Below, in pieces: positions 1 through 64,000 of a stretch of 64,000 bases of DNA. Numbering within the stretch: position 1 is the first letter of the stretch; the number at the start of each line of letters is the position of its first letter. The position numbers and the translations under genes are program-made. Origin of the DNA: Acidobacteriota bacterium (GTDB taxonomy: Bacteria; Acidobacteriota; Vicinamibacteria; Vicinamibacterales; JAKQTR01); assembly GCA_026393675.1 (NCBI GenBank), contig JAPKZQ010000004.1, positions 62,001-126,000 on the forward strand, given 5' to 3'. The notes under the pieces are model-generated. The model made no database searches. It saw nothing but the letters and a program-made list of their open reading frames with translations, and was not told where the DNA came from.

Positions 1-2
1 CG

Positions 3-392
3 CTGCTGAGCGGCAACGAAATCGGTGTGCTGCTGCAGTTCAACAGCGGCCTGCCGGTGAACATCCTCGCCAACCGCGATCTCAACGGCGACGGCGTCAG
101 CAGCGACCGCCCGCTTTTCGTGAATCGCAACCCGATGTATCTGCCGGTCCGCAAGAATGTCGACCTGCGTTACACCCGGTGGATCCCCATCCACGGATCG
201 GTCCGCGGCGAGGTGATCATGGAGCTGAAGAACCTGTTCAACACGCAGCAGTTGTCGGGCATCAATACGACGACGGCGGTTGACACGCTCGGCAACCCGA
301 CGGCGGCAATTCCGACCGACCCATATCAGTTCGTAAACCCGTCGGGCTACGAGCAGCGGAAGTTCCAGCTCGGGTTCCGCGTTCGCTTCTAA
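3..392 (+). CDS. TonB-dependent receptor, C-terminal fragment (gene starts before the window)
   Basis: Only the last ~129 residues of the beta-barrel are present; the reading frame is open to the left edge. The piece shows features usual in Oar-like TonB-dependent receptors: a NSGLPVNI segment, a Asn/Asp-rich loop (NRDLNGDGVSSDRP), the ELKNLFNTQQ strand (compare NxFNxxN/Q in this family) and a terminal aromatic strand ending in GFRVRF with Phe as last residue, as expected for outer-membrane insertion. The full protein would sit in the outer membrane and import a ligand with TonB energy; the substrate cannot be read from this fragment. It lies 44 bp upstream of the secreted PIG-L deacetylase on the same strand, so the two may be co-transcribed. 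Confidence 0.85.
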   Translation: MLSGNEIGVLLQFNSGLPVNILANRDLNGDGVSSDRPLFVNRNPMYLPVRKNVDLRYTRWIPIHGSVRGEVIMELKNLFNTQQLSGINTTTAVDTLGNPTAAIPTDPYQFVNPSGYEQRKFQLGFRVRF

Positions 393-393
393 A

Positions 394-423
394 CCCTGAG
401 CTCACTTGAACTGAGTCGAAGGG
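394..423. repeat. Short dispersed-repeat variant between receptor and deacetylase genes
   Basis: The spacer reads CCCTGAGC, then a short filler, then CTGAGTCGAAGGG. The same CTGAGC...GTCGAAGGG pattern recurs at 22107-22125, 29960-29978 and, inside a gene, at 39557-39575. It is a short intergenic repeat of unknown function. Confidence 0.4.
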
Positions 424-436
424 TAGGAACATGACC

Positions 437-3262
437 ATGAAGCGTCTTCTGATTATCGGCATCACGACCGGCGCCATCGCCTTTGCCGGGATCGCGACAC
501 ACGACGCAGGCGTCCACGCACAGAGCCGGCAACTCTCGATCGTCAACGCCGACGGCGGCCACGTGGCGCTCGGCCTGGCAATCCGGCGCCTGGGGGTGTC
601 GGGCACGTTCCTGCAGACGGCGGCGCACCCGGATGACGAACACAACCAGTTGTACGCCATGTTCACCCGGGGAATGGGCCTGCGGTCGATCGACGTCCAG
701 ACCACGCGTGGCGCGGGCGGGCAGAACGAAATCGGGCCGGAACTCTTCCAGGATATGGCGGTGCTCCGCACGTCGGAACTGCTGGCGGCGCACCGTCTCG
801 ATGGCGCCGAACAGTGGTTCATTCGGGCCATTGACTTCGGCTATTCGTTCAGCCCGGACGAGATCTACCAGAAGTGGGGACGCCGCGAGGTGGTCGCCGA
901 CTTCGTGCGTCTCATTCGCACGTTCCGTCCCGACGTGGTACTGACGATGAGCATCCAGGGGCGGGGCGGCGATCGCGCGCACGAAGCGACGGCGGTGTTG
1001 ACCAGGGAAGCGTTCCGCGCGGCGGCCGATCCGACGCAATTCTCCGAACAGATCGCGCAAGGGCTTCGACCGTGGCAGGCGAAGAAGCTGTACTTCACCG
1101 GCGCGCCTGGGGCTGGCGCCATCGGCGGGCCTGGCGGTCCGCCCGCAGGCGGCGGCCGCGGCGCGGGCGCCCAGCCTCCGGCACCAGCAGCACCCACCAC
1201 GCCGCCAACCGTACGGCTGGCGACGATCAACACGGGCATCTACGACCCGCTGCTGGGCCGCACGTACACCGAGATCGGGGCGGACGCCCGCAGCAACCAC
1301 AAGTGCCAGGGCATGGGGCAGATGCCTTCCCTCCCAGGCAGTACCGGCCGCGGCGCGGGCCCAAGCCGCTATCAACTGGTGGACTCGACGATCCCGGGAC
1401 AGACCGACAAGGACGAAACGTCGCTCTTCGACGGCGTTGATACGACGATCGCAGGTCTGGCGCAGTACGCGGGGTCAAACCCGCCCGACGCGCTGAAGAC
1501 GGGGCTTGCGGCCATCGCCGATCAGGCCCGGATCGCCCAGCAGGCGTTTGATGGCGGCAACGATGGCGCGACGGCAGGCCCCATCGTGGCGGGCCTCTCG
1601 GCGCTGCGGGCGCTGCGGGCGCAACTCGGGTCGATGGGCCTTGGCGAGACGGCGCGCTACGAACTCGACACGCGCCTGTCGATCAAGGAACAGGACTACC
1701 AGAACGCGGCGCTGGCCGCCTACGGCGTCAGTTTCGAGGCGCTCGCCGATGACGGTCTGGTGATTGGCGGGCAGCCGGCCAAGATCTCGTTGCTCGTGAC
1801 CAATCGAGGCGTAGCCGAGATCGCAGTGAGCGACGTGGCCGTCACCGGGTTTGACGGGCGTGCGGCGTGCACTCCCGGCCCGGTCAAGAAGGACGCGACG
1901 TTGACGTGTACCGCCGACGTCCAGATTCCAAAGACGGCGAAGCTGACGTCGCCGTACTGGACCGACGAGTACTGGAACACACCGACCCCGAAAGCCGCGT
2001 TGGACATCTACGAACCCGATGTGCCGTTTGGTGCGCCGTTCCGGCCAACGCCATTCCGCGCGGTGTTCCGGCTGAAGCTGGGAGGCGCCGAGGTCACAAG
2101 GGAATTGCCGGTTCAGTACCGCTACGCCAAGGACATCTTTGTTGGTGAGAAGCGGATTGAACTCAACGTCATACCTGCGTTCTCGGTCAAGATGACGCCG
2201 ACGACGGCCGTGGTCCCGGCGGCCTCCGGGGCGGCTGCCAAGCCGGTGACGCGCGAGATCCACGTCTCGGTAACCAATGGCACCAAGGGACCGGCACAGG
2301 CCACCATCGCGCTCGAGGTTCCGCAAAGCTGGCAGGTTGTTCCGGCACAGGCACCGCTCAACTTCGTGGCCGAAGACGAATCGCTCACCGTGCGATTTGT
2401 CGTGACAGTACCGGCAACGGTCAAGCCCGGCGACTACAAGGTGCGGGCCGTGGTCACGTCGGCGGCCTCCGGTACCGATCGATTCAGCAGCGGCTATCAG
2501 GAGATTGACTATCCCCACATCGAGCGCCGCCAGGTAATCAAACCCGCCGTCACGTCGCTCAAGGTCATGAACGTCAAGGTCGCCCCCAACATCCGGATCG
2601 GCTTCATCGTGGGTGCCGGCGACCAGGTGCCGGCCGCGTTGGAGCAGCTCGGCGCCAAACTGGACTTCATCGAGCCCGACGATCTGGCGTGGGGCGATCT
2701 CAGCAGGTACGACGTGATCATGACGGGCGTCCGTGCCTACGAACGCCGGAAGGACCTTCGGGCCTACAACCGTCGCCTGCTCGACTTCGCCGAGCGCGGC
2801 GGGACGGTGATCGTGCAGTACAACAAGATGGAGTTCAACCAGGCGCAGTATGGCCCCTACCCTGCCCGGGTCAGCTCAGGCCGCGTCACCGACGAGAACG
2901 CGCCGGTGAAGGTGCTGGTCGCCGACCACCCGGTGTTCACCTTCCCGAACAAGATCGGCGAGAACACGTGGCGGGGCTGGGTGCAGGAGCGCGGTCTGTA
3001 CTTCCTGGGCGAGAAGGATCCGAAATACGTGGACCTGGTACAGATGGAGGATCCGTTTCCCGACAATCCCGGCGTCAAGCTTGGTTCGCTGGTTGAAGCG
3101 AGAACCGGCAAAGGCCGGTGGCTCTACGTCGGCCTGGGCCTGTGGCGCCAGGTACCGGCGGAAGTCGAGGGAGCGTATCAGCTTCTGGCGAACCTGATCA
3201 GCCTCCCGAAGGCTCCGGCAACCGCACCAAAGACGCCGGCCAAGGCCGGGGCGCCGAAGTAG
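437..3262 (+). CDS. Secreted PIG-L/LmbE-family deacetylase, large multidomain
   Basis: A predicted zinc-dependent amide deacetylase of the PIG-L/LmbE family with an N-terminal signal peptide (residues 1 to about 28, cleavage near VHAQS). The zinc motif AAHPDDEHN is at residues 62-70 and a later RAHEATAVLTREAF segment supplies the third metal His. This N-terminal domain covers about residues 40-300 and contains a Gly/Pro/Ala-rich insert (GGPGGPPAGGGRGAG). The middle has NEW3-like beta-sandwich domains (around 430-680) and the C-terminal ~230 residues look like a class I glutamine amidotransferase/ThuA-like fold. Such architectures act on secreted glycans or glycoconjugates, but no substrate can be named. 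I chose ATG 437 rather than ATG 431 because AGGA at 425-428 is 8 nt from the former and only 2 nt from the latter. Confidence 0.85.
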   Translation: MKRLLIIGITTGAIAFAGIATHDAGVHAQSRQLSIVNADGGHVALGLAIRRLGVSGTFLQTAAHPDDEHNQLYAMFTRGMGLRSIDVQTTRGAGGQNEIGPELFQDMAVLRTSELLAAHRLDGAEQWFIRAIDFGYSFSPDEIYQKWGRREVVADFVRLIRTFRPDVVLTMSIQGRGGDRAHEATAVLTREAFRAAADPTQFSEQIAQGLRPWQAKKLYFTGAPGAGAIGGPGGPPAGGGRGAGAQPPAPAAPTTPPTVRLATINTGIYDPLLGRTYTEIGADARSNHKCQGMGQMPSLPGSTGRGAGPSRYQLVDSTIPGQTDKDETSLFDGVDTTIAGLAQYAGSNPPDALKTGLAAIADQARIAQQAFDGGNDGATAGPIVAGLSALRALRAQLGSMGLGETARYELDTRLSIKEQDYQNAALAAYGVSFEALADDGLVIGGQPAKISLLVTNRGVAEIAVSDVAVTGFDGRAACTPGPVKKDATLTCTADVQIPKTAKLTSPYWTDEYWNTPTPKAALDIYEPDVPFGAPFRPTPFRAVFRLKLGGAEVTRELPVQYRYAKDIFVGEKRIELNVIPAFSVKMTPTTAVVPAASGAAAKPVTREIHVSVTNGTKGPAQATIALEVPQSWQVVPAQAPLNFVAEDESLTVRFVVTVPATVKPGDYKVRAVVTSAASGTDRFSSGYQEIDYPHIERRQVIKPAVTSLKVMNVKVAPNIRIGFIVGAGDQVPAALEQLGAKLDFIEPDDLAWGDLSRYDVIMTGVRAYERRKDLRAYNRRLLDFAERGGTVIVQYNKMEFNQAQYGPYPARVSSGRVTDENAPVKVLVADHPVFTFPNKIGENTWRGWVQERGLYFLGEKDPKYVDLVQMEDPFPDNPGVKLGSLVEARTGKGRWLYVGLGLWRQVPAEVEGAYQLLANLISLPKAPATAPKTPAKAGAPK

Positions 3263-3274
3263 GAGGGGCCCGGA

Positions 3275-3742
3275 TTACGGCATCACGAATTCGTGGTGCG
3301 CAGGTCGCACAGTCAGCACCGGACACGGCGCCTTGCGCACAACCTTCTCGGCCACGCTGCCAAGCAACATGTGGGCGACCGGACCACGGCCGTGCGTCCC
3401 CAGCACGATCAGATCGACGTCGTGGGCGCGGGCGTAGCGGATGATCTCGAGGAACGGATTGCCCGCAATGACCGCCGTCGTGACGCGCAGGCGTTGACGC
3501 TCCTCGTCGGTCACTATGGCACCAAGCCGCTCGGTCGCCTCTTTCTCGATCTCCTCGCGCAGGCTCGGCATCGACGCCACGTAGACCTCCGCGGCCCACG
3601 CGTGCGCCAGCAGGTCTTCCACCACGTGCACCAGGTGGAGTGACGACCCGAACGCCTCGGCCATCGCCTTGGCGTACTTCACGGCTGCTTCGGACGCCTC
3701 GCTGAAATCGGTGGGAACCAGGATGGTCTTGATGGCGAGCAT
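3275..3742 (-). CDS. Universal stress protein, UspA family
   Basis: A single-domain cytoplasmic Usp of 155 residues. It has the N-terminal strand IKTILVPTDFSEAS and the C-terminal nucleotide-binding loop GTHGRGPVAHMLLGSVAEKV, which fits the ATP-binding type (G-2X-G-9X-G-S/T). Usp proteins bind ATP and accumulate under stress; the partner is unknown. The start is the ATG at 3742: GGAGG lies 5 nt upstream of it, while an upstream in-frame GTG at 3748 overlaps that Shine-Dalgarno. It converges on the PIG-L gene with only 12 bp between the stops. A Usp next to a cation ATPase is common but does not prove co-regulation. Confidence 0.93.
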   Translation of the reverse strand: MLAIKTILVPTDFSEASEAAVKYAKAMAEAFGSSLHLVHVVEDLLAHAWAAEVYVASMPSLREEIEKEATERLGAIVTDEERQRLRVTTAVIAGNPFLEIIRYARAHDVDLIVLGTHGRGPVAHMLLGSVAEKVVRKAPCPVLTVRPAHHEFVMP

Positions 3743-3831
3743 GGGCACCTCCCGGAAGCCGAGGGACGGGAGCCGCGTGACGACTCCATTATCGCGCCGT
3801 CAGGATGGAAACGAAAGACATCGTCTGCGTC

Positions 3832-3851
3832 ATTCCGGCGAACGCCGGAAT
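3832..3851. repeat. REP-like 20-bp inverted repeat (copy 1 of 3)
   Basis: ATTCCGGCG-AA-CGCCGGAAT forms a perfect 9-bp stem, preceded by GTC and followed by CCA. Related hairpins are at 55157-55176 and 63535-63554. It lies in the divergent spacer between the Usp and P-type ATPase genes. Confidence 0.75.
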
Positions 3852-3925
3852 CCACGCAGCGGGCGGGTCGCCGCTCGCGTGGTCGTCGGCGCCTTCGCTT
3901 GCGCACATGAGATGATGAGTGAACA

Positions 3926-6745
3926 ATGAGTCAGAAGGCCATGCCGACCGAAACACGTCCAAAACAGCCTGTATCCTCTTCTCTGTCGCCATCCGGCGAC
4001 TGGCACGTGCGCTCGACCGACGATGCACTGGCCGCACTTCACACCAGCGCCGAGACGGGGCTGTCGTCGGATAATGTGGCCCGCCTGATCGACGAGCACG
4101 GCCCTAACGAACTGGCCGAGCGCGATCAAAGAAGCGTGTGGCGGATGTTGTGGGAACAATTTTCCGCCACGATGGTCCTGCTCTTGATCGCCGCGGCGAT
4201 CGCCTCGGCCGCGCTCGGCGACTTCAAGGACGCCATCGCGATCTTCATCATCGTCGTCCTGAACAGTGTGCTCGGCCTCTTCCATGAGCACCGCGCCGAA
4301 CGCGCCATGGCCATGCTCAAGCGCATGGCCGTTCCCATCGTCAAGGTTCGTCGGGATGGCCGTGTGCAGGAGGTGTCCTCCCGCGATCTGGTGCCCGGCG
4401 ATGTCGTGCTCCTCGAGGCGGGCAACCTGGTGCCGGCCGACTGCAGGGTGATCGAGACCGCGAACCTGCGCGTGCAGGAAGCAGCCCTCACTGGCGAGAG
4501 CGAGCCCGTCGAAAAATCCCATGACGCACTGGCCGATGTGGATCTGCCCATCGGCGATCGCGTCAACATGGTCTACATGGGCACGAGCGTCGCCTATGGC
4601 CGCGGGGTCGTGATCGCCGCCGAGACCGGCATGCGGACCGAGCTCGGGCACATCGCCGATCTGCTCCAGTCGGTTGATCGCGAACCCACGCCGCTCCAGC
4701 GGCGCCTGGATCAGTTGGGTCGTGTGCTGGCCCTGTTGGCAGTCGTGCTGGTCGGTGTCATCTTCGCGAGCGGCCTGCTGCGTGGCGAACCCCTGAAACT
4801 GATGTTCCTGACGGCGGTGAGCATGGCCGTAGCGGCCGTGCCCGAAGGGCTCCCGGCCGTCGTCACGATTGCACTGGCGCTCGGGGCGCAGCGGATGCTG
4901 AAGCGCAAGGTCGTCATCCGCAAGCTGCTCGCGGTCGAGACGCTCGGATCCGTCACGGTCATCTGCTCGGACAAGACCGGCACGCTGACCCAGAATCGCA
5001 TGACCGTCTCTGTGCTCGATGTCGCGGGGCGGCGGTTGGATGTCGCCGAGACGCTGCACGGCGCGGCACAGGCGAGCGACCTCGAACCCGGTCACGCGGC
5101 CGTTCCCGACAATGACAGCGCGCTGACGTTGCTGTTGACGGGCGCCGCCCTCTGCAACGACGCCGTGCTGGCGCCGCAAGCCGATCAGCCCGCGCAACTC
5201 CACACGATTGGTGACCCCACCGAGGGCGCGCTGGTGGTGGCCGCCGCCCGCTTCCGCCTGAGCAAACCAGACCTCGACCTGTTGTTTCCCCGCGTCGCCG
5301 AGGCGCCGTTCAGTTCGGACCGCAAGCGGATGACGACGATCCATGAGATGCCGCCGACGCCGATTGGCGCGGTGCCTGGTCTCGAGCCGCTGTGGGCCAG
5401 CGGCGTCGTGCTGGCACCGCATCGCTGGATCGCGTTTACCAAAGGTGCGGTCGAGCCGTTGCTGCAGGTGTCCTCGTCTATTTGGGTCGGCGACCAGGTC
5501 ACGCCGATTGATGACGGCTGGCGGACCCGCGTGATGCGCGGACACGACGCGTTGGCGCACGATGGCATGCGCGTGCTCGGCGTCGCGTTCCGCATCCTAA
5601 CGGAGCCGGCGGTTGATGATCCGTCGAGCGTGGAACGGGACCTCGTGTTCGTCGGGCTCGCCGGTATGAACGATCCACCGCGGCCAGAGGTCAGGGACGC
5701 GGTCGCCACCTGCCGAACTGCCGGCATCAGGCCCGTCATGATCACGGGCGATCACCCGCTGACAGCCAAGTACGTCGCGGTACAGCTTGGCATCGGCGGC
5801 CAGGGCGCGGCGGTCGTCACCGGACAAGATCTGGCGCGCATGAGCGACGACCAGCTCCAGACGACCGTCGGCAACACGACGGTGTTCGCCCGCGTCTCAC
5901 CGGAGCACAAGTTGCGGATTGTCCAGGCGCTGCAGGCGCAGGGCCAGGTGGTGGCGATGACGGGCGACGGCGTCAACGACGCGCCCGCGCTTCGGCGTGC
6001 AGACATTGGCGTGGCGATGGGCATCACAGGCACGGAGGTGTCGAAGGAAGCGGCCGACATGGTGTTAAGCGACGACAACTTCGCCACCATCGTCTCGGCG
6101 GTCGAAGAAGGCCGCGTCATCTACGACAACATCCGCAAGTTCATCAAGTACCTGCTGACCAGCAACACCGGTGAACTGTGGGTGATGCTGCTCGCGCCGC
6201 TGTTGGGTATGCCTCTGCCCCTGCTGCCGTTGCAGATCCTCTGGATCAACCTCGTCACCGACGGCCTGCCCGCCCTCGCGTTGAGCGTCGAACCGGCCGA
6301 ACCCCACACGATGCGCCGCGCTCCGGTGTCGCCCACGGAAAACATCCTGGGGCGCGGACTGCTGTGGCAGATCATCTGGGGAGGTCTGGTGGTGGGCCTC
6401 ACGCCGCTCGGCATGGGCTACTACTTCTTCGCCATTGGCGACACCGGGTGGCAGACGATGGTGTTTACCACCTTGACGCTGTCGCAACTGGCGTACGTGC
6501 TGGCCGTGCGATCGAGCCGCGACTCGTTCTTCAGGATTGGGGCGCTGACCAACACACCGCTCGCCCTGACGGTGGTCTTCACGTTCCTGCTGCAGTTGAT
6601 GGTGACCTACGTGCCCTTCTGGCAGGACCTGCTGAAAACGCGGCCGCTCACTGCTGGCGAGCTGGGTGTCAGTCTGGCAGTCGCGACGCTTCCGTTCTGG
6701 ACTGAGGAAGTCTACAAGTGGCTCCGGCGCCGGCGCCTGAGGTGA
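3926..6745 (+). CDS. Cation-transporting P-type ATPase, Ca2+-type (P2)
   Basis: An inner-membrane ion pump of 939 residues, the usual length for P2A-type ATPases. In order: cation-ATPase N domain (about 25-90), first TM pair (80-115), actuator loop with TGES at 189-192, TM3-4 with PEGLP at 306-310 (the ion-site helix), phosphorylation motif [11 protein letters not shown] with Asp349, nucleotide-binding domain, [11 protein letters not shown], hinge [16 protein letters not shown], and a six-helix C-terminal transport domain. PEGLP with a full cation-ATPase C domain points to Ca2+ (possibly Mn2+ or Na+) export rather than heavy metals, since there are no CPx or HMA motifs. It is the only gene in its transcription unit; the Usp gene diverges 183 bp away. 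Confidence 0.93.
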
Positions 6746-6770
6746 TCAGGTTTCGGCATTGCGCGAACCC

Positions 6771-6783
6771 CACCAAATTGGTG
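6771..6783. promoter_or_regulatory. Candidate operator: 13-bp palindrome upstream of receptor gene
   Basis: CACCAA-A-TTGGTG is a perfect inverted repeat around one central base. It sits 36 bp before the receptor start codon, immediately upstream of TAGATT (6784-6789), a 4/6 match to a -10 box. It could be a repressor or activator site controlling receptor expression. No regulator gene is adjacent. Confidence 0.35.
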
Positions 6784-6819
6784 TAGATTAGGCGACTGCC
6801 CTGTAGGAGGTGTGGACTC

Positions 6820-9800
6820 ATGCGAACCTGCCTTGTGCGCGGCATTGCCGTTGTTGCGGTGATGCTCGCGCTGATAGTGCCTGCGTACGCGCAGGAAACG
6901 ACTGCAACTATTACCGGCGTTGTGACCGACGACACGGGGGCCGTGCTTCCCGGCGTGGCGATCATCGCCAAGCACGTCCCGACCGGACGAACCTTCGAGT
7001 TCGTGTCGACGAGCACCGGCGCGTACAGCGCGACGCTGCTGCCGATTGGCGCGTACGAAGTGACATTCACCCTGTCCGGCTTCCAGCCGCTCACGATCAA
7101 GGGCATCACGCTCAACGTCAACGACCGCATCGACGTCAACGGCAAGCTCAAAGTGGGCGGCCTGGCCGAGGTCATCGAGGTCAGGGCCGAGACGATGATG
7201 GTGCAGCCGACGCCGGCCGTGCAGAACCTGGTCGACGCCAAACAGGTCCAGGAGTTGCCGCTCAATAATCGCAACTTTGTGCAGCTCGCCACCCTGGCCC
7301 CGGGTGTCTCGAGCGACCTGCCCGACGAGGTCGGCATCGGCCTGACCAGCACGGTCAGCATCTCGGTCAACGGCTCGCGCCGCAACGCGGTCAACTGGCT
7401 GGTGGACGGCGTGTCGAACGTCGACGTGGGCTCCAATATCACACTGCTCTCGACGCCGACGCTCGAGTCGATCGAGCAGTTCAAGATCATCACGAGCAGT
7501 TACGCGGCCGAGTGGCCCCGCAGCGGCGGCGGCATCGTGAACGTGATCACCAAGTCCGGATCGAAGAAGTACATGGGCGTGGCGTACGACTTCATCCGCA
7601 GCGACGCGTTCAACGCGAATTCCTGGATCCGCAACCGGAGCACCGATCCCACGGTGGCTGGCCACCCGCCGAAGCTCGACTACCAGAACTTTGGCTACAC
7701 CTTTGGCGGCCCCGTGCCGAAAATGAGCGACAAGCTGTTCTTCTTCTGGTCGCAGGAATGGCGCCGCATCACGCGCGCGCCGGCGTCGCTCACGGCCACC
7801 GTGCCGGATCCGACGTGGCTCACCGATCCGACCAGTACGAACTACGTGGACCCGAGCCTGCGCGACCCGAACGCGGTGAAGCTCCTCGCGGCGTATCCGG
7901 CGCCGAATGTGCCCGGCAAGAACCAGTACCTGGTGTCGTCGCCCAACATCAATAACACGCGGCAGGAAGTCATCCGCATGGACTACGACCTGTCGTCGCG
8001 GTGGCGGTTGACGGGCCGGTATACCCACGACCTCAGCCAGACGCGCGAGCTGGGTGGCCTGTGGAACGGCATCGCGATCCCGAATATCGCGACCACCGAG
8101 ACGAACGTGCCGGGCCAGGTCCTCGCACTCCAGCTCAAGACCATCCTCAGCAACAACGCGCTGAACGAGTTCTCGTATCAGAAGTCGGGCAACGTGATTT
8201 CCACGACCAACCCGTCGGACACGAAGGGCATGCGGTCCGACTATGGGATCAACATCCCTGAACTGTTCCCTGAGAACCTCACGAACCGCATCCCGGGCAT
8301 CGCGGTGAGCGGGCTGTCGACGTTCAACTCGATGCAGCTGTACCACATCGAGTACGTCAACCACACGTTCACGGACAACTTCTCGCTGCAGCGGGGCAAC
8401 CACGCATTCAAAGCCGGCGCCCTGATGACCTTCGAGCAGAAGAATGAGAACGCCGCCAACGTCACCCAGGGCAGCTTCTCGTTCGTGGCCTCGACCAACC
8501 CGACCCGGACGGCGTTCCAGAACTTCCTGCTGGGAAATGCCGACGGCCTGTGCACGGCCTGCAGCTATTCCGAGGCCGAGCGCGACGTGACGAACCACCT
8601 GCGCTTCAACCGCTATGAGATGTACGCGCAGGACACCTGGAGAGCGCAGAAGAACCTGACGATTGATCTGGGCGTCCGCTACTCGCTCTACCCGCCCATC
8701 ACCGACGCGAACAACATGCTGGTGACCTTCGATCCGTCGTTCTACAAGGCCGCGACGGCGCCACAGTTCACCAACGCCGCCGGCACCCTGGTTGATCTCT
8801 CGACGGGTGATTGGCTCGACGGCCTGGTCATCGCCGGCAAGAACTCGCCGTATGGCAATGGCATCTACGCGTTCCAGAAGAACAGCATCCAGCCGCGCCT
8901 CGGCTTCTCGTGGGATCCGAAAAGCAGCGGCAACACGATCGTCCGCGGGGCGTTCGGGATCTACTACGACCAGCCGCTGGTCGGCATCTTCGAGCAGAAC
9001 TCATTCAGCAGCCCGCCGTTCGTGAACAATATCAGCCTGACCGGCATCAAGCTCAGCAACCCGGGCGCGGGCGTCACCGGGACAACCACCGGCATGCGTG
9101 CGATCCAGGCGACGTCGCTCGACTTCAAGAACCCGCGAACGACGCAATGGAACGTGGCCATCACCCGCCGGCTGTTCTCAAAAGCCACCATCGAGGTGAG
9201 CTACGTCGGCTCGCGCGGCGACAACCTGATCCGGCCGACCAACCCCAACTTTCCGCAACCCGCCGACGTGGTGGCGCTGCAGAGCACGGTCGCTAGTGCG
9301 GTAAACGCGGCCCGACCGTTCCGATCGTACGGCACCATCACTATGCGCGAGACGACGGCCAAGAGCCGGTATCAGGGTCTGCTCTCCGCGTTCAGATGGC
9401 AGTTCGGCCAAAGCGGGACGCTCTCGGTCAACTACACGCTGAGCCACGTGAAGACCGACTCGACCAACGATCGCGACGCGATTGACATCCCGCAGAACCC
9501 GGCCAACCCGATGGCCGATTACGCGGATGCCCGCACCGACCGCCGGCACATCTTCTCGGCCTCGTACGTCTACGAGATCCCGTTCTTGCGCGACTCCCCC
9601 AACTTCGCCTTGAGAAACATTCTGGGCGGCTGGCAGGTCTCGGGCATCACCTACGTCAACTCGGGCCAGCCAGTGCCGCGCATGTCGGTTGACGTGAATA
9701 ATTTCCGCCGCGGCGGCTTCGCGGATCTGGTCGGCAACCCGATGGTCGGCATGCTGTCCACCAACGGCACGCCGCCGATGTGGTTCAACCCGGCAGCCTT

Positions 9801-10110
9801 CGCGCCGCCCGCCGACGGCACCTTCGGCAATTCGGGCCGGGCGCCATTCCGCCAGCCCGGATTCTACAAGTGGGACATCACCCTGTCGAAGAACTTCTAC
9901 CTGACCAAGGATGTCAGGCTGCAGTTCCGGGCGGACTTTATCAACGCGTTCAACCAGGTCAACTGGGCCTCCGACCCGTCGGCCACGGGCCTGGACAACA
10001 CCTGCACGACCAGCATCACCTCGTGCACGGTTGCGACCGACACGTTCGGCCAGCTCATCGCGGTGCGCGCGCCGCGTGAGATTCAGTTTGGGTTGAAGCT
10101 GTTCTGGTAG
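6820..10110 (+). CDS. Oar-like TonB-dependent receptor with carboxypeptidase-regulatory domain
   Basis: An outer-membrane receptor of 1096 residues. A signal peptide ends near AYAQ (residue 25). The carboxypeptidase-regulatory-like beta-sandwich follows (about 26-110: ATITGVVTDDTGAVLPGV ...). The plug domain runs to about 260, with the common Acidobacteriota pattern QVQELPLNNRNF and VDGVSNVDVGSN. The rest is beta-barrel, with aromatic-rich strands and an LKLFW C-terminus. The family imports polymers, peptides or chelates with TonB/ExbBD energy; the ligand is not deducible. AGGAGGT lies 8-14 nt upstream of the ATG, and a strong terminator follows the stop, so this is a monocistronic gene. Confidence 0.93.
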   Translation: MRTCLVRGIAVVAVMLALIVPAYAQETTATITGVVTDDTGAVLPGVAIIAKHVPTGRTFEFVSTSTGAYSATLLPIGAYEVTFTLSGFQPLTIKGITLNVNDRIDVNGKLKVGGLAEVIEVRAETMMVQPTPAVQNLVDAKQVQELPLNNRNFVQLATLAPGVSSDLPDEVGIGLTSTVSISVNGSRRNAVNWLVDGVSNVDVGSNITLLSTPTLESIEQFKIITSSYAAEWPRSGGGIVNVITKSGSKKYMGVAYDFIRSDAFNANSWIRNRSTDPTVAGHPPKLDYQNFGYTFGGPVPKMSDKLFFFWSQEWRRITRAPASLTATVPDPTWLTDPTSTNYVDPSLRDPNAVKLLAAYPAPNVPGKNQYLVSSPNINNTRQEVIRMDYDLSSRWRLTGRYTHDLSQTRELGGLWNGIAIPNIATTETNVPGQVLALQLKTILSNNALNEFSYQKSGNVISTTNPSDTKGMRSDYGINIPELFPENLTNRIPGIAVSGLSTFNSMQLYHIEYVNHTFTDNFSLQRGNHAFKAGALMTFEQKNENAANVTQGSFSFVASTNPTRTAFQNFLLGNADGLCTACSYSEAERDVTNHLRFNRYEMYAQDTWRAQKNLTIDLGVRYSLYPPITDANNMLVTFDPSFYKAATAPQFTNAAGTLVDLSTGDWLDGLVIAGKNSPYGNGIYAFQKNSIQPRLGFSWDPKSSGNTIVRGAFGIYYDQPLVGIFEQNSFSSPPFVNNISLTGIKLSNPGAGVTGTTTGMRAIQATSLDFKNPRTTQWNVAITRRLFSKATIEVSYVGSRGDNLIRPTNPNFPQPADVVALQSTVASAVNAARPFRSYGTITMRETTAKSRYQGLLSAFRWQFGQSGTLSVNYTLSHVKTDSTNDRDAIDIPQNPANPMADYADARTDRRHIFSASYVYEIPFLRDSPNFALRNILGGWQVSGITYVNSGQPVPRMSVDVNNFRRGGFADLVGNPMVGMLSTNGTPPMWFNPAAFAPPADGTFGNSGRAPFRQPGFYKWDITLSKNFYLTKDVRLQFRADFINAFNQVNWASDPSATGLDNTCTTSITSCTVATDTFGQLIAVRAPREIQFGLKLFW

Positions 10111-10143
10111 GGTTCGGAAAGCGCCAGACGCCAGGTATGAGTC

Positions 10144-10189
10144 GAAAGGGGCCGGGGATCACGCGATCCCCGGCCCCTTTCGTTTTTTT
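10144..10189 (+). terminator. Rho-independent terminator after receptor gene, convergent with the lyase gene
   Basis: A 17-bp perfect stem (10144-10160 with 10165-10181), ACGC loop and a T-rich tail GTTTTTTT. It serves the receptor gene on the plus strand. Because the lyase gene ends at 10191 on the other strand, the hairpin may also stop its transcript, although that side lacks a U tract beyond the stem. Confidence 0.9.
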
Positions 10190-10190
10190 C

Positions 10191-11711
10191 CTAGTCGAAC
10201 TTACCGACGGCCGCTTCGACCTCGCTCAACAACCCGCCGGACTGCACCAGCGCCTTCATTGCGTTGTGGTCGTTGAACAGCGGCCGGTCCACCTCAAGAT
10301 GCGCCACGTGCCGGCGGATGACCTCCCGCGCCTTAAGCGTGCCCTTGCCGGGCGTGAACGTGCGGAAATCCAGGGCCTGGGCAGCCGCCATCAACTCGAT
10401 CCCGAGCACGCCGTACGCATTGTCGAGAATCTGGCCGTTCTTGAGCGCCGTGTTCATGCCCATCGAAACGAAGTCTTCCTGATCGGCCGCCGCCGGGATC
10501 GACTGAATCGATGCGGGTGCCGAGAGGATACGCTGCTCGACAATCAGGTGATCGGCCGTATACTGGCTGAGCATCAGGCCCGAGTAGAAGCCGGGTTCGT
10601 GAGCCAGGAAGGCCGGCAGGCCCTGTGATAGCGCCGGGTTGGTCAGCCGGTTGAGGCGGCGCTCAGACAGCACCGACACCATCGTGATGGCGACACCGGC
10701 CATATCCATGGGCAGCGCGACCGGCGAACCCTGGAAGTTGGCGCCGGTCAGCGTCAATCGTTGCTCGGGGATGAAGATGGGGTTGTCACCGACGCCGTTC
10801 AGCTCGATCTCGACCTGGGCGCGAGCGTACACGACGGCGTCGCGCGCGGCGCCAATCACCTGGGGCGTCGAGCGCATCGAGTAGGCATCCTGGACCTTGG
10901 TCTTCATCCTGCCCGTGGCCAGGTCGGATCCCTCGATCATCCGCATGATGTTCCGGGCCGACGCGATGGCGCCGGCAAATCCCCGCAGCGTGTGCAGCGT
11001 CGTGTTGTACGGTTTCAGGTTGCCCAGCAACGCCTCGATCGACATCGCGGCCGCGATCTCGGCCTGCCGGATCCAGCGCTGCATGTCGTGGATATGGAGC
11101 GCGGACATCCCGGTGAGCAGGTTCGACCCGTTGATGGTCGCCAGTCCGTCCCGCGCGTGCAGGCCCGGCACGGGAATTCCCGCACGCCGCATCGCCTCCG
11201 CACCAGGCCTGCGTTCACCCTGGTAGAAGGCCTCTCCTTCGCCCATCAGGAGCAGTGCCGCCTGCGCCATCGGCGCGAGATCGCCGCAGGCGCCAACCGA
11301 TCCCTTCTGGCAGACCACCGGGGTCACACCCCTGTTGAGCATCTCGACCAGCGTGAGGGTGATCTCCGGCCGGCACCCGGAATTGCCGTGCGCGTGCACG
11401 TTGATGCGCCCGACCAGTGCCGCGCGCACGTGTTCGACGGGGGCCGGGTCGCCAATACCCGCCGCGTGGTTGTAGACGAGATACCGCTGAAACTCCTTCA
11501 CCTGCTCGTCGTTGAGCACCTTCTCCGAAAACTCGCCGATGCCGGTGTTGGTCCCGTACATGATCTCCCGGGCAGCCAACTTCTCCTCGATCATCAGTCG
11601 GCACACTTTGATCCGTTCACGCGCGGCGGGGGCCAATTGAACCGGGGTCCCATGTCTCGCGACGCTCACCAGTTTCTCAATCGTCAGATTCGATCCGTCG
11701 AGCACGATCAT
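10191..11711 (-). CDS. MIO-type aromatic amino acid ammonia-lyase/aminomutase (HutH-like) with Ala-Cys-Gly triad
   Basis: A 506-residue member of the histidine/phenylalanine ammonia-lyase superfamily, full length. These enzymes remove ammonia from an aromatic amino acid using a methylidene-imidazolone (MIO) cofactor cyclised from Ala-Ser-Gly. Here the loop reads GSVGACGDLAP: Ala141-Cys142-Gly143, the Cys codon TGC lying at 11286-11288 (minus strand). Other catalytic elements are intact: Tyr52 in MYGTNTGIGEF, NGSNLLTGMS, QDAYSMRSTPQV, GNFxGSP-like NFQGSPVALP, and QEDFVSMG, where classical HutH has QEDHVSMG. That Phe and the NTGIGE loop argue against strict histidine specificity, and no hutU/hutI/hutG is nearby. 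It may be a histidine, phenylalanine or tyrosine lyase, or an aminomutase. Confidence 0.88.
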   Translation of the reverse strand: MIVLDGSNLTIEKLVSVARHGTPVQLAPAARERIKVCRLMIEEKLAAREIMYGTNTGIGEFSEKVLNDEQVKEFQRYLVYNHAAGIGDPAPVEHVRAALVGRINVHAHGNSGCRPEITLTLVEMLNRGVTPVVCQKGSVGACGDLAPMAQAALLLMGEGEAFYQGERRPGAEAMRRAGIPVPGLHARDGLATINGSNLLTGMSALHIHDMQRWIRQAEIAAAMSIEALLGNLKPYNTTLHTLRGFAGAIASARNIMRMIEGSDLATGRMKTKVQDAYSMRSTPQVIGAARDAVVYARAQVEIELNGVGDNPIFIPEQRLTLTGANFQGSPVALPMDMAGVAITMVSVLSERRLNRLTNPALSQGLPAFLAHEPGFYSGLMLSQYTADHLIVEQRILSAPASIQSIPAAADQEDFVSMGMNTALKNGQILDNAYGVLGIELMAAAQALDFRTFTPGKGTLKAREVIRRHVAHLEVDRPLFNDHNAMKALVQSGGLLSEVEAAVGKFD

Positions 11712-11867
11712 GAATGCCCTCTCCTTCGCCCATCGCCCTGCCGAGTCCGAAGATGGTCGGTCCCGGGCGCCCGTGATGAAACATCAGATGGTACGTCGCC
11801 GGCGCGCCAGCGTAAAGGCCGCCTGCCGGCGTCAGCCGTCAGCCAGATACGCGTGATCGGGATTGCC

Positions 11868-13169
11868 CTAGCGGGCGCTGATCCACTTCGCGAGATCGCG
11901 GAAGCTCGCCGATTTGCCCTGCATCAGCAGGCCGGTCCGGAAGATCTTGCCCGCCGCCCAGACGAAGACGAGCGCAGTCGCGCTCGTCAGCACGAGCGAT
12001 AGCCCCACCTGCCAGGCCGGCGGGGCCGGATGCAGGAACAGTCGCAGCAGCATCAGGAATGGTGTCGCCGGTGGGACCAGCGAGATGACGACGGCGAACA
12101 GGCTGTCGGGCGCGCGTGCGACCGTCATCCACGTCGCGATCGGAATGACGATGATGATGACGACAGGTGTCATCAGGCTCTGCGCGTCCTTGAGATCCGA
12201 GCAGGCTGCGCCAATCGCGCCGTAGAACGAGCCGAACAGGAGCACTGCGAGGCACAGGAACACCACGAACCAGATCAGGAGCCTCGCCGTAATGATGTCG
12301 CCGTATCCCTGGGTCACCGCCACGGCAATGGCACCACACAAGTAGGTGCCAGCGAACACGAGTGTGACGCCGGAGGCACCGACCAGTTTGCCCAGCATGA
12401 ACTCGAAGGGGCTGAGCGACCCCAACATGACCTCGCTGATCCGGCTCATCTTCTCTTCGAGCACGGTGGTCATCAGTTGGGGCGTCGCGGTCATCACCGA
12501 AATGAGCATCAGGAACATCAGTCCGGCCGGAATCCCGAAGGTCCTGATCACGTCCACGGTGTCCGCCTGCTTCAGTTGGCCCGTCGCGTCGCGGACGAAG
12601 AGTCCACGCTCGGTCGCCTTAACCGGTCTGACAAGCTTCGAGACGACGACCGGATCCACGCCGGCCATCCTGAATCGCTCGGCCTGCACGATGCGCGTGA
12701 CCGCGGCCTCGATCCATCGTGGCAGCAGCGTGTAGGTCGGATGATTGGAGTAGTAACCGAGCGCGCGGTCCGCCGACCCGTCCGACGCCAGGATCGACTC
12801 CCCGATTTCGACGAAGGCGAACAACTCCCGGGACGTCACGCGCCCGGAGAGTTCGACCCGGATCTGATCCAGCGACCGCGACCCCGCATCGACCTTGATG
12901 GGAACAAACGAGGGCCCGCCCCTGCCCGTTGCTGCCGTCGCGTTGTACTCGGAGGCGGCCCGATCGAGAGCCGCGAACAGCTTCCCCGACTGGTCGACGA
13001 CGGCAAAGACCCGCGTCTCGGTGTCAACCTGATCCATGGCGCGCCGCTGCATGAACATGATGCCGCCCATGAGCACCGGCATGAGCAGCAGGCCAATCAC
13101 GAACGCCTTGGTCCGCACGGTCAACTGAAACTCGGAGGAGGCGACAAGGCCGATTTTCGAGAACTTCAT
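11868..13169 (-). CDS. ABC-2 type transporter permease (NatB-like)
   Basis: A 433-residue membrane permease. It has the family layout: an N-terminal TM helix (about residues 20-42, KAFVIGLLLMPVLMGGIMF), a large extracytoplasmic domain (about 43-225), then five or six TM helices with the ISEVMLGSLSPFEFMLGKLVGASGV region (written here only in part) typical of NatB/YhaP-type exporters. It should form the membrane part of an efflux ABC transporter with the upstream ATPase; its ATG overlaps the ATPase stop by 4 bp (ATGA), a sign of translational coupling. The substrate is unknown; NatAB homologues export Na+ or drugs. Confidence 0.88.
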   Translation of the reverse strand: MKFSKIGLVASSEFQLTVRTKAFVIGLLLMPVLMGGIMFMQRRAMDQVDTETRVFAVVDQSGKLFAALDRAASEYNATAATGRGGPSFVPIKVDAGSRSLDQIRVELSGRVTSRELFAFVEIGESILASDGSADRALGYYSNHPTYTLLPRWIEAAVTRIVQAERFRMAGVDPVVVSKLVRPVKATERGLFVRDATGQLKQADTVDVIRTFGIPAGLMFLMLISVMTATPQLMTTVLEEKMSRISEVMLGSLSPFEFMLGKLVGASGVTLVFAGTYLCGAIAVAVTQGYGDIITARLLIWFVVFLCLAVLLFGSFYGAIGAACSDLKDAQSLMTPVVIIIVIPIATWMTVARAPDSLFAVVISLVPPATPFLMLLRLFLHPAPPAWQVGLSLVLTSATALVFVWAAGKIFRTGLLMQGKSASFRDLAKWISAR

Positions 13170-14095
13170 GCGCGGCCTCCCGTTGACGGTGACACGTGCT
13201 CGGGCCCGGGCCTGGCAATTCTCACGAAGATGTCCTGCAGCGACGGCCGGGTCACCTCGAAGTAGGTGACGCTGGTCTTCGACGACAGTTGTTGGAGCAG
13301 TCGCTGTGGGTCGCCCTGGATGCGGACTTCCTGCATATTTCCGTAATCGTTGACGGATTCAATCCCAGGAAGACCGGCGAGCGCTTGCCGGCCGGCTTCG
13401 GTGCGGACTCGGATCGTATCGGCGCCGTAGGCGGCCTGGATCTCGGCGAGTGTGCCATCGAGCACCTTGCGGCCCTTGAAGATCATGAAGATGCGATCAC
13501 ACATCCTCTCGGCCACGCTCATATCGTGCGTGCTGAGCACGACGGTCGTGCCCCGTCGCCGCAAGTCGAGCATCGCATCCTTCAGGACGTCGGCATTGAC
13601 CGGATCGAGTCCCGTGAACGGCTCGTCGAGGATCGCGAGGTCGGGTTTCGACACCACGGCCGCCATAAACTGGACCTTCTGCGCCATGCCCTTCGACAAC
13701 GCGTCGATGCGCCGATCGGCCCAGTCGACCAAGTCCATCGCCTTCAGCCATTCACCAATCGACGTGTCGACTTCGGCCGCGCTTCGCCCCTTGAGCCGCC
13801 CGTAGTAGCGCAGCAGGCGGCGCACGGTCATCTTCTTGTACAGCCCGCGTTCTTCCGGCAGGTAGCCGACCCGATCGCGCGCAGCGGCTGTACCGTCGTC
13901 ACCAAGCACCTCGACGCGGCCCTGGTCCGGCAGCAGGATACGCATGATCATGCGCAGCGTGGTGGTCTTGCCCGATCCGTTCGGCCCGATGAAACCGTAG
14001 ATGCAGCCGGTCGGAACTTCGAGCGAGACGGTGTCGACAGCGGTCACCTCGCCAAAGCGCTTGGTGACGTCGCGGAGGCTGATGGCAGTATCCAT
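13166..14095 (-). CDS. ABC transporter ATP-binding protein (NatA-like)
   Basis: A 309-residue cytoplasmic ATPase. Walker A GPNGSGKT is at residues 37-44, the signature region reads DALSKGMAQKVQF (a variant of LSGGQ common in this subfamily), Walker B is LAILDEPFTGLD and the switch His is in LSTHDMS. The C-terminal ~80 residues are the extension typical of ABC-2 exporters. I chose ATG 14095 because the conserved MDTAISLRDVTKRFG begins there; the frame stays open upstream without homology. It is the middle gene of a minus-strand operon: 1 nt after the zinc-ribbon gene and 4-bp overlap with the permease. Confidence 0.92.
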   Translation of the reverse strand: MDTAISLRDVTKRFGEVTAVDTVSLEVPTGCIYGFIGPNGSGKTTTLRMIMRILLPDQGRVEVLGDDGTAAARDRVGYLPEERGLYKKMTVRRLLRYYGRLKGRSAAEVDTSIGEWLKAMDLVDWADRRIDALSKGMAQKVQFMAAVVSKPDLAILDEPFTGLDPVNADVLKDAMLDLRRRGTTVVLSTHDMSVAERMCDRIFMIFKGRKVLDGTLAEIQAAYGADTIRVRTEAGRQALAGLPGIESVNDYGNMQEVRIQGDPQRLLQQLSSKTSVTYFEVTRPSLQDIFVRIARPGPEHVSPSTGGRA

Positions 14096-14096
14096 A

Positions 14097-14537
14097 TCAG
14101 TTCTTGAACAGATCGTCGAAGGCGCTGCGAGCCGGTGTCTGCCGCACGGACCCCGTCTCGCGTTCGACGGTCGTGCGGGCCTCGAACAGCTCGCAGAGGT
14201 TGAAGGCGTCTTTGGGCGCCACGCGTGCGGTGATCGGCTGCATGCACTCGAATCTGGCCGCCGGGTTGAACGATTCACACTGCGCGCAGCAGTGCAGCGG
14301 TGACGCGCACTTCGCGCACTTCGCGCTCGACAACACGCTGCCGTCGGTCACGTGGCCGCAACGATAGCACCGTACGGCGGTGCGGAATCCGGGCATGTTG
14401 GGCGTGCGCGGACCTTCCGGGCGGTCCGCCGACCGCGGTTTGGCGGTTCCGCTGTCGCCGGTTTTCGGCCGGGCGTGTTCCCGGTCGCGCGAGCCGTCGT
14501 CCTGGTAACCGCGCTGGCGGTATTTCCGATCACTCAT
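14097..14537 (-). CDS. Small Cys-rich zinc-ribbon protein, first gene of ABC operon
   Basis: A 146-residue soluble protein not assigned to a named family. Residues 1-50 are charged and disordered-looking. The core has paired cysteines, C57-x2-C60 (CYRCGH), C74-x2-C77 (CAKC), C83/C84/C87 (CCAQC), C98 and C115, compatible with two zinc ribbons or rubredoxin-like knuckles. The tail ends FDDLFKN. It is separated by one base from the ABC ATPase start, so it is almost surely translated with it, and it may regulate or assemble the exporter. GGGAG lies about 9 nt before the ATG. Confidence 0.75.
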   Translation of the reverse strand: MSDRKYRQRGYQDDGSRDREHARPKTGDSGTAKPRSADRPEGPRTPNMPGFRTAVRCYRCGHVTDGSVLSSAKCAKCASPLHCCAQCESFNPAARFECMQPITARVAPKDAFNLCELFEARTTVERETGSVRQTPARSAFDDLFKN

Positions 14538-14820
14538 GACACGAACTCCCTGTCGATCCTCAGAAGAGGAGAAGACGTGCGCGACAGTGGCACACGGAAG
14601 CTGGCATGGTCTCGGGGGCGGGCGACGGCAGGAGCCGCAGCATCAGACTGCCCCATCGCGGCTCACTGTATCACAGGGATTCTCGCAGTCGGAGGGCGGC
14701 CTTCACGCGCACTCGCGCGAGTGCCAGCCGCCACGCCGGTCCAACCGGCCGTTGCCGAACTGGTGGCCACCGCCTGAGCAGGTCGCGCAACGCGTTCGGC
14801 GAGGGCTCGCCAGGGCGGGT

Positions 14821-15330
14821 CTACACCGCGACGAAGGCGGTGTGCCACGCGGCGTTCTGCTCGCCCGACTGAATCATCTGCGCCACGTTGACGATGATCG
14901 AGCTGCCGCTGCGCTTGATGGCGAAGCGATCCATGTTGCGGGTGGCACGCCCGCCGACGTAGGTGCCGTCGGGACTGTAGACCGAGTCGTGCTTGCTGCA
15001 CTCGAACCGCAGGTCGGCCTGGCGCCAGCGCACGGCGGCGTTCTGGTGCGGGCACGACAGGTTGAAGGCCATGACCTTTCCCTGAAACCGCACGATGATG
15101 ACCGCGTTCTCGCGGTCGATGGTCACGCCGTCACTGGCGGGGACCGGGTACGTAATCTCGTCGCCTGAGCGTCCAAGGGAGTCGCCCAAGGCTATGGGGA
15201 GTTCGGCGGCCGCAGCGATGCCGCGGCTCCCCGCGACCAGGCCCGCGGCCAGCATGGCCACCTGGCGGATGAAATCCCGGCGTGGGTTGACACATGAACA
15301 CGGGTCGCACCCGTGGGAGGCAGACGTCAT
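14821..15330 (-). CDS. Rieske 2Fe-2S protein with Tat-type leader
   Basis: A 169-residue periplasmic Rieske protein. The cluster ligands are Cys93-x-His95 (SCPHQNAAV) and Cys111-x-x-His114 (CSKHDSVYSPDG), in correct order and spacing. A twin-arginine signal NPRRDFIRQVAMLAAG precedes (Arg17-Arg18). An odd Cys triplet (Cys8, Cys11, Cys13: CDPCSC) lies before the twin arginines. The start is ATG 15330, with GGAGG 8 nt upstream; the preceding gene stops one base before it. Rieske proteins pass electrons from quinol or a donor to a c cytochrome. With the two genes upstream it forms a three-part redox operon; no cytochrome bc1 b-subunit is present. Confidence 0.88.
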   Translation of the reverse strand: MTSASHGCDPCSCVNPRRDFIRQVAMLAAGLVAGSRGIAAAAELPIALGDSLGRSGDEITYPVPASDGVTIDRENAVIIVRFQGKVMAFNLSCPHQNAAVRWRQADLRFECSKHDSVYSPDGTYVGGRATRNMDRFAIKRSGSSIIVNVAQMIQSGEQNAAWHTAFVAV

Positions 15331-15331
15331 G

Positions 15332-16036
15332 TCACTCACCTCCGCCAAACAGCATCATCAGATAGCTGATACCCGAAACGACCATCGACGTGGTGGCGAT
15401 GGCCCGGTGAACCATGCGCTGGTGGTAGTAGTTGTCGACGCCGCCTCTGAGGCTGGGCCGCATGGCGCCAGAAACCGCGAAGCCGGCGTCGGCGGCGAGC
15501 ATCGTGATTCCGTGCAGCATCCGCCGGCCCCGATGGTTCGGATCCTTGCGGCCGTCCCACAGATTCCAGACGCCGGTGACGGTGTTGACCGCGAACAGGC
15601 TCCCGATCGACATCCCCAGCGTGCGGTGCACCGATTGCAGCGACGACGTGATATTGACGGGATACGCGTACATGTACGCGCCAACCCAGTACTCCGCGAC
15701 AAACAGCGGGATCGTCGTGTAGCTGGCGATCTTGTGGATCTTGTTCCTGATCTTGTAGGCGTCGCTGTACTCGACGGCAATCGCGCGTCGCCTCCCGGTG
15801 GTGGCCTGGTCCGCCGCCTCGGCTGCGCCGACATTCGTGGTGCCAATCGAGGGCATCGAGAGCCGTGGTGCCGGAGCGACGCTCGTCGCCGCCCAGTTCA
15901 CCGCCCAGGGACTGCCGCGCATCGGCACATCGGCGCAGGGTTGCCAGGTCGATCGGGCGAACTCATCATCGGCGGATGCCGGCAAGACGCCCCCAAGTAC
16001 CGCGACGACGATCGCGATCGGAAATACGTGACGCAT
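15332..16036 (-). CDS. His-rich four-helix membrane protein, putative b-type cytochrome
   Basis: A 234-residue protein with a signal peptide (cleavage near PASA-D) and four predicted TM helices at about 105-125, 138-158, 172-190 and 211-230. Histidines sit at or near helix ends: His101 (NKIHKIA), His137 (SVHRTLG), His175 (MLHGITM), His205 and His210 (MVHRAIA). The placement suggests one or two b haems, as in cytochrome b561-like proteins, but I cannot assign a family with certainty. It lies between a monohaem c cytochrome and a Rieske protein in one operon, so a quinone-linked or transmembrane electron-transfer role is inferred. Confidence 0.6.
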   Translation of the reverse strand: MRHVFPIAIVVAVLGGVLPASADDEFARSTWQPCADVPMRGSPWAVNWAATSVAPAPRLSMPSIGTTNVGAAEAADQATTGRRRAIAVEYSDAYKIRNKIHKIASYTTIPLFVAEYWVGAYMYAYPVNITSSLQSVHRTLGMSIGSLFAVNTVTGVWNLWDGRKDPNHRGRRMLHGITMLAADAGFAVSGAMRPSLRGGVDNYYHQRMVHRAIATTSMVVSGISYLMMLFGGGE

Positions 16037-16065
16037 AGATGACTCCGAGGTCAGAGGGAGGGGGT

Positions 16066-16470
16066 TTACCGATTCTGCAGGGCGCCGCCAAGCACCCAGT
16101 TCCTGATCATCGTCGACTTGGTCGCCCGGTCGCCGCTCAGCAAGCCGTACATCGAGCCACCAGATCTCGTGGCGACGACCAACCGGGAACTGGCATTACC
16201 GGCGACAACGGCACGCATGACGGCTGTATAGGACGACAGGTCGTATCCAGCCGAGGGGCTTCTGCTGCCGTGGCATCGAACGCAATCGCCATCAAGAATG
16301 GGTTTGACGTCCTGGGTATACGCCGGGGTCGTCCCGGCCGGAGGCGCGACGACGGTGGTTGGTGACGTGGGAGAAGCGGACGAATCGAACGTGCCCGCAG
16401 CACACGCGGACGCGAGCGCAGCCGCCGCCACGGGCACAACCAAACATGCCAATAGGCATCGTGTCTTCAT
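16066..16470 (-). CDS. Monohaem c-type cytochrome, probable lipoprotein
   Basis: A 134-residue exported protein. The signal peptide ends in ALASAC, a weak lipobox with Cys23. A Pro/Thr/Ser-rich linker follows (27-50), then a short cytochrome c domain of the type seen in planctomycete/acidobacterial proteins: TQDVKPILDGDCVRCHG with Cys63, Cys66 and His67. Met127 or Met109 could be the distal ligand. It leads the cytochrome / membrane protein / Rieske operon (29 bp before the next gene) and would act as the electron acceptor or donor of that set. Confidence 0.8.
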   Translation of the reverse strand: MKTRCLLACLVVPVAAAALASACAAGTFDSSASPTSPTTVVAPPAGTTPAYTQDVKPILDGDCVRCHGSRSPSAGYDLSSYTAVMRAVVAGNASSRLVVATRSGGSMYGLLSGDRATKSTMIRNWVLGGALQNR

Positions 16471-16791
16471 TGGGGCCTTCGGTGCATCAGCGATTGATCA
16501 GTATCTACCCAGCCTTGCAAGTGTGGTGCCTGCCGCCTCACGTTGTGATCGTGTGCCCGTACCTGAATTATCGCACGCTGGGCAAGCCGGCCACCGATCC
16601 GGTCCGTGCTCACCAGATGACAATGTGTGATCGTCTGAGTACAGCGTGGGGTACGCAGACACCACGTCCATCGGGCGCGTGCGCATGAACGATCGTTCAT
16701 TGAAAACGCATCGATCCAGTGTTTCGGTACGCAGCGGCCGCATCGTTGTAGTAGGCTAAGAATCTGGGGTTGGGCCCCAACAATTTAACCA
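16471..16791. other. Divergent intergenic region between the Rieske operon and the ACIII operon
   Basis: 321 bp with no convincing gene on either strand. It holds the 16-bp palindrome at 16685-16700 and a small stem GTTGGG-C-CCCAAC at about 16769-16781 close to the actA start. Promoters for both operons must lie here, but no strong consensus -35/-10 pair could be picked by eye. Confidence 0.6.
16685..16700. promoter_or_regulatory. Perfect 16-bp palindrome, candidate operator
   Basis: ATGAACGATCGTTCAT reads identically on both strands. Length, symmetry and AACGATCGTT core resemble TetR-family operators (inference). It lies 92 bp upstream of actA and 215 bp upstream of the divergent cytochrome gene, so one regulator could control both redox operons. 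No tetR-like gene is in the window. Confidence 0.5.
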
Positions 16792-17442
16792 ATGTCTCAG
16801 ATCTTTCATCCGAGTGCGAACAGCATCGCCCGGATCATGCTCACGGTCACGGTTGTGCTGGTCGCGACAAGCGGCTATCTGGTCTATGAACTCGGCCGTT
16901 CGCCGTACGTCACGCGAGCCTACGAAGCGCGGCAGCAGCCCATCCAGTTCAGCCACGAACGGCATGTCGGCGGTAACGGTCTCGATTGCCGCTATTGCCA
17001 TACCTCGGTCGAGACATCCGCGGTGGCGGGCATCCCGCCGACCAAGGTCTGCATGAACTGTCACTCGCAGATCCTCTCGTCCAGTTCGTACCTGGAGCCG
17101 GTGCGCGCGAGCTTCCGAACTGATCAATCCATCCAGTGGGTCAAGGTGCACGACCTGCCGGATTTCGTGTATTTCAACCACGGCATTCACGTGAACAAGG
17201 GCGTCGGGTGCACGACGTGCCACGGCCAGGTGGACCAGATGCCGCTGATGTGGACGGTCACGACGCTCCAGATGGAGTGGTGCCTCGACTGTCACCGGAA
17301 CCCGGAAAAGTACGTGCGCCCGCGTGGTGCCGTCTTCAGGGTGGACTATCAGCCGCCGGCCGACCAGATGGCACTTGGCCGGAAGCTCGTGCAGGACTAC
17401 CAGATCCAGACGCTCACCAGTTGTTCCACCTGCCATCGGTAA
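16792..17442 (+). CDS. actA: Alternative complex III subunit ActA, pentahaem cytochrome c
   Basis: A 216-residue membrane-anchored multihaem cytochrome. One N-terminal TM helix (about 12-35) is followed by a periplasmic domain with five CxxCH sites: Cys66/69-His70, Cys87/90-His91, Cys140/143-His144, Cys164/167-His168 and Cys211/214-His215. Five haems, the cytochrome c7/c3-like pattern and the position before actB fit ActA of ACIII, the menaquinol:cytochrome c oxidoreductase that replaces bc1 in many bacteria. The start codon ATG 16792 has no clear Shine-Dalgarno; the hydrophobic helix begins just after it. First gene of the ACIII-caa3 cluster. Confidence 0.9.
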   Translation: MSQIFHPSANSIARIMLTVTVVLVATSGYLVYELGRSPYVTRAYEARQQPIQFSHERHVGGNGLDCRYCHTSVETSAVAGIPPTKVCMNCHSQILSSSSYLEPVRASFRTDQSIQWVKVHDLPDFVYFNHGIHVNKGVGCTTCHGQVDQMPLMWTVTTLQMEWCLDCHRNPEKYVRPRGAVFRVDYQPPADQMALGRKLVQDYQIQTLTSCSTCHR

Positions 17443-17461
17443 GACCACTTCCAGCAGACGC

Positions 17462-20514
<3,053 letters not shown>

Positions 20515-20518
<4 letters not shown>

Positions 20519-20542
20519 TTCTTGATGCTTGTTCCTTGCTTC
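20515..20542 (+). repeat. Four degenerate 7-bp repeats at the actB/actC junction
   Basis: Consecutive heptads TTGATTC, TTGATGC, TTGTTCC and TTGCTTC. The actB stop codon lies in the first unit, and actC begins 5 bp after the last. The composition is lower in GC than the surroundings. Confidence 0.6.
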
Positions 20543-20546
20543 TGAC

Positions 20547-21959
20547 ATGGATGACGGAATGTCCGACGATACCAACGTGATGCCGACTTCGGGTGCCGCG
20601 GGCCACGAACCGCGGCCGGCGTTCATCGCGCCGGGCCATTCGTTCGCGACGGTCACCGACAAGATCAGCTCGATCGTCCTGACGCAGAAGTTCTCAGTGG
20701 GCTGGTTGGCCGGGCTGACCGTCTCGTCGATGCTGGCTGCACTGCTGCTTGTGTCGGTCGGTTACCTGTTCACCAAGGGCATCGGCATCTGGGGCAACAA
20801 CATCCCGGTCGGCTGGGCATTCGACATCACGAATTTCGTCTGGTGGATCGGCATCGGCCACGCGGGCACGCTTATCTCGGCCATCCTGCTGCTCCTGCGT
20901 CAGCAGTGGCGCACTTCGATCAACCGGTTCGCCGAGGCGATGACGCTGTTTGCCGTCGCCTGCGCCGGCATGTTCCCGCTGATTCATGTCGGCCGCCCGT
21001 GGCTGGCCTACTGGCTGCTGCCCATCCCGAACACGATGACGGTCTGGCCGCAGTTCAGGAGTCCGCTGATCTGGGACGTGTTTGCCGTCTCGACTTACGC
21101 CACCGTGTCGTTGCTCTTCTTTTTTGTGGGTCTCATCCCCGACCTCGCCACGTTGCGCGATCGCACACCGTCGAAGATCGGACGGGTGATCTACGGCATC
21201 TTCGCGATGGGCTGGCGGGGCTCGGCCATGCACTGGCACCGCTACGAGACGGCCTACCTGCTGCTGGCCGGCCTGGCGACCCCACTGGTGGTCTCGGTGC
21301 ACACGATCGTGAGCTTCGACTTCGCGGTCTCGCTCATCCCGGGCTGGCATACGACGGTGTTCCCGCCGTACTTCGTCGCCGGCGCCATCTACTCGGGATT
21401 TGCGATGGTGCTGACGCTGGCGATTCCGATCCGGGCGATTTACGGACTCGGCGACTTTATTACGAAGCGGCATCTCGACGTGATGGCCAAGGTCATGTTG
21501 TCGACGGGCCTGATCGTGGCGTACGGCTACTTGATGGAAGCCTTCATCTCCTGGTACAGCGGCAACATCTACGAACGCTCAACCATGTGGAACCGCATGA
21601 CCGGACCGTACTGGTGGGCGTACTGGAGCCTGATCCTCACCAACGTCGCGATCCCGCAATTGCTGTGGGCCAGGCGGGTGCGGGCCAATGTCGTGGCACT
21701 CTGGATGCTGTCGATCGTCATCAATATCGGGATGTGGCTCGAGCGCTTCGTCATCATCGTGACGAGCCTGCACCGGGATTTCCTGCCCTCGTCGTGGGGC
21801 ATGTACCGGCCGTCGTTCTGGGATTGGTCGACCTTCGTCGGCACGCTTGGGTTGTTTTTGACGCTGCTGTTCCTGTTTATCCGCTTCCTGCCGATGATCT
21901 CGATTTTCGAGATGCGCACCATGGTGCCGGGAGCGCGGGTGGAGCGACACGGAGAGTAG
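20547..21959 (+). CDS. actC: Alternative complex III subunit ActC, NrfD/PsrC-like membrane quinol protein
   Basis: A ~470-residue integral membrane protein with about ten TM helices, the NrfD/PsrC fold. Landmarks include [63 protein letters not shown] and YYxxLM-like [18 protein letters not shown] (cited in part). ActC carries a quinol-binding site and probably ion-conducting half-channels. The start is uncertain: ATG 20547 is used, ATG 20559 and TTG 20529 are alternatives, and none has a good Shine-Dalgarno. The preceding 28 bp are heptad repeats. Confidence 0.88.
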
Positions 21960-22316
21960 GGATGCCCGCCTTCGCCCGCGGATTGTCAACGGGCTTCGGC
22001 GGGCAAGCGGGATTGGGGATTCGGGGGGAGCCCGCAGGCGCGGGTGTTCGTGTCGGTGGGAGGACGGCTTCCAAAGCGGCCCCTCGAACCAAGCCGACAG
22101 CGAAGTCCTGAGCGAAGTCGAAGGGCGTCAGTTTGCAAAACCTGCCGTGAGGGCCAAGACAGGCAGGGGGATCGGGGCCCCGGATCGTAAGGTCGGCGTC
22201 ACGTCCCGGCAAGGCGCGTTTTGCGGGCTTGCGTGAGCGGGGACGCGGAGGAACTGTCATCCCGCAAGCGCGAGGCTGCGCGCAGAGAGCAAGAAGAGGG
22301 AGTTCGGGATACGACT
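21960..22316. other. 357-bp intergenic insertion between actC and actD
   Basis: This spacer is unusual inside an otherwise tightly packed operon (other gaps are 0-80 bp). It has no gene. Most of it is copy A of the dispersed repeat (22058-22258); the rest is GC-rich filler and the actD leader with AAGAAGAGGGAG, a possible Shine-Dalgarno region. Confidence 0.7.
22058..22258. repeat. Dispersed ~200-bp repeat, copy A
   Basis: Shares long blocks with copies B (29927-30099) and C (45727-45899): GGGAGGACGGCTTCC (A and C), GCGGCCCCTCGAACCAAG, CGACAGCGAAGTC, TAAGGTCGGCG (A, B), ACGTCCCGG and TGAGCGGGGACGCG. A and B contain a module CCTGAGCGAAGTCGAAGGG with flanks that C lacks. All copies are intergenic. 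Confidence 0.8.
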
Positions 22317-22853
22317 ATGGCTGAACAACCGCTCTACGGCCTGATGGCCGAATTCGAGAGTCCGACCGCGTTGGTCGCCGCGGCCCACAAGGCGCGCGAG
22401 GCCGGCTACCGGAAGATGGATGCGTACTCCCCGATCCCCATCGAGGAGCTGCACGAGGCTCTCGGGTTACCGACGACGAAGCTCCCGATGCTGGTCGCAG
22501 GCGGCGCGCTCGTCGGCGCGCTGACGGGATTCGGTCTCCAGGTGTGGGCGTCGACGGTGGCATACCCCATCAACATCGGCGGACGGCCGCTGTTGAGTTG
22601 GCCGTCGTTCATCCCGCCGACTTTCGAAACAGCCATCCTGTTTGCGGCCTTGGCGGCGGTATTCGGGATGCTGGCCCTCAACGGTCTGCCGATGCCCTAT
22701 CACCCGGTGTTCAACGCTACGCGGTTCGTCATGGCCAGCCGCGATCGGTTCTTCCTCTGCATCGAGGCGCGGGATCTGAAATTCGATCTGGCGGCGACGC
22801 GCCAGTTCCTCCAGGGGTTGGCTCCGCGCGAGGTGTCCGACGTTGAGAACTAG
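22317..22853 (+). CDS. actD: Alternative complex III subunit ActD (DUF3341)
   Basis: A 178-residue membrane protein with two TM helices (about 58-80 and 103-125) around a short periplasmic loop with TVAYPINIGGRPLLSWPSF, the DUF3341 hallmark. The N-terminal cytoplasmic part (LMAEFESPTALVAAAHKAREAGY) is also family-typical. ActD is a structural subunit of ACIII. The start is ATG 22317, where homology begins. The end overlaps the TTG start of actE by 11 bp. Confidence 0.9.
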   Translation: MAEQPLYGLMAEFESPTALVAAAHKAREAGYRKMDAYSPIPIEELHEALGLPTTKLPMLVAGGALVGALTGFGLQVWASTVAYPINIGGRPLLSWPSFIPPTFETAILFAALAAVFGMLALNGLPMPYHPVFNATRFVMASRDRFFLCIEARDLKFDLAATRQFLQGLAPREVSDVEN

Positions 22854-23439
22854 CACGACGCTGGCATTGTTGGCGGCGGGCCTGCTGATGGCCGGCTGCC
22901 GGCAGGACATGCACGACCAGCCAAAGTTCAAGCCGTACGCGAAGAGTGATTTCTTCGCCGACCAGCGATCAGCCCGGCCGCTGGTCGACGGCACCATCGC
23001 GCGCGGACAGCTGCGAGACGACGAACTGCTCGAGACGGGCAAGGTGGCAGGTAAGCCATCCGACCTGTTTCCGTTCCCCATCACGGCGTCCGTGCTGGAA
23101 CGCGGTCACGATCGCTACGACATCTACTGTTCACCGTGCCATGGACGGACCGGCCAGGGCGACGGCATGATCGTGCGGCGAGGCTATCGCCGGCCGCCCT
23201 CGTTTCATCAGGATCGCCTCAGGCAGGCCGCGCCCGGATACCTCTTCGATGTGACGTCGCGCGGGTTCGGTGCGATGCCCGACTACGCGACGCAGGTGCC
23301 GGCACACGATCGGTGGGCGATAATCGCCTACCTGAGAGTCTTGCAGCGGAGCCAGCGGGCCACGCTGGCCGACGTGCCCGAGCGAGATCGGCGGCAGCTC
23401 GAGGCGGCAGGCAAACGCGAACCACGACAGCCGCAGTAG
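22843..23439 (+). CDS. actE: Alternative complex III subunit ActE, monohaem cytochrome c lipoprotein
   Basis: A 198-residue lipoprotein with signal peptide and lipobox LLMAGC (Cys19). The cytochrome c domain has CSPCHG (Cys96, Cys99, His100) preceded by ITASVLERGHDRYDIYC, as in ActE. FGAMPDYATQV provides the likely distal Met. ActE receives electrons from ActA and hands them to the oxidase. The start codon is TTG within the end of actD; no in-frame ATG/GTG fits before the lipobox. Confidence 0.88.
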   Translation: MRTSTTLALLAAGLLMAGCRQDMHDQPKFKPYAKSDFFADQRSARPLVDGTIARGQLRDDELLETGKVAGKPSDLFPFPITASVLERGHDRYDIYCSPCHGRTGQGDGMIVRRGYRRPPSFHQDRLRQAAPGYLFDVTSRGFGAMPDYATQVPAHDRWAIIAYLRVLQRSQRATLADVPERDRRQLEAAGKREPRQPQ

Positions 23440-23518
23440 GTGGCTCAGAGGATCCCGGGCCACACCGTGGGGTTGAGGAAAGGCCTGGGCGCGGGGATTG
23501 GAACCGGACAGTAACGAC

Positions 23519-24703
23519 ATGCACGACGCGACGTACACACCACCCGCCAGTCTCGACGCGCTGCGCCGGCGGTCGCTTATTATCGGGATCGTCGGCCTGG
23601 TCGCCTCCGGGGCCGGCGGGTTCATCAACCCGAATCAGTTTCTGCACTCGTACCTCCTGGGATTTCTGCTGTGGCTCGCCGCCGCGCTCGGCGGCCTGGC
23701 ATTGACAATGCTGCAGCACATGAGCGGCGGCGGATGGGGTGTGGTGCTCCGGCGGATCTTCGAGGCCGCGGCCCGAACGCTGCCCTGGATGGCCCTGTTC
23801 TTCGTGCCGATCGCGTTGGGCGCCACCCGCCTCTACCCGTGGACTGACGCGGCCCGCGTCGCGGCCGATCACGTGCTGACGGAAAAGGCCCTGTACCTGA
23901 ACCTGCCGTTTTTCTACGCGCGTGCCGTGCTGTATTTCGCGGTGTGGTGCGGCCTCGCCTGGTTCCTGACGAAGTGGTCGGCCGAGCAGGATGTGACCGG
24001 CGCCCCGGATCTGCAGCGGCGGATGCGGGCAATGAGCGCCATCGGCCTGGTCGTTTACGTGTTGACGATGACGTTTGCGTCGATTGACTGGGGCATGTCG
24101 CTCGAACCGCACTGGTTCTCGACGATGTACGGGTTCCTCTTTATCGGCGGTCAGGCCCTGATGGGACTCTCGATCGCCATTGTCATGGCGAGGCGGTTGT
24201 CACTCGAGCCGCCGATGTCGGGCGTCTTCAACGCGGGGCACTTCCACGATTTCGGCAAGCTGCTGTTCGCGTTCACGATGGTGTGGGCGTACCTGTCTTT
24301 CTCGCAGTTCCTGATCATCTGGTCGGCGAATCTGCCCGAGGAAATTCCGTGGTACATCCACCGGATGCACGGCGGGTGGCAGTCGATCGGGATCGGGTTG
24401 ATGCTCTTCCACTTCGCCGTACCGTTCGTAGTGCTCGTGAATCGGAAGGCCAAGCGGAACTCCGCGATCCTGGCCGGCATGGCGCTGTGGATGATCGCGG
24501 TGCGCTTCCTCGATCTGTTCTACATCATCGGGCCTGAGGCCTACCCGGATGGATTGCGCCTCCACTGGCTCGATGTCGCGACGGTGGTCGGCATCGGCGG
24601 CGTCTGGATGGCGCTCTTCGCGGCGAACTTGAAGGGCCGCCCGTTGCTGCCGCTCAAGGATCCGGAACTAGCGAGCGCGCTGCGGGGACCGGAGGGGCAC
24701 TAG
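23519..24703 (+). CDS. actF: Alternative complex III subunit ActF
   Basis: A 394-residue membrane protein with about ten TM helices, related to ActC but truncated in the quinol region. Typical stretches are FLHSYLLGFLLWLAAALGG, LTMTFASIDWGMSLEPHWFS, MVWAYLSFSQFLIIWSANLPEEIPWY (partly cited) and the C-terminal LPLKDPEL. It completes the ACIII set. ATG 23519 is chosen over an in-frame TTG at 23498. The 79-bp gap from actE has no notable feature. Confidence 0.9.
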   Translation: MHDATYTPPASLDALRRRSLIIGIVGLVASGAGGFINPNQFLHSYLLGFLLWLAAALGGLALTMLQHMSGGGWGVVLRRIFEAAARTLPWMALFFVPIALGATRLYPWTDAARVAADHVLTEKALYLNLPFFYARAVLYFAVWCGLAWFLTKWSAEQDVTGAPDLQRRMRAMSAIGLVVYVLTMTFASIDWGMSLEPHWFSTMYGFLFIGGQALMGLSIAIVMARRLSLEPPMSGVFNAGHFHDFGKLLFAFTMVWAYLSFSQFLIIWSANLPEEIPWYIHRMHGGWQSIGIGLMLFHFAVPFVVLVNRKAKRNSAILAGMALWMIAVRFLDLFYIIGPEAYPDGLRLHWLDVATVVGIGGVWMALFAANLKGRPLLPLKDPELASALRGPEGH

Positions 24704-24713
24704 AGAAACGGTC

Positions 24714-25229
24714 ATGACAGAAAACAAGCGAGACGAGGGACGGTCGGAGAGCACGGCGTACGAGACCCGGGATATCAAGGTCCGCCCGCTGGTCGGGTTT
24801 GCCGCGGGCCTCGCCGTGTTGATCATCTTCTCGTTTCTCGTCGTCCTGTGGGTCTTCAGGTTGTTCAGTTCGCAGCACGCTGCGCAGGACGCGCAGGCGG
24901 CCCCCTCGTCAAGTGCGCGCCCGACCGCCGCCGCCCCGGCTGACGAGCAGTTGAAGTGGCCGGAACCCCGTGTCCAGAGCCGCCCGGCCGATGATCTCAA
25001 GGCGCTGCGCGAGGGAGAAGACGCATCGCTCACGACCTACGGCTGGGTCGATCGCGCGGGCGGCGTGGTCCGCGTGCCGATTGACGTGGCCATGCAGCTG
25101 ATACTGAAGGAAGGGCTGCCCGCACGTCAGCCCGCGACGGTCTCTCCGGCGGCGGGCTCGCCCGAAACGGGCTCGTCGGCTCGGGTCATTGCGCCGAAAG
25201 GCGCGGGAAAGAAGCAGAAGTCGCCATGA
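24714..25229 (+). CDS. Single-TM protein of unknown function within the ACIII-caa3 cluster
   Basis: 171 residues: a charged N-terminus, one TM helix at about 28-50 (GLAVLIIFSFLVVLWVFRLF), a Pro/Ala-rich linker, then a small periplasmic domain with LKALREGEDASLTTYGWVD and VRVPIDVAMQLILKEGLP. I recall similar YGWVD...VRIPI proteins next to act/SCO genes in other acidobacterial-type clusters, but no function is established. It overlaps the SCO gene by 4 bp (ATGA) and is 10 bp after actF, so it probably serves assembly or supercomplex formation. Confidence 0.75.
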   Translation: MTENKRDEGRSESTAYETRDIKVRPLVGFAAGLAVLIIFSFLVVLWVFRLFSSQHAAQDAQAAPSSSARPTAAAPADEQLKWPEPRVQSRPADDLKALREGEDASLTTYGWVDRAGGVVRVPIDVAMQLILKEGLPARQPATVSPAAGSPETGSSARVIAPKGAGKKQKSP

Positions 25230-26110
25230 AGTCCCTGATTGCCGTTCTCGCGCTCGGGCTGACGCTGGCCAGCGCCCAGCCACCCCGCTTCACGGGCGGC
25301 GGTCTGCCCCGGGAGCAAGGGATGACCGGTCCCGGCACGCCGTCAGAGCTGGTGCCGGACATTCTCGCAAAAGTCGGCGTCGACCAGAAGCTGAACGCCC
25401 AGGTGCCACTCGATCTCGCCTTCCGGGACGAGTCCGGCCGTCCGATCAGGCTGGGCGACTACTTCGGCAAAAAGCCCGTCGTCCTGATGCTTGTCTACTT
25501 CGAGTGCCCGATGCTTTGCACGCAGGTGCTCAACGGCGCGGTCGCCGCGATGAAGATGCTCAACTTCACGATCGGCGACGAATACGACGTGGTCACAGTC
25601 AGCTTCAATCCGAAAGAAACGCCGGCGCTCGCGCAGTCGAAGAAGACGACGTATGTGGCGAAGTACGGGCGGCCGCCGGCCACGACCGGCTGGCACTTCC
25701 TGACCGGCGACGAGCCAGCCATTGCATTGCTGGCAAGCGCCGTGGGCTTCCGCTACACCTTTGATCCGACGACGCAGCAGTACGTGCACACCACCGCGAT
25801 CATGGTGCTGACGCCGCAAGGCCGCGTTTCGAAGTACTTCTTCGGGATCGACTATCCGCCCAAGGATCTCCGCCTGGGCCTGATCGAAGCGTCCAACGGC
25901 AAGATCGGCAACCCGGTTGATCAGTTGCTGCTCTATTGCTACCACTACGATCCACATACCGGGAAGTACAGCATGATGGTGCTGAACGTGCTCCGGTTGG
26001 CGGGCCTCGCGACGGTCGCGCTTATTGGCGGCTTCATTGCAGTGATGTGGAGCCGGGATCGACGGAAACTGAAACACGCCGTGGCCAGCGTGCCGCCGGT
26101 GACGCGGTAA
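25226..26110 (+). CDS. SCO1/SenC-family copper chaperone with C-terminal membrane anchor
   Basis: A 294-residue thioredoxin-fold protein for CuA-site assembly of the downstream oxidase. Copper ligands are Cys94 and Cys98 (ECPMLCT) and His188 (YVHTTAIMV). The N-terminus is a signal peptide (1-17). The anchor is at the C-terminus: a TM helix at about 252-275 followed by basic RDRRK, unlike mitochondrial-type SCO with an N-terminal anchor. It is translationally coupled to the preceding unknown gene and 6 bp before subunit II. Confidence 0.9.
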   Translation: MKSLIAVLALGLTLASAQPPRFTGGGLPREQGMTGPGTPSELVPDILAKVGVDQKLNAQVPLDLAFRDESGRPIRLGDYFGKKPVVLMLVYFECPMLCTQVLNGAVAAMKMLNFTIGDEYDVVTVSFNPKETPALAQSKKTTYVAKYGRPPATTGWHFLTGDEPAIALLASAVGFRYTFDPTTQQYVHTTAIMVLTPQGRVSKYFFGIDYPPKDLRLGLIEASNGKIGNPVDQLLLYCYHYDPHTGKYSMMVLNVLRLAGLATVALIGGFIAVMWSRDRRKLKHAVASVPPVTR

Positions 26111-26116
26111 TCGCGT

Positions 26117-27106
26117 ATGCCTCAGACGCAGCTGCTTCCGGAACAGGCCTCCACGATGGCGCCCCGCGTGGATGCCTTGTACTTTTTCCTGCTCGCCGTC
26201 GCGGCATTCTTTACGCTGCTCATCGCGGGCCTGGTCATCTACTTCGCGTTCAAGTACCGCCGCAGGTCGAAGAATGAAGCCGGCGTGCCCATCCACGGTT
26301 CCATCTGGCTGGAAGCGACGTGGACGATCATCCCGATCATCATTGTCCTGGTCATCTTCGGCTGGAGTTCGAGCATCTTCTTCTCGATGGCGCGGCCGCC
26401 GGCCAAGACGCTCGACGTCTATGTGGTCGGCAAGCAGTGGATGTGGAAGTTCCAGCATCCCGATGGCCACATGGAAGTGAACGAATTGCACGTGCCGGTG
26501 GGCGTGGACGTCAAGCTGACGATGACGTCACAGGACGTGATTCACGACGTGTACATCCCGAACTTCCGGCTCAAGGCCGACGTCCTGCCGGGTAAGTACA
26601 CGCACATGTGGTTCAAAGCCACCAAGCCGGGTAAGTATCACCTCTTCTGCGCGGAGTACTGCGGCACGAACCACTCGGGCATGGTCGGGTGGATTACCGT
26701 CCAGGAGCGGGCCGAGTACGAGCAGTGGCTCGCCGGGAGCAGCGGCCAGGGCACGACGATGGCCCAGGCGGGAGAGAAGCTGTTCAAGGACCTGGCCTGC
26801 TCGTCATGTCACCAGACCGACACAATCGGCCGGGGACCGACGCTCGTCGGCTTGTACGACAACAAGGTCACCCTCGACAACGGGTCGACCGTGATGGCCG
26901 ACGACGCGTACCTGCGAGAGTCGATTACCAATCCGCGGGCGAAAGTGGTCGCGGGTTTCCAGCCCGTGATGCCGTCGTTCCAGGGCCTCGTCAGCGAAGA
27001 AGGCCTGCTGCAAATACTGGAGTACATCAAGTCGCTGCGGACCACGCCCTCGAACGCGACCGGGGTTGTTCCCCCACCTGCTCCCGCGATCCCAGCGAAG
27101 AAGTAA
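26117..27106 (+). CDS. coxB: Cytochrome c oxidase subunit II, caa3 type (CuA plus cytochrome c domain)
   Basis: A 329-residue subunit. Two TM helices (about 20-45 and 65-90) precede the cupredoxin domain, with CuA ligands His143, Cys178, Cys182, His186 and Met189 ([12 protein letters not shown]). A C-terminal cytochrome c domain is fused: CSSCHQ at Cys228/Cys231/His232 with a distal Met near PVMPSFQG. The fused haem makes this a caa3 oxidase that takes electrons from ActE or directly from ACIII. It is followed by subunit I after 4 bp. Confidence 0.95.
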
Positions 27107-27110
27107 GCCT

Positions 27111-28706
<1,596 letters not shown>

Positions 28707-28713
28707 GGACGTG

Positions 28714-29379
28714 ATGTCGGGCACGCACTCAGACGAACCCTCGGTCCTCCAGCACCACTTCGACAATCTCGGACAGCAGTTCGAGGCGTCGGCGCTCGGG
28801 ATGTGGGTGTTCCTGGTGACCGAAGTCCTTTTCTTTGGAGGGCTGTTCACGGCCTACATGGTCTACCGGATGACGTACCCGGAGGCCTTCGCGGAGGCCA
28901 GCCACCAGTTGAATATCGTGCTCGGCGGCACCAACACCGCCGTGCTCATCGGGAGTTCGCTCACGATGGCCATGGCGGTCTACGCGGCCCAACAGGGCGA
29001 CCGCCACAAGCAGGTGCTGTTCCTGGTGCTCACGATGGTGCTCGGTATGGTGTTTCTGGGCGTCAAGTCGGTGGAATACAGCCATAAGTTCGCCGAGGGC
29101 CTGGTCCCGGGGCCGAACTTCCGATTCGAGGGCGACGCCATCCATGCGCAGTTGTTCTTCTCGCTCTACTTCGTGATGACCGGCCTGCACGCGCTGCACA
29201 TGATTGTCGGCATCGGTATCATGGCCGTGCTGACGGTGTTCGCGTGGCGAGGGCGGTATACCAGCCGCTACCACACGCCGGTTGATGTGAGCGGTCTCTA
29301 CTGGCATTTCGTGGACATCGTCTGGATCTTCCTGTTCCCACTGCTCTACCTGATCGACCGGCACGGGGCGGTCCGTTGA
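28714..29379 (+). CDS. coxC: Cytochrome c oxidase subunit III
   Basis: A 221-residue membrane protein with about five TM helices. Family landmarks are LGMWVFLVTEVLFFGGLFTAY, KSVEYSHKF, TGLHALHMIVG and GLYWHFVDIVWIFLFPLLYL (partly cited), with the lipid-binding Glu in EVLFFGG. GAGG at 28705-28708 is 5 nt from ATG 28714, preferred over GTG 28711. It lies 7 bp after subunit I. Confidence 0.95.
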   Translation: MSGTHSDEPSVLQHHFDNLGQQFEASALGMWVFLVTEVLFFGGLFTAYMVYRMTYPEAFAEASHQLNIVLGGTNTAVLIGSSLTMAMAVYAAQQGDRHKQVLFLVLTMVLGMVFLGVKSVEYSHKFAEGLVPGPNFRFEGDAIHAQLFFSLYFVMTGLHALHMIVGIGIMAVLTVFAWRGRYTSRYHTPVDVSGLYWHFVDIVWIFLFPLLYLIDRHGAVR

Positions 29380-29383
29380 CGGC

Positions 29384-29731
29384 ATGGTAAACGACGTGAC
29401 GCACGCCGACGTGGAATACGGCGGGACCGAGCGGCCCAAGCATCTCGTCCCCTTGAGGGTCTATTTCGCGGTGTTTGCCGCGCTGATGACGTTGACGGCG
29501 CTGACCGTCTTTGCGGCCATGCAGGACCTCGGGCCATTCAACACGGTGGTGGCGCTGGTCATCGCCTGCACCAAGGCTGTGCTGGTGGTGCTGTACTTCA
29601 TGCACGTGCGATACAGCACGAAGCTGACGTGGGCCGTGATTGCCGGCGGCGTCTTCTGGCTGCTCCTCCTGCTGCTCATGACGCTCAGCGACTACATCAC
29701 GCGCGGCCCCGGCTGGCTGCACTTCGGGTAG
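29384..29731 (+). CDS. Cytochrome c oxidase subunit IV (caa3/CtaF-like)
   Basis: A 115-residue small subunit with three TM helices (about 28-48, 55-77, 85-105). PFNTVVALVIACTKAVLVVLYFMHVRYS (cited in part: VVLYFMHVRYS) is the hallmark of bacterial COX4. It ends RGPGWLHFG. Its final codons are duplicated in the tandem repeat just downstream, so the last bases of the gene belong to repeat unit 1. Confidence 0.88.
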   Translation: MVNDVTHADVEYGGTERPKHLVPLRVYFAVFAALMTLTALTVFAAMQDLGPFNTVVALVIACTKAVLVVLYFMHVRYSTKLTWAVIAGGVFWLLLLLLMTLSDYITRGPGWLHFG

Positions 29732-29926
29732 CCCAGCGGGACGGTCGTTCCCTTCGCGTCCCCTCGTTTTCCGTCGGTCGCCAGTTGCCTCAAGGGTGAC
29801 GCGGCGATTCGCGGCGCGGCCCCAGCTGGCTGTACTTCGGGTAGCCCCGCGGGATGGTCGTTCCCTTCGCGTCCCCTCGTTTTCCGTCGGTCGCCAGTTG
29901 CCTCAAGGGTGACGCGGCGATTCGCG
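29701..29926. repeat. 113-bp tandem duplication spanning the end of the subunit IV gene
   Basis: Two units, 29701-29813 and 29814-29926, each opening with GCGCGGCCCC; a third GCGCGGCCCC at 29927 begins dispersed copy B. They differ at only a few positions. Unit 1 contains the last codons and stop of subunit IV; unit 2 carries the dead copy RGPSWLYFG-stop. The interior CGTCCCCTCGTTTTCCGTCG is identical in both. Confidence 0.9.
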
Positions 29927-30099
29927 GCGCGGCCCCTCGAACCAAGCCGACAGCGAAGTCCTGAGCGAAGTCGAAGGGCGTCAGTCTGCAAAACGTGCCG
30001 TGAGGGCCGGGACAGGACCGGGGAATGGGGGCCCCCATCGTAAGGTCGGCGACACGTCCCGGTAAGGCGCGTCTTGCCGGCTTGCGTGAGCGGGGACGC
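29927..30099. repeat. Dispersed repeat, copy B
   Basis: Homologous to copies A and C: GCGCGGCCCCTCGAACCAAG, CGACAGCGAAGTCCTGAG, TCGAAGGGCGTCAGT, ACGTCCCGGTAAGGCGCG and GCGTGAGCGGGGACGC. It directly abuts the 113-bp tandem duplication. The remainder of the gap to 30272 shows no gene; it is the leader of the next operon. Confidence 0.8.
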
Positions 30100-30272
30100 A
30101 ACGCGAAGCACCGCGTCGCCATGCAATCCGCCTCTGTGCCGTTTTCGGTGGCATGAGGCCGTATCCTGCGTGGTATAAGAAAGAGACGCGCCGGCAGCGG
30201 CCCGCATCGCGAGACGCGCGTCTTCAGTCCGATCAACACCCAGACACGACCGACGTCGAGCGGAGCGGTGCC

Positions 30273-31520
30273 ATGGCCGACAGCCTGCTCTTTCTCACTG
30301 AACTGATGGGTATGAGGGTCTACGACCTGAAGGGCCGAAAAATCGGTCGCCTTCGGGACGCCTGCCTTGTACCCAGTGTCGATCCGGTCCTGGTCGACCG
30401 GTACCTGGTCGGCGGAGAATTGACGTGGTGGACCGTCCGCCAGGACCAGGTTGAGCGGATCTCGCTCGACGGCATCTACCTCCGCGACGAACAACTCACC
30501 CCGTACCACGAGGACGAGTACATGCTGCGGATGGTGCGCGACCTGCTCGATCAGCAGATCATCGACATCCATGGCCGCAAGGTGGTCCGTGTCAACGATG
30601 TCACGCTCGAACTGAAGCGCGCCAACAGCCACGATCAGCTCTGGGTGCGCGAAGTCGACGTGGGTATGCGGAGCATCTTCCGGCGCCTGTGTCAGGGCAT
30701 CGTTCCTCCCCGGCTGGTCCGCCGGATGATGATGCGCATTCCGCCGAACTCGATTCGCTGGGAATTCTGCAACATCGTCGAACCCGACCCGCAGCGCCGA
30801 TTGCGGTTGAAGATCGACATGACGGCCCTCGAGGACATGCACCCGGCCGATCTGGCCGACATCGTCGAGGAACTGAGTCACGAAGATCGGGAGGCGGTGT
30901 TCGAAGCGATCGACAGCGAGGTCGCGGCCGACACGCTCTCGGAGGTGGACGACCCGCGCACGCAGGCGTCGATTCTCGAATCCCTCGAAGCTGATCGTGC
31001 AGCCGACATCGTCGAGGAGATGGACCCAGACGAGGCCGCCGATGTGTTGGCTGAACTGGAAGACGAGAAGTCGGAAGCCATCCTCGACGAGATGGAAGCC
31101 GAACCGAAGACCGAGGTCGAGGAACTACTCGAATTTCATGAGAAGTCGGCCGGCGGCATGATGACCAGCGAGTTTGTCGCCGTCGCCGACACCGGGACGG
31201 TGGCCGACGCGATGGCGGCCGTCCGCGAACAGGTCGAACACATCGACACGCTGACTAACCTCTTCCTCGTGGATGCCGACGGCCGGCTCACCGGTTCGCT
31301 ACCGGTGGGACGGCTGCTGCTGGCTGAAGCGCCGACTCTGCTGAGAGATCTCGCCGCCGACGACGAAATCGTGTCGGTGGTTGTCACGGAACGCCGCGAT
31401 CGCGTCACTGAGATCGTGGACAAGTACAACCTGATGGCGCTGCCGGTGGTCGACGAGCACGGGGCGCTTGTCGGCGCGATTACCGCGGACGACATCATCT
31501 CGGTGCTCAGGCAGGAGTAG
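30273..31520 (+). CDS. Soluble PRC-barrel / MgtE-N / CBS-pair protein, putative Mg2+ sensor
   Basis: A 415-residue cytoplasmic protein without TM helices. Two PRC-barrel-like segments (about 5-70, GRKIGRLRDACLVP; and 90-145, GRKVVRVNDVTLEL) precede an MgtE N domain (about 185-290, MHPADLADIVEELS ... MDPDEAADVLAEL) and a CBS pair (about 290-415) introduced by the MgtE signature EKSAGGMMT. In MgtE these domains bind Mg2+ and gate the pore; here the pore domain is missing and an NRAMP-like transporter follows 4 bp later. I infer that it is a detached regulatory subunit of that transporter. The start ATG 30273 is preceded by GGAG. Confidence 0.85.
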   Translation: MADSLLFLTELMGMRVYDLKGRKIGRLRDACLVPSVDPVLVDRYLVGGELTWWTVRQDQVERISLDGIYLRDEQLTPYHEDEYMLRMVRDLLDQQIIDIHGRKVVRVNDVTLELKRANSHDQLWVREVDVGMRSIFRRLCQGIVPPRLVRRMMMRIPPNSIRWEFCNIVEPDPQRRLRLKIDMTALEDMHPADLADIVEELSHEDREAVFEAIDSEVAADTLSEVDDPRTQASILESLEADRAADIVEEMDPDEAADVLAELEDEKSEAILDEMEAEPKTEVEELLEFHEKSAGGMMTSEFVAVADTGTVADAMAAVREQVEHIDTLTNLFLVDADGRLTGSLPVGRLLLAEAPTLLRDLAADDEIVSVVVTERRDRVTEIVDKYNLMALPVVDEHGALVGAITADDIISVLRQE

Positions 31521-31524
31521 GCGC

Positions 31525-32778
31525 GTGCGGATTCTCGATCGTCTGCCTCGCCAGTGGCTGGTCTTCTTTGCCGTGATCGGCCCTGGCTTCGTCACGGCCA
31601 TGGTGGATAACGACGCGGGCGGCATCTACACCTACTCGCAGGCGGGCGCCAAGTTCGGCTACATGATGCTCTGGACGCTGCCGCCGATTGCCCTGCTGCT
31701 CGTGGTGACGCAGGAAATGAACGCCCGCATGGGCGCGGTCACCGGCAAAGGACTTTCCGATCTCATTCGCGAGGAATTCGGCCTCCGGACGACGTTCGTC
31801 GTGATGATTCTGCTCGTCCTGGGGAATTTCACCAACGTCGTCGCCGAGTTCGCTGGCGTCGCCAGCGCGCTCGAGTTGTTTCACATCAGCAAGTTCATCT
31901 CGGTGCCGCTCGCCGCCCTCGCCGTCTGGCTGCTCGTCGTCAAGGGCACCTACGCGAGCGTCGAGAAGATCTTTCTCGGCGCCTGCGTGGTGTATATCGC
32001 CTACATCGTGGCGGCGGTGCTCATCAGCCCGGACTGGGAAGCCTCGGCGCTGGCCAGCGTCAGGCCGGTGCTCTTGTGGGATGCCGCGTACCTGACGCTG
32101 CTCGTCGGACTGGTGGGCACGTCTGTCGCGCCATGGATGCAGTTCTATCTGCAGGCGGCGGTGGTCGAAAAGGGCATCACGGTCAAGGACTACAGGGAAT
32201 CCCGCGTCGAGGTCATCGTCGGCTGCATCGTCATGGTGGTCGTGGCGTTCTTTATCATCGTCGCGTGCGCCGCGGCCATTTACAAAACCGGGCCGCGCGA
32301 CATCAACAACGCGGCCGAGGCGGCCAAAGCGCTCAGGCCCTTCGGCGAGTACGCCTATCTGCTGTTCAGCGCCGGACTGCTCAACGCATCACTGTTCGCG
32401 GCAAGTATCCTGCCCCTCTCAACGGCGTATTCGGTCTGCGAAGGTCTGGGGTTCGAATCCGGCGTCAACAAGCGATTCCGCGAGGCACCAATCTTCTATT
32501 GGCTCTACACCGGCTTGATCGTCATTGGCGCCGCCGTTGTCCTGCTGCCGAACTTCCCGCTCATTAAGATGATCCTGTTCTCGCAGGTCGTGAACGGCGT
32601 CCTGCTGCCCGTCATCCTGGTGTTCATGATCAAGCTGGTCAATAAGACCGACCTGATGGGCGAATGGGTCAATCCCCACTTCTACAACGTGATCGCGTGG
32701 ATTGCCGTGGTTGTGCTGGCGGGGCTCACCTTCGTACTGACGGGCCTCACCGTGCGCGACATGTACTTCTCTGGGTAG
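31525..32778 (+). CDS. NRAMP-like (SLC11) divalent metal transporter with altered metal motifs
   Basis: A 417-residue membrane protein with about 11 TM helices. The fold is NRAMP, but the TM1 DPGN motif is replaced by DNDAGG (residues 28-33, GFVTAMVDNDAGGIYTYSQ) and the TM6 MPH motif by APW (202-204, GTSVAPWMQF). Loss of the Met and His suggests a preference other than Mn2+/Fe2+, possibly Mg2+, as in the NRMT group. The start is GTG 31525, with CAGGAG 8 nt upstream, overlapping the end region of the MgtE-N/CBS gene's operon (4-bp gap). Co-translation implies joint function. Confidence 0.85.
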   Translation: MRILDRLPRQWLVFFAVIGPGFVTAMVDNDAGGIYTYSQAGAKFGYMMLWTLPPIALLLVVTQEMNARMGAVTGKGLSDLIREEFGLRTTFVVMILLVLGNFTNVVAEFAGVASALELFHISKFISVPLAALAVWLLVVKGTYASVEKIFLGACVVYIAYIVAAVLISPDWEASALASVRPVLLWDAAYLTLLVGLVGTSVAPWMQFYLQAAVVEKGITVKDYRESRVEVIVGCIVMVVVAFFIIVACAAAIYKTGPRDINNAAEAAKALRPFGEYAYLLFSAGLLNASLFAASILPLSTAYSVCEGLGFESGVNKRFREAPIFYWLYTGLIVIGAAVVLLPNFPLIKMILFSQVVNGVLLPVILVFMIKLVNKTDLMGEWVNPHFYNVIAWIAVVVLAGLTFVLTGLTVRDMYFSG

Positions 32779-32791
32779 CGCACAAACAAGC

Positions 32792-32857
32792 GTAGGGGCA
32801 ACCCCCCGTGGTTGCCCTACCGGCGCAAGGCGGGGCGGCCACAGGGGTCGCCCCTAC
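32792..32857. repeat. Dispersed GTAGGGGCAAC/GGGGCGGCC hairpin repeat (copy 1 of 4)
   Basis: GTAGGGGCAAC (32792) pairs with GTTGCCCTAC (32811-32820), followed by a second hairpin GGGGCGGCC ... GGTCGCCCC. Similar paired hairpins are at 34299-34371, 44565-44630 and 45961-45988. Confidence 0.75.
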
Positions 32858-32907
32858 CAGAGAGAAACGAGCCGGACCCCCATAGGTAGGTTACCAGCCC
32901 GTCACCG

Positions 32908-33237
32908 TCAGTCGACGACGAACAGCTTCGCGCCCGATGCGGTCCTGGAGCGGTGCGGCTCTTCATTGTCGGCCACCTGGTAGCTCTGGCCGGGCCGCAA
33001 CGTGAAGGTGCGACCGTCTTTGAGTTCGGTGACCAGCTCGCCCTCGAGGACGAGCAGCACGTGACCTCGGCTGCACCAGTGGTCCGCCAGATACCCTGGC
33101 GAGTACTCGACCATGCGGACGCGGATGTTCCCCGCTTCGAATGTCTTCCACCGCGCGGTTCCGGTTTCACCCGGATGATCCGTGCTCGGGACCTTGCTCC
33201 AATCGGTTACACCAAATGGCACGCCGGTGATCGGCAT
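32908..33237 (-). CDS. DHCW-motif cupin protein
   Basis: A 109-residue single cupin barrel. The motif ADHWCSRGHVLLVLEGEL (residues 52-69 approximately) marks the DHCW cupin family; the C-terminal part RPGQSYQVADNEEPHRS is cupin motif 2. The metal and function are unknown. ATG 33237 is chosen because CAGGAG lies 6 nt upstream and homology starts at MPITGVPFGVTDW; longer frames upstream lack support. It stands alone between repeats. Confidence 0.85.
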   Translation of the reverse strand: MPITGVPFGVTDWSKVPSTDHPGETGTARWKTFEAGNIRVRMVEYSPGYLADHWCSRGHVLLVLEGELVTELKDGRTFTLRPGQSYQVADNEEPHRSRTASGAKLFVVD

Positions 33238-33378
33238 CGCGTACTCCTGAGTGTTTCGGCTGGCAACTACGGCCGCGGATTCGCGTGAGGCGATCTGGTC
33301 AAGACGCTCGCTCAGCACTACGTCCTAAGGGAATGAGTTCGTCGCCGAACTCATGAATCGAAGGAGCTAATCCCGATA

Positions 33379-33963
33379 CTACTCCGCTATGTCCGCCCAC
33401 AGCGAGCTGAGCTCCAGATCGAGCTCAACGAACGGCTCCGCTCGCACCACCTCGTCGCACATGTGGGTCGAGACGATGGTCCAGCGGCCGGATTCGAGGC
33501 GCAGGACTTCGAGCGATCGGCCAATCGGATCGATCAGCCAGGCATGCGGGATTGACTCCCGAGCATAGATCGTCAGCTTCCTGACCCTGTCGAGCGCAGC
33601 GGTCTTCGGCGACACAACCTCGCAGATCCAGTCTGGGGCCAGCGGGAAGTAGGCAGTCTTGGGCGGCTGAGCCATCCGGCTGCGACGCCAGCCCGCGACG
33701 TCCGGCACCAGGACGTCTGGGCCGAGGTGGAGCTCAGGCTCGTCCAGAATCCACCACCCACCGGGTCCGCCCTTCCCGTAGTGGTACGGCACGCTGACGA
33801 GCGCGCCAAGACCAGAAGCGGCCACCGCGTGGGGAGGTGTTGGCCTGGGTGATGCGTGCAGTTCGCCATTGACGATCTCGGCCACAAGGTTGTCGGCCAG
33901 TTGAACGAGATCGTCATACGTGGCAGGGCGATCGAACGGCGGAACGCGAGGCACGGGTTGCAT
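33379..33963 (-). CDS. Uma2-family putative restriction endonuclease-fold protein
   Basis: A 194-residue protein of the Uma2 (DUF820) family, PD-(D/E)xK fold. Visible elements are ATYDDLVQLADN, EIVNGELHASP, PDVLVPDVAGW, the catalytic-core PDWICEVVSPKTAALDRVRK and IPHAWLIDP. Members are abundant in environmental bacteria; the role is unproven. ATG 33963 matches the usual N-terminus. It is a single gene. Confidence 0.88.
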   Translation of the reverse strand: MQPVPRVPPFDRPATYDDLVQLADNLVAEIVNGELHASPRPTPPHAVAASGLGALVSVPYHYGKGGPGGWWILDEPELHLGPDVLVPDVAGWRRSRMAQPPKTAYFPLAPDWICEVVSPKTAALDRVRKLTIYARESIPHAWLIDPIGRSLEVLRLESGRWTIVSTHMCDEVVRAEPFVELDLELSSLWADIAE

Positions 33964-34215
33964 TGTACATCGTCGCCAATGCACGTCACGTGCCCGAGAC
34001 GGAGCCATCCCAGTGTGCGGAAATCGGTGCGTTTCGCAGGGGTAGCGAAGGCGGATGGCAGAATCTGCACGTCGCGCCGTCGACGCGAATTGCAGATTCT
34101 GCGAGAGTCTGGCTTCTCAAACGTGAAACAAGAAATCCGTCAGTTGATGACGGACAACGTCGCGTCGCAGTCGGTCAGGGAAGGGTCGCCAGAATTCACC
34201 GGTCTCGACGGACAA

Positions 34216-34237
34216 CCCGGGGTCTGAAGACCCCGGG
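34216..34237. repeat. Perfect 22-bp hairpin, GGGTCTGAAGACCC type
   Basis: CCCGGGGTCT (34216-34225) pairs perfectly with AGACCCCGGG (34228-34237) across a GA loop. It is followed by CTCCACC, not by a T run, so it is a repeat rather than a terminator. Confidence 0.6.
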
Positions 34238-34298
34238 CTCCACCAGAACAAACAAGAACGACGAACAATGCCTGACCCGTCTCAATCACTGTCGGCAT

Positions 34299-34371
34299 GG
34301 GCGGCCACGGGCGGCCGCCCCTGCGGAATCCGGTCTTGAAGGCGCGGGGGCAACCTCCCGTGGTTGCCCGT
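34299..34371. repeat. Dispersed hairpin repeat (copy 2 of 4)
   Basis: Contains GGGCGGCCACGGGCGGCCGCCC and, 30 bp on, GGGGGCAACCTCCCGTGGTTGCCC: the same two hairpins as in the copy at 32792-32857, in reversed order. Confidence 0.7.
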
Positions 34372-34375
34372 TCAG

Positions 34376-36811
34376 CTACTGACCGCCCCTTCCGGCTGGC
34401 GCCGGCGAGAAGCGGCTCAGATTGCTCTGACCGGGCGCGCCGGCCGATCCGGCGGCGGCGACGCCCACCATGGCGTTGATCTCATCTCGGGTCCACTTCG
34501 CCTTGAGCAACGACATGTAAAGCGTGCGCGTGATTTGGGCGCGATCCTTGTGGGCGCCCATCGATAGCATCAGGTTGTTCTTTCCGACGACTGCCGCCGA
34601 CGCTCCGAGCTTCTTGACGCACCCGTCAATATCCGCCGGGTCGCACACGACGATGGCCAGTGCCTTCTTCGCCTTGAACTTCTCTGCAAACGCGGTATCC
34701 ATCGCGCCAGGCTCGGTCACCATGACCGGCTTCTGGGCGTTGTCGAGCACATCGCCGAGAAGACTGGCTTGCGGGCGCACGAGGTTGACCACAATGTTGG
34801 CGGCCTCCATCGCCTTTAATGCCGCCTTGCCGTCGGCCGACAGCTTCTCGCCAAACCACGTGCCGTCAGGCCCGGCGACGTCGATACGACCGAAGTTCAG
34901 CAGCGCCGCCGCGGCTTCCATCGTCTGGATGCTGCCCTGGAAGACGCCAGGACCGCGGACGCCGGTGCTGTACCTCGCGCCGCCACCACCGCCCCGGCCG
35001 CCACGACCGCCGGCCGCTGTGGCTCCGGCGGCCTGCATCTCCCTGATGCGCTGCGTCATCGCCGTCATCAGTTCGCCGTTGGTGGACACTCGCACGAACG
35101 ACCAGCCGCCTCGTCCGCCCCCGCCCTCTCCTGCAACGTCGGGCACGACGAATCGCTGCGCGTTGTACTGGTCGAGGCGATCGGAGACGATCAGGTTGAC
35201 CTCGGTTTCGTTCGCCACGTTCAACGCGCCCTGCAGAACAAACTGCCCGGTCGACCCCAGAATGTCCGCCTCGATCTTCGACGGGTCATCGGTGGAGTCG
35301 TGGTAGTCGGGATGGCCACCGCGGCCGCTCGTCATCAACGCCAGCGCTTCGATGCCGCGCGAGATGAACGCCGAGTAGTCGCTGCCACCGGCACCGGCTT
35401 CGCTCGCGTCCACGATTTTCGCGATTGCCGGATCCTGGTCCTTCATGATCACCTTGAAGATCGACGGGAAGTTCAGCGCGCCCGGCGCGCCGATGCGATC
35501 GCCGAGGCCGACCATATCCATGTTGAAGTTGGTGACGACGGTGTCCATCTTCACGCCGTCGGTCGGGTTCTCGGCCCAGTAGTTGGAGCCCAGCAACCCC
35601 TGTTCCTCGCCGCACCACAAGCCGAAGATGATCGTCCGCTTCGGCTGCACCTTGTTGACAGCCATCAGGCGCGCCACCTCGAGCACCACCGCGGATCCGG
35701 ACGCGTTGTCGTCCGCGCCGTTGTACACGATGCCGTCGCGGACCCCATTGTGATCAAGATGACCGCCAAGGACGACGTACTGGGTTTTCAACGTCGGATC
35801 GGTGCCGTCGATCTTCGCGACGACGTTGCGGGAGAAGTTGTTCTTGAACGCCTCGCCGTAGAGCGACACCGATGCGTAGCCCTTGAGCTGGGCCGTCTTG
35901 CCGGTTCGGATCGAGTGGGTCTTCTTGTTCTTGATGTCCTGCCGGTAGAGGCCGATTCGGCGGCCGTACGCGTTGGCCGACTCCTGCGGATCGGTCCACA
36001 TGATCGAGTCGAATACGCTCTTTTCAATATTTGTCACGTAGACGAACGAGGTCTTGAATGGCGACGCGCCGACGGCACCGCCCCTGCCTCCACCGCCAGC
36101 CGGTCTGGCCGCGGCGGCTCCGGGGAATCCCGCAGCCGGTGCCGGTGGATCGTAGAGCATGATGCCAGCCGCGCCCTTCTCGTAGGCCGTCATCGCCTTC
36201 TTCTGATCAACCGACTCGTCGACAAATTCGTCCTTCGCATCAGCCGCCGCCGGCGCCGCGCCGGGCGGCGCAAACTGGATACGCACGGCCGGAGCCGCGG
36301 CGGGCGAACCCTTCAACGCGACGACAATCTTGCCTTTGACGTCGATGCCTGCGTACTCGTCAAGGCCCTTGGCCGGCGCCGAGATGCCATACCCCACGAA
36401 CACGACATCGGCGTTCACCAGGGCGCCCGGCGTCGACAGCGGGCTGACCGTGAAGTCGCCCTCGCGGAGCTGGAAGGCGCGGCTGCTGATAATCAGGCTC
36501 GGCACGCCCGTGGTCCACACCAGCGTTGAACGCGCGCCGGTAATGGTCACCTTCTGGAAGTAGGTGCCGTTCTCGCCCGCCGGCTTGAGGCCCCATTCCT
36601 TGAACTTGCCCGCCGCCCACTCGGCCATCTTTTCGTAACCGGGCGTCAGCGTGCGACGGCCCTGTTGCTCGTCGGCCGCAAGAAACGTAATGTAGCCCTT
36701 GATGATCTTGCCGTCGACCTTGATCTTCGTCGGCTCGGCGGTCGTCCGCACAGAGACGACGATGGCCAGGCATACGGCCAGCGCGAACGACAGAACAGTG
36801 CTTCGGCGCAT
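34376..36811 (-). CDS. Secreted M28-family metallopeptidase with PA domain
   Basis: An 811-residue exported zinc aminopeptidase-like enzyme. Signal peptide 1-25. A protease-associated (PA) domain is inserted at about 105-270 and carries a Gly-rich loop (240-248). The peptidase core (about 300-530) has the dinuclear zinc ligands in GGHLDHNG (His351), GADDNASG (Asp368), catalytic GEEQG (Glu402/Glu403), NMDMVG (Asp432) and PDYHDSTDD (His504). A second Gly/Arg-rich tract (AAGGRGGRGGGGG) lies near residue 605, before a C-terminal ~170-residue domain of unknown role. It probably releases N-terminal amino acids from peptides in the periplasm or outside. Confidence 0.9.
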   Translation of the reverse strand: MRRSTVLSFALAVCLAIVVSVRTTAEPTKIKVDGKIIKGYITFLAADEQQGRRTLTPGYEKMAEWAAGKFKEWGLKPAGENGTYFQKVTITGARSTLVWTTGVPSLIISSRAFQLREGDFTVSPLSTPGALVNADVVFVGYGISAPAKGLDEYAGIDVKGKIVVALKGSPAAAPAVRIQFAPPGAAPAAADAKDEFVDESVDQKKAMTAYEKGAAGIMLYDPPAPAAGFPGAAAARPAGGGGRGGAVGASPFKTSFVYVTNIEKSVFDSIMWTDPQESANAYGRRIGLYRQDIKNKKTHSIRTGKTAQLKGYASVSLYGEAFKNNFSRNVVAKIDGTDPTLKTQYVVLGGHLDHNGVRDGIVYNGADDNASGSAVVLEVARLMAVNKVQPKRTIIFGLWCGEEQGLLGSNYWAENPTDGVKMDTVVTNFNMDMVGLGDRIGAPGALNFPSIFKVIMKDQDPAIAKIVDASEAGAGGSDYSAFISRGIEALALMTSGRGGHPDYHDSTDDPSKIEADILGSTGQFVLQGALNVANETEVNLIVSDRLDQYNAQRFVVPDVAGEGGGGRGGWSFVRVSTNGELMTAMTQRIREMQAAGATAAGGRGGRGGGGGARYSTGVRGPGVFQGSIQTMEAAAALLNFGRIDVAGPDGTWFGEKLSADGKAALKAMEAANIVVNLVRPQASLLGDVLDNAQKPVMVTEPGAMDTAFAEKFKAKKALAIVVCDPADIDGCVKKLGASAAVVGKNNLMLSMGAHKDRAQITRTLYMSLLKAKWTRDEINAMVGVAAAGSAGAPGQSNLSRFSPAPAGRGGQ

Positions 36812-36925
36812 GCGGAAATCCTCTCAGCGGGGGCTGAAATGACGGACGCGGATTGCCTGGGGGCGAAAGGCAGCGGGGGCACACGTCCCCTTGTCTGATA
36901 CCTACGACGCAGGAGGGTGGTTTGT

Positions 36926-37354
36926 TTAGGGCCGTGACGCGGCGGGGCCTTGTGCCAAAAGCGCCAGAAGCCTGGCGTCGAGGTCCGCCATTCGCAGCGG
37001 TTTTGTCATGTGGCGGACGTCAGAACGCGCGAGAAACGCCTCGGCCTCCGGCGTCGCCGCGCCACCGGTGAGAAATAGCGTGCGAGCCCGCAGCAACGGA
37101 TTCAGACCGGCAAGCTTCTCGGCGAATTCCATGCCGGTCATCACTGGCATCATCAGGTCGCAGACGATGGCGTCGAATGGCTGGGTTCGAATCAGATCGA
37201 GCGCCGCCATCGCGCTCGATGCGCAGGTGATGTCCCACGACCGGCGAAGGCTACGCTGGATCAGGCTAGTAATCAGCGACTCGTCGTCGACCAGCAGCAC
37301 GCGGGGCTTCACCGGCTCAGGCCCTTGGGCAACGGAATGGCTACCGGTCGTCAT
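36926..37354 (-). CDS. Stand-alone response regulator receiver domain
   Basis: A 142-residue CheY-like protein with no output domain. The acidic pair is Asp23-Asp24 (VLLVDDES), the phospho-acceptor Asp66 (VCDLMMPVMTG), the switch Thr in LFLTGG and the conserved Lys in MTKPLR. The partner kinase is not in the window. ATG 37354 was chosen because the frame upstream of it (to 37627) looks like repeat-derived intergenic sequence; there is no clear Shine-Dalgarno. Confidence 0.82.
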   Translation of the reverse strand: MTTGSHSVAQGPEPVKPRVLLVDDESLITSLIQRSLRRSWDITCASSAMAALDLIRTQPFDAIVCDLMMPVMTGMEFAEKLAGLNPLLRARTLFLTGGAATPEAEAFLARSDVRHMTKPLRMADLDARLLALLAQGPAASRP

Positions 37355-37657
37355 GCGCACCACGCTCGCGGCCGACTCAAAGTGGACACTGGACTCACAG
37401 GCCTTGAAGTATGCCAAATTCAGGCCGAAGTCGCCAGCGGGGGCGCGGAGTGGCGGGATTCGGGAGGGCCGTGTCGCGAGCAAATTCCTGGGAGCGCCGG
37501 GCTCCCCGACTTCGCTCGTTGAGCTTCGTCGAGGTCTCGCCGTAGCGCTGCGCGCGGAGGCGGACAGCCCGGCCCGCATTCCCGCCACGCTGGAGCGTGG
37601 CGATCCCAGGGAACACGGCAGGGGCACGCGCGCTGCGTGCCCCTGTCGTACACTCCG
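37355..37657. other. 303-bp intergenic region with two hairpins
   Basis: No gene seen. Hairpin 1, CGCCACGC-TGGA-GCGTGGCG, is at 37583-37602. Hairpin 2, CAGGGGCACGC-GCGCT-GCGTGCCCCTG, is at 37619-37645, 13 bp after the BNR protein stop (minus strand); it could terminate that transcript, though no U tract follows. Confidence 0.6.
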
Positions 37658-40600
37658 CTACTTGATTGCCAGCCCCTTCCCCGCGTTCGCCTTGTTGAAC
37701 GCCGGCAGGTCCTTCTCCATCAGCGTGGCGTAGTCGCGTTCGGCTGCCGCCAGGTCCTTCTCCATCCAGGCGAGCGCTTCGAGCGACGCGTCGGTCGGCC
37801 GATGATCGGCTCCGCCCTGCACATCGCTGGCGCCGCCGCCCACCATGCCGCCGAGCCACACGAGGTTCAGATACACCTTGTAGGCCTCGACGTACCACTT
37901 GTCGTCGCTGTGCATCTCGGTGCGCGACAGCAACTGCAGCTCGATCGCCATCATCTTTTGATCGAGGGCGCGCAGGGCCTGCAGAGCGGCCTTCCTGCCA
38001 GCGTTGGCCTTCAGCAGATCCTCGATTTGCTTCCGCATCACTTCGATCTTGTTGATGATCGCGACGGTCCTGTTGATGTCGTTGCGAATCCGGATTTGCG
38101 CCGTGGTCGACTCCACCAGGTCGGTCAGTGGTGCCGGCAGTTTCGGATCCTTGAAGACGTCGAACGACCGCGGATACACCTGGTCTCCCACCGTCATGCG
38201 CACCAGATAGCGTCCGGGCGCCGCGATGGGCCCCTGCCGCTGCGGCCCCTGAATTCCCCAGTGCACGATGGGTCGCGTGTCACGTCCCTTGAAGCGTGCC
38301 TCCTCCCAGATGTGCGGGTTGTCTGGCGGAATCGTGCGCAGCTCCACCTGCGCTGGGCCGTCGTACCGCAGATCCCACGCGACGCGGTTGAGCCCGACAC
38401 GGCCGGATCCATCCAGCTTGCGAATGACGGTGCCGTTCGCATCGACGATCTCGAACTTGATGCGATCGATTGACGCGGCTTTGAGCGAGTAGAGGAACTC
38501 CGCGCTTCCGCCCCGCGCCAGCCGAGACGCGACGCGTGGCTGATACAGGAACGCCGGCGCCTTGTCGACACCCTGATCCTGCTGTTCGAGACGCGTGATG
38601 TCGCGCAGCAGGAACAGGCCGCGGCCATAGGTGGAGATGGCCACATCGTGCGCCTGCGGCTGCACGTCAATCCAGCTGACCGGCGCCGCAGGCAACCCCT
38701 CGTTGAGCGCGGTCCACGTCTTCCCATCGTCCATGGAGTAGTAGAACGCGTGGCCGGTTCCCGCGAACAGCATCCCCTTGCGATTCGGGTTCTCCGCAAA
38801 CGACAGGACATAGGCGAGCGGGTGCATCTTCGGGAGCGCGTCGCTGATCTTCGTCCACGTCTTCCCGAAGTCGGTGGTCTTGTAGATGAACGGTTCGCGA
38901 TTGTCCATCAGGTGGAGATCGACCGCGACGTACGCCGTCGCCGCGTCAAAGCGCGACGGCTCGATCTTCCGAACCGTTCCCCACACCGGCAGGCCCGCGA
39001 TGTTTTTCGACACGTTCGTCCATGCGCCGCCCCCATCACGCGTGTACCAGACCTGGCCGTCGTTGGTGCCGGCCCAGATGAGGCCCTTCTGGTTTTTCGA
39101 GGGCGCGATCGCGAACACGACTTCGCCGTAAAACTGGCCGAGGTTGTCGCCGATGATGCCGCCCGACGACACGATGCGCGTCGGATCCTGCGTGGACAGA
39201 TCCGGGCTGATGACGCTCCACGTCTGCCCCTGATCGCTCGTCTTGAAGATGACCTGGCAGCCGTAGTACACGGTCTCCTTCTCGAACGGATCAAATGCCA
39301 GCGGCGGTGTCCAGTGGCAGCGATACTTCGCCTTGTTCGGCTCCGAATCGAGCGTGTGGATCCACGGCGCCACCGATCGTGCAGTGCCAAGACGGTTGTC
39401 GAACCTGGTCACCTCGTTGCCGTAACAGGTGGCCCAGATGATGTCGGGGTTGCCCGGCAGCGGGATCGTGAATCCCGACTCGCAGCCGCCGATGTTCGGC
39501 TGCCAGGCCACGCCGCCACCGCCGCGTCCGCCTCCACCTCCCCCACCAGCCGCTTGCCCTGAGCTTGTCGAAGGGCCACGTCCAGCCTGCGCCGCCGAAT
39601 ACGACGGCACATTAGTGACGGGCACCGGTGACATGCTCGGCCCTCTCATCGTCCCATCGTCCTGCCGATTGCTGTAGAGCCAGTACGGCACCTGGTCATC
39701 AACCGCCACGTGGTACATCTGGCCGATTGGCAACACGACGCTGAAGAACGACTTCGCATGGTCGCGCGTGATACCCATGCCGCCATCGCCGGTCGCCACC
39801 CAGTGGTCGCCGTTGGTGGGATCGATCCAGATGTCGTGGCAATCGCCGCACCCGCCGCCGCCACCACCACCACCGCCGCCTGGCGGGAACGTCAAGCCGC
39901 CATCGGTTGAGCGGTGGAAGCTGCTGTTGGCGATGAGCACCTCGTTTTCGTTTTGCGGATTGACCTCGACGCGAATGTAGTAGCCCGCGCGGCCGATGAG
40001 CCGGCGATCCCAACTGACGACTTTCCACAAGTCGCCGCCGTCATCCGAGCGCCAGAGTGATCCCTGGTTGGGCGTTTGGATGAGGGCGAACATGCGCTTC
40101 GCGTTCGACGGCGCAATCGCGACGTCGATCTTGCCGACCGGTGAGATCGGGAGGCCGGGCGACGTGAGTTTCTGCCAGGTCGTGCCGCCGTCCTTCGATC
40201 GGTAGACCGCGCTGCCGGGTCCGCCGCTGAACATCGCCCACGTGTGCATCACCACTTCCCACGTGCCGGCGAGCAGCAGATTCGGGTCCTTCGGATCCAT
40301 GCTGAGGCCCGAGCATCCCGTGTCGGCGTTCACAAACAGCACACGCTGCCACGTCTTGCCGCCGTCGGTCGTGCGGAACACGCCGCGTTCCTCCTGCGGT
40401 CCGGTGGCGCGGCCGAGCGCGCACGCAAACACGATGTCGGGATTGGTCGGGTGGATGAGAATACGTCCGATGCGGCCGGTGTCCTTGAGGCCGACATTCG
40501 ACCAGGTCTTGCCGGCATCGGTCGATTTGTAGATGCCGTCGCCCATGATGTCGGCGTCGCGAATCGCCCACGCCTCACCGGTGCCTGCCAAGACGATGTC

Positions 40601-40930
40601 GTGGTTTGAGCGGGAGACGGCGAGCGCGCCAATCGCCTGGACGGGCTGGCCATCGAAGATCGGCTCGAACGACTGACCGCCGTCGGTGGTTTTCCAGACG
40701 CCGCCCGAGGCCGCGCCCGCGTAGTAGGTCTTCGTGTCGCCGGGAATGCCGGCGACGGCCGAAATGCGGCCGGAACTTGCGGGCCCCATGTAGCGGAACC
40801 GCAGAGGTTCGATGGTCGGGTCGGGGGCCGGGCCCCCGCCTCTGCCCTGAGCGTTGAGCGCAATGGCGAACAGAACAGCGAGCGTCGCGCCAATCGCGAG
40901 CCTCATGGCCGTTGTGGCTTTCGAGTGCAT
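37658..40930 (-). CDS. Large secreted BNR/sortilin-like beta-propeller protein (1)
   Basis: A 1090-residue exported protein, signal peptide to about residue 27 (ALNAQ). Repeated BNR/Asp-box blades run through residues 40-790: KTTDGGQSFEP, KSTDAGKTWSNV, RTTDGGKTWQRV, RSKDGGTTWQKL, KTSDQGQTWSVI, YTRDGGGAWTNV, KTTDFGKTWTKI and SMDDGKTWTAL. The fold resembles VPS10/sortilin propellers; glycosidase annotations of such proteins are not supported by catalytic residues here. A C-terminal coiled region follows (850-1060). A Gly-run (near 350) and a repeat-derived PSTSSGQA plus Gly tract (near 455) are inserted between blades. It lies 108 bp after the tricorn-like gene in the same direction. Confidence 0.85.
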   Translation of the reverse strand: MHSKATTAMRLAIGATLAVLFAIALNAQGRGGGPAPDPTIEPLRFRYMGPASSGRISAVAGIPGDTKTYYAGAASGGVWKTTDGGQSFEPIFDGQPVQAIGALAVSRSNHDIVLAGTGEAWAIRDADIMGDGIYKSTDAGKTWSNVGLKDTGRIGRILIHPTNPDIVFACALGRATGPQEERGVFRTTDGGKTWQRVLFVNADTGCSGLSMDPKDPNLLLAGTWEVVMHTWAMFSGGPGSAVYRSKDGGTTWQKLTSPGLPISPVGKIDVAIAPSNAKRMFALIQTPNQGSLWRSDDGGDLWKVVSWDRRLIGRAGYYIRVEVNPQNENEVLIANSSFHRSTDGGLTFPPGGGGGGGGGGCGDCHDIWIDPTNGDHWVATGDGGMGITRDHAKSFFSVVLPIGQMYHVAVDDQVPYWLYSNRQDDGTMRGPSMSPVPVTNVPSYSAAQAGRGPSTSSGQAAGGGGGGGRGGGGVAWQPNIGGCESGFTIPLPGNPDIIWATCYGNEVTRFDNRLGTARSVAPWIHTLDSEPNKAKYRCHWTPPLAFDPFEKETVYYGCQVIFKTSDQGQTWSVISPDLSTQDPTRIVSSGGIIGDNLGQFYGEVVFAIAPSKNQKGLIWAGTNDGQVWYTRDGGGAWTNVSKNIAGLPVWGTVRKIEPSRFDAATAYVAVDLHLMDNREPFIYKTTDFGKTWTKISDALPKMHPLAYVLSFAENPNRKGMLFAGTGHAFYYSMDDGKTWTALNEGLPAAPVSWIDVQPQAHDVAISTYGRGLFLLRDITRLEQQDQGVDKAPAFLYQPRVASRLARGGSAEFLYSLKAASIDRIKFEIVDANGTVIRKLDGSGRVGLNRVAWDLRYDGPAQVELRTIPPDNPHIWEEARFKGRDTRPIVHWGIQGPQRQGPIAAPGRYLVRMTVGDQVYPRSFDVFKDPKLPAPLTDLVESTTAQIRIRNDINRTVAIINKIEVMRKQIEDLLKANAGRKAALQALRALDQKMMAIELQLLSRTEMHSDDKWYVEAYKVYLNLVWLGGMVGGGASDVQGGADHRPTDASLEALAWMEKDLAAAERDYATLMEKDLPAFNKANAGKGLAIK
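39557..39575. repeat. Intergenic-type short repeat inserted in frame in a BNR gene
   Basis: CCCTGAGCTTGTCGAAGGG (plus strand) is translated on the minus strand as PSTSSGQA. The related CCTGAGCGAAGTCGAAGGG occurs in copies A and B of the dispersed repeat. It lies beside a poly-Gly tract, so the insert falls in a flexible loop. Confidence 0.75.
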
Positions 40931-41038
40931 GCCTGTATCCTCCGGGTTTCCCTATCTGCCGACAACCGGTTTCATCACCCGTTCTTGCGGCGAAATTGGG
41001 CCGCCGTGCGCAGGTGATGAGACCGTCTTTGATGTCAC

Positions 41039-44000
41039 CTATTTCCTCTTGCCCCACGTCGGCGGGGGCGGCTCCTTGATGGCGCGATCGACCGGCTTCG
41101 CCTTGAGCATGCGCAGCGCTTCCTGCACTGCGCGCTCGAGTTGCGGATCTTTGCCCGCAATCACGTCCTTCGGCCAGTTCTCGACGTCGACATCCGGCCC
41201 GACGCCCTCGTTTTCGACGGCCCACTTGTTGTCGCGCGAGAAGAACCCGCCGCGCGGGGCAATCATCGATCCGCCGTCGATGAAGGTCGGCGTGTCGGCC
41301 GTGTGCACGAGGCCTCCCCACGTGCGTTTGCCAACCAGCACGCCGATCTTGCGGTACCGGAACATGTACGGCATCAGGTCGCCGCCCGAGCCGGCCATCT
41401 CGTTGATGATCATCACCTTCGGCCCCCAGATGCCGGCCGCGGGACTGGTGAACGGATAGCGGTCGCCCGCCACGTTGTTGAAGTAGCCGTCGAAATCACG
41501 CTGGAGGACGTCGATGATGTAGTCGGCCGCCGATCCGCCGCCGTTGAATCGCTCGTCGATGATCGCGCCCTTCTTCTCCTGCTGCGCGAAGTAGTAGCGG
41601 TTGAAGCTCGCGTAGCCGGGCTGACCGGTATTCGGCACGTAGACATACGCCAACTGCCCATCGGAAAGCTTGTCGACCAGACGCCGGTTCGATTCGACAA
41701 AGGCCCGCGTCCGCAGCCCCTGTTCATTGGCGACCGGAACGACCGTTACCTGCCGCGAGCCCTCCATGACGGGCTTCGCGTTGATGGTGAGTACCGTCTG
41801 CCGGTTGGCCGTGCCATCGAGCAGGCGGTAGATGCTGTCGGGCGCCTTCAGTTCGACGCCGTTGATCGCGAGCACATAGTCGCCCACCGACACGTCCACG
41901 CCTGGTGACGCCAGCGGCGCGCGCAGGTCGGGATTCCAGTTCTCGTTGTCGTAAATCCTGGTGATCTTGTAGCGCTGGCTGTCGATGGCGAAATCGGCGC
42001 CGAGCAGGCCACCATAGACGGGCGGCACTTCTGGCATGTCGCCGCCGCGCACGTACGAATGCCCGATGGCGATCTCGGATCCCATGTTGTCGAGCAGGTA
42101 GTTCAGGTCGGCGCGGTGCATCGCGTACGGCAAGAGTGCGCCGTACATCTGCTTCATCTTCGGCCAGTCGGTGCCGTGCAGGTTGGGCACGTAGAGGTAG
42201 TCGCGCTGGTTGCGCCAGCCTTCGTTGAAGATCTGCTTGAACTCCTCTTTCGGCTCCAGGAACATCCGGAGCGTCGCCTCCAGACGACCCTGTCCGGGCT
42301 GCGGAGGCGTGCGGTCGGCATCGACCAGATACAGGCTGGGGCCACTGCCGCCCCCTGCCGCCGTGCCTCGGCCACCACCACCGCCACCGGCGCTGCGATA
42401 CACGAGTTTGCGGCCGTCCGCGCTGACGTCGTACGTGGCAACACCAGTGACAAACAGCGCAGCCTTGCGATCACTCAGGCGATAGCGCTGCAGCGTGGCA
42501 CCACCTCCACCGCCTCGCCCTCCGCCGCCAGCGGCCGCTGGAGGTTCGAGATAGAACACCGTACCGGCTACGCCTGGCCGCAGCAGCGTGTACGGCCGCT
42601 CTGGAACGCCGGGAACCGAGATGATGCGCTGCTGCACGCCGGCAAAATCAATCTCGACGATCACTGGCGTGCGCGGACCGCGTGCTGCCGGCGCAGGCTG
42701 ATCGCCGCCTGCTCCGCCAGCTTCAGCACTCGCCGCCTGCCCTGTGCCTGTCGACGAACCACCGCGACCTCCGCGGCCTGGGCCTGTCGACGGATCACCG
42801 GGCGCCGGCGCACTGCCCACGCCCTTGTCTTCGTCGCTCTCGGGCAGCAACGGGCTCGGGTCGCCTTTCTTCAGCACGGCAAAGTAGAGACCGAAGTTCG
42901 CCTCATGGTCGTACGACGTCATGTCGAGCCACTGCGATCGCAGCGCGAAGTCGGTCGACGCGAAGAACCACAGGTACTTGCCGCCCGCATCCCACACCGG
43001 GAACATTGCGTCGGCCAGTCCATCGGTCACCTGCTTGCTCTCGCCCGTCTCGATATTGCTCACGAAGATGGCGTGGTAGAGCGACCGCAACCGGCTCGAG
43101 TACGCCACCCACTTGGAGTCGGGGCTCCACGTGGGATTGAGCGTGCGTTGAGGCACCATCCACGGATCGGCTCCCACCACCTTGGCCTGCCCCGTCGCCA
43201 CGTCCAGCACCCACACCTTGAGATTGGTGTCGGTGAACATGATCTTCTTCGAATCGGGCGACCACGACGGCGTGTAGTAGTGCGTCGGGTTCTGGAGCGC
43301 GATCTCGCGGGGCGGCGTCAGGCCGTCCTGCGTCTCGATGACGAGCTTGTACTCACCCGACTTGTCACTGAAGTACGACACGAACTTGCCGTCGGGCGAC
43401 CAGGCCGGATCGCGTCCGGCCGAACCGCTCGCATGCGTCAGGTTGCGGACATCGCCTTTCTCTGCCGGGATCGTGAAGATCTCACCCCGCGCTTCGACGA
43501 CGACGCGCTTTCCGGTCGGCGAGAGGCTGATGTTGGTCATGCGGCTCGTGACGTCTTCCCATTTCGGCATCATCCACGGGAAATCGCCGGCCGCGCGGAT
43601 ATTGACGATGTGATCGCGCCCGCTCTTGGGGTCGAGTTCGTGGATGTTGCCCGCCTGCTCGAAGACCACCGCACCAGCGCCGGAGTCCATCGCCTTCACG
43701 TCGAAGTCCGTGAACTTCGTGACCTGCGCCAGTTTCTTCGCCTTCGTCTCGAACGACCACACGTTGGCGACGCCGTCACGATCGGAAATGAAGAATACCG
43801 TGTCGCCCACCCAGCACGGATCGACGTCCTTCGAGTCGGTCCACGGCGGCGAGATCAGGTCGTAGGTCTTGAGATCAACGATCCAGATCGGCCGGTTCTG
43901 CCCACCGCGGTAGTTCCGGCGCTCCTCGTCCCACGAGTTGTTCATCCGGTAGGCGATGCGCGCGCCGTCGGCGGAGATCTTCCCCTGGTAGGCTCTCGGC

Positions 44001-44470
44001 AGCGCCATCGGTTCCTCGACGCCGCCCTCGGCCGGCACCGTCCAGAAACGCGGCGCGCCGCTCGGCGACCACGTCGCCCGAGACGAGGCGAAGACCACGG
44101 ACTTACCGTCCGGCGTCCAGCCCTGGACCTGATCAGCGCCCGGATGCCACGTGAGCCGGCGTGGTTCGCCGCCCGCCGCAGGCACCACGTACGCGTCCGT
44201 GTTGCCGGCGTAGTCGGCGCTGAACGCGATCCACTTACCGTCGGGCGAGAAATGGGGATTGCTGGTCTGGCCCTGGAAGCTCGTGAGGCGGCGCGCCGAA
44301 CCGCCGGCGCGCTTGACCACCCAGATGTTGTTGGCATAGGCAAAGGCAATCTGCGTCGCGCTGACCGTGGGCGAGCGCAGCAGACGCGTAGACTCGTTGT
44401 CGGGTGCGGCAGCCAGCACCACCACGGCGACGAGAGACAGGACACCAAGCACCGCTCGAAGCTGACGCAT
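41039..44470 (-). CDS. Secreted tricorn-protease-like S41 peptidase
   Basis: A 1143-residue exported serine peptidase. Signal peptide 1-23. N-terminal six- and seven-bladed beta-propellers of WD40/PD40 type follow (about 30-560: SPDGKWIAFSADY, SPDGKFVSYFSDKS and SPDSKKIMFTD are repeats). Two Gly/Arg-rich stretches (about 570-600 and 655-720) occur, then a tricorn core with a PDZ domain (about 850-930) and the S41 catalytic domain: DERFNGGGSAADY and NEMAGSGGD with nucleophile Ser1028. Tricorn enzymes cut peptides into short fragments. The start ATG 44470 is preceded by AGGAGAGG. It is followed by the BNR protein, probably in one operon. Confidence 0.9.
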   Translation of the reverse strand: MRQLRAVLGVLSLVAVVVLAAAPDNESTRLLRSPTVSATQIAFAYANNIWVVKRAGGSARRLTSFQGQTSNPHFSPDGKWIAFSADYAGNTDAYVVPAAGGEPRRLTWHPGADQVQGWTPDGKSVVFASSRATWSPSGAPRFWTVPAEGGVEEPMALPRAYQGKISADGARIAYRMNNSWDEERRNYRGGQNRPIWIVDLKTYDLISPPWTDSKDVDPCWVGDTVFFISDRDGVANVWSFETKAKKLAQVTKFTDFDVKAMDSGAGAVVFEQAGNIHELDPKSGRDHIVNIRAAGDFPWMMPKWEDVTSRMTNISLSPTGKRVVVEARGEIFTIPAEKGDVRNLTHASGSAGRDPAWSPDGKFVSYFSDKSGEYKLVIETQDGLTPPREIALQNPTHYYTPSWSPDSKKIMFTDTNLKVWVLDVATGQAKVVGADPWMVPQRTLNPTWSPDSKWVAYSSRLRSLYHAIFVSNIETGESKQVTDGLADAMFPVWDAGGKYLWFFASTDFALRSQWLDMTSYDHEANFGLYFAVLKKGDPSPLLPESDEDKGVGSAPAPGDPSTGPGRGGRGGSSTGTGQAASAEAGGAGGDQPAPAARGPRTPVIVEIDFAGVQQRIISVPGVPERPYTLLRPGVAGTVFYLEPPAAAGGGGRGGGGGATLQRYRLSDRKAALFVTGVATYDVSADGRKLVYRSAGGGGGGRGTAAGGGSGPSLYLVDADRTPPQPGQGRLEATLRMFLEPKEEFKQIFNEGWRNQRDYLYVPNLHGTDWPKMKQMYGALLPYAMHRADLNYLLDNMGSEIAIGHSYVRGGDMPEVPPVYGGLLGADFAIDSQRYKITRIYDNENWNPDLRAPLASPGVDVSVGDYVLAINGVELKAPDSIYRLLDGTANRQTVLTINAKPVMEGSRQVTVVPVANEQGLRTRAFVESNRRLVDKLSDGQLAYVYVPNTGQPGYASFNRYYFAQQEKKGAIIDERFNGGGSAADYIIDVLQRDFDGYFNNVAGDRYPFTSPAAGIWGPKVMIINEMAGSGGDLMPYMFRYRKIGVLVGKRTWGGLVHTADTPTFIDGGSMIAPRGGFFSRDNKWAVENEGVGPDVDVENWPKDVIAGKDPQLERAVQEALRMLKAKPVDRAIKEPPPPTWGKRK

Positions 44471-44564
44471 CGCCCTCTCCTTTGTGGTTCGAGATTGCCC
44501 GCGGCTCATGCCCGCGACCCGGGCTATCCTACATCAGCCCGGGCATGTCGCCATGCGTACAATC

Positions 44565-44630
44565 GTAGGGGCAACCCCCGTGGTTGCCCCACCGGCGCGT
44601 GGCAGGGCGGCCACGGGGGGCCGGCTCTAC
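44565..44630. repeat. Dispersed hairpin repeat (copy 3 of 4)
   Basis: GTAGGGGCAAC-CCCCGTG-GTTGCCCC followed by GGCGGCC...GGCC: same layout as the copy at 32792-32857. It lies in the divergent spacer between the tricorn-like and cyanophycinase-like genes. Confidence 0.7.
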
Positions 44631-44803
44631 GTTTGCACGAACCGATCCCAGGGGGAACGGTGTCCGATCAAGCGACAACTCCCGTTGTTACCCACTGAAC
44701 GCCCCGCGTGTGCGGGTACGGTAGGATGCGCGGACACGAGCGAGGATTAACGACCCGGCGCAACGAGACACGCGAGGCTGGCCCGGGCTATTCGGAGGAC
44801 ATT

Positions 44804-45718
44804 ATGCGCAGACGATTCGTGATGGTGATCGCGGCCGCACTCGTTCTGGCCGCCAGTTATACCGGCCGCATCAGCGGCCAGGACGCGCCCGAATACGGCC
44901 CACCCAAAGGCACGCTGGTCATTGTCGGCGGCGGATCTCTGGAGGGCACCGGCATCTACGAGAAGTTCATCCAGCTCGCCGGTGGCCCCAACGGCTCGTT
45001 TGTCATCGTGCCCACCGCCGGCGGCAACAAGAACCCGGACGGCACGATCAGGGAATACAAGGAAGAACAGGTCGTCGCCGGCTGGCTCAAGCGTGGCGTG
45101 AAGAACGTCAAGATGCTCCACACCCACGATCCCAAGGTGGCCGACACCGAGGAGTTCGCGAAGATCCTGCGGACGGCCAACGCGGTGTGGTTTGATGGCG
45201 GCCGCCAATGGAACATCGTCGACTCCTACATGAACACGCTGACATACAAGGAATTCCACAAGGTCCTCGAGCGCGGTGGCGTGATCGGGGGCAGTTCGGC
45301 CGGCGCGACGATCCAGGGCGACTACCTGGTGCGCGGCGCCGTGGCCGGTGCGCAGATCATGATGACGCCGGAAAAGGAGCACGAACACGGGTTCGCCTTC
45401 CTGCGCAAATCCGCGATCGACCAGCACATCAACACGCGTATCCGGTGGGACGACCTCATCCAGGTGATCCAGAAGATGCCGAACCTGCTCGGGATCGGCC
45501 TCTCGGAAGGGACCGCGATCATCGTCACTGGCGACACGTTCGAGGTGGCAGGCAAGTGGAAGGTGGCCATCCACGACAACACGCGCCTGTATCAGCCGTG
45601 GGAGAAGCCGTACTACGTGCTGTCGGTGGGCGACGTCTACAACATGAAGACGCGAAAGATCGTGAAGCTTGGGACGGGCGCGGCGCCAGCACGCGGGGGT
45701 GCGCCTGGGGGATTCTAG
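44804..45718 (+). CDS. Secreted cyanophycinase-like S51 peptidase
   Basis: A 304-residue protein with signal peptide (1-28, ending RISGQ). The fold is that of the class I amidotransferase-like S51 family: TLVIVGGGSLEG, FVIVPTAGG, the nucleophile elbow GVIGGSSAGATIQGDYLV with Ser (about residue 166), and GIGLSEGTAIIV carrying the Glu. Cyanophycinases hydrolyse Asp-Arg polymers and relatives act on Asp-dipeptides; the true substrate here is unknown. CGGAGGA precedes ATG 44804 by 4-5 nt. The C-terminus ends in GGAPGGF. Confidence 0.87.
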   Translation: MRRRFVMVIAAALVLAASYTGRISGQDAPEYGPPKGTLVIVGGGSLEGTGIYEKFIQLAGGPNGSFVIVPTAGGNKNPDGTIREYKEEQVVAGWLKRGVKNVKMLHTHDPKVADTEEFAKILRTANAVWFDGGRQWNIVDSYMNTLTYKEFHKVLERGGVIGGSSAGATIQGDYLVRGAVAGAQIMMTPEKEHEHGFAFLRKSAIDQHINTRIRWDDLIQVIQKMPNLLGIGLSEGTAIIVTGDTFEVAGKWKVAIHDNTRLYQPWEKPYYVLSVGDVYNMKTRKIVKLGTGAAPARGGAPGGF

Positions 45719-45726
45719 GGTCCCGC

Positions 45727-45899
45727 GGGAGGACGGCTTCCGAAGCGGCCCCTCGAACCAAGCCGACAGCGAAGTCTGCAAAACGCACCGATAGGGCCAG
45801 GACAGGTAGCGCGAATAGCGCGACCGTCAGGTCGGCGACCCGTCCCGGCAAGGTGCGTTTTGCCGGCTTGTGTGAGCGGGGACGCGAAGGAACCGTCGC
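45727..45899. repeat. Dispersed repeat, copy C (lacks the 25-bp module)
   Basis: GGGAGGACGGCTTCCGAAGC, GGCCCCTCGAACCAAG, CGACAGCGAAGTCTGCAAAACG, CGTCCCGGCAAGGTGCG and TGAGCGGGGACGCGAAGGAA match copies A and B. The CCTGAGCGAAGTCGAAGGGC block with flanks present in A and B is absent, leaving AGCGAAGTCTGCAAAA. Confidence 0.8.
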
Positions 45900-45960
45900 C
45901 CCGCGGGCTGGACCAGGTACCGCTGGCGGATTCGAGAAGCCGAGGAACGCGTACAAACCG

Positions 45961-45988
45961 AGGGGCGGGCACAGGGGCCCGCCCCTAC
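45961..45988. repeat. Dispersed hairpin repeat (copy 4 of 4, short)
   Basis: AGGGGCGGGC-ACAGGGG-CCCGCCCCT: one hairpin of the family seen at 32792, 34299 and 44565, lying 15 bp downstream of the S9 peptidase stop. Confidence 0.6.
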
Positions 45989-46003
45989 GAATCCATCTTC
46001 TTA

Positions 46004-48940
46004 CTACTGCTTTTCGATCGGCTCCGCCGGCGCGGGCTTCTTCTCCACCTTCACCGGATTCTTCACATACTTGTCGAGCCACGCGGACCAGCGGGCCCAC
46101 AAGTCGAGCAGCGTCTCACGCGCCACCGGCCCGTGATCCTCAAACGGATAGAGATACAGCGACGACGTCTTGCCGAGTCCGTTCAGCGCGTGGTGCAGCC
46201 GGATCGAGTTGGTGGGGTCGGTGCCGACGTTCTGGTCATGGAGGTTGTGATACATGAGCAGGGCGCCGGTCAGGTTGTTCGCGTACAGGAACGGCGACAT
46301 GCCGAGGTAGACATTCGGAGCCTCCCAGAGGTCGCGGCGCTCGCTCTGGAACCCGATCGGTGTCAGCGTGCGGTTGTAGGCGCCGTCGCCCGCGATGCCC
46401 GCCTTGAAGAACGGCGTGTGCACCATCGCGTTGACGGTCGTAAACGCGCCGTAGCTGTGGCCGCCAATCGCCAGGCGCGTGCGGTCCACCAGCCCGCGGC
46501 GATCGAGCTCGTCGATCATCGCTGACAGACTGTTCCGCAGGTCGTTCACGTAGTTGTTGTTCTGCTGGTTGGCCGGCCCGACAATGGGCAGCGCTCCCGG
46601 CGAGTCGACCACGACGGCGTAGCCCATCCGCACGAAGAACTGCATCGACCGGGCGTTGAAGTTCTGGAACGCGTTCTTGTTGAAGGTCCGATCCGGTCTG
46701 TCGATCGCGTCCTGGTCGGTGAACTCGCGCGGGTACAGCCAGAAGATGGCCGGCGGCTTCGGGCCGCCCGGCTTCCAGTCGGGCGGCAGCATGACGCTGA
46801 CGGCGAACTTGACGCCGTCGGCGCGCTCGACCATTACGCGCTGCTTCGGTGCACTGGTCAGGTCCGGGAACAGGTCCTTGTTCTCGGTGAGTTGCTTGCG
46901 CGCGGCGCCGTCGACGAGGAAGAACTGCGGCACCTGCGTGGGACTCTGGCGTTCCACGACAAAGCGGCCGGCCTCCGGGTCAATCACGGTCGTGACGCTC
47001 TCGAACGCGTCCTTGTTGTCGCCCTCGAACAGCCGTTTCTTCTCGCCGTTCTTGATCGCGACCTTGTCGATGAAGGTCTTGGGCCCGACCTGATCGGGGT
47101 TCTTGTCGTAGGTGGTGCCCTGGTAGTAGACACTCGTGTTGTCGGCCGACATCATCACGGGACCGGAGCCGCCGCCGGCTCCACCGCGGCCGCCACCACC
47201 ACCACCACCGCCACGGCCGCCGCCACCGCCGCCGCCGCGCGTCGACACGAGTGTGCCGGGGTTGGCTGCCGGCTCATCGGTCCTGAAGCGCGCGAGCGTA
47301 TAGCGCTGCTCCGGCTCCTTCAAGGCGACGGCGACTTCGACGGTGTTTTGCCCGGCTGTCTCCCGGAAGAAGATCGTCTGCATGTCCGGTGAGTACCGCA
47401 CGCCATTCATGCGCGTGTTGTTCTCGAAGATAACCTTGGCGCCCTTCTCGGCGAACGGCGGCGCCCACTGATACAGGCGATCCTTGCGCTGCAGCGCCTG
47501 ACCTCGTCCTGCCCCTCCAGCCTGATCGCCGCCGGCACCCGCGCCGCCTCGTCCCGCGCGACCGCCGCCGGCTCGTCCTGATCCGCCCGCACCGGCTGGT
47601 GCCGGCTCCTGCTCGAGGTAGGTGAGGCCCTGACTATCGGCGCGCCACGCCAGCTCACGCTTGCCCTGCTGGCTGCCACGACCGGTCGGCGGCTCCGACG
47701 GATCCGGTGCGGTCGCGTCCTGCGTGCCGAGGTCCAGCGGCCTGTCGGTCACCTTCGCCAGCCCCTTACCTTCGACATCCCAGACTTCCTCGACCTGGCC
47801 GAAGTTACCCACCGGCACGATGTACGAGAACGGCCTGGTCATGGTCGTGACGCGCAAGAACTTGCCATCCGGTGAGGCATCGATCGCGCGGATCATCGCC
47901 GGCTGACCGATCTTCTTCACATTCTTTGCTGCCGCGGGTTTGCCCTTCGCAGCAGGCGCCACCGGGGTCTGCACGTCGATCCACACGAGCTGTCCGGTGG
48001 TATGCCATTCGAGCAGCGCAAACTCGTACGGCGTGGACATCAGGCTCGGGAACGTCCGCAGCCGGTTCTTGTCGGTCCCTTCGCTGACCTTCACTTCAGG
48101 ACCGCTCGGCGCCACCGGAGGCACGGGCATGGGCTTGCGTCCATCCGGAATGAGGACGGTGGCAATCTGCTTGCTGTCGTCAGTGAACTCGAAGCTCGAC
48201 ACGAGCGTCGCCAGCACGGGTGTGGTCGTCACCTGCCGTGCCTTGTTGGTCGCGACATCGGTGATCCAGATGTGCGTGGCATCGTCGGTATGGACGTAGT
48301 ACGCGATGCTCTTCCCATCTGGCGACCACACGGCGTTCGACACGCGCGCGTTGGGCGGGGTCTGGATCGCCTTCTTCGTGCCGTCGGCCGCCGACGTGAT
48401 CTGGATGCCAACGTTGTTGCTGATGGTCAGCGAGCGCACGCGATTGGCCTTGAAGTCGATGAAGACGCCCCCGAGTTCATGGAACGGCTTCGAAAACGTG
48501 GACATCGGCACCGGGCCGTCGCCGATCTGGCTGAGGAACCACTTCTTGTCCTGGCTCGCGTTGCCGAGCGTCACATTCTGCCAGCGCGGCGCGAGCACGG
48601 CCGGCGCCAATTCGGGCGGCGGCGTCGCGTAGGATTCCTGCGAGAGGATCTGGTCCGCCCAGCTGAGCGGCTTCTTTGGCGGCTCCGGCGCCTTTTCGGG
48701 CGCCTTCGGAGCGGCTTGCGGAGTTGCGGTAACCGGTTTCTGTCCTGCAGGCTGCGTCGGTATGACGACCGGCTTCTGCGCCGTTGGCGGCGCGGCGACC
48801 GCCGGTTTCTGCGGTGGCGCTGTCGTGGTCGCCTGCGCGAACATCGGCAGCTGGAAAACCGTGAGAACGAGGATGAGGGAAACGGCCAGTGCGAAGCGCT
48901 TCGCGAGGTGGCCTGAGCCGATTGGCCCGCGTGTCGACAT
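46004..48940 (-). CDS. Secreted S9-family prolyl-oligopeptidase-like peptidase
   Basis: A 978-residue exported alpha/beta-hydrolase peptidase. Signal peptide 1-34 (MFAQ). A Pro/Ala/Gln-rich linker follows (35-85), then a beta-propeller region (about 120-680) with WSPDGKSIAYYVHTDD, and the C-terminal catalytic domain: Ser829 in GGHSYGAF, Asp902 in NLHDQNVG, His936 in EDHGP, a complete triad. Gly/Arg-rich tracts occur near 470-495 and 565-600. ATG 48940 has GGAGG about 6 nt upstream. The enzyme should cleave oligopeptides in the periplasm or outside. Its gene diverges from the second BNR gene. Confidence 0.9.
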   Translation of the reverse strand: MSTRGPIGSGHLAKRFALAVSLILVLTVFQLPMFAQATTTAPPQKPAVAAPPTAQKPVVIPTQPAGQKPVTATPQAAPKAPEKAPEPPKKPLSWADQILSQESYATPPPELAPAVLAPRWQNVTLGNASQDKKWFLSQIGDGPVPMSTFSKPFHELGGVFIDFKANRVRSLTISNNVGIQITSAADGTKKAIQTPPNARVSNAVWSPDGKSIAYYVHTDDATHIWITDVATNKARQVTTTPVLATLVSSFEFTDDSKQIATVLIPDGRKPMPVPPVAPSGPEVKVSEGTDKNRLRTFPSLMSTPYEFALLEWHTTGQLVWIDVQTPVAPAAKGKPAAAKNVKKIGQPAMIRAIDASPDGKFLRVTTMTRPFSYIVPVGNFGQVEEVWDVEGKGLAKVTDRPLDLGTQDATAPDPSEPPTGRGSQQGKRELAWRADSQGLTYLEQEPAPAGAGGSGRAGGGRAGRGGAGAGGDQAGGAGRGQALQRKDRLYQWAPPFAEKGAKVIFENNTRMNGVRYSPDMQTIFFRETAGQNTVEVAVALKEPEQRYTLARFRTDEPAANPGTLVSTRGGGGGGGRGGGGGGGGRGGAGGGSGPVMMSADNTSVYYQGTTYDKNPDQVGPKTFIDKVAIKNGEKKRLFEGDNKDAFESVTTVIDPEAGRFVVERQSPTQVPQFFLVDGAARKQLTENKDLFPDLTSAPKQRVMVERADGVKFAVSVMLPPDWKPGGPKPPAIFWLYPREFTDQDAIDRPDRTFNKNAFQNFNARSMQFFVRMGYAVVVDSPGALPIVGPANQQNNNYVNDLRNSLSAMIDELDRRGLVDRTRLAIGGHSYGAFTTVNAMVHTPFFKAGIAGDGAYNRTLTPIGFQSERRDLWEAPNVYLGMSPFLYANNLTGALLMYHNLHDQNVGTDPTNSIRLHHALNGLGKTSSLYLYPFEDHGPVARETLLDLWARWSAWLDKYVKNPVKVEKKPAPAEPIEKQ

Positions 48941-49121
48941 GATGCCTCCGTGGCGTGGTTCTGTGTGTGTCAAGCGGTCGCGACACTGATCCCGGCAGGC
49001 CCGGGTCGTGGCGAGACGTGGCAAGATACACCCCCGGGCCTTCCCGTGTCGAGGGCAAGGGACTCATGTGAGACCGAACAGGTGTTCGGACTTGCCCGCG
49101 CCAAACGCGCCCGGACTGGCC

Positions 49122-49127
49122 TATAAT
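49122..49127 (+). promoter_or_regulatory. Candidate -10 box upstream of second BNR gene
   Basis: TATAAT, a perfect sigma-70 -10 hexamer, 38 bp before the start codon at 49166. No convincing -35 element lies 16-18 bp upstream, so recognition may need an activator or be weak. Confidence 0.4.
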
Positions 49128-49165
49128 CGGCCGTCTCACCCCTGATGTTCTGGAGGCTACCTGTG

Positions 49166-52100
49166 ATGAAACGCTTACGAGTGATTGGTCTCGGCGCGGT
49201 GATTGCCCTTATCCTGGCCATTGCCGGCCAGACGCTGGCTGGCGCCGGCCAGCAGGCGGCGCCGGCCAAGCCGGCAGGCTCGCCGTTCGACACGCTCCAT
49301 TTCCGTGCCATCGGCCCCGCGTCGATGTCCGGCCGCATCGCCGATGTCGCCGTCTACGAGGCCAACCCCGCAATCTACTACGTGGGCGCGTCGCATGGCG
49401 GCGTGTGGAAGACCACCAACAACGGCACGACGTTCGAAGCCCAGTTCCAGGATCAGGGCCTGATGTCGATTGGCGATGTCACCGTGTCTCAGAGCAACCC
49501 GGACCTGGTCTGGGTCGGTACCGGCGAATCGAACAATCGCCAGAGCGGCTCGTGGGGTGACGGCGTCTACAGGTCGACCGACGGCGGGAAGACGTGGGTC
49601 AACATGGGGCTGCGCACGTCGCGGCACATCAACCGCATCCTCATCGATCCGCGCGATAACAACACCGTGTTTGTGGCGGCCACCGGAAGCTTGTGGGGCC
49701 CGGGTGGCGAGCGCGGCGTGTACAAGACGACGGACGCCGGCAAGACGTGGAAGCAGGTGCTGAAGGTCGACGACGACACCGGCGCGAACGACCTGGCAAT
49801 GGACGCGGCCAACAGCAGGATCCTGTACGCGTCGATGTATCAGCGTCGCCGCACGGCGTGCTGCATGAACGGCGGTGGCCCGGGCAGTGGCCTCTTCAAG
49901 TCGACTGATGGCGGAGAGACCTGGACAAAGGCGAAGGGCGGCTTGCCCGAGGGCGCATTGGGACGCATCGCGCTTGATGTCTACCGACGCCGGCCCAACA
50001 TCCTCTATGCCCTGATCGAGGGCCCCTCGCCGGCGGGCGGTGGACGCGGAGCCGGTGGTGGGGGTGGTACCGGAGCGCAGGCTGGCACTCCCGCCGGGGC
50101 GCCGCCTGGCGCGGCGGGTGGCCCGCCTTCGCCTGCGGCTACGGCGGGGCAAGCCGGCGAGGAAGGTCCCGGCCCGCAGGCTGGAGGCGGTGGCGGCGGA
50201 CGCGGCATGGCCACGGGCGTCAACACCGCCACGGCGACCGGCCTCTACCGCTCGGATGACAGCGGGGCGACGTGGCGCAAGGTCAATAACGTCAACCCGC
50301 GGCCGATGTACTTCAGCCAGGTCCGCATCGACCCGAACGATCCCGACGTGCTGTTCCTCGGTGGCGTCGACCTGCATTTGTCGACCGACGGCGGAAAGAC
50401 CGTCAACACGGCCGCCGCGTCGCGCATCCACTCGGATCATCACGCGATCTGGATCGATCCCTTGAATTCCAGTCACGTCCTGATTGGCAACGACGGCGGC
50501 CTGGCCGTGTCGTACGACGCGTCGAAGACATGGAATTTCCTGCCGAACCTGCCCGTCGGGCTCTTCTATCACGTGAGCTTCGACATGGCGATCCCGTACA
50601 ACGTGTGCGGCGGCATGCAGGACAACTACGACTGGTGCGGACCGAGCGCCGTGCGCGGCAACGCCGGCATCGCCAATCATCACTGGGCCACGGTCCAGGG
50701 CGGCGACGGCTTCGTCGTGCTGCAGGACCCGACCGACCCGCGCGTGATTTACAGCGAGTCGCAGGATGGCAACATCGTGCGCATCGATCGGGTGACATTC
50801 GAGTCGATGCAGATTCGGCCGCAGGCCGCGCCAGGCGAGCCCCCGCTGCGCTGGCAGTGGGACACGCCGGTCACGTTGTCGCCCCACGACCCGAAGGTCG
50901 TCTACGCGCCGGCCAACAGGGTGTGGCGCTCGAACGACAAGGGCCTCACCTTCACCGCCATCAGCCCCGATCTGACCAGCGGCGCGAGCCGTGACGACAT
51001 CGTGACGATGGGCGTGAAGGGCAGCGAGATTACGATTTCGAGAAACGACGGCATCGTGGCATGGCCGACGATCACCACGTTCGCGGAGTCGCCGAAGAAG
51101 GCGGGCCTGCTCTACGTGGGCACCGACGACGGGCGGCTCGCTGTCACGAAGGATGCCGGCAAGGCGTGGGCGCAGGTCATCGACAAGGTGCCTGGCCTGC
51201 CCAAGGGCATCTACGTGTCGAAGGTCGCACCGTCGCGGTTCGACGAGAACACGGTCTACGCGACGTTTGACGGCCACCGCCAGAACGACTTCGAGACGTA
51301 CATCTACGCGAGCAACGACGCCGGACAAACGTGGCGGTCGGCGAACGCCAACCTGAAAGGCGAAGTGGCGCGGACGCTGACCGAAGATTTGAAGAACCCG
51401 GACGTGCTGTATCTCGGCACGGAGACCGGTTTGTTCGTGTCGATCGATCGCGCGAAAAGCTGGATGCGCATCAGGTCGAATTTTCCCACCGTGCGGGTTG
51501 ACGAGATTACGCTGCACCCGCGCGACAACGCGATGCTGATTGCGACGCACGGGCGGGCGATCTGGATTCTCGATCATCTCGAGCCTATCCAGGAGTTGGC
51601 GGCGGCACAGGCCGCGGCAGCCGACGCCAAGCTGTTCACACCGCCGCCGTTCTCAATGTACCGGCGGCCGGCCAGTGATCGCAACTATGAGTTCTGGGGC
51701 GATCAAACGTTCTTTGGCGAGAACCCGCCGCCGGCGGCGGTCATCTCCTGGTTCCTCAAGAAGCAGGCCGGCGACGTGAAGTTGAAGATCACGGATGCGG
51801 CCGGCAAGGACGTGCGTGAAATCTCCGGGCAGGTCCTCGCCAACAGCAACAAGCCGGGCATGCAGGCGGCGTGCTGGGATCTGCGCGTGCAGCCGCTCCC
51901 GGCGACGGCGGCTGATGCGGGTGGCCGTGGCGGCCGGGGTGGTGGCGGCGGCGGTGGTGGCCAGGGCGGCGCTGGCGGCGCGGCTGTGCAGAACCCCTTC
52001 GGCGCAGGCTGCAGCTCGGGCGGCCGGGGCGGTGGCGGCGGATTCGGGGGGGGAGGCGGCAACCCAGGCCCGTTCGTGCCTGCCGGCACGTACACCGTGG

Positions 52101-52684
52101 CGCTGGTGGTTGACGGCAAGACCGTCGAAAGCAAGCCGTTGAAGGTGACGTCGGATCCAGAAGTCGCCGTGTCGGTGATCGAGCGCAAGAAGATGTTCGA
52201 TATGGCAATGGAGATGCACGAACTCCAGCGCGTCGCCAACGACGCGAGCACTGCGCTCCGGCCGCTCAGCACGCGCGCCGGAGAGTTGGCGAAAGAGATC
52301 GCCGGCCGCACCGACGTGCCGGCCGACGTCAAGGCCTCATTCGAGGCGTTCAATAAGGATCTGACGGCGCTCATGCCAAAATTCGCCGCGGGTGGCGGAC
52401 GCGGTGGCGGTGGTGGCGGAGGAGGCGGCGCAGCAGCCGTGACGCCGACGCCAAGCCTGGTGGCGCGCATCACGCAGGCCAAAAACGCGCTGATGGCGAC
52501 GATGCCCCTCAACGATGCGGCGCAGAAGGCCTATACCGAATCCAAGGTGCAGTTCCCGAAGACGATGGCCGAGGTCAATGCGCTGATTGCCAAAGCGGCC
52601 ACGCTCAGCAAGACGCTGGCGACCTACAAACTGAAGCTCGACGTGCCGGAGCCCATCAAGATACCGGCGCCGGCGAAGAAGTAA
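49166..52684 (+). CDS. Large secreted BNR/sortilin-like beta-propeller protein (2)
   Basis: A 1172-residue exported protein, paralogous to the one at 37658-40930. Signal peptide 1-28. BNR blades include KTTNNGTTFEA, RSTDGGKTWVNM, KTTDAGKTWKQV, KSTDGGETWTKA, RSDDSGATWRKV and ASNDAGQTWRSA. The C-terminal half has a beta domain and a helical region (LARITQAKNALMATMPLNDA). Gly-rich inserts are long: about residues 290-355, 915-965 (GRGGRGGGGGGGGQGG) and 1075-1095. TGGAGG at 49151-49156 supports ATG 49166 over ATG 49145. The function is unknown; the propeller probably binds peptides or proteins. Confidence 0.85.
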   Translation: MKRLRVIGLGAVIALILAIAGQTLAGAGQQAAPAKPAGSPFDTLHFRAIGPASMSGRIADVAVYEANPAIYYVGASHGGVWKTTNNGTTFEAQFQDQGLMSIGDVTVSQSNPDLVWVGTGESNNRQSGSWGDGVYRSTDGGKTWVNMGLRTSRHINRILIDPRDNNTVFVAATGSLWGPGGERGVYKTTDAGKTWKQVLKVDDDTGANDLAMDAANSRILYASMYQRRRTACCMNGGGPGSGLFKSTDGGETWTKAKGGLPEGALGRIALDVYRRRPNILYALIEGPSPAGGGRGAGGGGGTGAQAGTPAGAPPGAAGGPPSPAATAGQAGEEGPGPQAGGGGGGRGMATGVNTATATGLYRSDDSGATWRKVNNVNPRPMYFSQVRIDPNDPDVLFLGGVDLHLSTDGGKTVNTAAASRIHSDHHAIWIDPLNSSHVLIGNDGGLAVSYDASKTWNFLPNLPVGLFYHVSFDMAIPYNVCGGMQDNYDWCGPSAVRGNAGIANHHWATVQGGDGFVVLQDPTDPRVIYSESQDGNIVRIDRVTFESMQIRPQAAPGEPPLRWQWDTPVTLSPHDPKVVYAPANRVWRSNDKGLTFTAISPDLTSGASRDDIVTMGVKGSEITISRNDGIVAWPTITTFAESPKKAGLLYVGTDDGRLAVTKDAGKAWAQVIDKVPGLPKGIYVSKVAPSRFDENTVYATFDGHRQNDFETYIYASNDAGQTWRSANANLKGEVARTLTEDLKNPDVLYLGTETGLFVSIDRAKSWMRIRSNFPTVRVDEITLHPRDNAMLIATHGRAIWILDHLEPIQELAAAQAAAADAKLFTPPPFSMYRRPASDRNYEFWGDQTFFGENPPPAAVISWFLKKQAGDVKLKITDAAGKDVREISGQVLANSNKPGMQAACWDLRVQPLPATAADAGGRGGRGGGGGGGGQGGAGGAAVQNPFGAGCSSGGRGGGGGFGGGGGNPGPFVPAGTYTVALVVDGKTVESKPLKVTSDPEVAVSVIERKKMFDMAMEMHELQRVANDASTALRPLSTRAGELAKEIAGRTDVPADVKASFEAFNKDLTALMPKFAAGGGRGGGGGGGGGAAAVTPTPSLVARITQAKNALMATMPLNDAAQKAYTESKVQFPKTMAEVNALIAKAATLSKTLATYKLKLDVPEPIKIPAPAKK

Positions 52685-52699
52685 CCCACCTGTACATGG

Positions 52700-52731
52700 C
52701 AGGCGGCGGGGCATTCGGGTCCCGCCGCCTG
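52700..52731. terminator. Bidirectional hairpin between convergent genes
   Basis: CAGGCGGCGGG (52700-52710) pairs with CCCGCCGCCTG (52721-52731), an 11-bp GC stem with a 10-nt loop, midway between the BNR gene stop and the peroxidase stop. No T tract follows on either side, so terminator function is likely but unproven. Confidence 0.5.
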
Positions 52732-52756
52732 TCGGTCTCAGCGTTTCCCGCCGTCG

Positions 52757-53827
52757 TCAGTTCTCTTCAATCGCCTTCGGTGTTCTCGCGGTGCTCTTCG
52801 GCAGCACGGGCGGCTTGATGTACTCGGGATCGATCGTCCCGGTGAGCGCCTTCAGGAAATCCGTGATCTCCTTGACCTGCTGGTCGCTCAGGGTCGTCCC
52901 CAACTGATACTCCCCCATCTCGCGGATGGCCTGCGGGAGGCTCGCGGTCTTACCGTCGTGGAAGTACGGCCCGGTCTTCTCGACATTCCGCAGCGACGGG
53001 ACCTTGAACATGGCGCGATCCAACTCGGCGTGCGTCACCTTCATGCGCCCCGGGTCGGTCGATCGCGTAAACGCCTTCACGACGCCCATCCGCTGGTACG
53101 TCGTGCCCCCAAGCAGTGCACCCGTGTGGCATCCTGAGCAACCGGAATCCACAAACGTACGGAAACCGATCTTTTCTTCAGGCGTCAACGCGTTCTGATC
53201 GCCCTTCAGCAGCGCGTCCCACCGCGATGGCGTCTTCAACTTCCGCTCGAATGCGCCAATCGCTTTCGCCATGTTGTCGTAGGTGACGGGCTTCTTGTCG
53301 TTGGGGAATGCGCGTGTGAACGCATCGACGTATTCCGGCATCGACTCGAGCACGGCGACGACGTTCGCCTCGGCGGGCATCGCCATTTCGACCGGGTTCA
53401 GCACCGGTCCCTTGGCCTGCGCTTCGACATCGGCGGCGCGGCCGTCCCAGAATTGTACGAAGTGAGCCGCCGCGTTGTACACCGTCGGCGAGTTGCGATC
53501 GCCTTTCTGTCCCTTGTGGCCATTCGACGTCGGCTCGCCGTCCACGCCGTACTTCGCCAGATCGTGGCAGGTATTGCAGGAGATCTTCTGGTTCTTTGAC
53601 AGGCGCGGCTCGAAGAACAACATGCGCCCCAGCCGCACCTGGTCGTTCGACGCAACCCCCTGCAACGCGGGCATCGCGTCGGGCAGCGGCGGGAACGCCT
53701 TCAGCATGGCCGGTTCGATGATGGCCTGAGGCCGGGCCGAAGGTGGCGGGGCCTCCTTCGTGCAAGCGACAGTCATGGCCGCCAGCACAGGCAACAGCAC
53801 TATCGTGGTCCGTATTGATCTACGCAT
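52757..53827 (-). CDS. Dihaem cytochrome c peroxidase (CcpA/MauG family)
   Basis: A 356-residue periplasmic protein, perhaps a lipoprotein (MTVAC, Cys22). Haem 1 is at Cys84/Cys87/His88 (SCNTCHDLAKYGVDG), the peroxidatic site; haem 2 at Cys230/Cys233/His234 (GCSGCHTG). NSPTVYNAAAHFVQFWDGRA and PVEMAM are family motifs; FKVPSLRNVEKTGPYFHDG is the C-terminal signature. It reduces H2O2 with electrons from a small c cytochrome. GGAGGA precedes ATG 53827 by 5 nt. Confidence 0.92.
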   Translation of the reverse strand: MRRSIRTTIVLLPVLAAMTVACTKEAPPPSARPQAIIEPAMLKAFPPLPDAMPALQGVASNDQVRLGRMLFFEPRLSKNQKISCNTCHDLAKYGVDGEPTSNGHKGQKGDRNSPTVYNAAAHFVQFWDGRAADVEAQAKGPVLNPVEMAMPAEANVVAVLESMPEYVDAFTRAFPNDKKPVTYDNMAKAIGAFERKLKTPSRWDALLKGDQNALTPEEKIGFRTFVDSGCSGCHTGALLGGTTYQRMGVVKAFTRSTDPGRMKVTHAELDRAMFKVPSLRNVEKTGPYFHDGKTASLPQAIREMGEYQLGTTLSDQQVKEITDFLKALTGTIDPEYIKPPVLPKSTARTPKAIEEN

Positions 53828-53866
53828 CGTGTTCCTCCGTAGGGGGACAATACCGTCCATCAACAT

Positions 53867-53907
53867 GGGGCCAGGCCCCGAGAAAATTGGGTCAGACCCA
53901 TTTTCTC
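53867..53907. repeat. Compound hairpin repeat upstream of peroxidase gene
   Basis: GGGGCC-A-GGCCCC (53867-53879) is directly followed by GAGAAAATTGGGTC-A-GACCCATTTTCTC (53880-53907), a 13-bp stem with one bulged T. The pattern resembles REP/BIME-type palindromes. Confidence 0.6.
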
Positions 53908-54023
53908 ATTTCAGTCTCATTTTCCAGGGTCGTTTTCCGGTCACTTGTTGCAGTTTTTGCAACATCCCCACCCGACACCTCTTGGTGCTGTCCTCAATCG
54001 AGGACGGGTTGAAAGATGGTTCG

Positions 54024-54977
54024 TCAGGCGATCACGCGGAGCGCGCCGGGGCGGACGGCGACCTCGAAGCGGTTCTCCTCGCAGACCAGTTCGCCGTCGG
54101 CCGCAAACGGCAGACGATGCTCGCAGGTGATGACCGCGCGGTCGGTGCGCACGACGCGCAGCACACCGTCCGGCACGCGCCATCCATTCGCGAGGCACAG
54201 GAAGGCCCAATGGAGGCGTGCACGAGACATCGCTTCGATGCAGGCGATCTCGAGCTGGCCATCGGCCATGTCGGAGTCGATTGGCACGTCCATCCCGCCG
54301 CCCAGCAGCGTGGTGTTGGTGACAAACGCGCCGTAGATCGACCGGGGCTCTGATGCGTGATCTAAGGTTTCGACGGCCACGCGCTCCAGGCGCGAACCAC
54401 GACTGAGAAGCGCGTTCAGACCGGCGATCCGATAGGACCATCCGCCGAGCGCACGCATGACGGGCCTGGTCCAGGACCCCGGCCGGAGCAGTCGGTCGAA
54501 CGCTAGGGTGGCTTCGGCTGCCAGACCAAGCACGCCGACGGTGCAGAAGAGGCGATGGTTGACGGCGATCAGGTCAACCGTGCGAATCTGTCCGTCGAGG
54601 ATCCGGGCGGCTGCGCCGGCCGGAGCGACTGGTAGATGCAGCGCGCGCGCGAAGTCGTTGCCCGTTCCAAGCGGCAGCAGACCAATCGGCACGGCCGACC
54701 CCTCGATGGCGTTGATCACCCGGTGCAGAGTGCCATCACCCCCGGCGACGATCACCGCTTCGCAGGACGCAGCGGCGGCTTTCGCGGCCGCGTGTAGTCC
54801 TTCGACACTCGATGGCGCGACAATCTCGACGCGATAGCGTTGCTCCAGCGTGTGCGCGACATCTGCGATCGCCGCGCGGTCATGTGTCGAGCGTGCGGCG
54901 GGATTGACCAGCACCACTATGCGGTCATCGGTGTGCAGAGAAAGCCCGTTGGCGGGATTTGCCGGGGGTGAAGTCAC
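54024..54977 (-). CDS. Diacylglycerol/lipid kinase family protein
   Basis: A 317-residue cytoplasmic kinase of the DAGK-catalytic superfamily (DgkB/YegS type). The nucleotide loop VAGGDGTLHRVINAI and the substrate-loop PLGTGNDFARAL are intact; RIVVLVNPAARS opens the domain. The C-terminal beta-sandwich includes GGGMDVPID and DGQLEIACIEA. It probably phosphorylates diacylglycerol or another lipid. GTG 54977 was chosen because the frame upstream (to a TTG at 55040) is not conserved-looking; the start is uncertain. Confidence 0.85.
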   Translation of the reverse strand: MTSPPANPANGLSLHTDDRIVVLVNPAARSTHDRAAIADVAHTLEQRYRVEIVAPSSVEGLHAAAKAAAASCEAVIVAGGDGTLHRVINAIEGSAVPIGLLPLGTGNDFARALHLPVAPAGAAARILDGQIRTVDLIAVNHRLFCTVGVLGLAAEATLAFDRLLRPGSWTRPVMRALGGWSYRIAGLNALLSRGSRLERVAVETLDHASEPRSIYGAFVTNTTLLGGGMDVPIDSDMADGQLEIACIEAMSRARLHWAFLCLANGWRVPDGVLRVVRTDRAVITCEHRLPFAADGELVCEENRFEVAVRPGALRVIA

Positions 54978-55156
54978 GGCACAGCATAGTGCTTCGACTC
55001 GCAAGTACGGTTGCGTTTTCTTGTAAGGCGATCCGATCAAACATGCTCGCTCAGCACGATGTCCTGAGTGAGTGAATTCGTTGCCGAATTCATGAATCGA
55101 AGGGCATAGCTCGGCCAGCGCGGCGTGCGCCAGATGGCCAGCGAACTCAGCCCGTC

Positions 55157-55206
55157 ATTCCCGCGAACGCGGGAATTCACGACTGGACCCCGGCTTTCGC
55201 CGGGGT
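55157..55206. repeat. REP-like paired hairpins (copy 2 of 3)
   Basis: ATTCCCGCG-AA-CGCGGGAAT (55157-55176) and ACCCCGGC-TTTC-GCCGGGGT (55187-55206), separated by TCACGACTGG. The first hairpin matches those at 3832 and 63535. Confidence 0.75.
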
Positions 55207-55293
55207 GACAAAGACCTGCTCCATGCGGAGCCGTCGCTTGACGCCCGCCGCCCACGGGGGAACAATGGGGCCGGTCCCCGTGGAGGTTGCCTT

Positions 55294-56070
55294 ATGTCGC
55301 GACGCTCACGGCCCCTGATCATCGCTCTTCTCCTTCTCCCTCTCATTGCGGTGCTCGCGTGTGGCGGTTCTCAGCCGCCCGCTGAAAAGCCGGCGCCGGC
55401 GTCGGGCCCGCCACCCAAACCAATCACCGAGCTGACCAAGGAAATGCACGAACAGCTCGGCAAGGTGACCATCGTCCAGCAGGCCGTGATCCGGGGTGAT
55501 CTGGAGACGGCGGCCGTGCCGGCCAAATGGATGGCCGACCATCAGGCGGTGGCGGGGTTCCCGGCCGAGACCGCTTCCTATGTGGCCGACATGAAGAAGT
55601 TCGCGGCCAACGTGGCCGGAGCCAAGGACATCAAGGGCGCCGCGACGGCGACAACGATGATGATCTCGTACTGTGGCGGCTGTCATGTGGCCGCGAAGGT
55701 CAAGCCTGCGTTTCCCGACCTGCCGAAACCCACCTGGACCAAGGGCGCGGCCGCGCACATGCTCGAGCACCAATGGGCGGTCGACCTGATGTATCAGGGA
55801 CTGGCTGGACCATCTGACGAGCTCTGGAAGAAGGGCGTCGATGCGCTCAAAGCCGCGCCGCTCTCGGCAGCAGATCTGCCAAGGGACTCGAGCCTCACCA
55901 CGGAGATCGTGGCCAACGAGAAGAAGATCCACGAGCAGGCCGACAAGGCACTGAAGACGATAGACATGGGCTCGCGAGTGGCGCTCTACAGCGAGGTGCT
56001 GGGCGAGTGCGCCTCCTGTCACAGCCTGCACGGCCGGGTGTGGGGCCCGGGGCTGCCTATTGGCAAGTAG
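55294..56070 (+). CDS. Dihaem c-type cytochrome lipoprotein with internal duplication
   Basis: A 258-residue lipoprotein (lipobox IAVLAC, Cys23). Two similar halves each end in a haem site: Cys127/Cys130/His131 (YCGGCHVAAK) and Cys239/Cys242/His243 (CASCHSLHG). Each half has an upstream His-bearing helix (MHEQLGKV; HMLEHQWAV) and a helix before the CxxCH, so each resembles the four-helix cytochrome c' layout with haem at the C-terminal helix. The family is not named with certainty. GGAGG lies 9 nt before the ATG. The downstream neighbour is a TonB receptor; the peroxidase at 52757 could be a redox partner. Confidence 0.8.
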   Translation: MSRRSRPLIIALLLLPLIAVLACGGSQPPAEKPAPASGPPPKPITELTKEMHEQLGKVTIVQQAVIRGDLETAAVPAKWMADHQAVAGFPAETASYVADMKKFAANVAGAKDIKGAATATTMMISYCGGCHVAAKVKPAFPDLPKPTWTKGAAAHMLEHQWAVDLMYQGLAGPSDELWKKGVDALKAAPLSAADLPRDSSLTTEIVANEKKIHEQADKALKTIDMGSRVALYSEVLGECASCHSLHGRVWGPGLPIGK

Positions 56071-56190
56071 GGACCCTGCACCGGTAAGAGTGGACTCGTC
56101 AGTCGCGGCGTGAAGGTGGAGCCTGGCGCTTGGCGCAACCTCGCCAGCCCCCTCTGGCCCCCGGTTGCGCCTGCAAAATTGGGCAATACA

Positions 56191-56216
56191 CCCTTCTTGA
56201 ATTCCCTTCTTGAATT
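56191..56216 (+). repeat. 13-bp direct repeat directly upstream of a -35 box
   Basis: CCCTTCTTGAATT occurs at 56191-56203 and 56204-56216, and a third partial CCCTT runs into TTGACA at 56220. It could be an iterated activator site or an UP-element-like sequence. Confidence 0.6.
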
Positions 56217-56219
56217 CCC

Positions 56220-56247
56220 TTGACACCTGTGAATCGGCGTGGATACT
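56220..56247 (+). promoter_or_regulatory. Candidate sigma-70 promoter of third TonB-dependent receptor
   Basis: TTGACA (56220-56225), 16-bp spacer, GATACT (56242-56247; 4/6 to TATAAT). The start codon is ~70 bp downstream with a good Shine-Dalgarno. The perfect -35 and the abutting direct repeats support the call. Confidence 0.5.
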
Positions 56248-56316
56248 TAACCCCACCGCTTGTCATCTGTACGTCTCTGCCCCCCCGCGAGGGGGAAATC
56301 GAGGAGGAAAGCCCCC

Positions 56317-59300
56317 ATGAGAACACGCGTCTCTCGGATCCTGGGTGCAGTCGCACTGGTCGCCGTGCTTCTGCTCTCGAGTGCCCCGGCCTTCGCGCAA
56401 GGCGGAACGACTAACACCATTTCCGGCGTCGTCGTCGACTCGGGCGGTGGCGTTATTCCCGGTGCGGACGTCGTCGTCAAGCACAACGCCACAAATGTCA
56501 CCCAGTCCAAGGTGACCAACTCTGAAGGCGTGTTCACGTTTTCGAACCTGAACATCGGCACCTACACGGTGACGGTGAGCCTGAGCGGGTTCAAGACGTT
56601 CGTGACCAACGATGTGGTCCTGACGTCGACAGCCCCGGCGAGCGTGAAAGCCACGCTGACCGTTGGCGGCATAGAAGAAACCGTGATGGTGCAGTCCACC
56701 GCCGAGATCATCCAGACGCAGTCGACGACGATCTCGTCGACGGTCAACATTAAACAGATTACGCAATTGCCGCTCACCACGCGCAGCGTGATGGACTTCG
56801 TCACGTTACTGCCGGGCGTCTCGACGCCGGGCGGCAATCGGAGTTCAACGGTCAACGGCCTGCCTCAGGGGATGATCAACATCACGCTCGACGGCGTGAA
56901 CATCCAGGACAACACGCTGCGAAGCACCGATGGGTTCTTCTCCATTGTCGCTCCGCGGCTGGACGCGGTTGAGGAGGTGTCGGTGACGACGGCGGGGCAG
57001 GGGGCGGACTCGGCCCAGGGCGCGGTGCAGATCAAGTTCGTCACGAGATCGGGCTCGAACCTGTTCACCGGGAGCCTCTACGAGTACCGCCGCCAGGACA
57101 GCATGATCGCGAACACGTGGTTCAACATTCGCGACAAGGTGGCGAAGGCGAAGCTCAAGAGTGATCAGTACGGCGGGCGCGTGGGCGGCCCGATCATGAT
57201 TCCGGGGCTGTTCGACGGTCGCAACAAGGCCTTCTTCTTCTTCAACATGGAAAAGACGACGTCACCGAGCGACGTCACGCGGAACCGCACGCTCCTGAAC
57301 ACCCAGGCGCAGCAGGGCATCTACGCGTTTGCGGGGGGGCAACTCGATGTGCTGGCGCTCGCGGCGGCCAACGGACAGGTCTCCACGGTCGATCCGATCA
57401 TCAAGCAACTGCTGATTGACATCCGAAGTTCGACGGCGGGCGGATCTCTCACCGATCTCGACACGAACACGCAGCGATTCACCTACAACGTGCCCGTCGT
57501 ATCGAACCGGATGTACCCGACGGTCCGCGTCGACTACAACATCACGAACCGGCACCGGTTCACCAGCTCGTTCAATTACCAGAAGTTCACCGACTACCCG
57601 GATACCCTCAATAGCCGCGACGCGAATTGGCCGGGGTTCCCCGTGTCGGCCGGCCAGACGTCGATCCGTCTGAGTTTGAGCAACTCGATTCAGTCGACGC
57701 TGCGCAACAACCTCATGAACGAGGTGCGCGTCGGGCTGAGCAGTGCGCCCGTGAAGTTCTTCGACGAATTGACGACCTCGATGTGGAAAGGCACGACCAT
57801 CGCCAACCAGAACGGCTTCCAGCTGAACCTCGGCACGGTCGGACAGGGGCTGACCGGCCCGAGCGCTGCGCCGTCGCCGCAGTCGCGCAATGCGAAGCAA
57901 CTGGCCATCGAGGACACGGTGACGTGGCTCAAGGGATCGCACAGCATTACGGGGGGCCTGTCGTTCACGCAGTACACGTACTGGCAGAAGATGTCGGCGC
58001 TGGTGCCGAGCATGAACTTCGGCCTGGTGACCGGCGACCCGGCTGAGAACATGATCACCTCGGCCATGGTCGGCGGCTCGTCGACCAACCAGACGGCGGC
58101 GAACCAGTTGTATTCCCTGTTGACCGGTCGCGTCTCGGCGATCACTGGCGACGCCCGAATCAACGAGGCCACTGACAAATACGACTACATGGGCGTGGGC
58201 ACCGAGCGGGCGCGGATGAACGAGATGGGCTTCTACGTTCAGGATGCCTGGCGTGTGAAGCCGAATCTCACGGCAAACTTGGGAGTGAGGTACGACCTGC
58301 AGTTCCCGTTCTTCCCGATGAACAACGCCTACTCGATCGCCACGATGGCTGACTTCTGCGGGATCTCTGGCATGGACTCGTCGGGGAACTGCAACCTGTT
58401 CAACCCGAACGTGCAGTCCGGAAAGGTGCCGCAGTTCTATCAGTACACGGCAGGCACGAAGGGGTACCAGACCCAGTACAAGAACATCTCGCCCAGCCTC
58501 GGTGTCGCCTGGACCATTGGTGGAGGCTCGGGCCTGCTCAAGGCGCTGTTCGGCAACGAGGGAGACAGCGTGATCCGCGTTGGAGCCTCCCGCGCGTACA
58601 GCCGAAGCGGGATGAACGACTTCACGGGCCGATTCGCTGGAAACCCTGGCCTCACCATTCCCGCCAGCCGTTCGCAGTCGCTCGGCAATCTCGGCACGCT
58701 ACCCCTGCTGTTCCGCGACCCGTCCGGCCTCGGTGCGCCGGCGGTCCTGGCAGCACCCGTCTATCCGATGACGACAGATGTTACCGGCCAGATCAGGGTA
58801 TTCGACCAGAACATCAAGGTGCCCTATGCCGATTCGTACAGCTTCGGCATCTCGCGGGCGATCACCAAGACCATGGCCGTCGAGGTCCGCTACGTCGGCA
58901 CCCGGTCGCGACTCGGCTGGGCCAACCTCAGCTACAACGAGGTCGACATCTTCGAGAACGGCTTCCTCAACGAGTTCAGATTGGCACAGGCCAACCTGCA
59001 GGCGAATATCGCGGCGGGCCGCGGCGCCAACTTCAAGTACTTTGGCGCCGGTACCGGCACCTCGCCGCTGCCGATCATGCTGGCGTACTTCGCGGGAGTC
59101 TCACAGGCCAATGCGTCGAATGCGGCGCTCTATACCTCGACGAACTTCAGCTCGTCGACCTACGTCAACCCGCTGGCGACGTACAACCCGAACCCGTTCA
59201 CCGTCGCCCAGGCGCTCGTTCTGAATTCCACGACGCGGGCCAACGGTGTGACAGCCGGTCTGCCGCGGAATTTCTTCGTGATGAACCCCGACCTGCTCGG

Positions 59301-60171
59301 AACGAGTTCCACAACGGTCGGCGGATCGAGCTTCACGACGAACCAAGTCAGCACCGACTTCAACGGGTTGCAGGTCGAACTGCGCAGACGGTATTCGGGC
59401 GGCCTGCAGTTCGCGGCCAGCTATGCCTTCGGGCGGGGGTGGACCTCGAACTTCAGGACGCTGCGACAGCCGGTGTTCATGGTCCGCCGCGTGGGCGCGA
59501 CCGGCGACGTGGATCACTCCTTCAAGCTGAATGCTGTCTACGACATGCCCTTCGGCCAGGGACGGCGCTTTTTGGGCAACGCCGGCGGCCTGCTCGAGCG
59601 AATCGTCGGGGGGTGGTCGGTCGGCTTGACGTCCCGCGTGCAGAGCGGGTATCTGGTCGACCTGGGCAACGTGCGCCTGATGGGCGGGTTGACGGCGGAT
59701 GAAGTGCAAAGCCTGTTCAAGATCCGCATCGATCCGACGACCCAGAAGGTCTACATGCTCCCGCAGGACATCATCGACCAGACCGTCAAGGCCTTCAGCG
59801 TGAGCGCCACGACGGCGACGGGCTACGGCACGCTTGGGGCGCCGAGCGGCAAGTACTTCGCGCCGGCCAACGGCCCGGATTGCATCGAAATCGACAACGG
59901 GGCCGGCTACGGCGGGTGCCCCGGAACGACGCGATCGCTCGCTTTGCGCGGTCCGTGGTTCTCGCAAAGCGACCTCAGCGTCGCCAAGCGCATCCGCGTG
60001 GTGGGCCGCGTGAACGTCGAGCTGCGCGCCGAGATTCTAAACCTCTTCAACAAGGTCAACTACGTGCCGACCAACTACCTCGGCAACCAGGCGGCGAGCT
60101 TTGAAGTCACGTCGCTGACCGGCACCAACACGTCGCGCACGGCCCAGTTCGTGGGGCGCTTCTCCTGGTAG
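56317..60171 (+). CDS. Oar-like TonB-dependent receptor with carboxypeptidase-regulatory domain, 1284 aa
   Basis: An outer-membrane receptor longer than the one at 6820-10110. Signal peptide 1-29 (PAFAQ). The regulatory beta-sandwich (30-115: TISGVVVDSGGGVIPGADV...) is followed by the plug (about 120-260, QITQLPLTTRSVMDFV and TLDGVNIQDN) and barrel strands with very aromatic loops, ending FVGRFSW with a terminal Trp. PFGQGRRFLG and LRAEILNLFNKVNY are typical late-barrel motifs. The ligand is unknown. GAGGAGGAAA precedes ATG 56317 by 5-7 nt. A promoter with iterated repeats lies upstream and a strong terminator downstream, so it is monocistronic. Confidence 0.93.
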   Translation: MRTRVSRILGAVALVAVLLLSSAPAFAQGGTTNTISGVVVDSGGGVIPGADVVVKHNATNVTQSKVTNSEGVFTFSNLNIGTYTVTVSLSGFKTFVTNDVVLTSTAPASVKATLTVGGIEETVMVQSTAEIIQTQSTTISSTVNIKQITQLPLTTRSVMDFVTLLPGVSTPGGNRSSTVNGLPQGMINITLDGVNIQDNTLRSTDGFFSIVAPRLDAVEEVSVTTAGQGADSAQGAVQIKFVTRSGSNLFTGSLYEYRRQDSMIANTWFNIRDKVAKAKLKSDQYGGRVGGPIMIPGLFDGRNKAFFFFNMEKTTSPSDVTRNRTLLNTQAQQGIYAFAGGQLDVLALAAANGQVSTVDPIIKQLLIDIRSSTAGGSLTDLDTNTQRFTYNVPVVSNRMYPTVRVDYNITNRHRFTSSFNYQKFTDYPDTLNSRDANWPGFPVSAGQTSIRLSLSNSIQSTLRNNLMNEVRVGLSSAPVKFFDELTTSMWKGTTIANQNGFQLNLGTVGQGLTGPSAAPSPQSRNAKQLAIEDTVTWLKGSHSITGGLSFTQYTYWQKMSALVPSMNFGLVTGDPAENMITSAMVGGSSTNQTAANQLYSLLTGRVSAITGDARINEATDKYDYMGVGTERARMNEMGFYVQDAWRVKPNLTANLGVRYDLQFPFFPMNNAYSIATMADFCGISGMDSSGNCNLFNPNVQSGKVPQFYQYTAGTKGYQTQYKNISPSLGVAWTIGGGSGLLKALFGNEGDSVIRVGASRAYSRSGMNDFTGRFAGNPGLTIPASRSQSLGNLGTLPLLFRDPSGLGAPAVLAAPVYPMTTDVTGQIRVFDQNIKVPYADSYSFGISRAITKTMAVEVRYVGTRSRLGWANLSYNEVDIFENGFLNEFRLAQANLQANIAAGRGANFKYFGAGTGTSPLPIMLAYFAGVSQANASNAALYTSTNFSSSTYVNPLATYNPNPFTVAQALVLNSTTRANGVTAGLPRNFFVMNPDLLGTSSTTVGGSSFTTNQVSTDFNGLQVELRRRYSGGLQFAASYAFGRGWTSNFRTLRQPVFMVRRVGATGDVDHSFKLNAVYDMPFGQGRRFLGNAGGLLERIVGGWSVGLTSRVQSGYLVDLGNVRLMGGLTADEVQSLFKIRIDPTTQKVYMLPQDIIDQTVKAFSVSATTATGYGTLGAPSGKYFAPANGPDCIEIDNGAGYGGCPGTTRSLALRGPWFSQSDLSVAKRIRVVGRVNVELRAEILNLFNKVNYVPTNYLGNQAASFEVTSLTGTNTSRTAQFVGRFSW

Positions 60172-60574
60172 GCGAGTCGAATCGCCGCCTCACACCGCCG
60201 GAGAGTCGTTCGCGGCCTCCGGCGGGACGTCCCGACCAGCCAGACCGGCCCCGTGTCTGGTGATGCGCGGGTGAGTTGACAGAAGGCCTCCGGATCGTGG
60301 TGATCCGGAGGCCTTTTGCATTTTTCCTGGTCGAGCATCCCGGCAGGCAGAGAGATGGCATGGTCGCGTCGAGGTGAAGGCACGACCCTTGGGCGGCAAC
60401 TGTGAACCAGATTGCAGAGGCCGGCCTGTCCGGCCTAGCCTATGAAACACCGGTTGGAGTGCTGCGCGATCGCACCGTTCGCCGAACAGCGACACTTGGA
60501 AGTTCCGCGGGCGTTCAGAGCGACGACTCGAGGCAGTTCCAGCAGGGCGAACGTGCGTAGCCACAAGAGCGTAT
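60172..60574. other. 403-bp intergenic region after receptor gene
   Basis: Holds the terminator at 60283-60325. No gene is supported on either strand; the sequence from 60330 to 60574 shows no clear structure and precedes the Bro-N remnant. Confidence 0.6.
60283..60325 (+). terminator. Rho-independent terminator of the receptor gene
   Basis: AAGGCCTCCGGATC (60283-60296) pairs perfectly with GATCCGGAGGCCTT (60302-60315), 5-nt loop, followed by TTGCATTTTT. It lies 112 bp after the receptor stop. Confidence 0.9.
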
Positions 60575-60844
60575 ATGGCGCATTTCTTCGTGTATTGCTT
60601 GGGAATTATCGATGCTGAAGCCGAAACCAGAGCCGAGCACGGCGAGGCGTGGTGGTTCGTCATCGTCGACGTCGTCGCCGCGCTCACCGATTCGGCCAAT
60701 CCCTCCGGCTACCTCAAGGACATGCGACGTCGCGAGCCGGTCTTGGGCGAGGTTCTCACGGGAGGGGGGCAATTTGTCCCCCCCCTTGGCTTCAAGGTCG
60801 CGACCGAGGGCGGGACTCAGAAAGTCCTGTGCTGGCACACGGAT
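60575..60844 (+). pseudogene. Bro-N domain protein remnant (5' part only)
   Basis: About 75 residues match the N-terminal Bro-N domain of BRO/DinD-like proteins: EAWWFVIVDVVAALTDSANP, GYLKDMRRREP, GGGQFVPPLGF and GGTQKVLCW. Homology stops at LCW; intact relatives continue with NTEGLFRLIQSIPSPKAEPF. After that the frame runs out of phase through the next gene. It is a truncated phage- or defence-associated gene. Confidence 0.7.
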
Positions 60845-60855
60845 AGGAGATATCC

Positions 60856-61181
60856 ATGCCCCACAACGCTCCGCCGCAATCCAGCCTCATCCTCTACCAG
60901 ACGGAAGACGGCCGCACGCGCATCGAGTGCCGCTTCCAGGACGACACGATCTGGCTGACGCAGGCGCTCATCGCCGAACTGTTCCAGGTTGTCGTGCCGA
61001 CCGTGAACGAGCACCTGAAAGGCATCTTCGCCGAGCTCTCGCGGAGCAGGAATATGAGCGGTTTGCTGCCCGACGCCGCGCCAGCCTCGAAGACGAGGCG
61101 GAGGCTGATACGTTCAAGCAACTCGAAAACGCGGTAAAGACACTGCCGGCCATGAAGAAAAGCAAGCGCCCAAAGCCATAA
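60856..61181 (+). pseudogene. RhuM-family remnant with internal out-of-frame deletion
   Basis: The N-terminus is a good RhuM match with a Shine-Dalgarno (AGGAGAT) before ATG 60856: SLILYQTEDGRTRIECRFQD, TIWLTQALIAELFQV and VPTVNEHLKGIFAE. The C-terminal end of the family is found one frame over from about 61036: ALAEQEYERFAARRRASLE ... LENAVKTLPA, with stop at 61181. Some 200 or more central residues are missing, and the frame-1 reading ends at 61137. RhuM proteins are found in phage-defence and pathogenicity islands; this copy cannot be functional. Confidence 0.75.
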
Positions 61182-61202
61182 ACGAAGACGAGGCGAGAAC
61201 AG

Positions 61203-61955
61203 ATGAAAGTCGCGACCTGGAATGTGAACGGCATCCGCGCCCGTGAGGCGCAGGTGCAGGAGTGGCTCGAGCGCGAGCAGCCGGATGTGGTCTGCCTGCA
61301 GGAACTGAAGGCTGCCCGCGAGCAGGTTCCCGCCGGCCTCCAGCAACTCGACGGCTACTGGGGCTACTGGCACGGTGCCGCCGCGTACTCGGGCGTCGCC
61401 CTGCTCGTGCGGAAGGCCTGCTGCCGGCAGCCGCCTGAGTTCACCCATCCCGAATTCGATCACGAGACGCGCATCGTCTCGGCCGATATCGGCCCGTTTG
61501 TCGTCTCATCAATCTACGTCCCAAACGGGGGCAAGGACTTCGCCGCCAAGGTCCATTTCCTCGAAGCGCTGGCCGGCTACACGCATCATTACGCGGCTGA
61601 TGGCCGCGCGATCGTACTGTGTGGCGACATGAACGTGGCCCGCACGGACATGGACGTCCATCCCAAGGAGCGCAAGCCTGGTGCGATCGGCCAGTCGCCG
61701 CAAGAACGCGACCTGTTCGAGCGCGTCATCGGTCATGGACTCGTCGACCTTGGCCGCTCACTCGATCCCACCAACGCCGACCTGTTCACGTGGTGGCCGC
61801 CGTGGCGGAACATGCGGCAGAGGAACATCGGCTGGCGGCTCGACTACGTGCTCGCCAGCGAGAGCGTGGCCAGCCGCGCCACCTCGTGCCCGTCGTTCCG
61901 CGAGATCGGGACGAGCGACCATGCGCCCGTCGTCGCCACTATTGACGGGTCGTGA
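61203..61955 (+). CDS. xthA: Exodeoxyribonuclease III
   Basis: A 250-residue AP endonuclease/3'-exonuclease for base-excision repair. Catalytic motifs of the exonuclease-endonuclease-phosphatase fold are present: TWNVNGIRAR, CLQELKA (metal Glu34 region), IYVPNGG, CGDMNVARTDMD, NIGWRLDYVLAS and TSDHAPVVA (His-Asp pair near the C-terminus). Length is normal. It lies 21 bp after the RhuM scar. AGGCGAGAACAG precedes the ATG. Confidence 0.93.
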   Translation: MKVATWNVNGIRAREAQVQEWLEREQPDVVCLQELKAAREQVPAGLQQLDGYWGYWHGAAAYSGVALLVRKACCRQPPEFTHPEFDHETRIVSADIGPFVVSSIYVPNGGKDFAAKVHFLEALAGYTHHYAADGRAIVLCGDMNVARTDMDVHPKERKPGAIGQSPQERDLFERVIGHGLVDLGRSLDPTNADLFTWWPPWRNMRQRNIGWRLDYVLASESVASRATSCPSFREIGTSDHAPVVATIDGS

Positions 61956-62005
61956 CGAGATGACGCTCTGGTAAAATAGGGCCAATCAAGCCCCGGAGGC
62001 GAGTC

Positions 62006-62833
62006 GTGCGCGTGGCCTGTGTCCCCGGCATCGTGTCGATCTGTATGACCGCGGCAGCGGCCGCCTTCGCGCAGGCGCCCCCGGCGCGCGCGGTTACCGC
62101 GGCGCACGTGACCGTCGAACTCCTCTGTGCCGCCGAACGGCCGGTCGCCGGTCAGCAGGCGATGGGTTTGCAGTTCACGCTCGAGCCAGGGTGGCACATC
62201 TACTGGCAGAATCCCGGTGACTCGGGCACTCCGCCCGACACGCAGTGGCAGTTGCCCGCTGGCGTCTGGGCCTCGCCCGTCGAGTGGCCTCTTCCCGAGC
62301 GCATAGACGAAGCGGGGTCGGTCAACTACGGCTATCGCGGCCACGTCGTGCTGCCGTTCACACTGACGATCGCGCCCAGTGCCGCTGGCGCGCCGCTGGC
62401 GGTCCGGGCGGCCGTGCAATGGCTGGTCTGCCGCGACATGTGCGTGGCGGGCAAGGCGGCCCTGGAGCTGAAGTTTCCCCTCGTCTCAGCCGATCGGGCC
62501 CGTGTGGGCGAATGGGAGCTTCTGATCGCCCACGCGAAGCGTCAGGTGCCGCAACCCGCGCCGTCGTCATGGAAGGCGACCGCCAAGGCCTCCGGCGACG
62601 CGTTCGTCGTGGACATCATCACGGGACGATCCGAGCAGAGCGGCACGATCTTTCCGCTCGACGTCAGCCAGGTTGACGATGGCGCACCACAAGGACAGGA
62701 ATCTTTGCCGGCCGGTGTCAGGTTCACGTTGCGCAAATCGCAGCAGTTGGTTAAAGATCCCGCTACGCTGCGTCTTGTCGTCGCGCTGGATGGTGGGCGG
62801 GCTGGCATCATTGAGGTGCCGCTGGTCCGTTAA
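62006..62833 (+). CDS. Secreted DsbD alpha-domain-like protein
   Basis: A 275-residue exported protein with signal peptide (1-22). It resembles the N-terminal immunoglobulin-like domain of DsbD/ScsB: QFTLEPGWHIYWQNPGDSG, GYRGHVVLPFTL and the active-site pair Cys142-x3-Cys146 in QWLVCRDMCVAGK. The membrane and thioredoxin domains of DsbD are missing, so this is a stand-alone periplasmic thiol-disulfide carrier. The start is GTG 62006, with GGAGG 7 nt upstream. The next gene is a redoxin 58 bp on in the same direction; the two may act as a pair. Confidence 0.85.
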   Translation: MRVACVPGIVSICMTAAAAAFAQAPPARAVTAAHVTVELLCAAERPVAGQQAMGLQFTLEPGWHIYWQNPGDSGTPPDTQWQLPAGVWASPVEWPLPERIDEAGSVNYGYRGHVVLPFTLTIAPSAAGAPLAVRAAVQWLVCRDMCVAGKAALELKFPLVSADRARVGEWELLIAHAKRQVPQPAPSSWKATAKASGDAFVVDIITGRSEQSGTIFPLDVSQVDDGAPQGQESLPAGVRFTLRKSQQLVKDPATLRLVVALDGGRAGIIEVPLVR

Positions 62834-62891
62834 GGTGGTTTCGACATTGAGAACGGGTTTTGAAGGCGGTTCGAGGCACAAGGAGTTGGAC

Positions 62892-63509
62892 ATGCGGAAG
62901 ACGACCATCTGGGTTCTGGCTCTGGCGCTTGCTCTGGTGACCGTCGCACTGACGATACACGCAGCGAAGGTCGGCGACCCGGCGCCGGCCTTCACCGCGA
63001 CCGACACCAAGGGCAAGACCCACACGCTGTCGGCGTTCAAGGGCAAGTGGGTTGTGCTCGAGTGGCACAACAACGGATGCCCGTACGTGAAGCGACACTA
63101 CGCCGGTAACATGCAGAAACTCCAGCGGGACTGGACGGCGAAGGGGGTGGTCTGGTTGACGGTGATTTCGTCGGCACCCGGCACGCAGGGCTATGTCACG
63201 GCTGCCGAAGCCGAGACTTACGCGAAAGAGGTGAAGGCGGCGCCGACGGCCATCCTGCTCGATCCGAAGGGTGATCTCGGTCATTTGTACGAGGCCAAGA
63301 CGACACCGCACATGTATGTCATCAATCCGCAGGGCGTCCTGGTCTATAACGGCGCGATTGACAACAAGCCGTCCACCAATCCGGCCGACACTGCCACGGC
63401 CACCAACTACGTGTCCGCGGCGTTGACGGAAGGGTTGGCAGGTAAGCCCATCACCACGTCGACATCCCGTCCGTACGGGTGTTCCGTGAAGTACGCGCAG
63501 ATCGAGTAG
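62892..63509 (+). CDS. Secreted redoxin (AhpC/TSA-thioredoxin-like)
   Basis: A 205-residue exported thioredoxin-fold protein; signal peptide 1-24. The domain starts VGDPAPAFTATDTKGKTHTL; the nucleophile loop is NGCPYVKRHY (Cys63, no second Cys in CxxC position). A second Cys197 near the C-terminus (RPYGCSVKY) may be the resolving Cys. TPHMYVINPQGVLVYNGAID carries the cis-Pro. A peroxidase or thiol-transfer role is inferred. AGGAG is 6 nt before ATG 62892. Confidence 0.88.
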   Translation: MRKTTIWVLALALALVTVALTIHAAKVGDPAPAFTATDTKGKTHTLSAFKGKWVVLEWHNNGCPYVKRHYAGNMQKLQRDWTAKGVVWLTVISSAPGTQGYVTAAEAETYAKEVKAAPTAILLDPKGDLGHLYEAKTTPHMYVINPQGVLVYNGAIDNKPSTNPADTATATNYVSAALTEGLAGKPITTSTSRPYGCSVKYAQIE

Positions 63510-63534
63510 CGGCCACCCGTTTCGCACATTCGTC

Positions 63535-63554
63535 ATTCTGGCGAATGCCGGAAT
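63535..63554. repeat. REP-like 20-bp inverted repeat (copy 3 of 3)
   Basis: ATTCTGGCG-AA-TGCCGGAAT, one mismatch in the stem, followed by CCA as in the copy at 3832. Confidence 0.65.
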
Positions 63555-63609
63555 CCAGTGCAGGGCACGCTGGCTGCTCCCCGCCGGGTGCGCCTTTCGG
63601 AGGTCTCGC

Positions 63610-64000
63610 GTGCTCACATCGATTGTCTCTCGCCAATGGCTGCTCGGTGCGCTGACGGCCGCATTGGTGGCCGTTGCGGGGTGGGTGATTCCCTTCCACG
63701 CGCAGTCAACCGAACCCCTGATCTACACAGACGCGGCCGCGCCGATCGAGCGACGCGTGAGCGATCTGGTGGGCCGCATGACGCTCCAGGAGAAGGTCTC
63801 CCAGTTGGTCCACGACGCGAAGGCAATCAACCGGCTTGGCGTGCCGGCCTACAACTGGTGGAACGAGGGGCTGCACGGCGTGGCCCGCGCAGGGCGGGCC
63901 ACGGTGTTTCCCCAGGCCATCGGTCTGGCGGCGATGTGGGACACGGCGCTCATGCGCGAGGTCGCGACGGCGATTTCCGACGAAGCCCGCGCCAAGCACC
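63610..64000 (+). CDS. Glycoside hydrolase family 3 beta-glucosidase/xylosidase, N-terminal part
   Basis: The first 130 residues of a gene cut by the right edge. A signal peptide with TM-like core (LLGALTAALVAVAGWVIPFHAQ) is followed by the start of a GH3 domain: ERRVSDLVGRMTLQEKVSQL, RLGVPAYNWWNEGLHGVARAG and ATVFPQAIGLAAMWD. The NEGLHGV motif is typical of exported beta-glucosidases and beta-xylosidases of plant-polymer degraders. The start is GTG 63610, with CGGAGG (63598-63603) 6 nt upstream. Confidence 0.88.
   Translation, partial: MLTSIVSRQWLLGALTAALVAVAGWVIPFHAQSTEPLIYTDAAAPIERRVSDLVGRMTLQEKVSQLVHDAKAINRLGVPAYNWWNEGLHGVARAGRATVFPQAIGLAAMWDTALMREVATAISDEARAKH

Follow-up and report, generated by a model that had tools for sequence, protein, structure and literature searches.

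A b561-like, 4TM and Rieske gene cassette of Acidobacteriota and Gemmatimonadota: a putative electron module and its likely derived copy

Three genes on the minus strand of the window (the whole stretch of 64,000 nucleotides that was analysed) encode a c-type cytochrome, a b561-like membrane protein and a Rieske protein. In this study, we found that the conserved unit is not this trio; it consists of the b561-like protein, a second membrane protein with four helices (4TM) and the Rieske protein. We lean slightly towards the view that the window carries a derived version of a cassette with the order (cyt c)–b561-like–4TM–Rieske, a putative module for electron transfer between the quinone pool and the periplasm. 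The sequences themselves show the gene order, the co-occurrence, the invariant His residues, Rieske and haem c motifs that are both intact, and the loss of 4TM.

A Rieske protein together with a dihaem membrane cytochrome is known chiefly from the bc1/b6f complexes, which descended from one cytochrome b. The component kinds found here are known; what seems new is that a b561-type core is paired with a Rieske protein. The gene set, shared by mostly uncultured Acidobacteriota and Gemmatimonadota, is apparently undescribed; a search of the open-licence literature, whose coverage is incomplete, found no paper on it. If the reading is true, the link in two phyla between a Rieske protein, a dihaem core of the b561 type and a further small membrane protein would be a separate membrane-to-periplasm solution, and its hosts would be abundant soil and freshwater bacteria.

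Gene order in the window and in related genomes

The three window ORFs are intact and encode the cytochrome c (16470–16066, 134 aa), the membrane protein (16036–15332, 234 aa) and the Rieske protein (15330–14821, 169 aa from the ATG). They are separated by gaps of 29 bp (16037-16065) and 1 bp (15331), so the positions and tight packing given in the first-pass annotation were confirmed. The annotation had also taken the trio for a possible minimal quinol-cytochrome module. That the trio is complete as such a module is not supported, because a conserved four-helix gene has been lost from the window copy.

We examined the distribution of the set by scanning 84,980 species genomes, which gave 100 loci; 80 were kept, all apparently from Acidobacteriota or Gemmatimonadota. 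The b561-like, 4TM and Rieske genes occurred together and collinear in 54 of the 70 loci with enough flank, counts that contain a few loci from closely related genomes. The other 16 had the Rieske gene only (3 loci, the window included), a weaker second Rieske only (7) or neither (6). The commonest gene order was b561–4TM–Rieske, and the 4TM gene, for a protein of about 160 aa, lay between the other two in nearly all relatives examined. Among 100 relatives searched within the order, 13 had the membrane protein, the window's own genome counted. In 396 Acidobacteriota genomes, strong matches to 4TM (E<1e-40) and to the Rieske protein (E<1e-20) were found in exactly the same 8 genomes, 3 of which belong to one genus. 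The b561 profile matched these 8 (one, G284, as a fragment) and one further genome with b561 alone; all three genes are present in G004. This co-occurrence is far from chance. No other gene family held a fixed place beside the cassette in about 80 loci, and a search of plasmid DNA gave no match.

These results bear on the trio as a conserved redox set. The annotation had named two outcomes that would count against it, and the checks on them gave no refutation: the set was found conserved, with relatives collinear in dozens of genomes, and the membrane protein had no match above cut-off to a non-redox family. Co-occurrence of b561-like and Rieske genes was observed in the neighbourhood survey; the third constant partner is 4TM, the cytochrome c is rare, and the window trio itself is incomplete for want of the 4TM gene.

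The cytochrome c is a probable lipoprotein, with an atypical lipobox (ASAC). It has a single CxxCH motif (16270-16284), as the annotation had it, and matches the Pfam families PSCyt1 (24.0 bits) and PccH (24.8 bits), both just reaching the cut-off. A similar monohaem cytochrome, 41–47% identical over the core, is encoded directly upstream of b561 in L045, L037 and L043. L045 has the cytochrome c and b561 genes without Rieske and 4TM, and L037 and L043 have the cytochrome c with the full cassette. Because the cassette thus occurs with all four genes (cyt c–b561–4TM–Rieske), the annotation was right to count the cytochrome c in; yet with 4 of about 70 loci, it is an occasional member of the cassette.

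The genome holds a sister locus (L020) on contig C29, with the order second b561, divergent small lipoprotein, 4TM and Rieske. The second b561 is 52% identical to the window b561-like protein, the two Rieske genes are 90% identical in DNA, and the only strong 4TM match of the genome is on C29. The window stretch 15327..15391 on the minus strand, which holds the 3' end of the b561 gene and a ribosome-binding site, is identical at 55 of 65 positions (85%) to L020:8841–8905. On C29 this 65-bp remnant lies directly upstream of the 4TM gene; in the window it runs straight into the Rieske start and marks the junction of the lost 4TM. In the simplest reading of these sequences, the first event was the duplication of a block with b561, 4TM and Rieske genes, after which the window copy would have lost 4TM and the C29 copy its counterpart b561. 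The C29 4TM protein may serve both copies. Small divergent lipoprotein genes were also seen upstream of the cassette, at L020:8202-8717, L021:5810-6301 and L137:6914-7456.

Single components have been lost in other genomes too, which speaks against the cassette parts forming a strictly obligate complex. The b561 gene stands alone at L059 and L106, and from the sequences b561 seems to have been lost repeatedly across genomes. We also observed 4TM and Rieske genes without an intact b561, as on C29, at L137 (G003:C107, b561 lost) and L142 (G284:C16, fragment). At L034, in the complete genome G007, the b561 gene (9319-9852) has an in-frame TAG at a Trp codon of G019, and 4TM and Rieske are intact despite this stop codon.

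The b561-like and 4TM membrane proteins

The membrane protein (15332..16036, minus strand) has an N-terminal signal-like segment followed by four predicted helices, each with one invariant His near its start, which bears out the description of a four-helix protein with His at helix ends. Four His residues were invariant (100%) in 83 homologues: His101 (15734-15736), His137 (15626-15628), His175 (15512-15514) and His210 (15407-15409). Further invariant residues were Arg97, Pro110, Gly119, Phe148, Asn151, Thr154, Gly155, Asn158 and Arg163. An AlphaFold model gave confident helices at 92–124, 131–162, 169–191 and 200–231, with pLDDT of about 75-90. In the up-down bundle that we infer from this model, His101 would face His175 on one side and His137 would face His210 on the other. 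In the cytochrome b561 family, the two haems are ligated by H1/H3 and H2/H4 (PMC10691727), and the pairing of His101 with His175 and of His137 with His210 would match this published pattern.

The family profile matched the plant cytochrome b561 4o6y weakly (E 0.086), with all four His falling on its four His. Helices 1–2 aligned to 4o6y residues 116–177 and helices 3–4 to residues 49–99, placing H101/H137 on H118/H157 and H175/H210 on H51/H84. Such a circularly shifted order would fit a b561 core built as an internal two-fold repeat. Like the cytochrome b561 family (PF03188; CYB561/CYBDOM), the protein has an invariant His near the beginning of every one of its four successive helices, with about 35-38 residues from one His to the next. 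It differs from that family in its Pfam score, which is below the cut-off (14.8 bits against 23), and in having four predicted helices where the family has six; unlike CYB561/CYBDOM it is bacterial, and its genomic partner is a Rieske protein, not a DOMON domain. Judged by its conserved residues, the protein carries a b561-core-like signature and lies outside the cytochrome b561 family by Pfam's rule.

Database searches agree with the first-pass annotation, which could name no sure family. No Pfam family, and so no non-redox family, matched the membrane protein at cut-off, and NCBIfam returned nothing. A single-sequence query of PDB found no sequence relative, and PHROGs gave one weak match to an entry of unknown function. 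The HMM search proposed for b561 or DUF families gave sub-threshold matches to both PF03188 and DUF4079 and none above cut-off. PF03188 was reached at E<0.01 by only 2 of 55 relatives. The most frequent sub-threshold match was DUF4079 (PF13301; 29 of 55 family members, best E 1.1e-5), an uncharacterised family; no member whose score is shown exceeded its curated cut-off. The E. coli superoxide oxidase CybB, a prokaryotic b561, was considered as a relative and gave no profile match. A structure search with the model returned mostly generic four-helix bundles; the matches also included cytochrome b6 and 4D2, a designed dihaem protein. Cytochrome b6 matched by fold with Z 11.9 and rmsd 3.4 A over 132 residues, a level that generic helical bundles reach as well, and 4D2 matched weakly in both sequence (E 0.00075) and fold. 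Cues to topology conflict. The loops with the most positive net charge are those before helix 1 (+2.2) and between helices 2 and 3 (+1.9), the other two having +0.3 and -0.05, and the positive-inside rule favours the orientation opposite to that given by the signal-like segment.

In bc1 cytochrome b, the His residues stand as two pairs on two helices, whereas the b561-like protein has one His per helix. The Pfam matches of the three window proteins included no cytochrome b family. These results suggest that the membrane protein is probably a dihaem b561-like core, and not a bc1-type cytochrome b.

The 4TM protein has two His residues, His33 and His73, that were invariant in 57 sequences, and it may bind a haem. 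Weak matches in 52 members were to DUF2214 (35/52), DUF6644 (27/52) and UPF0093 (HemJ; 8/52). These matches were mostly below cut-off, and 4TM forms a distinct, tightly linked clade set apart from the three families. Its model reached a pLDDT of 96.6, and structure searches with it found no discriminating relative. Mutual homology of 4TM and the b561-like protein was rejected by comparison.

The Rieske protein and its leader

The Rieske protein matched PF00355 at 32.1 bits (cut-off 20.3) and has twin arginines at residues 17-18, so its identification as a Tat-type Rieske protein was upheld. The cluster motif CPH-x15-CSKH (14989..15054, minus strand) has Cys and His residues that were 100% conserved in 55 Rieske homologues. 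Rieske proteins of the bc1/b6f type have a second Cys in each cluster box, forming a disulfide; the boxes here, CPHQN...CSKH, are without this pair. In bc1 Rieske proteins, a Ser and a Tyr after the second box raise the potential. Both are kept in the cassette family, Ser116 in 100% and Tyr118 in 94% of members. The best NCBIfam match was the arsenite oxidase small subunit AioB (TIGR02694), which likewise has a Tat leader, at 29.9 bits against a cut-off of 95.65. The cassette differs from AioB in that no arsenite oxidase large subunit is among the conserved neighbours.

The leader carries the Cys triplet that had been noticed at residues 8, 11 and 13 (Cys8-x2-Cys11-x-Cys13; 15292..15309, minus strand), directly before the twin-arginine motif, and its C8xxC11 pair is kept across the family. 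A CxxC before the Tat motif was present in 39 of 57 Rieske members, in most cases 2–5 residues ahead of the twin arginines; 53 of 57 have one Cys or more there. As a control, CxxC was found in 1 of 16 other Tat-like ORFs of those loci, and that one is the ORF immediately downstream of the cassette Rieske gene in L081. The pre-Tat Cys pair is thus a conserved trait of exported Fe–S proteins that still lacks an explanation. A second Rieske of lipoprotein type (CPHxGxTV...CPNHGA), with a Tat motif, is frequent just downstream of the cassette in Gemmatimonadota. Loci with it include L046, L066, L080, L110 and L112, often with a pre-Tat CxxC as well, and loci with only this second Rieske include L078, L084, L087, L088 and L090.

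Proposed electron path and its alternatives

Like bc1/b6f, the window set combines a dihaem-type membrane protein, as predicted here, with a Rieske protein and a cytochrome c. In the path that we propose, the b561-like protein would bind two stacked b haems across the membrane, one held by His101/His175 and the other, on the opposite side, by His137/His210. A membrane donor, most likely quinol, would deliver electrons to these haems, and from there they would pass, perhaps by way of a 4TM haem, to the Rieske protein, which is exported and would hand them on to the cytochrome c where present. The more specific version, that the b561-like, 4TM and Rieske proteins form a membrane complex carrying electrons from quinol to periplasmic cytochrome c around a b561-type core unrelated by sequence to bc1/b6f cytochrome b, is offered tentatively, as one possibility among several.

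Eukaryotic b561 proteins are transmembrane reductases (PMC10691727), and the b561-like and 4TM proteins could likewise be a transmembrane reductase or a scavenger, with ferric reduction, superoxide or the redox balance of quinones as its task; the Rieske protein would then act as a periplasmic sensor or electron buffer and not as a step towards cytochrome c. Most loci are without a cytochrome c and no substrate enzyme is linked, in keeping with such a role. However, the missing profile match to CybB speaks against it, as does the cytochrome c gene found ahead of b561 in the window and in three relatives, and we regard this role as possible and rather doubtful. The self-contained carrier set without a fixed enzyme neighbour, together with the Tat export signal of its Rieske protein, would also suit a cassette that feeds an unlinked periplasmic enzyme with the Rieske protein as soluble shuttle. 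MsrQ, which supplies electrons to MsrP, offers an analogy. No candidate enzyme co-occurred in the cassette neighbourhoods, however, and we consider such a shuttle unlikely.

The window copy might instead be a decaying duplicate without a function of its own, given the 4TM loss in the window, the reciprocal b561 loss on C29 and the b561 losses in other genomes. Against this, the three ORFs are intact with complete cofactor motifs, and the dN of 0.061 and dS of 0.287 between the two Rieske copies show purifying selection; decay appears improbable. The reading that we prefer remains a derived copy of a putative quinone pool/periplasm module.

The annotation had further noted that the operon diverges from a cluster for alternative complex III (ACIII), the enzyme that normally replaces bc1; a tie of the set to ACIII and a role as stand-in for bc1 were therefore considered. 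A divergent ACIII-like cluster (16792..24703, plus strand) starts 321 bp from the cytochrome c gene start, and its profile matches indicate a multihaem cytochrome c, a MoCo/FeS-like protein, two NrfD-like proteins, an ActD-like protein and a cytochrome c. It is a neighbour and not part of the cassette; the adjacency is local to the window and did not recur in about 80 loci, so a functional tie to ACIII was rejected. A necessary replacement of bc1 was rejected too, because, besides the ACIII of the window, the genome encodes a Rieske/cytochrome b pair on contig C15, where its sole PF13631 match lies. After the pair at this C15 locus (L139; G000:C15:216000-232000) come a 751-aa ORF, which has eight CxxCH motifs, and a monohaem cytochrome c; this is a multihaem bc-type complex of an unusual kind. 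Elsewhere in the window, a 506-aa ORF (10191-11711, minus strand) resembles an aromatic amino acid (histidine) ammonia-lyase by sequence inspection.
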